Part shown: positions 1-32,495 of the stretch, one piece after another
Position numbering within the stretch: position 1 is the stretch's first letter
How the letters are laid out: every line of letters begins with the position of its first letter
DNA from: Candidatus Altimarinota bacterium
GTDB taxonomy: Bacteria; Patescibacteriota; Gracilibacteria; UBA1369; 2-02-FULL-48-14
Length of the DNA: 32,495 nucleotides
Reading direction: 5' to 3'
Assembly (NCBI GenBank): GCA_015485665.1
Contig: WFTC01000022.1
Location: 1-32,495 of the forward strand
The notes under the pieces: model-generated
What the model was told of the DNA's origin: nothing
Database searches by the model: none
The model's input: the letters and a program-made list of their open reading frames with translations, nothing else
Program-made: the position numbers and the translations under genes

Positions 1-212
1 CAGCTCATGAACTTACTAAAGGAGATAAGTTGGTGATTATGGGCAAGAGCACAGGTGTGCTTTATTGTGATGTTAATGAAATGAAACGTGATGATCTTTC
101 CATTGAAATTTCTAAAAAGTCTGATCTTGTTACCATTCCTCTAACAGATAGAGTAAGAAAGAATGATAAAGTTTATTTATTAAGAAAAAGAAATTTGAAT
201 GTCCTCGCTTAA
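1..212 (+). CDS. U32 family peptidase/tRNA-hydroxylase-type protein, C-terminal end (5' truncated)
   Basis: The open frame runs in from the left edge (codons begin at base 3) and stops at TAA 210-212, giving about 69 residues. The pattern GDKLVIMG...VNEMKRDDLSIEISK...VTIPL...RKNDKVYLLRK fits the small beta-barrel domain at the C-terminus of long U32 'peptidases', where a GDxLxIxGP start, a middle E and a final V..GD.LRR block are typical. Several U32 proteins (TrhP/YegQ, RlhA) are in fact RNA hydroxylation factors that depend on Fe-S cluster biogenesis. The catalytic part is outside the window, so the substrate cannot be told. The next gene, a ferredoxin, starts inside this one (14-bp overlap), which suggests coupled translation and perhaps shared function. 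Confidence 0.6.
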   Translation, partial: AHELTKGDKLVIMGKSTGVLYCDVNEMKRDDLSIEISKKSDLVTIPLTDRVRKNDKVYLLRKRNLNVLA

Positions 213-429
213 AATCATTCACAATCATAAAAATTGTATTGGCTGTAATGCTTGCGTGCTTATTGCTCCTCAGTCTTGGCGCATGAATCAAAAAACAGGC
301 AAGTCTGAACTTATTGGAGCAGAGAAAAAAGGTAATTTATTCATTACTGATATTTTTGAATGCGATAAACAAGCGAATCAGGATGCGGCAGAAGCTTGCC
401 CAATGAATATTATTAAAATTTCTTCTTAA
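199..429 (+). CDS. Small single-cluster [4Fe-4S] ferredoxin
   Basis: This is a 76-residue cytosolic electron carrier. Cys13-IG-Cys16-NA-Cys19 forms the CxxCxxC half of the cluster site, and Cys67-Pro68 supplies the fourth ligand. Cys55 sits between them, as in Thermotoga-type monocluster ferredoxins, where a further cysteine can form a disulfide. The length and lack of a second CxxCxxC motif argue for one cluster. The ATG at 199 overlaps the end of the U32 gene by 14 bp and has no Shine-Dalgarno sequence, so translation is probably coupled to it. It may supply electrons to the U32 protein, but that is inference. It ends 8 bp from the convergent TraC-like gene. Confidence 0.85.
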   Translation: MSSLKIIHNHKNCIGCNACVLIAPQSWRMNQKTGKSELIGAEKKGNLFITDIFECDKQANQDAAEACPMNIIKISS

Positions 430-437
430 AACAAAAA

Positions 438-1151
438 TTAGGTACTTTCTTCTATTGCCAATTCATCTTCAGGTTCAAATTTCTGCTCCAAAGATGTTAG
501 AGGATTGTAACTTTCGTAAAAAAGCTCAATTAATTCTTCCGTCTTAAGGCGATGTACTGTAAGACCACAATTTTCAAGTCCTGACTTTACAATATTCACT
601 CTTGAATCTACTTTCTTCTTTAATCCGGCGAATCTTTTGTGACGAGCTTTGATTTTTGCAATGCTTTCACTTGGGAACAGTCCTTCCATAATGCTTTTTA
701 TAAAACTTCGCTTTTCTTCACCTGGTGGATTTTGAGGTACAATCACATAAAAGCTTTTTTCCATGATGTCCGCATATTCCACAAGTCTGCTTATATACTC
801 AATATACTCAAAAGTTTGTTTTTGCAGTAAAGGATTGCTTTGTTTGAGACCCGCTTTTTTTAGACTGTCAATATAATTATCCAGATCTAATTTTTTGCTG
901 CGTACAACTATTTGGATGGGGAATTCCAATGTATTTAAGAAGTTTTGATAAGAATATATCACGGCGTTTTGCTCGTCTTCGGATTTTAAATTCAGATTTA
1001 TGCTGGAGCTTTTCAGAACTGCACGTATTCCGTCATTTTTTAAAAGCAAACAGTCATCACGGATTTCACTGATTTTAAGATAAGTTTGAGTGCTTAAAAC
1101 TTTATTCTTTTTGCCTGCTTTAACTGATTCTTTATCTTTTGTCTTTGTCAT
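438..1151 (-). CDS. TraC-like domain protein (type IV secretion-associated)
   Basis: This is a 237-residue soluble protein. After a lysine-rich start it has a beta-rich block (residues about 20-50, with LKISEIRDDCLLLKNDGIRAVL) and then alpha/beta segments, as in the N-terminal domain of conjugative TraC/VirB4 ATPases. No Walker A or B motif is present, so it is not an ATPase. Stand-alone TraC-like proteins of this size beside PrgI are common in CPR genomes. The start ATG overlaps the PrgI stop as ATGA (1148-1151), so the two are translationally coupled. The C-terminus is acidic. The usual VirB4/TraC ATPase gene does not follow; the next gene downstream is convergent. The family call rests on pattern and context, without a profile search. 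Confidence 0.6.
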   Translation of the reverse strand: MTKTKDKESVKAGKKNKVLSTQTYLKISEIRDDCLLLKNDGIRAVLKSSSINLNLKSEDEQNAVIYSYQNFLNTLEFPIQIVVRSKKLDLDNYIDSLKKAGLKQSNPLLQKQTFEYIEYISRLVEYADIMEKSFYVIVPQNPPGEEKRSFIKSIMEGLFPSESIAKIKARHKRFAGLKKKVDSRVNIVKSGLENCGLTVHRLKTEELIELFYESYNPLTSLEQKFEPEDELAIEEST

Positions 1152-1609
1152 AAAGCTGTAGATTTACCATAATTATCCAGTGTTTTACTTATTTCTGCAA
1201 TATTTTTAAGTTTGCGTCCATCTTTCTGTGCTTTATTTAGTTCTGATTTCTCCATTTTAGATTTTTTATTGTTTTTGCTTTGTTTATGAGTTTTAAAAAT
1301 ATCTGTATGGAAATCGGCGCTTCCCATAATAAAATAACGTCTTTTTGGGTTTTTCAGGTATTCAATCATTAAAAGCATCCATTTTGCAAAACTTAAACCT
1401 TGAATTTTAAGAAATGTAAAGGCGGCTGTGAGACTTCCTGTAATTGCTACCGGTATAAACCATGCTATGAAAATATAATCATTTGCCATTTTTATATAAA
1501 TTGCATAAGTAATTCCACCTCCTATCCCTAAAGAAATGAGTTGTTTTAGGGTTAAAGGTCCTACTATTTTGTCTTCCACTCTTACGTTTTGAGGAATTTT
1601 GTATTGCAT
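1148..1609 (-). CDS. PrgI family membrane protein
   Basis: This is a 153-residue protein that begins MQYKIPQNVRVEDKIVGPLT, the typical opening of PrgI proteins (small inner-membrane parts of Gram-positive and CPR type IV secretion/conjugation systems). Two hydrophobic helices at about residues 25-43 and 47-68 are followed by the family's conserved KNPKRRYF-like stretch and a charged, low-complexity tail. It probably sits in the cytoplasmic membrane and works with the coupled TraC-like protein. It is divergent from lepA with 76 bp between the two starts. No other secretion genes are visible. Confidence 0.8.
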   Translation of the reverse strand: MQYKIPQNVRVEDKIVGPLTLKQLISLGIGGGITYAIYIKMANDYIFIAWFIPVAITGSLTAAFTFLKIQGLSFAKWMLLMIEYLKNPKRRYFIMGSADFHTDIFKTHKQSKNNKKSKMEKSELNKAQKDGRKLKNIAEISKTLDNYGKSTAL

Positions 1610-1650
1610 GGCAAGGATTAATCTTTACATTATATCAGAAAAGAAAGCTT

Positions 1651-1677
1651 TTTTCAAAGTAGCAAACTTGCTATTCT
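1651..1677 (+). promoter_or_regulatory. Possible extended -10 promoter of lepA
   Basis: TTTTCA at 1651-1656 and TGC-TATTCT at 1669-1677 form a weak -35 with an extended -10 box. Only 8 nt separate the -10 box from the lepA ATG at 1686, so the mRNA would have almost no leader. The -35 to -10 spacing is 15 nt, shorter than ideal, so this is a tentative call. Confidence 0.35.
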
Positions 1678-1685
1678 CCCATGCG

Positions 1686-3497
1686 ATGAAGAAAATTAGG
1701 AACTTTTGTATCATTGCTCACATAGATCACGGAAAATCCACCCTTGCGGATCGTTTTTTAGAGCTTACTTCCACTTTGAGCAACCGTGAGATGAAGCATG
1801 GTCAAATGCTGGATACAATGGATCTTGAGCAAGAACGTGGTATTACAATTAAGTTGCAGCCCGTACGCATGTATTTTGAGCATAAGGATGAATTCTATCA
1901 GCTAAATTTGATAGATACACCTGGGCATGTTGATTTCAGTTATGAGGTTTCCAGAAGTTTGGCTGCTTGTGAAGGTGCTATTCTGGTTGTGGATGCCACT
2001 CAAGGCATTCAAGCGCAAACTTTGGCGAATTGTTATATGGCTTTGGAGCATGATTTGGAAATTATACCTGTGCTAAATAAAATAGATCTTCCAGCTGCCG
2101 ATGTTCAGTCAAGGGCTCAAGAAATTGAAAATGCTCTTGGCATTCCAAAAGAAGAGATAATCAGTATTTCGGCAAAGGAGGGTACGAATGTAAAAGAAGT
2201 TTTAAATCGTGTTATTGAAAAAGTGCCACCCCCCAAATCCATTGGTGATCTTTCAGAAACAAAGGCTCTTATTTTTGATTCTGTTTATGATCCATATAAA
2301 GGGATAGTAGCTTATGTTCGTTTAATGCAGGGCTCTCTTAAAAGAGGTGATAAAATACGCTTTGTGAATACAAAGTCTGAAACCGATATTACAGAAGTAG
2401 GTTGCTTTAGACCAAAATATGAAGCCTTGCCGAAAGTAGAGGCAGGTGAAGTTGCTTATATTGTTACAGGAATGAAAAGTACAAGTGATGCGAGAGTTGG
2501 AGATACGATTTGGCGTCGTGATAAAGGCGGTTTGGACCTTAATGGCGTTGAGGCTTTACCTGGTTATAAGCAAGTTACACCCTTTGTGTTTGCGGGAATG
2601 TTTTGTGTGGATGGAGAAGATTATCCTTTGCTGCGTGACGCACTTGAAAAATTAAGTTTGAATGATTCTTCACTTACTTTTGAACCGGAACAGTCAGGAG
2701 CTTTGGGGCATGGTTTTCGATGTGGTTTTTTAGGACTTTTACATCTTGATATTGTTCAAGAACGTTTGGAACGTGAATATAATTTGGATCTTATTGTAAC
2801 TGCACCAAGTGTTTCTTATGAGGTTAAGAAAAGTAATGGAGATAAAATTATGATTTCAAATCCTTCAGATTTGCCTGAGCAAAATCACATTGAAGAAATT
2901 AGAGAACCTTGGGTTAAAGTTGAAGTTTTACTTCCAAAGGAATATTTGGGTGGAGTTATTAAATTACTTCAAGATAGGCGGGGCATCTCAAAAAATATGA
3001 TTTATCTTGATGAGAATCGTGTTAATCTTATATATGAAGTTCCTTTGGCATCCATTGTTGTAGATTTTTACGATAAGCTTAAAAGCTTGTCATCTGGTTA
3101 TGCTTCTCTCAGTTATGAATTTTTGGAATGTAGAGCGGGAGACTTGGTAAGGCTTGATATTTTAGTGAATCATGAATCTATTTCTGCTCTCTCAATTATT
3201 ATTCATCGTTTGGAAGCACGTTCTCATGGAATTGCCGTTTGTAAGCGTTTGAAAGAAATTATTCCAAGAGCTCAGTTTGAGATTCCCATTCAGTCAGCAA
3301 TTGGTTCCAAAATTATTTCAAGGGAAACCATTCCTGCTTTGCGTAAAGATGTTACTGCAAAACTTTACGGTGGAGATCGTTCCAGAAAAGATAAGCTTTT
3401 AAAGAAACAAAAGGCAGGTAAGAAAAGGATGAAAATGTTTGGCTCAGTTGAAATTCCTCAAAAAGCTTTTCTTGCCGTTCTGAAAAAGGAAGATTAG
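1686..3497 (+). CDS. lepA: Elongation factor 4 (LepA)
   Basis: LepA is a ribosome-associated GTPase linked to back-translocation and initiation/biogenesis. The reading frame is open from 1599, but ATG 1686 gives MKKIRNFCIIAHIDHGKST, the canonical LepA N-terminus, and a 603-residue product of standard length. G1 (AHIDHGKS), switch II (DTPGHVDFSYE) and G4 (NKID) are intact, and the C-terminal LepA-specific domain ends with the basic GGDRSRKDKLLKKQKAGKKRMK block typical of the family. There is no Shine-Dalgarno sequence before the start. The binding-lipoprotein gene follows after 10 bp, so lepA probably heads a three-gene operon with a RsbU-like phosphatase. Confidence 0.97.
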   Translation: MKKIRNFCIIAHIDHGKSTLADRFLELTSTLSNREMKHGQMLDTMDLEQERGITIKLQPVRMYFEHKDEFYQLNLIDTPGHVDFSYEVSRSLAACEGAILVVDATQGIQAQTLANCYMALEHDLEIIPVLNKIDLPAADVQSRAQEIENALGIPKEEIISISAKEGTNVKEVLNRVIEKVPPPKSIGDLSETKALIFDSVYDPYKGIVAYVRLMQGSLKRGDKIRFVNTKSETDITEVGCFRPKYEALPKVEAGEVAYIVTGMKSTSDARVGDTIWRRDKGGLDLNGVEALPGYKQVTPFVFAGMFCVDGEDYPLLRDALEKLSLNDSSLTFEPEQSGALGHGFRCGFLGLLHLDIVQERLEREYNLDLIVTAPSVSYEVKKSNGDKIMISNPSDLPEQNHIEEIREPWVKVEVLLPKEYLGGVIKLLQDRRGISKNMIYLDENRVNLIYEVPLASIVVDFYDKLKSLSSGYASLSYEFLECRAGDLVRLDILVNHESISALSIIIHRLEARSHGIAVCKRLKEIIPRAQFEIPIQSAIGSKIISRETIPALRKDVTAKLYGGDRSRKDKLLKKQKAGKKRMKMFGSVEIPQKAFLAVLKKED

Positions 3498-3507
3498 AAT
3501 CATTTTG

Positions 3508-4950
3508 ATGAAATCACGCTTGCTTACATTTTTAATATTTTCTTTATTGTTTTTGCCTGCTTGTTCTGCATATAGGCAAGACTCTCAAGAGGAAAATGAA
3601 GTTTTGACCATTGCTTATGCTGACCCCATACTGGATTATTCACCTTTTAGCTATAATGCTAAAGATAGGCAATACTTGGCAAATATTTATGAACCTTTGC
3701 TGCGTTATGATCAAAATTTTAATCCCGATACGGCACTTGCTCTGTCTTGGGGGCGTTTAGATGATAGAACTTGGGAATTTCGGCTGAGAAAGGATGTTTT
3801 CTTCCATGATGGAACTACTTTGGATTCCGGAGATGTAATTTACAGTTTGAACAAAGCGATTGAGGATGATAGTTCGGGTCTTTCTGGTTTACTTTCAGGA
3901 ATTGAGTCTGTTGAAGCCGATGGTGTGGAACGTGTTTTAATAAAAAGCTATGACCCTGATCCTTTGCTGCTTAATAGGTTGGTAAATGTATATATTGTTC
4001 CGGAAAATTATGATGATTTTCTGCGTCCAAACGGAACGGGACCTTATAAAGTTAAAGGTTTTGAAGATTCAAGCTTAATTTTATCTCGTTTTGACAATTA
4101 CTGGGGCGAGATACCATTTTTTGCCGAAGCTCGTTTGCGTTATGAACCATCTGCTGAAGAGCGTTATCAATCAATTGTAAATGGAGATGTGGACATACTT
4201 GCAAATGTTCCACCTTCTTTTGTTGAAGCCTTGAAAGAAGATGTTTTACTCCTTGAGTATCCGGCTCTTGAGAACAGTTTTTTAATATTTAATACAGTTG
4301 GACCTTTTAAAGATAAAGAGTTAAGAGAGGCAGCGTGGTCAGCTTTGGATATGGATTATGCTCTTAATTTGGGAGGAGGTTATTTAAAAGCAAGTTATCA
4401 ATATGCCTCTTCCGGTATTTTTGGATATATAAATAATTGGGAGCCCTTTTCTTTGGAACTTGTTCAGTTAGAAGATCCCGTTGAAATTAATTTGGATCTT
4501 CCAGAGGGTTTGGGTGCCTTGGGGGATTTATTGGTTAAAGATCTTACAAAGGCTGGTTTTATTGTTAATTTGAATGAATTTACTGCAAATGATTTTGAAG
4601 AGCGTATTTACTCCGGAGATGCGGATTTGTTCTTTTTCGGTTGGAAATATGATCTTGCAGATGTTTCTGATTTTTTTGAGTCGGTTGTAGATAGTAATGG
4701 GAATTTTAATTTGGCATCTTACAAGAATGAAGAAATTGATTCTTTGATAGAACAAGCATCACGTACATTGGATCTAGAGGAAAGAAGAATGCTTTTGGAG
4801 GAGATAGCTCGTTTGTTTTATGCGGATAAAGTAGCATTCCCTCTTTTTGAAGCAAAGCTTTTATATGGCGTCAGACCTGATATTGTGTGGCAAGCAAGAT
4901 TGGATGGTCTTATTCTGGCTTCGGAAATAAGCAAAAATATGTTAGAATAA
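3508..4950 (+). CDS. ABC-type oligopeptide/solute-binding lipoprotein (SBP family 5)
   Basis: This is a 480-residue extracytoplasmic lipoprotein. The signal peptide ends in a lipobox, LPAC, with the lipidated Cys near residue 19. The mature part shows family 5 (DppA/OppA-like) features: NIYEPLLRYDQNFNPDTALALSW, WEFRLRKDVFFHDGTTLDSGDVIYSL, GTGPYKVK and a late FFFGWKYDLAD segment. ATG 3508 is preferred over the in-frame TTG at 3505. No permease or ATPase gene is nearby, so it is an orphan in this window. It lies between lepA (10-bp gap) and a HAMP/SpoIIE phosphatase (21-bp gap). It may feed a shared transporter elsewhere or act as a sensor part; the latter is speculative. Confidence 0.9.
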   Translation: MKSRLLTFLIFSLLFLPACSAYRQDSQEENEVLTIAYADPILDYSPFSYNAKDRQYLANIYEPLLRYDQNFNPDTALALSWGRLDDRTWEFRLRKDVFFHDGTTLDSGDVIYSLNKAIEDDSSGLSGLLSGIESVEADGVERVLIKSYDPDPLLLNRLVNVYIVPENYDDFLRPNGTGPYKVKGFEDSSLILSRFDNYWGEIPFFAEARLRYEPSAEERYQSIVNGDVDILANVPPSFVEALKEDVLLLEYPALENSFLIFNTVGPFKDKELREAAWSALDMDYALNLGGGYLKASYQYASSGIFGYINNWEPFSLELVQLEDPVEINLDLPEGLGALGDLLVKDLTKAGFIVNLNEFTANDFEERIYSGDADLFFFGWKYDLADVSDFFESVVDSNGNFNLASYKNEEIDSLIEQASRTLDLEERRMLLEEIARLFYADKVAFPLFEAKLLYGVRPDIVWQARLDGLILASEISKNMLE

Positions 4951-4971
4951 AAAGAATGAACTTGAGAGCCA

Positions 4972-6549
4972 ATGTTTAGATCTTTGAAACTTAAATTCAC
5001 GCTCGCCTTCGGCTCGCTGATTGTATTGCTTTTAATCTTGCTTGGAGTTTTTTTAATTGATTCTGAGGCAAGAGCTATGCGTGAAGATATTGGCTTTTCG
5101 GCTTTTAATTTTGCTCGCTTAAGTACAGAGGATGTGATGCAAAATTATTTTGACTATCTTGAACCGGGGAATTTCATCCCTTTTTTAAGGGAGCTGAGTG
5201 GAATTCTTAGGCAAAATGAAGATATATCAAGCCTGCGTATTGTAAGTTACAAAGGAATGATTCTCTTTGATTCCTCTGAAGACAGTAAAGAGCTTTATTC
5301 GGGGGTTCGTACTTTGGATGATATTCAAAGTTTGAATAGAGTGCAGTCCAATTACCCTTCTTTTCTTATGGATAGCGGAGAGGTGATTTATATTAGAGTG
5401 AATGATGATAAAAGCGTGGAATATTTGGATGCAAATGAAAAAAAGCTTTCTCCGCCAAGCGATAGGCAAAGTGTTTTAGATATTGTAATGCCATATGATA
5501 ATGCTTACGCATTGATATATGATATTTCTTACCGTCGTCTTGAGGCACGTTTGGCTCAAGCACGTATACAGATTATTGCCGGAGCTTTAATCGCCATGAT
5601 TTTGAGTTTAATGCTTTCTTTTGTGCTTTCATCCGGAATTACGAGACCTATTAAAGAATTGAAAGAAGGTGCGTTGAAACTTGGTAAAGGGGATTTTAAG
5701 GTTAGGGTTTATTCTAAAAGTAAAGATGAGGTTGGGGTCTTGGCACGTACTTTCAATAAAATGGCAAAGGATTTGGAGTCAGCCACTCAAGCTAGAGTCT
5801 ATCAGGAAAGGGTAAGGAAAGAATTAGAGTTGGCTGCTCAAATTCAGCAAGAACTGCTTCCCGAGGAAAAACTCAAACTCAAACACTTGGATATTGCCGG
5901 TGGTTTGATTCCGGCATCTGAAATAGGAGGAGATGCCTTTGATTATATTAAAATGGGAGAAGGGCGTTATCTTTTTTATCTTGGAGATGTTACCGGACAT
6001 GGTGTTGCCGCCGGAATCATTTCTTCCATTGCCAATGCCGTGCTTTATGGATTAAAAGATGAAAAAAACATTAAAGATGTTGTGCGCAAGCTGAATGAAG
6101 TTGTTAAGGCAAAAACCACAAGTAAAGTTTTTATGACAATGGCTCTTACACTTTGGGATGAGAGAAAAGGGGAATTGCAATATGTAAATGCCGGACATCC
6201 TCCAATTTTATATTTTGACGCTTCGCGCAAGAAAGTTATTGAAGTAAAACAGCAGGGAATGGCTCTAGGCTTTGTTGATAATTTAGCTGATTTATTAAAG
6301 GTACAAAATATTAAAATGAAGAAAGATGATGTTGTGTTGATGTACAGCGATGGAGTCCCTGAAGCGATAAATAAAAAAGGTGATCAATATGGTCTTGCAA
6401 GACTAAGGCGTATTGTTCAAAATGCAGGGAATGATCTTTATACCGCAGAAGGTATTAAAAACGCCGTGCTCTCAGATGTGGTGGAGTTCATAGGATCAAA
6501 AGAGCACGACGATGATATTACTGTTTTAGTTTTAAAATCTAAAATTTAA
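4972..6549 (+). CDS. Membrane-bound RsbU-like PP2C phosphatase with HAMP domain
   Basis: This is a 525-residue sensor phosphatase. Transmembrane helix 1 is about residues 8-29. An extracytoplasmic sensor segment of about 170 residues follows, then helix 2 (201-222), a HAMP domain (about 222-275) with ITRPIKELKEGA and the DEVGVLARTFNKMA motif, a short coiled coil (IQQELLPEE), and a SpoIIE/PP2C domain. Metal-binding motifs are present: GGDAFD (Asp321), GDVTGHG (Asp339), YSDGVPEA and HDDDITVLVL. Such proteins dephosphorylate STAS antagonists of anti-sigma kinases, and a STAS/kinase pair lies at 30557-31488. The gene follows the binding lipoprotein in the same operon. Its stop overlaps the convergent glyA stop (TTAA, 6546-6549). 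Confidence 0.93.
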   Translation: MFRSLKLKFTLAFGSLIVLLLILLGVFLIDSEARAMREDIGFSAFNFARLSTEDVMQNYFDYLEPGNFIPFLRELSGILRQNEDISSLRIVSYKGMILFDSSEDSKELYSGVRTLDDIQSLNRVQSNYPSFLMDSGEVIYIRVNDDKSVEYLDANEKKLSPPSDRQSVLDIVMPYDNAYALIYDISYRRLEARLAQARIQIIAGALIAMILSLMLSFVLSSGITRPIKELKEGALKLGKGDFKVRVYSKSKDEVGVLARTFNKMAKDLESATQARVYQERVRKELELAAQIQQELLPEEKLKLKHLDIAGGLIPASEIGGDAFDYIKMGEGRYLFYLGDVTGHGVAAGIISSIANAVLYGLKDEKNIKDVVRKLNEVVKAKTTSKVFMTMALTLWDERKGELQYVNAGHPPILYFDASRKKVIEVKQQGMALGFVDNLADLLKVQNIKMKKDDVVLMYSDGVPEAINKKGDQYGLARLRRIVQNAGNDLYTAEGIKNAVLSDVVEFIGSKEHDDDITVLVLKSKI

Positions 6550-7838
6550 GCATTTAGGCCTTGAACTGGAAAGATTTTACACATTTTGATAACTTCTTTT
6601 TTAATTTCATCTAGTTTTTTATCATCATCATGATGTTTTAATGCATCAACCATCCAAAGAGCAATTTTTTCCATTTCAGATTCTTTCATTCCTCTTGTTG
6701 TAGCTGCAGGGGTTCCCAATCTTACCCCACTTGGTTTTAGAGGTGGTCTTGGATCATCCGGAATAACTTGTTTATTTGTGGTGATTGCAATTTTATCAAG
6801 AGCTTCTTCAGCCTCTGTTCCTCCCAAGTCAAAACTTTCTATTGTGTTCATAACAAGCATGTGATTATCCGTTCCGTTCGTGATCAACTTAACTCCATTG
6901 TCCATTAGGATCTGAGCCAATGTTTTTGCATTTTTAACGACTTGTTTGGCATATTCTTTAAAAGCCGGTTCTTGAGCTTTTTTCAATGTAATTGCGATTG
7001 AAGCTATGGTTTGCATGTGAGGTCCTCCTTGAAGCCCAGGGAATACTGATTTGTCAATTGCCTTTGCATGCTTTGCCTTACATAGAATCAGTCCCCCTCT
7101 GGGACCTCGCAAAGTTTTATGTGAAGTTGTGGTTACAATATCAAATTCATAATCAAAAGGGTTCTTCATTACACCTCCCGCAACTAATCCGGCGTAATGT
7201 GACATATCACACATTGTCAAAGCACCTACTTCTTTCGCAGCTTTTGTGAATATTTCATAGTCCAAATCACGAGGATAAGAAGTATATCCGCAAAGTATAA
7301 TTTTAGGCTGATGTTTTTTTGCAAGTTCCATAATTTCTTCAGGATCTATCCATCCTTCTTTTTCAGGGTGTGTTTTGTATCTAACAAAATTGAAGATTTT
7401 ACCCATATGAGAAACCGGATGTCCATGAGTCAGATGACCTCCATGTGAAAGATCCATTCCCAGTACAGTGTCACCCGGTTTAAGGAATGCAAGATATACT
7501 GCTTGGTTCATTGGAGAACCTGAAAGTGCTTGGACATTTGCATGTTCGCATCCGAATACCTCTTTGGCACGACTAATCGCCAAACTTTCTATTTTGTCTG
7601 TGTATTTTTGTCCTCCGTAATAACGTCTACCCGGATATCCTTCTGCATATTTGTTTGTAAAGACTGATCCGTTTGCAGCCAATACTTCAGGATAAGTATA
7701 GTTTTCAGATGGTATAAGTTCCACTCCTTCAACTTCTCGTTTTTCTTCACCTATGATAGCTTGGTATACCTCAGGGTCATTTGCTTGCAAACGCTTCCAG
7801 TTTTCCGTGTAATAGGGGTTAAGGTTTGTATTATCCAT
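6546..7838 (-). CDS. glyA: Serine hydroxymethyltransferase
   Basis: This PLP enzyme interconverts serine and glycine and charges tetrahydrofolate with a one-carbon unit. The product is 430 residues, a little longer than the usual 410-420. The PLP-lysine motif TTTSHKTLRGPRGG is present with Lys241. The family blocks LIPSENYTYPEV, YAEGYPGRRYYGG and DMSHYAGLVAGG are also intact. The start ATG lies 11 bp after the stop of the 5-formyl-THF cycloligase, so the two form a folate operon. There is no Shine-Dalgarno sequence. The end overlaps the convergent phosphatase gene by 3-4 bp. Confidence 0.97.
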   Translation of the reverse strand: MDNTNLNPYYTENWKRLQANDPEVYQAIIGEEKREVEGVELIPSENYTYPEVLAANGSVFTNKYAEGYPGRRYYGGQKYTDKIESLAISRAKEVFGCEHANVQALSGSPMNQAVYLAFLKPGDTVLGMDLSHGGHLTHGHPVSHMGKIFNFVRYKTHPEKEGWIDPEEIMELAKKHQPKIILCGYTSYPRDLDYEIFTKAAKEVGALTMCDMSHYAGLVAGGVMKNPFDYEFDIVTTTSHKTLRGPRGGLILCKAKHAKAIDKSVFPGLQGGPHMQTIASIAITLKKAQEPAFKEYAKQVVKNAKTLAQILMDNGVKLITNGTDNHMLVMNTIESFDLGGTEAEEALDKIAITTNKQVIPDDPRPPLKPSGVRLGTPAATTRGMKESEMEKIALWMVDALKHHDDDKKLDEIKKEVIKMCKIFPVQGLNA

Positions 7839-7849
7839 AATGTAATGGG

Positions 7850-8398
7850 TTAAGTGCGATAAATATTTTTGTCTGTTATGATTATATTCATTGCAATGTC
7901 ATGCTGTTCCAGAGGGAGTGTACTGCTTATTTGCTCTTCGTATGCAAGTGCAATTTTTATAGCTTTTGTTTTTGAAAGAAATCTATCGTAGAAACCTTTG
8001 CCCATTCCTATTCGTCCACCTTTGGGAGTAAAAGCAATTCCAGGTACAAGTATCAATTCAAGCTCATTCGGGTTAGCAATGTATAGCGTTTCTTTAGGCT
8101 CCAGCACATTATACTTGCCATATTCCAGATCTTCCCAATGGTTTATAAGGCATGGAAGAAGCTTATCGCTTTCAACTTTGGGTGCATAAATCTTTTTCTT
8201 TTGATCCAGCCATTTTTTTACCATAAAATGTGTAACAACTTCTTCGCCTCTTGAGAGATATACCATTATTTGTATAGCTTTTTTAAATTCTGGCAATCTT
8301 GAAAGAGAATCAAAAATCCTGTGACTTTTACGTTCTCTATTTATTTCGGATATTGACTGGCGTGCGGATTTAAATAAACTGCGAACACTTTCTTTCAT
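7850..8398 (-). CDS. 5-formyltetrahydrofolate cyclo-ligase
   Basis: This 182-residue enzyme uses ATP to turn 5-formyl-THF into 5,10-methenyl-THF. That rescues the by-product that GlyA makes and which inhibits it, so the pairing with glyA makes sense. The signature LVPGIAFTPKGGRIGMGKGFYDRFL is present: GxGxGFYDR is the nucleotide/folate site of the family. The N-terminus has the usual basic helix with RxxR-type spacing. It is the first gene of the folate operon and is divergent from the HtrA gene with 87 bp between starts. No convincing promoter could be fixed for it. Confidence 0.92.
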   Translation of the reverse strand: MKESVRSLFKSARQSISEINRERKSHRIFDSLSRLPEFKKAIQIMVYLSRGEEVVTHFMVKKWLDQKKKIYAPKVESDKLLPCLINHWEDLEYGKYNVLEPKETLYIANPNELELILVPGIAFTPKGGRIGMGKGFYDRFLSKTKAIKIALAYEEQISSTLPLEQHDIAMNIIITDKNIYRT

Positions 8399-8485
8399 GG
8401 TGCTTAGAGTCTGCCTTTATGCAGGGCTTTTGTAAAGGACCGCTTCGTGTTATTATCCTTTTGAACCTGTAATTAATATGTGTTT

Positions 8486-9646
8486 ATGAAACGTCAACAT
8501 CTTGCTTTCTTTACTTTCATTTCATTCGCACTTGGCTTAATCGGAGTGCTTATTGGAAGCTTTATAACATTTTATTTTGAAGGAGATTTGCTAAAAAAAG
8601 AAGAGAGCAATATTGTTCCTGTTTATGAGTCTCATGATTTTACCAAAGTTTGGGAAGATAGTGTGCCTGCTGTTGTTAGCATTGTCGCAATGAAAGAACT
8701 CAGTCAACGTTATCAAATGTTTTCTTCTGGACGTGCTTTGCCGGATGGCGATCAGCCTTCATCCCTTACGGAAGTAAGCAGTGGTACGGCTTTCATTATT
8801 TCTCCTGATGGATTGGCTTTAACAAATAAACATGTGGTTGCGGATACTGAAGCTGAATATGTAGTTATTTTAGATGATGGAACGGAACTTGAGGCTCAAG
8901 TTTTGGATCGTGATACCCTAAACGATATTGCAATACTTTTAATTACTGGAGATGACTCAAGAATAGGTGAGTTGCCTTACCTTAATTTTGCAGATTCTGA
9001 TGAAATTGAAATAGGGCAACCTGTACTTGCAATAGGGAACGCTTTGGGGGAGTATGCCAATACTGCAACCGCAGGCATTGTCTCTGCCCTTGGAAGGGAT
9101 ATTCTTGCTTCGGGTGCTTATGGTAGTGTGGAAAGCTTGGTTTCTTTGATTCAAACTGATGCGGCAATAAATCCCGGTAACAGTGGTGGCCCTTTACTTA
9201 ATCTGGAAGGAGAGGTGATAGGTATGAATACAGCAGTGGATGCCAGTGCTGCTGGTATTGGATTTGCAATTCCTTCAAATGATTTAAGTCTAGTTTTAGA
9301 TTCTTATTTTAAATATGGCAAAATTGTACGTCCTTTTCTAGGCGTGCGATATGTTATGTCCAATCCCGCTTTATCTCAGCGTTTTAATTTGGGGTATGAT
9401 TATGGTGCATTCATTATTGGAGATAGACAGGCTGATGTGCCTGCTGTTGTGGAAGGCAGTCCCGCTGAAAAAGCAGGTTTAAAGGCAAGAGATCTGATTT
9501 TAAGTGTGAATGGTCAAAAGCTTGATTTTGGTTTTACGCTTGGAAATGCTCTTGCATCCTACTCTGTAGGAGATGAGGTTCTATTGGAAATTTGGAGGGA
9601 TGGAGAAGTATTTGAAACCAGTGTTATCCTTGGTGAGCAAAGTTAG
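8486..9646 (+). CDS. Membrane-anchored HtrA/DegP-like serine protease with PDZ domain
   Basis: This is a 386-residue S1C protease acting outside the cytoplasmic membrane. A single N-terminal helix (about residues 7-30) anchors it. Counted from ATG 8486, the catalytic triad is His116 (TNKHVV), Asp147 (NDIAILL) and Ser233 (NPGNSGGP). A single PDZ domain follows from about residue 285 (FLGVRYV...GSPAEKAGLKARDLILSVNGQ). A GTG at 8480 is in frame, but ATG 8486 is preferred. A TAATAT box (8474-8479) lies 6 nt before the ATG, the same geometry as the clear leaderless promoters elsewhere in the window, though no good -35 accompanies it. Its stop shares TTAG (9643-9646) with the convergent gene. Confidence 0.95.
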   Translation: MKRQHLAFFTFISFALGLIGVLIGSFITFYFEGDLLKKEESNIVPVYESHDFTKVWEDSVPAVVSIVAMKELSQRYQMFSSGRALPDGDQPSSLTEVSSGTAFIISPDGLALTNKHVVADTEAEYVVILDDGTELEAQVLDRDTLNDIAILLITGDDSRIGELPYLNFADSDEIEIGQPVLAIGNALGEYANTATAGIVSALGRDILASGAYGSVESLVSLIQTDAAINPGNSGGPLLNLEGEVIGMNTAVDASAAGIGFAIPSNDLSLVLDSYFKYGKIVRPFLGVRYVMSNPALSQRFNLGYDYGAFIIGDRQADVPAVVEGSPAEKAGLKARDLILSVNGQKLDFGFTLGNALASYSVGDEVLLEIWRDGEVFETSVILGEQS

Positions 9647-11769
9647 TTCTTAGCTGTAATTCTTGCATAATATCTATTGATTGCTGTTACAAATTGTTTT
9701 AGATCAATTATGTTTGATCTTTTTATTATGGATGTAAAATGCATGTCATCGTCAATAAAATATGCCCCTTCACTAATGCGAATAACTTTGTCATTTAAAG
9801 ATGTAAAACTTTTATCTATATAAAATGGACCATTATACTCAAGAATATCTTCTTCTTTTAGCTCATATTTATTTATTGCGTTTTTTGCCTCTTTCCATGC
9901 TTTTGCTATTAAAATAATTTCCGAGAAGAGTTTTAATTGTTCTTTTAAGCTTGCAGGTTGCATTTGTTTTGAGAAAAGATTTTTTAATTCTTCATCTTTA
10001 GTTTTAAGCTCTATTCCCCATAAGTCGTTAACTTTTTTAATTTCTATTTTGATTTCATCGTTTTCATACTTTAATTCTTTATTATCAATATTAACTTCTA
10101 CATCTAAATCTGTGTTTTTTAATCTATCTGTTTCAGATATGAAGATTTGTTTATCATGGACATTTCTGAAATAAGCTTCGTTAAGTGCGCGTGTAATTGA
10201 TTCACCGTTTACATAATCTTCGGCTTTAAATTTAGTGTTACGTGTTTTCCAATTAATGGATGGATTAAATCCATAATCATTATGAAACACGATTTGTCCG
10301 TAAGGTGCCAATGTATATGGTTTATTTTTAAATGCTTTTTCAGGTCTTTTTTCAAATACATTCTCTTCAACAAATATTATTTCTTCCAAAAGACAACGGC
10401 CTATTTCCAGTGCTTCTTCTTGAGAAGAAAATTTAAGTTGTACATCATCTCTTAATAAAGACTGAAAATTTTCCGGCATTCTAAGTGTCCATTGCTCATT
10501 ATTTTTCTCAAGTAGAATAGCCTCTTTTGTTCCTGCAGTTTTTAACTTCAGTTTATTGTCATACAATTCAATATTTAATCCGAGCCTTAGTTGTGCATTG
10601 CTTATTAAAGCTTTTTGTAATTGATCTTTTATATTTATTTCATCTGCACTTTCATCATCAAGAGTAATAGGCCCTTTATCAATTTTTGGTTCGGTAGAGC
10701 TTTCTATATTTTTACTCTCTGGCTCTTCTGTAGGAGTCACATCAGGAGTTGCATCAGGCGTCACATCAGAAGTTGCATCAGAAGTTGCATCAGGAGTCAC
10801 ATCAGGAGTTGCATCAGGAGTCACATCAGGATTCACATCAGGATTCACATCAGGAGTTGCATCAGGAGTCACATCAGGATTCACATCAGGAGTTGCATCA
10901 GGAGTTGCATCAGAAGTTGCATCAGGAGTCAAATCAGGATTCACATCAGGATTCACATCAGGAGTTGCATCAGGAGTCACATCAAGAGTTACATCAGAAG
11001 TAACATCAGGAGTTGCATCAGGAGTCAAATCAGGATTCACATCAGGATTCACATCAGGATTCACATCAGGAGTTGCATCAGGAGTTGCATCAGGAGTCAC
11101 ATCAAGAGTTACATCAGAAGTAACATCAGGAGTTGCATCAGAAGTCACATCCAAATTGATTTGAGATGTTTTTCCGGGTGTTACGATTACATCAGGAGTA
11201 TTGGATGGTGGCTCTGGCTTTGGGGAATGATGGTCATGATGCTCAAGTTTTTTATCATCATGATCTGTTTCATTTTTTTCTCTGTTATCATCTTCTTTTT
11301 CCATGTGACTTTCATTATCAGTATGATTCACATGTCTTCTTAAGGAAATGCGTAATCCTTGTACCATATCTCTGAGATATCTTAGGTCATTACGCATCTT
11401 TTCTTTTCGGTCTTTTTTGATTTCTACATCTTCTATATCTTTTTCACTATCGGTAAGTTTGTTAATTCTATCTTTGATTTCATCAAATTCAGCCGATTTT
11501 TCGTATTCCAAAGATTCTTGCTCAAGTTGCTGCATCAGCATTTCAGCTTCTGCAAGACGTACATAAATCCTTTTTGCAAGTGAAGCGTTTTGTAGCTCAA
11601 CTGTTTCTATAATTTTTTCACGTTCCTCTTTAAAATGCTTGCGTGCTTTTTTACGCTCCAATTTGCGTTGTATGCGATTTATTTTTCTCTCTCTCGCTGT
11701 ATAATGCTCTCTGTGTGTTTTGTTGTCATCTCCACCTGGAGATGTTTCGTGGTGGCCTGAATTATACAT
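9643..11769 (-). CDS. Hypothetical cytosolic protein with 35 tetrapeptide repeats and coiled coil
   Basis: I do not recognise this 708-residue protein. There is no signal peptide or membrane helix. Residues about 20-150 are highly charged and helical (likely coiled coil), followed by a His/Asp-rich linker. Then come 35 back-to-back tetrapeptides of the form [T/N]-[P/S/L]-D-[V/A/L] (140 residues), and a mixed alpha/beta C-terminal half of about 330 residues that looks folded and has no motif I can name. The repeat block probably makes an extended acidic linker whose length can change by slippage without breaking the frame. The gene lies downstream of the two tRNA genes, with its own good promoter (11790-11818). 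Its end overlaps the HtrA stop. Confidence 0.85.
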   Translation of the reverse strand: MYNSGHHETSPGGDDNKTHREHYTARERKINRIQRKLERKKARKHFKEEREKIIETVELQNASLAKRIYVRLAEAEMLMQQLEQESLEYEKSAEFDEIKDRINKLTDSEKDIEDVEIKKDRKEKMRNDLRYLRDMVQGLRISLRRHVNHTDNESHMEKEDDNREKNETDHDDKKLEHHDHHSPKPEPPSNTPDVIVTPGKTSQINLDVTSDATPDVTSDVTLDVTPDATPDATPDVNPDVNPDVNPDLTPDATPDVTSDVTLDVTPDATPDVNPDVNPDLTPDATSDATPDATPDVNPDVTPDATPDVNPDVNPDVTPDATPDVTPDATSDATSDVTPDATPDVTPTEEPESKNIESSTEPKIDKGPITLDDESADEINIKDQLQKALISNAQLRLGLNIELYDNKLKLKTAGTKEAILLEKNNEQWTLRMPENFQSLLRDDVQLKFSSQEEALEIGRCLLEEIIFVEENVFEKRPEKAFKNKPYTLAPYGQIVFHNDYGFNPSINWKTRNTKFKAEDYVNGESITRALNEAYFRNVHDKQIFISETDRLKNTDLDVEVNIDNKELKYENDEIKIEIKKVNDLWGIELKTKDEELKNLFSKQMQPASLKEQLKLFSEIILIAKAWKEAKNAINKYELKEEDILEYNGPFYIDKSFTSLNDKVIRISEGAYFIDDDMHFTSIIKRSNIIDLKQFVTAINRYYARITAKN
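10738..11157 (-). repeat. Coding minisatellite, 35 x 12 bp
   Basis: A run of exactly 420 bp is in register with a 12-bp unit (plus-strand consensus close to CACATCAGGAGT or TGCATCAGGAGT). Each unit encodes one tetrapeptide such as TPDV, TPDA, NPDV or TSDV. A higher-order duplication of about 120 bp (ten units) can be seen: the TSDV-TLDV-TPDA block at about 10985-11020 recurs at about 11105-11140. Because 12 is a multiple of three, gain or loss of units keeps the reading frame. Confidence 0.95.
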
Positions 11770-11789
11770 TTTTTTTGTTAAATCCCTAT

Positions 11790-11818
11790 ATTATATAGAG
11801 GATTTTATTTTTCCACAA
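11790..11818 (-). promoter_or_regulatory. Promoter of the tetrapeptide-repeat gene
   Basis: Read on the minus strand, TTGTGG (11813-11818), a 17-nt spacer and a perfect TATAAT (11790-11795) precede the ATG at 11769 by 20 nt. The predicted leader is only about 13 nt and A-rich, without a usable Shine-Dalgarno sequence. Confidence 0.55.
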
Positions 11819-11833
11819 GTAAAAATCTTATTC

Positions 11834-11910
11834 TGGTGGGCGCAATAGGAGTCGAACCTATGACCTTCTGGGTGTAAACCAGACGCTCTAACCAACTGAG
11901 CTATGCGCCC
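11834..11910 (-). tRNA. tRNA-Val (anticodon TAC)
   Basis: The 77-nt gene folds as a full cloverleaf. The acceptor stem GGGCGCA pairs with TGCGCCC, the D arm is GCTC..GAGC, and the anticodon stem TCTGG/CCAGA encloses loop TTTACAC with anticodon TAC. The T arm contains GGTTCGACTCC. CCA is encoded (11834-11836). It lies 35 bp after tRNA-Leu on the same strand and is probably cotranscribed with it. Confidence 0.95.
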
Positions 11911-11945
11911 TGATTTTAAATAAATATTTTTTATTTGATGCAGAA

Positions 11946-12035
11946 TGGTGAGCAAGAGAGGACTTGAACCTCCACGAGCGATATATGCTCACTAGCCCCT
12001 CAAGCTAGCGCGTCTACCAATTCCGCCACTTGCCC
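11946..12035 (-). tRNA. tRNA-Leu (anticodon GAG)
   Basis: This is a 90-nt class II tRNA with a long variable arm. The acceptor GGGCAAG pairs with CTTGCTC (one G-U). The anticodon stem CTAGC/GCTAG encloses TTGAGGG, giving anticodon GAG, and the T arm has GGTTCAAGTCC. CCA is encoded (11946-11948). It is the first of two tRNAs read from the promoter at 12072-12099. Confidence 0.95.
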
Positions 12036-12071
12036 TGATTAACTTTTCAAAATAATTTAAGTCGCCAATGT

Positions 12072-12099
12072 ATTCTATCTTATATAAAAAAAATGACAA
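12072..12099 (-). promoter_or_regulatory. Promoter of the tRNA-Leu/tRNA-Val unit
   Basis: On the minus strand, TTGTCA (12094-12099), a 16-nt spacer and TAGAAT (12072-12077) lie about 37 nt before the first base of tRNA-Leu. The predicted start is near 12065, leaving a short 5' leader for tRNA processing. Confidence 0.5.
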
Positions 12100-12120
12100 G
12101 TCTAATTGATTTATCTTTTT

Positions 12121-13203
12121 CTACATTATATCAAATTTGGCAAGTGTGTATTTATCACGTCCAACTCTGATGAAATCGGGTTTGTTTTTTAAATTCAGAT
12201 ATATTGTAATTGTTTTGACTTGTCTTTGCTTTAATACTTCTTTGCTTATTTCTTCACGAGTTCTGGCTACGCCATCTTTGAGTATATCTTTTATAATGTC
12301 CGCGACTGTTCCGGTTTTATAGCCCCATTTTTTTAGTGCATAAAGACCTCTACCTATTAGAACAAAATCTTCATTACGTATCAGTTCGTTATGTACAGCT
12401 TGTAGATTAACTCTTTTTGCATCAAAGTTAGCGTCTCTAATTTTAGAAGCTATTTTTGTGAAATGTAGAGGTTTTTTTTCTCCTTGCAATATATATAAGA
12501 TTTTATCCCTCAATGTGCGTGGATGAATATGTCGCCATGAATATAGACCAATGCCATCTTCCGTAAATTTGCATTCCTTATTGATATCAAGAATATTTCT
12601 TAACGTTGATGTGGATAAGTTCATCTTTAAATTCTTGTTCAATACTTTTTTTATCTCATCGGCAGACATAACATGCTTGTTTGCTTGCAGTATTGCAATT
12701 GCAGAGTCAGACACTTTATTCACGAGATCAGATTTTATATCTTTGAGTCGCCAATAAGGATGGTATTTCAGAGTATTTGACTCAAAGCTTATATTTTGAT
12801 CCAATATAAGTGCCAAATGCAGGTCATGTAATTCTTCTTTTGTTATATTCGGTAAAATTTTCATCAAACGCCCTTTGAAATACCTGTCTTTTGCCAATCC
12901 ACCTTCTTTTTCCAGCAAAGCTTTTACAAATTCAGTTAGAATTTTTATATTTGTATTTTGCGCACTTCTCTTTAATTTATGAAGTGCGTTTTTTTCGATT
13001 TGACGCACCCTCTCTCTCGTTACCCCTAGATTTTTACCAATTTCTTCCAGTGTTTGCCGTTTTTGCCTTTGAAGAGAAAATCGGCTTTCAATTATGTACT
13101 TTTCTTTTTCAGAAAGTACAATTAGCAAACTTTTTATAAGTTTATTGAGTTTTACTTGCTGTGGACTCAGCTGATTATTTACCGTGAAATTGGCATGTAA
13201 CAT
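12121..13203 (-). CDS. Sigma-70 region 4 protein with tandem HARE-like winged helices
   Basis: This is a 360-residue DNA-binding protein. Residues about 28-80 match sigma-70 region 4 (LSEKEKYIIESRF...TLEEIGKNLGVTRERVRQIEKNALHKLKR), the part that reads -35 boxes. There is no region 2 or 3, so it cannot melt a promoter as a normal sigma factor does. The rest holds winged-helix units: one at about 165-225, a clear HARE-HTH at about 230-290 (LRDKILYILQGEKKPLHFTKIA...GRGLYAL) and another at about 295-355 (DIIKDILKDGVARTREEIS...DKYTL). HARE-HTH also forms the RNA polymerase delta subunit. It probably modulates RNA polymerase. The 141 bp upstream hold TTGACA-like inverted repeats and a weak promoter (CTGACT/TAAAAT). 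Confidence 0.85.
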   Translation of the reverse strand: MLHANFTVNNQLSPQQVKLNKLIKSLLIVLSEKEKYIIESRFSLQRQKRQTLEEIGKNLGVTRERVRQIEKNALHKLKRSAQNTNIKILTEFVKALLEKEGGLAKDRYFKGRLMKILPNITKEELHDLHLALILDQNISFESNTLKYHPYWRLKDIKSDLVNKVSDSAIAILQANKHVMSADEIKKVLNKNLKMNLSTSTLRNILDINKECKFTEDGIGLYSWRHIHPRTLRDKILYILQGEKKPLHFTKIASKIRDANFDAKRVNLQAVHNELIRNEDFVLIGRGLYALKKWGYKTGTVADIIKDILKDGVARTREEISKEVLKQRQVKTITIYLNLKNKPDFIRVGRDKYTLAKFDIM

Positions 13204-13282
13204 TTTTCTTTCAGTTAATGGCTGAGCTCTTTTTCATTTTAGCCTTATAATTACGGAAGTCAGATTAATCATTATTTATTGC

Positions 13283-13330
13283 TTTTGACAAGCGCTTATG
13301 GGGTATTTACTGTTGTCAAAATTGTTGACA
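13283..13330. repeat. TTGACA-type inverted repeats upstream of the sigma-4/HARE gene
   Basis: TTTTGACAA (13283-13291) is repeated inverted as TTGTCAAAA (13313-13321). The second copy overlaps a perfect hairpin-like repeat, TGTCAA-AATTG-TTGACA (13314-13330). They could be operator half-sites or stacked -35 elements. No T-run follows, so this is not an intrinsic terminator for cysS. Confidence 0.5.
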
Positions 13331-13344
13331 GAACTATTTTCACC

Positions 13345-14655
13345 TTAAAGTTTTGGCTTTACCATAGTGCCGTTTACTGAGTCTTCCAATTCAATTCCTC
13401 TCTTCATAAGTTGATTACGGATTTCATCTGAACGTTTCCAATTTTTTTGAATCCTTGACCTTTCACGCTCTTTTACTAAAGAGAGATCCTCTCTGCTTGG
13501 TTTAAAATCCACAGGGAAAATATTGAAAATTTCATTTAGGGCATTTAGAGTTCCACGAACTTTTATAGGTGAAGATTTCATCCATTCAAAAAGTAAGTAT
13601 AAAGCACCTGGCACATCAAAATCTTGAGACATTTTTTTTGATATGCTTTTGATTAAATCTTCATCTCTTCCATCATTTTTATTTCGCAAATAGAAATCAT
13701 CCATATGTCTGAGTGTTTTCCTTGCTTGATCCAATGAATTTTCATTGAATTCAATGGGGGAGCGGTAGTGGCTGCTCATTAAAAAAAAGCGGACTACTCT
13801 TGGATGATATTTCTTAAAAATTTCTTCAAGGGTAAAGAAATTTTTAAGTGATTTGCTCATTTTTTCTTTATTGACTGTTATGTATCCGTTGTGCATCCAA
13901 TAATCAACATGAGCTTTTCCGGAAACTCCTTCACTTTGAGCTATTTCACATTCATGGTGGGGGAATTTTAAATCAAGTCCACCTCCGTGTATGTCAAAAG
14001 ATTCGCCTAAAAGTGTACGACTCATGGCGCTACATTCAATATGCCATCCTGGACGACCTTCTCCCCAAGGACTTGACCAAGAAGGCTCACCTTCTTTTTT
14101 AAATTTCCAAAGTGCAAAATCTTGATGATTTCTTTTATCTTTTCGTTCTTCTATCCTGACCCCAGAATTGAGTTCTTCCATTTTTTGGTGAGAAAGTTTT
14201 CCATAATTTTCAAAACTTGTAATGTCGTAATACACTCCATCCTTCAAAGTGTATGTATGACCTTTTTTTTCAAGCTCTCTTATTAAATCAATCATTTCTT
14301 GAATGTACTTTGTTGCATGAGGATTATGAGTTGGTGGCAATATTCCCAATTTTAAATAGTCTCTTTCATAGAGATCTATTATCTTTTTACTTAAATCTTT
14401 TACAGAAATTCCTTCTTCCTTTGCTCGTCTTATCATTTTATCGTCTATGTCAGTATAGTTGAATACGTATTTTACTTCATAGCCCATGAATATAAAAAAC
14501 CGGCGAATTATGTCGAAAGCAATTGCACTGCGACCGTGCCCTAAATGACCACGCTCATATACGGTAGGACCGCAAACATAAATCCCAATCTTTTCACCTT
14601 TTTTCTTTTTGAAGTGTATTTTTCTTCCTCTCAAGCTGTCGTAAATCTTTATCAT
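13345..14655 (-). CDS. cysS: Cysteinyl-tRNA synthetase
   Basis: This enzyme charges tRNA-Cys with cysteine. The product is 436 residues, shorter than the about 460 of E. coli. Class I motifs are present: HLGH (37-40) for HIGH and KMSKS (265-269). The zinc site is intact, with Cys28 in YVCGPTVY, Cys208 in HIECSAMS, and the HHE block near residue 233. The C-terminal anticodon-binding part is short but ends with the usual RSDEIRNQL...GIELEDS segment. The start overlaps the yggT stop as ATGA (14652-14655), so the two are translationally coupled. There is no room for a T-box leader. Confidence 0.97.
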
Positions 14656-14903
14656 ATCATGCCGTTGATTAAATTTCTTATTAATTCAAATAGGAGAATG
14701 GCAATAAGTGGAGATAAATCCAGCATTCCCATATCGGGTAAAGCACGGCGAATGGGCTTTAAAATAGGATCGGTGGATTCCATAACAAATCGGCTAACTT
14801 TCCCATGTGATGTTGGACGAATCCATGAAAATATTACACGGATTATCATCAAGAAGTACAAGAGATCCAACAATATATTTAAACTTAGCTGGAGAAAAGA
14901 CAT
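14652..14903 (-). CDS. YggT family membrane protein
   Basis: This is an 83-residue protein with two hydrophobic helices (about residues 5-28 and 60-80). Between them is the family signature IRVIFSWIRP...SRFVMESTDPILKPIRRALPDMGMLDLSPLIAILLFEL. YggT proteins are linked to cell division or osmotic shock in some bacteria and to thylakoid biogenesis in plastids; the molecular role is not settled. It lies between the surface-protein gene (27-bp gap) and cysS (4-bp overlap). No Shine-Dalgarno sequence is seen. Confidence 0.9.
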   Translation of the reverse strand: MSFLQLSLNILLDLLYFLMIIRVIFSWIRPTSHGKVSRFVMESTDPILKPIRRALPDMGMLDLSPLIAILLFELIRNLINGMI

Positions 14904-14930
14904 ATGAGAGTAAAATTCTTTCTGAGTTTA

Positions 14931-17183
14931 TCACTTGCGGCGGCGGCGCGTAAAGGCGGCTGCACTTATAGCGCTTAAAGTAATCAATAAACCTGTTCCT
15001 GCACCTGTTTGAGGTGTTTCCGGTGGTAAATTTTGGAATTTTGGTGCTGCATCCGGGTATGGTACATATTCTGAATTTTCAGGTGGTGGAGAAGTAACCG
15101 ATGTTTTTTTGGATAGTGGCATTGCCGCTATGGATTTGCTTGGAGGGCTTTCATTTCCTTCAATATCTATTGCTGATACAGCAAAATAGTAAGTTTCTCC
15201 ACCTGTTAAATTACTTATTCTCCAGCTGTTTGAGCTGTCTAAGGTTTCAGATGTTGCAAATAGTGATTCAGGAGTAGGTCCATAGTAAATTTTATAATTT
15301 ACAATAATTAGATCACTTTCCGGCACTTCCCAGCTGAGTAGCACGGACTCTTCATCTCCCATTGCTGTAAGCCCTTTCACTTCTCCCACATTTATTTCAA
15401 TGCTTTCTTCAATGTTTTGGGCTTCTTCAGTTGAAACTTCTTCAGTTGAAACTTCTTCATTTTGAGATTCCGCTTTTAAGATTAGTTGATCACGGTATTG
15501 CACGTCATTACCAAGAGGGTCAGTGAGAAGCACATCCAAGGAATAGTTACCTGCTTCTTCAGGCATGATTATACTGCCGACATACTTACCTGAAGTTTCA
15601 CTTTCCTCTAAAGTATAAATTTCATCTTCAAAAATCAAGCTTACATCATCTAAGCCACCTTCTGAAAGTACAGTAATTTCAACTTCACTTCCAATAGCTG
15701 CAATTTCAGCCGGATTAGCTTCAATACTCATAAGTTCCGGTGGTGTAGAATCAATTACAACACTCTCAGTTGCGGAGGTTTCTATTACTTGCAGAATATT
15801 TTCTTTTCCAGATTCATCTTCTTCAGTTTCCACAATTTCAACATAAATTTCATACTTTCCATCTTCAAGGTTTGAGATGCTGTATGAAAAACTTTCATCA
15901 AATTCAACTTCAGTGCGTCCAGCTTCCTCTTCATTAAGATAAATAATCACGCTATATCCGTATTGAGCGCCACCCTGAACTTCTATTGAGTTATTTGAAT
16001 AAGAGCCAGATGCTGGACTTATAAGTGTAAAATCACCCTCTCTATCAAAGTCATTTTCTACAAAATCACTGCCGTAATCAGGAGAGCTGGATCCTCCTTC
16101 AGTTAGCACTTCAACTTCAAATACGCCTTCAATACTGTATTTTTCAGTATCATTTACATTAATGGTTTGAATTCCCGGAGTTACAAACTTAAGTGCCAAA
16201 CTGAACGTATGACTCCCTCCATCTTCCGCCAAGAAGCTGTAATCATTGGGTAGGGTTGCACTTCCATCACTTGATGAGAAACGAATTGTGCCAGTATAGT
16301 CTTTGACTATGTTTTCATCTTTATCAAGGGCGCTTACTATAACATCAACATAGTCACCAACTTCCAAAGTTGTATCTGCTTGCCCCCCAAGTGATATATC
16401 AAAATGATCCAAAGGCCCTGAATCTGAAGAAAGTAAAATTGTATTATTTGAAGCTGTATTACTTTTCCTTCCAATTATGGAAATTTGAGGTTTTGCACGC
16501 AGTTTCTTTTGACTTTCAATATCCACTACAGTGAAGTTTACAGTGGAATTTTCTTCTTTTTCAGGTATAAGTGCATAAAATTTCATTTCTCCATTTTCAT
16601 CCGTCATGAAATCCTGAGAATAAACATTTACACTCGGATCGCTTGGAATCACTTGTACCATCCGTCCCGCCAAAGGGTTAAACAATTCATCTTTCAGTGC
16701 AACTTTCATTTCAAGATTTTCTCCTCCTTGTAGTACATTTTTATTTATTGAAAGTGTCGATTTACTCTCTGAGAGCTCCATCGGATAGACGCTAAAACTT
16801 TCTTTTGAGGAAAAGCTTGCAGATTCATCTTTTGGACGAACGGAAACATAGTATTCTCCGGACTTTTGAAGATAGGTGCTGTCAATTGTTAAAGTGGCGC
16901 GACCTTCTTTGTTGCTTGAGCTTTGGAAAGTAAATGTTTTGCCTGATGGGTCTTCAATTAACACTTCCAATTCGGAAAGAGGCTCCGTCTCAATTTCTAC
17001 TCTACCGGATGAGCCTGCGATTGTATTTTCAGCCAGTAAAATACTTGCTTTATAGCTTGTTTCAGATTTTATGTTTATTCCTGTATATTGACTTAATAGC
17101 GCCAATGCCATCAAAGATATCAGCAGAGGCTGAATCAGCTTTGCAAGTTTTAAAGAAGAAATCTTTACCATTTTCTTAGTCAT
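14931..17183 (-). CDS. Large surface protein with Ig/fibronectin-type repeats and LPXTG-like anchor
   Basis: This is a 750-residue exported protein. The N-terminus has a basic stretch followed by a hydrophobic helix (about 18-33). Several beta-sandwich-like segments follow, including bacterial-Ig/filamin-like repeats (for example VSALDKDENIVKDYTGTIRFSSSDG), a Thr/Glu-rich linker, and a fibronectin type III domain (about 610-690: GLTAMGDEESVLLSWEVP...GGETYYFAVSAIDIEGNESPPS). The C-terminus has a sorting signal: PQTGAG, a hydrophobic run (LLITLSAISAAAF) and RRRRK. The motif is TPQTG rather than LPxTG. It is probably anchored to the envelope and may bind other cells or surfaces. No sortase gene is in the window. 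It is divergent from the PKD-7TM gene. Confidence 0.85.
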   Translation of the reverse strand: MTKKMVKISSLKLAKLIQPLLISLMALALLSQYTGINIKSETSYKASILLAENTIAGSSGRVEIETEPLSELEVLIEDPSGKTFTFQSSSNKEGRATLTIDSTYLQKSGEYYVSVRPKDESASFSSKESFSVYPMELSESKSTLSINKNVLQGGENLEMKVALKDELFNPLAGRMVQVIPSDPSVNVYSQDFMTDENGEMKFYALIPEKEENSTVNFTVVDIESQKKLRAKPQISIIGRKSNTASNNTILLSSDSGPLDHFDISLGGQADTTLEVGDYVDVIVSALDKDENIVKDYTGTIRFSSSDGSATLPNDYSFLAEDGGSHTFSLALKFVTPGIQTINVNDTEKYSIEGVFEVEVLTEGGSSSPDYGSDFVENDFDREGDFTLISPASGSYSNNSIEVQGGAQYGYSVIIYLNEEEAGRTEVEFDESFSYSISNLEDGKYEIYVEIVETEEDESGKENILQVIETSATESVVIDSTPPELMSIEANPAEIAAIGSEVEITVLSEGGLDDVSLIFEDEIYTLEESETSGKYVGSIIMPEEAGNYSLDVLLTDPLGNDVQYRDQLILKAESQNEEVSTEEVSTEEAQNIEESIEINVGEVKGLTAMGDEESVLLSWEVPESDLIIVNYKIYYGPTPESLFATSETLDSSNSWRISNLTGGETYYFAVSAIDIEGNESPPSKSIAAMPLSKKTSVTSPPPENSEYVPYPDAAPKFQNLPPETPQTGAGTGLLITLSAISAAAFTRRRRK
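15426..15455 (-). repeat. Two 15-bp tandem repeats in the surface-protein gene
   Basis: TTCAGTTGAAACTTC occurs twice head to tail and encodes the doubled pentapeptide EVSTE in the linker before the fibronectin type III domain. It keeps the frame. Confidence 0.8.
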
Positions 17184-17228
17184 TAATTCAAAATTTTTTT
17201 AGCGCAGAACGTCTTTACTATTCATACC

Positions 17229-17257
17229 ATATTATCATATTCAGGTATATTCTTCAA
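17229..17257 (-). promoter_or_regulatory. Promoter of the surface-protein operon
   Basis: On the minus strand, TTGAAG (17252-17257), a 17-nt spacer and TAATAT (17229-17234) with an upstream TGA make a good extended -10 promoter. The predicted leader to the ATG at 17183 is about 40 nt. It lies back to back with the promoter of the PKD-7TM gene. Confidence 0.6.
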
Positions 17258-17269
17258 GTTGCTCGGAGA

Positions 17270-17298
17270 TTGAATTTTCCTTCTTTTATTGCTATTAT
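17270..17298 (+). promoter_or_regulatory. Leaderless-type promoter of the PKD-7TM operon
   Basis: TTGAAT (17270-17275), a 17-nt spacer and TATTAT (17293-17298) with an upstream TGC form a strong extended -10 promoter. Only 6 nt lie between the -10 box and the ATG at 17305, so transcription should begin at or next to the start codon. Confidence 0.68.
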
Positions 17299-17304
17299 TC
17301 ATAT

Positions 17305-18810
17305 ATGATTAAAGCCTTTTTTGCTGCTTTCACCCTTGGTTTTCCCTTTTTCATGTGGGGGACTGCTTTTGCACTTTCAGATGAAGATCAAGGTACTTCA
17401 GTTGAAGTTGTTATTACTGCAGACTCCAGTGTGGAACTTAATAAAAAAATTATTTTTGATGCTAGTAATTCATTTATTGATGATTCTATAGATCAAGATT
17501 CTGTGAGTTATGAATGGTTTTACGGAGATGGAAACAGGGAGCAGGGTGTGGAGGTTGTGCATACTTATGCGGAGCCTGGAGAGTATGAAGTGACTTTGAT
17601 TGCAAGGACTGCTGAAGGAGAGCAATTTACTGCAATTCATGAGCTTTTGGTTTATGAGCGTTCCATCATGTTGATAAGTAATGTTGAAAATCGGCGAGAT
17701 CAAATTGAAAGTTTTGTTGAATCTGCCAGAGAACAGGATGTTTTGATTAATTTAGTTGAATCTTACACTTCTCAGTCTGAATTTTTGGCGGAAGAGCAGC
17801 TTCAAACTCGTGTAATTGAAAATTTATCCGCATTTAAAGATGCAAATACAATTGTCGTTTGGACTGAGGGAAGTTCTGGTTTAACATTATTTTCTAAGTT
17901 GCAGAGGACATTGAATGATCCCAATTTTTTTGTAGATAAAAATATTATTTTTATTTCAGACAGCAGTTTCGGTTCCATGGAGAATATTGCTCGTGGGGTT
18001 TATCAAAGCATTTCTCCAAAGAGCATTGTTCTGGCTCGCCCAGAATCTGTATGGGTTATTTTGGAGACGGAAAGTTTGGAAGATTATTTGAATCTTTTGG
18101 AAAGTAGAGAGATGCAATACAAGGAAATTAACTCTCAATTGCAACTCAGACCGTGGAATTTTTTAAGTGTTTTGGTGAATAATCTTATAAATAAAGGTGT
18201 TCCAAGTAATACAATCAGATTGGTTCTTATGCTTCCTGTGATTGTTACAGTTGTAGCTTTTATGAAGCAGGTTGTGGGCTTAGCAACCTTGGGCGTTTAT
18301 ACTCCTTCAATATTGGCACTATCTTTTATAGCTCTTGATTTAAGTTACGGATTAATAATTTTATTGGCGATTTTGAGTATAGGTACTTTAACTAGACTTT
18401 TCTTGAGGCGTTACAGGCTGCTTTATATTCCGAGAATGGCAATTTTGCTTACTACCGTAAGTTTGACCATTTTAATTTTACTCTATCTTGGCGCTTATCT
18501 TGATTTGTCAGCTGTGGTTGGAATTGCAGTCTTTCCAATGCTTATTATGAGTACAATGGTTGAGAAATTTGTAAGTATTCAAAGTGGTAAAGGGCTGAGA
18601 AGTGCTCTTACTTTGGTAGGTGAATCTGTTTTAGTCGCTGTTCTTTGTTATTTTGTGGCGGAATGGGCATGGTTAAAGGTATTTGTCTTGGGGCATCCTG
18701 AAGTTATTTTCTTATTTCTCTTTATGAATGTATTAATGGCACGCTGGACGGGACTTAGAGTTTTAGAGTATTTTCGTTTTAGAGAAATTATTCGTTACGC
18801 TGAAGAATAA
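17305..18810 (+). CDS. PKD-domain 7TM membrane protein (partner of ATP-grasp ligase)
   Basis: This is a 501-residue membrane protein. A signal/anchor helix (about 4-24) leads into a PKD domain (about 34-118, with FDASNSF, YEWFYGDG, HTYAEPGEYEVTL). An alpha/beta domain of unknown type follows (about 120-280), then seven membrane helices (about 303-475). The first helices, RLVLMLPVIVTVVAFMKQVVGLATLGVYTPSILALSF, fit the '7TM usually fused to an inactive transglutaminase' family. The usual transglutaminase-like domain is not obvious; PKD plus the alpha/beta domain takes its place. Proteins of this family sit beside RimK-like ligases, as here: the stop and the next start share TAATG. It is probably an envelope sensor or scaffold for the cytosolic ligase/peptidase. 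Confidence 0.8.
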   Translation: MIKAFFAAFTLGFPFFMWGTAFALSDEDQGTSVEVVITADSSVELNKKIIFDASNSFIDDSIDQDSVSYEWFYGDGNREQGVEVVHTYAEPGEYEVTLIARTAEGEQFTAIHELLVYERSIMLISNVENRRDQIESFVESAREQDVLINLVESYTSQSEFLAEEQLQTRVIENLSAFKDANTIVVWTEGSSGLTLFSKLQRTLNDPNFFVDKNIIFISDSSFGSMENIARGVYQSISPKSIVLARPESVWVILETESLEDYLNLLESREMQYKEINSQLQLRPWNFLSVLVNNLINKGVPSNTIRLVLMLPVIVTVVAFMKQVVGLATLGVYTPSILALSFIALDLSYGLIILLAILSIGTLTRLFLRRYRLLYIPRMAILLTTVSLTILILLYLGAYLDLSAVVGIAVFPMLIMSTMVEKFVSIQSGKGLRSALTLVGESVLVAVLCYFVAEWAWLKVFVLGHPEVIFLFLFMNVLMARWTGLRVLEYFRFREIIRYAEE

Positions 18811-21194
18811 TGGGATTATTACCTGATTTTGGCATTTTGGGGATAAATGCAAGAAATTTGCTTTATGTTCGCCCCTTCAATAAAAAAAAGGCGGTTCGTT
18901 TAGCGGATGATAAATTAAAATCAAAACATTTTTTATCTGCCAGAGATATTCCAGTACCTCGTTTATTTGCCGTTATAAGTACTCAAGAAGAATTGGAAAA
19001 ATTTGATTTTTCTTCTTTGCCATCCAGTTTTGTTTTAAAGCCAAACATGGGATTTGGTGGAGAGGGGATTCTTCCTATTGTGGGTAGAAAAGAAAAACAT
19101 TATGAAAGAGCAAGCGGCACTTTGACGTCTCAAGAAGAGCTTAAAGAGCACATAGGTGATATACTGGATGGACGTTTTAGTCTTTCTGGAGCTGCCGATA
19201 AGGCTTTTTTTGAACAGAGAATTATTTGCGATGATTCTATTGCACGTTTTGCTTACAAAGGATTGCCAGATATTCGCATAGTTGTGCATAATTTAATTCC
19301 GGTTATGGCGATGTTACGTTTGCCTACAAAAGAATCGGATGGAAAAGCTAATATTCATCAAGGTGCTTTAGGAGTTGGAATTGATATTGCCAGAGGCACT
19401 GCGACTCATATTGTTTCAAAGGGTAAAATTATTGATGAGGTGCCGGAGGTTGGTGAGATTAAAGGGCTTAAAATTCCTTATTGGGATGAGATGTTACATA
19501 TTGCTTCCAAAGTTCAATTAATAACAAATTTGGGTTATTTGGCTGTAGATATTGTTCTTGACAAAAATACAGGTCCAGTTTTGTTGGAGATTAATGCTCG
19601 TGCGGGTTTGACTGTGCAAATTGCAAATTTGGCGCCGTTGCGAAATCGTTTGGAGCGTATTCAAGGCGTGCAAGTTAAAACACCTGAAAAAGGAGTGCGT
19701 ATTGCGCAAGATATGTTTGGAAATAAATTGGAGAAAGAAGTGAAAAAAGTTATTGGCAAAAGTGTGGTTGGGCGTGAAGAGAAAATAACCATATTTGGTG
19801 AAGGTGGTTCACGTATTGTATGGGCTTCTATTAATCCTCTTTTAGAGAGGAGTATAATTGATAGAGAGTTGGCAAAAAATTTATTTCTTGATGAGTTTGA
19901 TGAAACTCTGGAATCAATGAAAATAAAATTCAATCTTGCGGATACAAGAGTTCAGACTTTAGTCAGGCTGGATGATTTATCCGGTAAAAATTTTGATATG
20001 GTTATTGGCAGGCGGGATTTAAATCGTTTTCTTATTGATCCATCCAAGGGACGTGAGCTATTAGGACGATTGCCAGAATTTTTGAAAGTGAAACAAAATT
20101 TTTCTCCCACAAAAAAAGTAAATTATAGACATTTGGATATGGAGCTTGTTTCAATAGATAGGCAAATTAAACTTTTATATCATTTAAGACCGATTAATCT
20201 TGAAGAGGAGAAGACAAAATTTTTAAAAGATAATTTTTATAATCCTCAATTTGAATATCCGAAATTGATGTTTGACTCTCTACACTTGAGGGAAAAAATT
20301 CAAAAGATCCAATCAAAAATAGAAGAAAAAAGTGTACTTGCTCAGCTTTTTCTGAGTAAAAGTAAAGAAATAGAGAAGAAAATAGAGCTGTTGGAGTTTA
20401 GAGGGACAGAGCGCTTTCAAAAAGCAAGCATTTTTCTTTATGGGGATGTTAGTTCAAAGCTTAAAAGAGCTGCACAAATAAAACTTAAGCAAAGACCTAA
20501 AAAGTTTACTAAACAAAAACAGCTAAGTACGGATGAGATAATTTATTCTTTTGAAGAAAGTTTTAAGAATTACGCATTATCTCAATGGAAAGTAAAAATA
20601 AAGAAGAATATGGTTGCTGTTGTTATGGCCAATAAAGGCAAGGCTTTACTGCTTAAGGATGGTGTTTCTTTTAGTAAGAATAGGCTTCGTATGGTTATAG
20701 CTCATGAAATTGAAACTCATATTTTGACTGCTGAAAACGGCAAAGCTCAATATTATCAACTTTTTAGCAGAGGTTTTGCTGATTATTTGGAAACGCAAGA
20801 AGGCTTGGCAATTTGGAATCAAGAGCAAGTTGCAATTTATGACTCGGAAAAGAACTATAAAGCTGCGATGTTAGTTTTTATTGTTGATTTTGCAAAAGAA
20901 CACTCTTTTTCAGAAACAGTTGATTATTGTAGGAAGCTTGGGATGTCTTTAAATCAGGCCTTTCAAACCACACTGAAAGTTAAACGTGGTTATGAGGATA
21001 CTGCTCAGGCAGGTGCTTTTACAAAAGATATTGTTTATATGTCCGGATATATTCAAATTAAAAATTTTATTGCAAAAGGAGGAGATATTAGGGATTTATA
21101 CTACGGTAAATATAATTTGAGAGATATAAAATTGATTAAACAGGTGCCTCATTTGATAGAGCCACGGCGTTTACCTCATTTTTTGGATCGTTGA
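18810..21194 (+). CDS. Fusion: RimK-like ATP-grasp ligase + degenerate retropepsin + DUF1704 (MATCAP-like) metallopeptidase
   Basis: This is a 794-residue cytosolic protein. Residues 1-305 form an ATP-grasp ligase of the 'alpha-L-glutamate ligase-related' type: Lys77 in FVLKPNMGFGGEG, and VLLEINARAG with Glu260 and Asn262 for Mg-ATP. Residues about 310-415 resemble RimB-type retropepsin ('ATP-dependent zinc protease'), ending in VIGRRDLNRFLIDPSKGR. The DTGA catalytic loop appears to be replaced by NPLL (342-345, before ERSIIDRELA), so it is probably inactive. Residues about 435-790 are DUF1704: HEIETH (His632, Glu633, His637) plus the QEGLA motif (663-667), the zinc site also found in MATCAP tyrosine carboxypeptidases. 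The start overlaps the upstream stop. The stop is TGA. The substrate is unknown. Confidence 0.85.
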   Translation: MGLLPDFGILGINARNLLYVRPFNKKKAVRLADDKLKSKHFLSARDIPVPRLFAVISTQEELEKFDFSSLPSSFVLKPNMGFGGEGILPIVGRKEKHYERASGTLTSQEELKEHIGDILDGRFSLSGAADKAFFEQRIICDDSIARFAYKGLPDIRIVVHNLIPVMAMLRLPTKESDGKANIHQGALGVGIDIARGTATHIVSKGKIIDEVPEVGEIKGLKIPYWDEMLHIASKVQLITNLGYLAVDIVLDKNTGPVLLEINARAGLTVQIANLAPLRNRLERIQGVQVKTPEKGVRIAQDMFGNKLEKEVKKVIGKSVVGREEKITIFGEGGSRIVWASINPLLERSIIDRELAKNLFLDEFDETLESMKIKFNLADTRVQTLVRLDDLSGKNFDMVIGRRDLNRFLIDPSKGRELLGRLPEFLKVKQNFSPTKKVNYRHLDMELVSIDRQIKLLYHLRPINLEEEKTKFLKDNFYNPQFEYPKLMFDSLHLREKIQKIQSKIEEKSVLAQLFLSKSKEIEKKIELLEFRGTERFQKASIFLYGDVSSKLKRAAQIKLKQRPKKFTKQKQLSTDEIIYSFEESFKNYALSQWKVKIKKNMVAVVMANKGKALLLKDGVSFSKNRLRMVIAHEIETHILTAENGKAQYYQLFSRGFADYLETQEGLAIWNQEQVAIYDSEKNYKAAMLVFIVDFAKEHSFSETVDYCRKLGMSLNQAFQTTLKVKRGYEDTAQAGAFTKDIVYMSGYIQIKNFIAKGGDIRDLYYGKYNLRDIKLIKQVPHLIEPRRLPHFLDR

Positions 21195-22275
21195 GGCACT
21201 TGAATATCATTAATGTCATGTCATCTTCTTGCCTATGTCCTTCCATAAATCTGCTGACATCTATGGCTATTTTTTCAAATAAATCCTCTGCTGAAATCTT
21301 GCTTTTTGCATGAAGTTTAAGAAATGATTCCAGTCTGTCTTTGCCATATATTTCACCAAGTACATTTTTTGCTTCCGTAATCCCATCTGTAAATAAGATT
21401 AGAAAATCTCCTTTTTGCATTTTTATTTCTTGTTTTTTTGTAAGAGCTCTATTGTCTTCAATCATTCCAAGAGCTATTCCACCTCCTTTTACGCTATATA
21501 TTTTTTCTTCTGAAGTATTTACATGTATTAAATATTCATGTCCCGCTCCAACCCATGAAAATTTATTATCATTCGGATCCCACTCCAATAGTATGAGAGT
21601 CATGAACATTGTTGCTTTTAGGTTTGGCTTTAGAAATCTGTTTATTTGAAAAAGCATTTCAAGTAAATCATTTTCAATAGCTATAAAAGTATCCATTAAA
21701 ATGTCCACCATTATCATGATCAATCCCGCCGGTAGTCCATGACCGGTTGAGTCGCCTATGTATGCAAAATAACGTTCATCTTTTTGATAAAAATTGTAAG
21801 CATCTCCTCCTATTTCTGATGCCGGTCTTGTTTTTGCTGCTATATCCAGTCCTGGTATTTCAGGTAATTGCTTTGGAAGCAATTCACGTTGAATGTTTTG
21901 AGCTGAATCAAGTTCTTTTTTTAAAGCTTCGTGCTCAATCACCTCTGAAGATATATTTTCCAGATTTCTGGTAACTTCATTGAAAAAATGAGCTAGAACT
22001 CCTATTTCATCTTTTCTTCTTGTAAGAATACGTCTGTAACTTTTGCCGGTAAGTAGGGCTTTCATTTCTAAAATAATTGTACGCATGGGGCGAGTAAGCC
22101 TGCTGTATATTATTAAAAGAGTCAAAAAAGTCATTGTGCCAAGACCTAAGGCAAGTTGAAGGATAAGTTTATCGCTCACAAAAGACATGGCAAAAGCCAC
22201 TCCATAAGAAAATACTCCGGCTATTAGAATCCAAAGAGAAATGTTGCGAAGAATGGATCGGCGTGTGAATGACAT
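21136..22275 (-). CDS. Second membrane-bound RsbU-like PP2C phosphatase with HAMP domain
   Basis: This 379-residue protein has two N-terminal helices (about 13-31 and 37-58) with almost no outside loop, so it probably senses the membrane or a partner protein. A HAMP domain (about 60-112; TRPMRTIILEMKALL, DEIGVLAHFFNEV) and a linker helix with the RELLPKQLP motif lead to a SpoIIE/PP2C domain. Metal motifs are intact: GGDAYN (Asp158), GDSTGHG (Asp175), FTDGITEAKN and QEDDMTLMI. It follows the MFS/HEAT gene by 14 bp, so both are in one operon. Its last 59 bp overlap the convergent ATP-grasp fusion gene. Confidence 0.92.
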   Translation of the reverse strand: MSFTRRSILRNISLWILIAGVFSYGVAFAMSFVSDKLILQLALGLGTMTFLTLLIIYSRLTRPMRTIILEMKALLTGKSYRRILTRRKDEIGVLAHFFNEVTRNLENISSEVIEHEALKKELDSAQNIQRELLPKQLPEIPGLDIAAKTRPASEIGGDAYNFYQKDERYFAYIGDSTGHGLPAGLIMIMVDILMDTFIAIENDLLEMLFQINRFLKPNLKATMFMTLILLEWDPNDNKFSWVGAGHEYLIHVNTSEEKIYSVKGGGIALGMIEDNRALTKKQEIKMQKGDFLILFTDGITEAKNVLGEIYGKDRLESFLKLHAKSKISAEDLFEKIAIDVSRFMEGHRQEDDMTLMIFKCLNDPKNEVNAVALSNEAPV

Positions 22276-22289
22276 CGCTCTTATTATAT

Positions 22290-24692
22290 TTACTGCTTCT
22301 TATGAGAAGCAAGAGCCAATTTGATTTGATGTGCTTCATGATGCGCATTAAGTTTTTGATATAGTTTGCCCAGCTTTTTTAAGCTGCTTTTATTTATTTC
22401 ACTTATGCTTGAATATTTTGAAATTATATTTGCGACTTCTTGTGAAAAATGATTCTGCATTGCTTGCGTGATTTTTCTTTTATAATTTTTACTGAAAGAT
22501 TTAATTATCAGATTCATATTTTCATGCCATGGATGAGATGGGTTTTCAAATGCATGAATAAACAAAGGAATTACAGTTTCATCTCCAATTTTTCCCAAAG
22601 CCAGTAAAGCTGCATTTTGCATCTCTTTATTTTTTGATTTTAGGGATTTTTTTAAAAAATCAAGCCCATCTTTAAATTTAACTTCACCACATATATAAAC
22701 TGCCATCAAGTTAGTTTTTTCTTTCGGACTTTCTATCATTTGTTTTAAGAGGTGTGTTAATTCTTTTCTCATTTCTTTAAATTGCCAAAGAGCAATAATG
22801 GAAGCTCCTCTAATTCTAGTTTTTTTGCTCATTAAAAAGTTTTGCATGTAATGTTTTAGATTAGGATCTTTAAAGAGTTTGAACATTCTTATGTAATCTT
22901 CAATATTTTTGGATTTATTATTAAGTTTATTTAATAAAAAATTTGTGGCTTCTTTCGGGGAAAATGCATAAAAACACTGTATCAATTCTTCATAAATTTC
23001 TTTATTTTCCACTTTTTCCAAAGCAGATTTAAGAGTAGTTACGATTCTATGAGCTGTGAAAGGCTCTTGCATGAATTGATTGTCTTCACTGAAGCTTTGT
23101 AAAGCTTGGATTGCTTCAAGACAAAGTTTACTGCCTGAATTATTGATTATATTCAGTATTGCATTAATACTTGCAGGATCTTGGCGCTCAGATAAAGTTT
23201 TGAGTATGTTTTCTTTTATTATTTTAGGTTCGTAATCTCTGTTTAAAATTTTTAAAAGTGCCGGCGTGAAGTGTGTGTGTCCGTTTTGAGCTAAAATTTC
23301 AATTGCATTTAGTCTTGTTGGCATATCCATCTTTTTACTCAAATTATATTCTGACATCTCAGTATATTTTCTTATCAAACGATAGGTGATAAAACTCATT
23401 GTGATTGTGGCTGTTATAAGTATCAAATTAATCATTAAAGTTTGATAAATACCTTCAAAATTTAAAGCTATTAATATAATTAAGACTGTCCCCAAAATAG
23501 CCCCCATCGGCTTGACAACACCTTGCATAAATTCTTTAACCTCATCTCTCATTTGGTTTGGAATTGCATAATAGCTTGAATCATAGCTATTTTTGAAAAT
23601 TAAACCTGTAATTTCATAACCTCCTCTGGTGAACAAAGCTGTTAAAAAATTGAATTTTAATGTTAATGCTATAAGATTTAACATGCTTATTATCGGATGT
23701 ATGAGCATAACAGGTATTACACCAAGAGCTTCTATAAGTCTGCTTGCAACAATCAATTGAATTATTAAAGCAGCAGCATTGAAAATAATATGTAAAGTCC
23801 CCAATTTTTTAGTAAGTTCTTGTTCGTAATATATACTTTGATCTTTTATGGAAAGTTCATCTGCAAGAATTACATTTTCATCTGTATGTTCGGAAAGTAG
23901 TGTTTCTTCTTGCATGGAATATACTTCTTGTTGAATTGCTTTTGTATATTGGAATTCCACCATATTCATTATGCTCCAATGCAATAAAACTATGATCATT
24001 ATTCCTTTTAAAAAAGGTATTCTTTTCAGTTTCTTCATACTTTCTTTAAATGTCATTTTTCTTGGCAGTGTGCTTTGTACATTTACTAATTTTGGAACCT
24101 TGAGAGTTTTTGTGTTAAAAAACAGTACGATAGGTATAATCAAAAGAAGAGATATTGCCCATATAAGTATGAATTTATATGCCGGAATAGTTTCAGAAAA
24201 GATGCTTAAAATAAAACCTCCAACAATTGCTCCTATTGTTTCTGCAGACTCTATAATTGGGAAGCTTCTTTGGCTTTCCAAAGGTGTGAATAGATCTTCA
24301 TTAAATAAAGAAATAAGTATATTTAATTGTGCCAAGAAGACAGACTCAACAATTATCAATAAAGAGAAAAAGATGAAGCTGCTTTTTTGCATAAAAACTA
24401 TTGATGTAATCAACATTGCTGCAGCCAATAAAACAATTATGCTGATTAAGAGTTCACGCTGTATTTTTCTTAATAAATGTCTGAAAAAAATGCTACCAAG
24501 CATAACCATTACGGCATTTATCAAAAAGAGCAAAGGTAATAAATTTATACCTACTTTAGTTAAAAAAGTGGCAATCAGTACGCTCCAGCCAAGGATAAAA
24601 CCGAATCTGCTCAAAAATAACATACTCCATCCAACAAGTACTCGAGGCCATTCTTTTTCACTTATATTGAATACTTGACTTAGTTTATTCAT
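22290..24692 (-). CDS. MFS/NTT-like multi-spanning membrane protein with C-terminal HEAT repeats
   Basis: This is an 800-residue protein. About 12 hydrophobic helices fill residues 15-455 in an MFS-like layout, split by a charged loop near residues 255-290. The segment NEDLFTPLESQRSFPIIESAETIGAIVGGFILS resembles the central block of ATP/ADP translocase-type (NTT/Npt1) carriers. Residues about 465-780 are helical HEAT-like repeats (for example ALLALGKIGDETVIPLFIHAFENP). Membrane carriers with HEAT tails are known for NTT relatives, but a nucleotide substrate cannot be shown here. It heads an operon with a RsbU-like phosphatase, so it may serve as its sensor. Its promoter overlaps that of murJ. 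Confidence 0.75.
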   Translation of the reverse strand: MNKLSQVFNISEKEWPRVLVGWSMLFLSRFGFILGWSVLIATFLTKVGINLLPLLFLINAVMVMLGSIFFRHLLRKIQRELLISIIVLLAAAMLITSIVFMQKSSFIFFSLLIIVESVFLAQLNILISLFNEDLFTPLESQRSFPIIESAETIGAIVGGFILSIFSETIPAYKFILIWAISLLLIIPIVLFFNTKTLKVPKLVNVQSTLPRKMTFKESMKKLKRIPFLKGIMIIVLLHWSIMNMVEFQYTKAIQQEVYSMQEETLLSEHTDENVILADELSIKDQSIYYEQELTKKLGTLHIIFNAAALIIQLIVASRLIEALGVIPVMLIHPIISMLNLIALTLKFNFLTALFTRGGYEITGLIFKNSYDSSYYAIPNQMRDEVKEFMQGVVKPMGAILGTVLIILIALNFEGIYQTLMINLILITATITMSFITYRLIRKYTEMSEYNLSKKMDMPTRLNAIEILAQNGHTHFTPALLKILNRDYEPKIIKENILKTLSERQDPASINAILNIINNSGSKLCLEAIQALQSFSEDNQFMQEPFTAHRIVTTLKSALEKVENKEIYEELIQCFYAFSPKEATNFLLNKLNNKSKNIEDYIRMFKLFKDPNLKHYMQNFLMSKKTRIRGASIIALWQFKEMRKELTHLLKQMIESPKEKTNLMAVYICGEVKFKDGLDFLKKSLKSKNKEMQNAALLALGKIGDETVIPLFIHAFENPSHPWHENMNLIIKSFSKNYKRKITQAMQNHFSQEVANIISKYSSISEINKSSLKKLGKLYQKLNAHHEAHQIKLALASHKKQ

Positions 24693-24698
24693 CCCCTC

Positions 24699-24727
24699 AT
24701 AATAGCATATTGTATCTCTGTTGCCAA
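24699..24727 (-). promoter_or_regulatory. Leaderless-type promoter of the MFS/HEAT-phosphatase operon
   Basis: On the minus strand, TTGGCA (24722-24727), a 17-nt spacer and TATTAT (24699-24704) with an upstream TGC precede the ATG at 24692. The gap from -10 box to ATG is 6 nt. The -35 box occupies the same bases as the murJ -35 box. Confidence 0.68.
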
Positions 24728-24749
24728 GTAGAGATTAGCCTTTTACAAT
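24721..24749 (+). promoter_or_regulatory. Leaderless-type promoter of murJ
   Basis: TTGCCA (24721-24726), a 17-nt spacer and TACAAT (24744-24749) lie before the ATG at 24756, again with a 6-nt gap. Its -35 box shares the near-palindromic heptamer TTGCCAA (24721-24727) with the divergent promoter. Confidence 0.68.
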
Positions 24750-24755
24750 GTATGT

Positions 24756-26267
24756 ATGAAAAATAAATTTGGGAGCTTGGGTTTCGGGGCTGGTTTGTTG
24801 GCGGTCTCATCTATTTTGAGTCGTATTTTGGGTTTATTGCGTGACATGACCATTGCTTATATATTTGGTACAGGTGAAAGGGAAGGTCTATATGCTTTAG
24901 ATGCTTATTTCGCTGCATTCCGTATTCCTGATTTGATATATACTTTTCTGGTAGCGGGGGCTATGTCAGCCGCTTTTGTGCCTATTTATACTCAATTAAG
25001 GAAGGGTTCTCAAAAAAAAGCATCAATTTTTGGGAGTCAAGCTATTCATTTGATGCTTATTCTTTTATTGATAGTCTGCGGATTAATGTGGGTTTTTGCC
25101 CCCTTATTCATACCTTTGCTTACACCGGGTTTTACTGAAGGAATGCAAGAGAAAACCGTATTTTTATCACGTATTATGCTCCTCTCTCCATTATTTTTAG
25201 GTTTGAGTAGTGTTTTGCAAGGTATAGAAAACTCACATAAAAGCTTTTGGGGGATAGCAATTGCACCTTTGGTATATAACTTGAGTTTAATTTTAGGTGC
25301 CTATTTTTTTGGAGTAAATTACGGTGTGATTGCTTTGAGTTGGAGTGTTGTTATAGGTGCTTTTTTACATTTTTTAGTTCAATTGCCCGGAGTTTTAATT
25401 ACACCTTTCAACTATGAATGGAATTGGAAACTTAAAAATCAAGCAGTGAAAGATTTTATTAGACTGACTATGCCTCGTATGTTTGGCATTGCTTTCACTC
25501 AAATGAATGTTTTGCTTGATACCCTTTTGGCATCTTTGCTCAGCTTTGGAAGTCTTTCAATTTATAACTATTCATTAAATTTACAAAGTTTGGCTCATGT
25601 AGTTGTATCTGTATCTGTATCTGTTGCTGTTTTTGCTTCTTTATCGGAATTTGATGATTTGCAAGATTTTAAATCATCTCTCAAGAGAGCTTTTCATACT
25701 ATTTTATTTTGGGTTATTCCATCCATTTTCGGACTTTTCCTTCTCAGGAATGAAGTAATTGAAATTCTATTGGTTAGAGGAGCTTTTGATAAAGATGCTG
25801 GAGCAAAGACAGCTTTTATGTTGGGAGTTTTTGTATGGGCTGCTTTTGGGCAAAGTATGTTACCTTTGTTCGCAAGGGCTTTTTATGCTTTGAAAGATAC
25901 AAAAACACCTGTGTTTATAGCTTTCTTTGCATCTTTACTGCAAATTATACTTAGTTTGCTCTTTGTATTAATATTTAAATGGCCGGTTTGGTCATTAGCG
26001 CTTTCTGCGATTTTTGGAACTTTGCTTAATGCTATACTTCTTATTTTTACTATTTCACGAAGGATAAAAGAATCTGTTTATTTCTTTTTTGATAAAAATC
26101 TTTTCTGGATTTTTTTACATGCCTTTTTCATGAGCATTTTAGTTTTAATGCTTAAAAAATTTAATTATTCAAATCCAATTCTTGAGTTGACTTTAATCAT
26201 TCCTTTGGCAGGGGTTCTTGATCTCTATTTACATAAATTAACCGGCAGTAAACCTGCAGCGCTTTAA
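24756..26267 (+). CDS. murJ: Lipid II flippase MurJ (MviN)
   Basis: This 503-residue polytopic protein (about 14 helices) of the MOP exporter group is inferred to move lipid II across the membrane for cell-wall synthesis. Family marks are the N-terminal SSILSRILGLLRDMTIAYIFG with its conserved arginines, DAYFAAFRIPDLIYTFLVAGAMSAAFVPIY, and the later VRGAFD and LPLFARAFYALKDTKTP segments. Length is normal. The ATG at 24756 sits 6 nt after a -10 box; a leaderless mRNA is expected. The end shares TTAA (26264-26267) with the convergent ribD. Confidence 0.95.
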   Translation: MKNKFGSLGFGAGLLAVSSILSRILGLLRDMTIAYIFGTGEREGLYALDAYFAAFRIPDLIYTFLVAGAMSAAFVPIYTQLRKGSQKKASIFGSQAIHLMLILLLIVCGLMWVFAPLFIPLLTPGFTEGMQEKTVFLSRIMLLSPLFLGLSSVLQGIENSHKSFWGIAIAPLVYNLSLILGAYFFGVNYGVIALSWSVVIGAFLHFLVQLPGVLITPFNYEWNWKLKNQAVKDFIRLTMPRMFGIAFTQMNVLLDTLLASLLSFGSLSIYNYSLNLQSLAHVVVSVSVSVAVFASLSEFDDLQDFKSSLKRAFHTILFWVIPSIFGLFLLRNEVIEILLVRGAFDKDAGAKTAFMLGVFVWAAFGQSMLPLFARAFYALKDTKTPVFIAFFASLLQIILSLLFVLIFKWPVWSLALSAIFGTLLNAILLIFTISRRIKESVYFFFDKNLFWIFLHAFFMSILVLMLKKFNYSNPILELTLIIPLAGVLDLYLHKLTGSKPAAL

Positions 26268-27250
26268 TTAGTATCAACTGGTGAGGCTGTGATTAGCAAA
26301 TCTTTTCCACAGCGTCTTGACTTTAAAAAACGAAAATTATGTTTTTTCACTCCAAAGTAGGCATTCAGTGCTTGACTACTGAAAAAATAAGGGGCTATGA
26401 AGATTTTAGCTTCATCCCAGAGATTTTGATCTAAAAAATTTGTAAAAACTTTTGCACCTCCTTCTACCAAGAGTGATTGAATGCCATATTTATGCAAATG
26501 AGACATTGCAGTATTTAAGTCCATTTCTTCAAGGACAATATGCTTTTTATCTCTGAAAAAAAATAGAGAATCATCTAAAGGTCTTTTTCCTTTTAGCACT
26601 ATGCGAACAGGGTTCCTACCATTAATTTCACGAACATCTAAATATGGATTATCAGTCAATAATGTTCCCGCTCCAATCAAAATACCATGATGTTTATGGC
26701 GCAATAGATGTGTTAATTTTTGCGAGAGTTTTCCAGTGATACTTGTAGCTTCACCGATTTTCTCTGTTATTTTTCCGTTTATTGAGCTTGCGATTTTTAA
26801 AGTTATAAAAGGTCTTTTTTTTTCATGAAATGTGAAAAAAGCACGGTTCAATCTGCGAGCTTCTTTTTCCAAGAGACCTGTTTGCACTTTTATGCCTGCT
26901 TCTTTTAATCTTTGTACTCCATTTCTTACAGGGTCTAAACTTGCTATAATAACCTTTTTTATTCCTGCTTCAATTATCGCATTAGTGCATGGAGGAGTTT
27001 TTCCGAAATGATCGCAAGGTTCAAGAGTAATATATAAGCTTGCTCCTTCAGGTGATTCCTCACAGGCTTTTAAAGCCATTATTTCAGCATGCTCTTTACC
27101 ATATTTTTCATGGAAACCTTCACCTATCTTCTTACCATTTTTAATTATTATGGCTCCCACCATAGGATTTGGTATTACAAAACCTTCACCCTTCTTCGCA
27201 ATGCGCAAGGCTCTTTTCATGTACCAAGCTTGGTTGTATTTATTAGACAC
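26264..27250 (-). CDS. ribD: Riboflavin biosynthesis deaminase/reductase RibD
   Basis: This 328-residue bifunctional enzyme performs steps 2 and 3 of riboflavin synthesis. The N-terminal zinc deaminase domain has HAEIMAL and [12 protein letters not shown]. The C-terminal reductase domain begins near residue 145 ([16 protein letters not shown]) and includes [13 protein letters not shown] and LLVEGGAKV. The usual DPNPxVxGKG motif of the deaminase is shortened to DPVRNG. The start is GTG at 27250, 8 bp inside the end of ribBA, so translation is coupled. Its length is slightly below the usual 360 or so. No riboflavin synthase or lumazine synthase gene is in the window. Confidence 0.93.
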
Positions 27251-28445
27251 GACTTAAGAGGTGACCCATTTTATCTTTTTTTGTTTTAAGGTATGTCAGA
27301 TTTTCTTTATTTGGATCCAATTCAAGAGGAATACGTTTTGTTACTTGCAGTCCATAACCTTCCAAACCTACTATTTTTTGAGGATTGTTTGTCAGTAGTC
27401 TTATTTTGCCTAGCCCCAAATCTTTTAACATTTGAGCTCCTATTCCATATTCACGCAGATCCGCTTTAAAACCCAAGCTTTGATTTGCTTCTACGGTATC
27501 CATACCCTTTTCACGTTGAAGTTTATAGGCTTTAAGTTTATTGATGAGCCCAATTCCTCTTCCTTCTTGCCGCATGTAAAGAATTACTCCTTCTCCTTCT
27601 CTTGCAATTATTTGCATTGCTGCTTTAAGTTGAGGATGGCAATCGCAGTGTAAAGAATGAAATATATCTCCTGTCATACATTCTGAATGAGCTCTGACCA
27701 ATACATTTTTTTTCCCTTCCACTTTGCCCATTGATAAAAGTACATGTGTGCGATCATCTATATCATTGCTGTAAGCAATCATGCGAAATTTACCAAATTC
27801 AGTATCAATTTCCGTTTCAACTTCACGATGCACTAATTTTTCCGTTTTTCTTCTGTAGGCTACCAAATCTTTAATTGTAATAATTGGTAGAGAGTATTTT
27901 TTAGCATATTTAAATAGATCATCTCGTCTAGCCATTTCACCATCTTCTTTAACAATCTCACAAATAACTCCCGCAGCACTTAAACCTGCAAGTCGTGCCA
28001 AATCAATGGCTGCTTCCGTGTGTCCAGTTCTAACTAAAACACCTCCCTTTTTACCTCTAATAGGGAAGATATGACCTGGGCGTGCAAAATCTTCAGGTGA
28101 AGAATTTGGAGAGCTTAAAGCATTTATGGTTTTACAACGGTCAGAAGCTGAAATTCCCGTTGTAGTTCCGTATTTATAATCTACTGAAATTGTGAAATTA
28201 CATTGATGAGCTTCATTATTTACTTGAGTCATTTCTTTCAATTCAAGACGATCTGCAATTGAATTTGTTAAAGGTACACAAATAAGTCCGCGACCTTTTT
28301 TCATCATGAAGTTTATAGTTTCAGGAGTTGCAAGTTCTGCAGCCATTACCAAATCTCCTTCATTTTCTCTATCTTCATCATCCAGTACGATTACCAATCC
28401 TCCTTTTTGAATTGCGGCAATCGCTTCTTCTATTTTACTCCACAT
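27243..28445 (-). CDS. ribBA: Bifunctional DHBP synthase / GTP cyclohydrolase II (RibBA)
   Basis: This 400-residue enzyme makes both riboflavin precursors. The N-terminal DHBP synthase has [16 protein letters not shown] and the [14 protein letters not shown] block. The C-terminal GTP cyclohydrolase II has the zinc ligands in HSECMTGD and HCDCHPQL, plus RQEGRGIGL. Both halves look active. The gene starts 9 bp after tsf, with no Shine-Dalgarno sequence and no space for an FMN riboswitch, so expression should follow the rpsB-tsf operon rather than flavin level. Confidence 0.96.
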
Positions 28446-28454
28446 AAATTTAAT

Positions 28455-29216
28455 TTAAACAGAGAAACGCAAGAATGCCATTACATTTGCACCATTTAAA
28501 AGATCTTCAATTTTTTGCTCTGGATTTTTGACGAAAGCTTGAGTCAGTAATGCACCCTCTTCACGGAATTTCTTTTCTTTTCCCGCTAGGATATTATCCA
28601 TAATATTTTCAGGTTTTCCTTCAGATCTTAGTTGTTCCATCCAAATTTCTCGTTCTTTTTTAATAAGATTATCATCTATATCATTCGGTGAAATAACTTT
28701 CGGATTCATTGCGGCAATGTGCATAGCAATATCGTTAGCCGTATCTTCATTAGATCCATTTATTGCGATTGCAACACCAATTTTTTTATTCAGGTGGATG
28801 TAAGACCCTATTGTGGGACCTTGAAGGACAGCTTTATTTTTTACCTCTATCTTTTCTCCCATTTGTATATTCAAATCCGCAATATCTTGGTTAAGATCTG
28901 CATCTTCTCCCTCTGCCAGTAGACGATTTGCAACTTCTTGAGCTTGAGAAATAAAATCATCATTTTTAGCAACAAAATCTGTTTCACAACCAAGTGCCAA
29001 AAGTGCAATTTTCCCTTCTTTGCGCGCCAAGGCAACCACTCCGTGGGCAGTTGTACGATCTGCGCGTTGAGCAGCTTTTGCTTCACCTTTCTTCCTTAAT
29101 AATTCTAAAGCTTTTTCCTCATCTCCACCTGCTTCTTCTAAGGCTTTTTTACAAGCAGTTGTAGAGATTCCTGTTTTATCTCTCAGAGCTTTTATTTGCT
29201 GAAGTGTGATCGTCAT
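28455..29216 (-). CDS. tsf: Elongation factor Ts
   Basis: EF-Ts is the nucleotide exchange factor for EF-Tu. The 253-residue product has the N-terminal UBA-like domain (IKALRDKTGISTTACKKALEEAGGDEEKALELLRKKG) and the core motif CETDFVAKND. It is shorter than the about 283 of E. coli, with a shortened second core half, and resembles the compact forms of many bacteria. It is the third gene of the rpsB operon, preceded by a small membrane-protein gene (30-bp gap), which differs from the usual direct rpsB-tsf order. Confidence 0.96.
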   Translation of the reverse strand: MTITLQQIKALRDKTGISTTACKKALEEAGGDEEKALELLRKKGEAKAAQRADRTTAHGVVALARKEGKIALLALGCETDFVAKNDDFISQAQEVANRLLAEGEDADLNQDIADLNIQMGEKIEVKNKAVLQGPTIGSYIHLNKKIGVAIAINGSNEDTANDIAMHIAAMNPKVISPNDIDDNLIKKEREIWMEQLRSEGKPENIMDNILAGKEKKFREEGALLTQAFVKNPEQKIEDLLNGANVMAFLRFSV

Positions 29217-29246
29217 ATTATATGGTTATTGATAATTATTTAGACT

Positions 29247-29627
29247 TTAGGAGCCTTTGGATTGATTGTCGGATGGATCTTGTGAGGATGAAAACCATTT
29301 TTCCAAAGGTATATTTTGCGACCATCCGGAAATCCAAGGAATTGACCATTTCTGATTTTTATAGCCGTGATACGCCCCCAAAACAGTTGGAATAAAATAT
29401 GCAAACATAAGGAGAGATCCTATGCCTGCGTGCACCCATGCACTCACGAAACTGCTTGCTATAAACAATAAAGTGAGACCCGCTCCATTCTTTGAATGAA
29501 ATACCAATTGATCATCATTGGGACGTTGAAGCATTGCAGCTATAAAGAGGAAAGGTATATAAGCAAGTACGGCTTGAATATTTCCTTTGCTCTCATTTAA
29601 TGGTGGCGTGGGCTGCCTTTCTTCCAT
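29247..29627 (-). CDS. Small DUF4870/Tic20-like membrane protein
   Basis: This 126-residue protein has three or four hydrophobic helices. The block AVLAYIPFLFIAAMLQRPNDDQLVFHSKNGAGLTLLF fits the DUF4870/Tic20-like pattern (xxLaYxPFL...D.FxxFHaKQGL). The C-terminal tail is Ser/Gln-rich. The function of this family is unknown. It sits between rpsB and tsf (18-bp and 30-bp gaps), an unusual place for a membrane protein, and lacks a Shine-Dalgarno sequence. Confidence 0.75.
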   Translation of the reverse strand: MEERQPTPPLNESKGNIQAVLAYIPFLFIAAMLQRPNDDQLVFHSKNGAGLTLLFIASSFVSAWVHAGIGSLLMFAYFIPTVLGAYHGYKNQKWSIPWISGWSQNIPLEKWFSSSQDPSDNQSKGS

Positions 29628-29645
29628 GTTGAAATAAGTTAATGA

Positions 29646-30344
29646 TTATTTTTTTGCTTTTTTACTACCTTCATAAACAGCATTTCCAATTGCATTCATA
29701 AGGTAGGAAATAGATTTTAGTGCATCATCGTTTGCCGGTATTACATAATCTACTCCATCAGGAGAAGCATTTGAATCAACAATAGCAACCACGGTTGCGC
29801 CGATTTTTTTAGCTTCCTTTACAGCTATTTTGTCACGACATACGTCCAAAATAAAGACAATGTCAGGTTTACGCTCCAGATTTGCTACACCACCTAAGGC
29901 AGCTTCAAGCTTATTTATTGTTTTTACAAAGTCCAGAGCTTCTTTTTTTGTGTATTTTTCAAATTCACCCGATTCTTTATCCTCTTTAAGCTTAAGCATA
30001 TAACGAACTCTTCCACGAACCGTTTTGAAGTTGGTTAAAAGTCCCGGAATCCATTTTTTTATTACGTATGGCATATTTGAACGCTGTGCCTGTTCTTTGA
30101 CTATTTCCGCAGCTTGTTGTTTTGTACTCACAAACAGTACTATTTTACCTTGAGCACAAGCGGCTTTAAGAAATTCTGTCGCAGCGTTAAGACCTTGATA
30201 TGTTTTATTTAGGTCAAAAATATGTACGCCATTTCTTTTACCATGCAAATAAGGTGCCATTTTAGGATTCCATTTTGAGCTGCGATGCCCAAAATGAACC
30301 GCATTTGCAAGCATTTCACGCATTAGCGTTTTTTGGTCTGACAT
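29646..30344 (-). CDS. rpsB: 30S ribosomal protein S2
   Basis: S2 is a late-binding small-subunit protein. The 232-residue product shows AVHFGHRSSKWNPKMAPYLHGKRNGVHIFDLNKT, the CS.P..IPGLLTNFKTV region and DVCRDKIAVKEAKKIGATVVAIVDSNASPDGVDYVIPANDDA. It begins an operon rpsB - membrane protein - tsf - ribBA - ribD. AAGGA lies only 2 nt before the ATG, too close for a classical Shine-Dalgarno role. A structured leader and a TATAAT promoter precede it. Confidence 0.97.
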   Translation of the reverse strand: MSDQKTLMREMLANAVHFGHRSSKWNPKMAPYLHGKRNGVHIFDLNKTYQGLNAATEFLKAACAQGKIVLFVSTKQQAAEIVKEQAQRSNMPYVIKKWIPGLLTNFKTVRGRVRYMLKLKEDKESGEFEKYTKKEALDFVKTINKLEAALGGVANLERKPDIVFILDVCRDKIAVKEAKKIGATVVAIVDSNASPDGVDYVIPANDDALKSISYLMNAIGNAVYEGSKKAKK

Positions 30345-30434
30345 TTTCCTTGGGGTTAATGCTCATCCGCTTCGGCTCTTGCTTTTTCCCATTGGGGCAG
30401 GACCGCAAGATCCACGGAAGAACTGGATTTAAGC
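30345..30434 (-). promoter_or_regulatory. Candidate structured leader of the rpsB operon
   Basis: The predicted 5' UTR is about 90 nt. In the RNA, UCUUGC (30410-30405) can pair with GCAAGA (30382-30377), enclosing a CCC-AAU-GGG hairpin (around 30396-30388), followed by CCG-AAG-CGG (30375-30367). The hexamer CCCCAA occurs in that hairpin and again just before the start codon (30355-30350), so GGG could pair with either copy. S2 leaders that autoregulate rpsB are known in other bacteria; identity with those is not claimed. Confidence 0.45.
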
Positions 30435-30440
30435 TGTGAG

Positions 30441-30468
30441 ATTATAGCTGTTTTTATTTTAGACGCAA
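30441..30468 (-). promoter_or_regulatory. Promoter of the rpsB operon
   Basis: On the minus strand, TTGCGT (30463-30468), a 16-nt spacer and a perfect TATAAT (30441-30446) predict a start near 30434. A TTGACT further upstream is 21 nt from the -10 box, too far to be the -35 box. Confidence 0.58.
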
Positions 30469-30509
30469 GTCAAATGACTGTGCTGCATGGGAGCTTATAA
30501 TTCTTTTTA

Positions 30510-30538
30510 TTGCATTTGATGATAAACTCTGATACAAT
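30510..30538 (+). promoter_or_regulatory. Promoter of the anti-sigma kinase/STAS operon
   Basis: TTGCAT (30510-30515), a 17-nt spacer and TACAAT (30533-30538) with an upstream TGA form a good extended -10 promoter. The ATG at 30557 is 18 nt downstream, so the leader is about 12 nt and has no Shine-Dalgarno sequence. Confidence 0.62.
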
Positions 30539-30556
30539 AGCAAGATTTCATTAGAA

Positions 30557-31102
30557 ATGATTTATTTCATGGAGAAGCTTCCAAAGCAAGCCGATAACAG
30601 AGTAACGGATATTCATATTTATATCCCAACTCAAGCCTATTTTTTATCAGGTATCAGAGACTTTGTGCTCAATTTAACCAAAAATATGACGGGCTTTAGT
30701 CAGCAGTGGGCTTATCGTTTTCAGGCCGTAGTTGATGAGCTGTGTAATAATGCTATCGAGCATGGCAGTCAAGTTGGTCAAAAAATAAAAGTCACATTGA
30801 TAAGCACACCCGATAAATCTCTTGAAGTTATAGTTGAGGATACCGGAACAGGTAAAGATAAAATGACTCCTGAGCAGATGACCACTTTGTTTAAAGAGCG
30901 TAAACATATGGTGGGTGAGAAGTATTTGGGTTTTCGCGGACGAGGTTTGCCAAAAATTGTTGGAGAATGGACAGATGAAATTAATTTTGGAATAAGTGAA
31001 CTTGGCGGACTTAAAGTTCATATCAAAAAATATTTACGAAAAGAGGAGGACAAGGTATCTTCTGTTACGTCTAAGGATCCAACTCATTTAATTTTAAAGT
31101 AA
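30557..31102 (+). CDS. RsbW/SpoIIAB-like anti-sigma serine kinase (HATPase_c)
   Basis: This is a 181-residue GHKL-fold protein. The N box is VVDELCNNAIEHG, the G1 box VEDTGTG, and the G2 box GFRGRGLPKIV. Such proteins bind a sigma factor or other target and phosphorylate a STAS antagonist on serine. The STAS gene follows 14 bp later, a standard RsbV/RsbW pair in reversed order. ATG 30557 was taken; ATG 30569 (MEKLPKQ) is a possible alternative. It is somewhat longer than SpoIIAB (about 146), with extra residues at both ends. The target is unknown: no full sigma factor is visible. Confidence 0.88.
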   Translation: MIYFMEKLPKQADNRVTDIHIYIPTQAYFLSGIRDFVLNLTKNMTGFSQQWAYRFQAVVDELCNNAIEHGSQVGQKIKVTLISTPDKSLEVIVEDTGTGKDKMTPEQMTTLFKERKHMVGEKYLGFRGRGLPKIVGEWTDEINFGISELGGLKVHIKKYLRKEEDKVSSVTSKDPTHLILK

Positions 31103-31116
31103 AATAAATTCAAACT

Positions 31117-31488
31117 ATGACAGATGTGCAAATAACCATTGAAGATCTTAGCGGATTGCCTGAGGGTAAATCCGGTAAATTGATTCATGTTGTTGGACAA
31201 TTGGATGAATCCAATGTTGATGAGAAAGCCAAAGAGATTTACTCTTTGATTGAACGTGAGTCTCAAGCATTGACGCTGATTTTTGATTTTTCTGGGCTTG
31301 AATATATGAATTCAAAGTCCATAGGTTATTTAACTGATTGGTACAGTAAAGTTACTGCATCGGGCGGGAATGTTGTTATTGCAGCTGCCAGAGAAAACAT
31401 TTTAGATATATTGCAGGTTGTAGGTTTAACTCAGCTTGTAAATACCTACGCTACGGTTGACGAAGCTAAGCTTGCAGTGTCACAGTAA
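31117..31488 (+). CDS. STAS-domain anti-sigma factor antagonist (RsbV/SpoIIAA-like)
   Basis: This 123-residue protein is probably the phospho-substrate of the upstream kinase and of the two RsbU-like phosphatases in this window. The STAS fold is recognisable from VGQLDESNVDE, LTLIFDFSGLEYMNSKSIGYL and the closing VGLTQLVNTYATVDEAKLAV. Ser66 in MNSKSIG aligns with the phosphorylated serine of MDSTGLG; the acidic residue before it is Asn here. It has no Shine-Dalgarno sequence and lies in the same operon as the kinase. Confidence 0.92.
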   Translation: MTDVQITIEDLSGLPEGKSGKLIHVVGQLDESNVDEKAKEIYSLIERESQALTLIFDFSGLEYMNSKSIGYLTDWYSKVTASGGNVVIAAARENILDILQVVGLTQLVNTYATVDEAKLAVSQ

Positions 31489-31509
31489 GCTTACTTTAGT
31501 TTTTTTGTT

Positions 31510-32495
31510 TTGATAGATAAGAAAAAAATTGCCATAGTTTGTGATTGGCTCACTGTTTATGCAGGGGCTGAACGTGTTGTTTATGAGATACATGAGCTTT
31601 TTCCAAAAGCTCCTATTTATACAAGTTTATATAGAAAATCTGCTTGTCCTCTATTTGAGAATGCGGATATTAAAGAATCCGCTCTTTCTTTTATCCCTGG
31701 TGCACGTAGAGCGCACAGGTTATTTTTTCCTATTATGCCAATTGCATTTGAAAAGATGGATTTTAGTGAATATGACATTGTAATCAGTTCAAATCATTCA
31801 GCTTCAAAAGGTATTATTACAAAGCCTGAAACCTTACATATTTCTTATTGTCATTCCCCTGTAAGATATTTATGGGATCATTCTCACGAATACAGGAAGA
31901 ATTTTAAAAAGTTCTATCCTCTAAGATTTTTTTACAGACCCTTACTACATAAACTGCGTCTTTGGGATAGATTGGCCGCTGAGCGTGTTGATCATTATAT
32001 TGCAAATTCTCATTATGTGGCAAAGCGCATTAAAAAATATTACGGTAGAAATTCAGAGGTCATACATCCACCTGTGAATTTAAACAGATTTAAATTGAGT
32101 GAAAAGAAAGATAATTATTATCTTGCCGTTGGACGTTTGATACCATACAAACGTTTTGATTTGGCAGTGCGTGCTTGTAGCGATTTAAGGCGCAATCTTA
32201 AAGTTATTGGCGATGGACCGGAAATTACCAAGCTTAAGAAAATAGCAGGTCCGAAAATTGAATTTTTAGGTAAGGTGAATGATGAAACTTTGGAAAATTT
32301 GTATCAAAACGCAAAAGCATTGTTATTTCCTCAATTGGAAGATTTTGGAATTGTTCCACTTGAAGCTATGGCTTGCGGCACTCCGGTGATCGCTTATGGT
32401 AAAGGTGGAGCTTTGGAAACAGTTCGTGATGGTGTTGGTGGATTATATTTTAAAAATCAAGATGTGGCATCTTTAAAAAATGCAATATATAGATT
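31510..32495 (+). CDS. GT4-family glycosyltransferase, 3' truncated
   Basis: About 328 residues are visible before the right edge. KIAIVCDWLTVYAGAERVVYEIHELFP is the N-terminal Rossmann start with the GGxE-like site. The C-terminal domain shows YLAVGRLIPYKRFDLAVRA, LKVIGDGPE, FPQLEDFGIVPLEAMACGTPVIAYGKGGALETV, the EX7E motif and donor site of GT4 (WbaZ/RfaB-like) enzymes. It probably adds a mannosyl or related sugar to a lipid-linked glycan at the membrane. There is no ATG near the start; TTG at 31510 is the best choice, 21 nt after the STAS stop and in the same frame. The next in-frame ATG is far inside the domain. Confidence 0.9.
   Translation, partial: MIDKKKIAIVCDWLTVYAGAERVVYEIHELFPKAPIYTSLYRKSACPLFENADIKESALSFIPGARRAHRLFFPIMPIAFEKMDFSEYDIVISSNHSASKGIITKPETLHISYCHSPVRYLWDHSHEYRKNFKKFYPLRFFYRPLLHKLRLWDRLAAERVDHYIANSHYVAKRIKKYYGRNSEVIHPPVNLNRFKLSEKKDNYYLAVGRLIPYKRFDLAVRACSDLRRNLKVIGDGPEITKLKKIAGPKIEFLGKVNDETLENLYQNAKALLFPQLEDFGIVPLEAMACGTPVIAYGKGGALETVRDGVGGLYFKNQDVASLKNAIYR

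Follow-up and report, generated by a model that had tools for sequence, protein, structure and literature searches.

Can a single bacterial protein both add an amino acid chain to an acceptor and take it off again? The question is raised by a gene in the window analyzed here, a stretch of 32,495 nucleotides from Candidatus Altimarinota bacterium (contig WFTC01000022.1). An initial annotation of the window proposed that this gene joins an ATP-grasp ligase, a degenerate retropepsin and a DUF1704 peptidase in one chain and that it may hold a write/erase cycle, the bacterial counterpart of tyrosination. The host is an ultra-small (CPR) bacterium.

The fused gene

The gene is located at 18810..21194 on the plus strand and encodes an RloC-like ligase, an RloA-like retropepsin remnant and a MATCAP/DUF1704 peptidase. 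It starts with ATG, has no internal stops and encodes 794 amino acids in a single frame, and the ORF check confirmed one intact protein combining three domains. No signal peptide was found in the chain, including its retropepsin part. The AlphaFold model, built with 46 homologues, had a mean pLDDT of 88 and a pTM of 0.51. The low pTM despite the high pLDDT means that the single domains are reliable and that their mutual arrangement is not. In a Foldseek search with the whole model human MATCAP (7z5g) ranked first and RimK (5zct) next. Human MATCAP1 was the sole confident PDB sequence match (E 5.4e-12). The single frame, the Pfam and NCBIfam matches and the predicted RimK-like, RloA-like and MATCAP folds agree with the three-part composition first proposed. 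The objection that a frameshift hides separate genes does not hold, as the frame is intact here and the fusion is kept in dozens of genomes. The same conservation excludes misassembly or a chance joining of domains.

The ATP-grasp ligase domain comprises residues 15-285 (18852..19664, +). It matched Pfam ATPgrasp_ST (PF14397; E 2e-69, 234 bits against a cut-off of 31.4) and, by fold, RimK (5zct). NCBIfam rimK_rel_E_lig (TIGR02291) matched at E 5e-89 with 298.4 bits against a curated cut-off of 314.2, which marks a clear homologue under the equivalog line. The motif residues named in the initial annotation, K77 (19038-19040) and E260-N262 (19587-19595, both +), are genuine, and the nucleotide and Mg residues K77, D247, E260 and N262 did not vary among the 46 homologues. 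Both the fold and these residues place the domain in the RimK-like ATP-grasp superfamily, and it is of the RloC/TIGR02291 type.

The MATCAP/DUF1704 metallopeptidase domain comprises residues 439-794 (20124..21191, +). Within it the Pfam MATCAP model (PF08014) spans residues 471-779 at E 3.6e-56, with 191 bits against a cut-off of 27, and human MATCAP (7z5g) was matched both by sequence (5e-12) and by fold. NCBIfam QEGLA (TIGR02421) matched at E 9e-60, with 202.9 bits against 338.65, below the equivalog cut-off. The HEIETH metal-binding motif (H632-H637, 20703..20720, +) and QEGLA with the third metal ligand E664 (20796..20810, +) were present as annotated; H632, E633, H637 and E664 were invariant in the 46 homologues. 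The model score and the HExxxH...EG metal site both place the domain in the MATCAP family, and it is a predicted metallocarboxypeptidase. The related human enzyme TMCP1 is activated by Mn and Co and inhibited by Zn (PMC12612596), so the working metal may not be zinc. In searches whose query lengths differ, the CPR fused protein matched human MATCAP1 at 5e-12 and a Vibrio QEGLA protein matched it at 1.4e-6, whereas a Sinorhizobium QEGLA protein gave no match (L152 and L154 being the proteobacterial loci compared).

The middle domain comprises residues 312-418 (19743..20063, +). Searched alone, even as a profile, this segment had no Pfam or PDB sequence match. Aspartyl-protease models were matched by the middle region of 9-10 of 29 relatives, and PF05618 scored above its gathering score in three of the seven unfused relatives tested (L213, L170 and L191). 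Modeled alone, the domain had a pLDDT of 89.8 and a pTM of 0.82. Its best PDB fold matches were RloA of P. fluorescens and RloA2 of P. aeruginosa (9g58 RloA, 9g59 RloA2), and it has the retropepsin fold of the RloA/RimB retropepsins. On the scored alignment N342-P-L stands where DTG is expected, with Asn342 at the catalytic Asp position (19833-19835, +), and both polyglutamate-binding Arg positions are lost. As DTG and both arginines are missing, the domain is a remnant and not an active RloA/RimB member, which upholds its earlier description as a degenerate, RimB-like segment.

Distribution of the fusion

The comparison covered 148 genomes from the class of the host. Of these, 105 carried MATCAP, 103 the ligase (counting strong matches alone) and 97 the 7TM domain of the partner gene described below. 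The 7TM domain occurred without the ligase in none of the 148. MATCAP and ligase co-occurred in 100 (Fisher 5.5e-27, a value that ignores relatedness between genomes). In 97 of the 148 the two shared a strand and were separated by a conserved 430-859 nt, most of these being one open frame of about 770-850 amino acids, and the fusion was kept in most of the 105 MATCAP-bearing relatives. The search for the same fusion in other CPR genomes that had been proposed earlier thus found it widely. TGA-recoded genomes carried the fusion when read under code 25; the separate ligase and MATCAP genes seen in them were an artefact of the standard code. Named matches came from Peregrinibacteria, Peribacteria, Gracilibacteria and some Parcubacteria and Magasanikbacteria, and the fusion is conserved across Peregrinibacteria/Gracilibacteria. 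Fusion genes typical of CPR were also present on contigs L106 and L141, labelled Kiritimatiellales and Nitrospirae, probably through misbinning.

Sampling of the phylum beyond this class showed the ligase in 72 genomes, MATCAP in 48 and both in 34 (Fisher 2.5e-14, again ignoring relatedness). There the ligase was as a rule joined to the retropepsin alone, and MATCAP was a separate gene, usually a neighbor. Loci L155-L160 had MATCAP as the adjacent gene after the ligase, on the same strand and often overlapping. One family had MATCAP 4-8 kb distant on the opposite strand. A 922-amino-acid variant at L170:5411-8176 (-) consisted of an RloC-like ligase, an intact retropepsin and a second ATP-grasp domain.

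A shared substrate does not follow from fusion by itself, and the domains could have been joined for co-regulation or scaffolding alone, with unrelated substrates. This is very improbable, as the co-occurrence and neighborhood persist where the parts are unfused. The rhizobia also speak against it, as their DUF1704 gene has another kind of ATP-grasp gene for a partner: the DUF1704 gene of Sinorhizobium, Shinella and Aminobacter is flanked by an N-formylglutamate amidohydrolase gene on one side and a glutathione-synthetase-like ATP-grasp gene on the other. The proteobacterial QEGLA proteins (TIGR02421) share the DUF1704 domain with the fused protein, but the rhizobial ligase is from another ATP-grasp family and the genes are separate. 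This is a second, independent ligase/DUF1704 pairing. The DUF1704 loci of Vibrio, Pseudoalteromonas and Legionella had no annotated ligase neighbor.

Partner gene and neighboring genes

The gene upstream (17305..18810, +) shares one base with the start of the fused gene. It encodes an N-terminal PKD domain (17410-17625, +; PF18911, E 8e-15) and a C-terminal 7TM_transglut domain (18208-18789, +). The latter domain usually occurs fused to an inactive transglutaminase. The match to PF14402 (E 4e-35) places the partner in that domain family. With the RloB model NF052267 only the 7TM part aligned (78.7 against 900 bits), and the partner is not a full-length RloB. In 74 related genomes a 7TM gene was located upstream of the ligase on the same strand, mostly within 190 nt.

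The divergent neighbor at 14931-17183 (-) encodes an Ig-like/fn3 surface protein that terminates in a tail with PxTG-like, hydrophobic and RRRRK parts; of the related loci compared, 17 had a homologue. It is a possible surface partner or candidate acceptor. On the other side, within 21136-24692 (-), a SpoIIE-type phosphatase gene overlaps the 3' end of the fused gene with its own 3' end; next comes a gene for an MFS-like transporter with fused HEAT repeats. Both genes have homologues in about 16-17 related loci.

Comparison with known systems

The ligase family, 7TM domain, retropepsin fold and gene linkage all resemble the published rlo operon RloA-RloB-RloC of Pseudomonas aeruginosa (PMC12239564). 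Legionella adelaidensis (L153) has adjacent retropepsin, inactive-transglutaminase-7TM and ligase genes, which is the published rlo arrangement (PMC12239564). Unlike in rlo, the ligase and retropepsin form one chain here with the ligase first, the retropepsin is decayed and lacks a signal peptide, the partner has a PKD domain in place of the transglutaminase part, and MATCAP is extra. The locus is the rlo gene set of Pseudomonas and Legionella, rearranged, plus MATCAP. To our knowledge the RloB-RloC pair has no known product, even in Pseudomonas.

A writer and eraser in a single protein has a precedent in the RimBK hybrid of Desulfotalea psychrophila, in which a retropepsin and a RimK-type ligase share one chain (PMC11957791). 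There, however, RimB is N-terminal and proteolytically active, MATCAP is absent and the ligase is a RimK, not one of the RloC type. Human MATCAP1/TMCP1 and TMCP2 have a homologous peptidase domain with the HExxxH and EGLA site and a conserved KRG...DT motif. They differ in having no ligase fusion, in acting on tubulin tails and in being counteracted by separate ligases (TTL and TTLLs). Judged by sequence, the CPR MATCAP domain may be a closer relative of the eukaryotic enzyme than the proteobacterial QEGLA proteins are.

Retropepsin decay

The retropepsin columns of 116 aligned CPR proteins were scored. In P. aeruginosa RloA, R114 and R137 lie 66 and 89 residues after D48, and loss of these arginines weakened polyglutamate cutting the most (PMC12239564); Legionella RloA carries Arg at precisely these two offsets, D+66 and D+89. 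Proteins from genomes without MATCAP kept DTG in 38/38 and the full set of DTG and both arginines in 37/38. Where MATCAP was fused, DTG remained in 8/50 (counting Asp with Gly or Ala at +2) and the full set in 0/50. With MATCAP unfused in the operon both DTG and the full set were found in 5/8, and with MATCAP elsewhere or on the opposite strand DTG was found in 20/20 and the full set in 7/20. Replacement is not automatic, since five of the eight operon-linked MATCAPs and all 20 unlinked ones coexist with intact DTG. A tree of the ligase domain only placed the losses in about three groups, namely the main fused clade, L172/L174 and L156-L158, in all of which MATCAP is in cis. About three independent losses give too few pairs for a sign test to reach 0.05, and the decay that accompanies MATCAP in cis is therefore a consistent pattern and no proof.

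The pattern suggests that both peptidases share a substrate, which would be a glutamate chain. It also bears on the alternative that MATCAP is a maturation peptidase, one that trims a precursor protein so that the acceptor is accessible when the ligase comes to extend it, with no erasing of the ligase product. Both the fusion and the order of the genes would suit an enzyme pair that works on one substrate, whether ligation or trimming comes first, and MATCAP enzymes accept several C-terminal residues (PMC10499314). The decay of a glutamate-cutting retropepsin in proteins to which MATCAP is fused speaks against such a role, and we regard it as rather unlikely.

Discussion

The reading favored here, at moderate probability, is that the fused protein is an ATP-driven glutamate writer and eraser in which the retropepsin eraser was replaced by the MATCAP metallopeptidase. 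It draws on the RimK-like ligase motifs and metal site, both invariant, on the RloA fold of the middle domain, on the co-occurrence of MATCAP, ligase and 7TM gene, on the adjacency of the unfused parts in CPR genomes and on the decay of the retropepsin where MATCAP is in cis. The protein would be a self-contained writer and eraser of amino acid chains, probably on the inner face of the membrane. Its ATP-grasp domain would spend ATP adding glutamates to a protein tail, a side chain or a free peptide, and the MATCAP metallocarboxypeptidase would take them off again. The retropepsin would be the original eraser, since decayed to a structural or allosteric module. RimK adds glutamates and RimB both removes them and stimulates RimK (PMC11957791), and an allosteric role for the remnant can be likened to this stimulation. 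The 7TM partner may anchor the enzyme, sense the state of the envelope or pass the product on. RloC glutamate ligation is a predicted activity, in Pseudomonas as well as here. Pseudomonas RloA is secreted and the chain here has no signal peptide, which counts against the writer/eraser reading.

Co-occurrence, adjacency and intact motifs lend support to the write/erase idea of the initial annotation, with the activity itself predicted, but tyrosine was probably the wrong amino acid. Human MATCAP1 removes Tyr, the TTL fold is ATP-grasp and one relative (L166) had a weak TTL-family score (E 7e-4). The ligase nevertheless resembles RimK/RloC much more closely than TTL, and the eraser with which it was ancestrally paired is specific for glutamate, so that a literal tyrosination/detyrosination cycle is highly improbable. 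Glutamate is more likely because the ligase is RimK/RloC-like, RloA (PMC12239564) and RimB (PMC11957791) cleave polyglutamate and the two human TMCPs likewise trim chains of it, with a preference of TMCP2 for Glu over Tyr (PMC10499314).

The ligase product could also be free polyglutamate or another small peptide that is exported or used by the 7TM protein, with the peptidase setting its length or recycling it and no protein being tagged. RimK yields free poly-alpha-glutamate in the presence of RimB (PMC11957791), the 7TM gene is tightly linked and the rlo phenotypes are osmotic and envelope-related (PMC12239564). However, the 7TM domain is without a demonstrated transport fold, and the MATCAP relatives of known substrate work on protein tails. 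This alternative is unlikely.

The system was initially described as a candidate undescribed one. For the ligase, retropepsin and 7TM parts this does not stand, as they match those of the published rlo operon, and RimB-RimK hybrids have also been published. MATCAP as the eraser in an rlo-type system does appear to be a new element. A literature search found no paper linking DUF1704 with ATP-grasp, RimBK or rlo, the likeliest earlier survey (Iyer et al. 2009) lying outside its reach, and no function for bacterial DUF1704/QEGLA proteins was found in the literature searched.

The locus connects these proteins with the RloB-RloC pair, and the retropepsin decay pattern predicts one reaction, the removal by MATCAP of glutamate chains built by the attached ligase. 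As one chain carries both writer and eraser, a single purified protein would suffice to address the question. The bacterial relatives of the human tubulin-tail enzyme thereby gain a testable job, glutamate-chain trimming. Tentatively, and short of an even chance, bacterial MATCAP/DUF1704 proteins would be polyglutamate erasers that took the place of an unrelated aspartic protease in a system of glutamate tags, and eukaryotic tubulin-tail trimming would share its ancestry with a bacterial glutamylation cycle. The finding may thus bear on the origin of the eukaryotic tubulin-tail carboxypeptidases.
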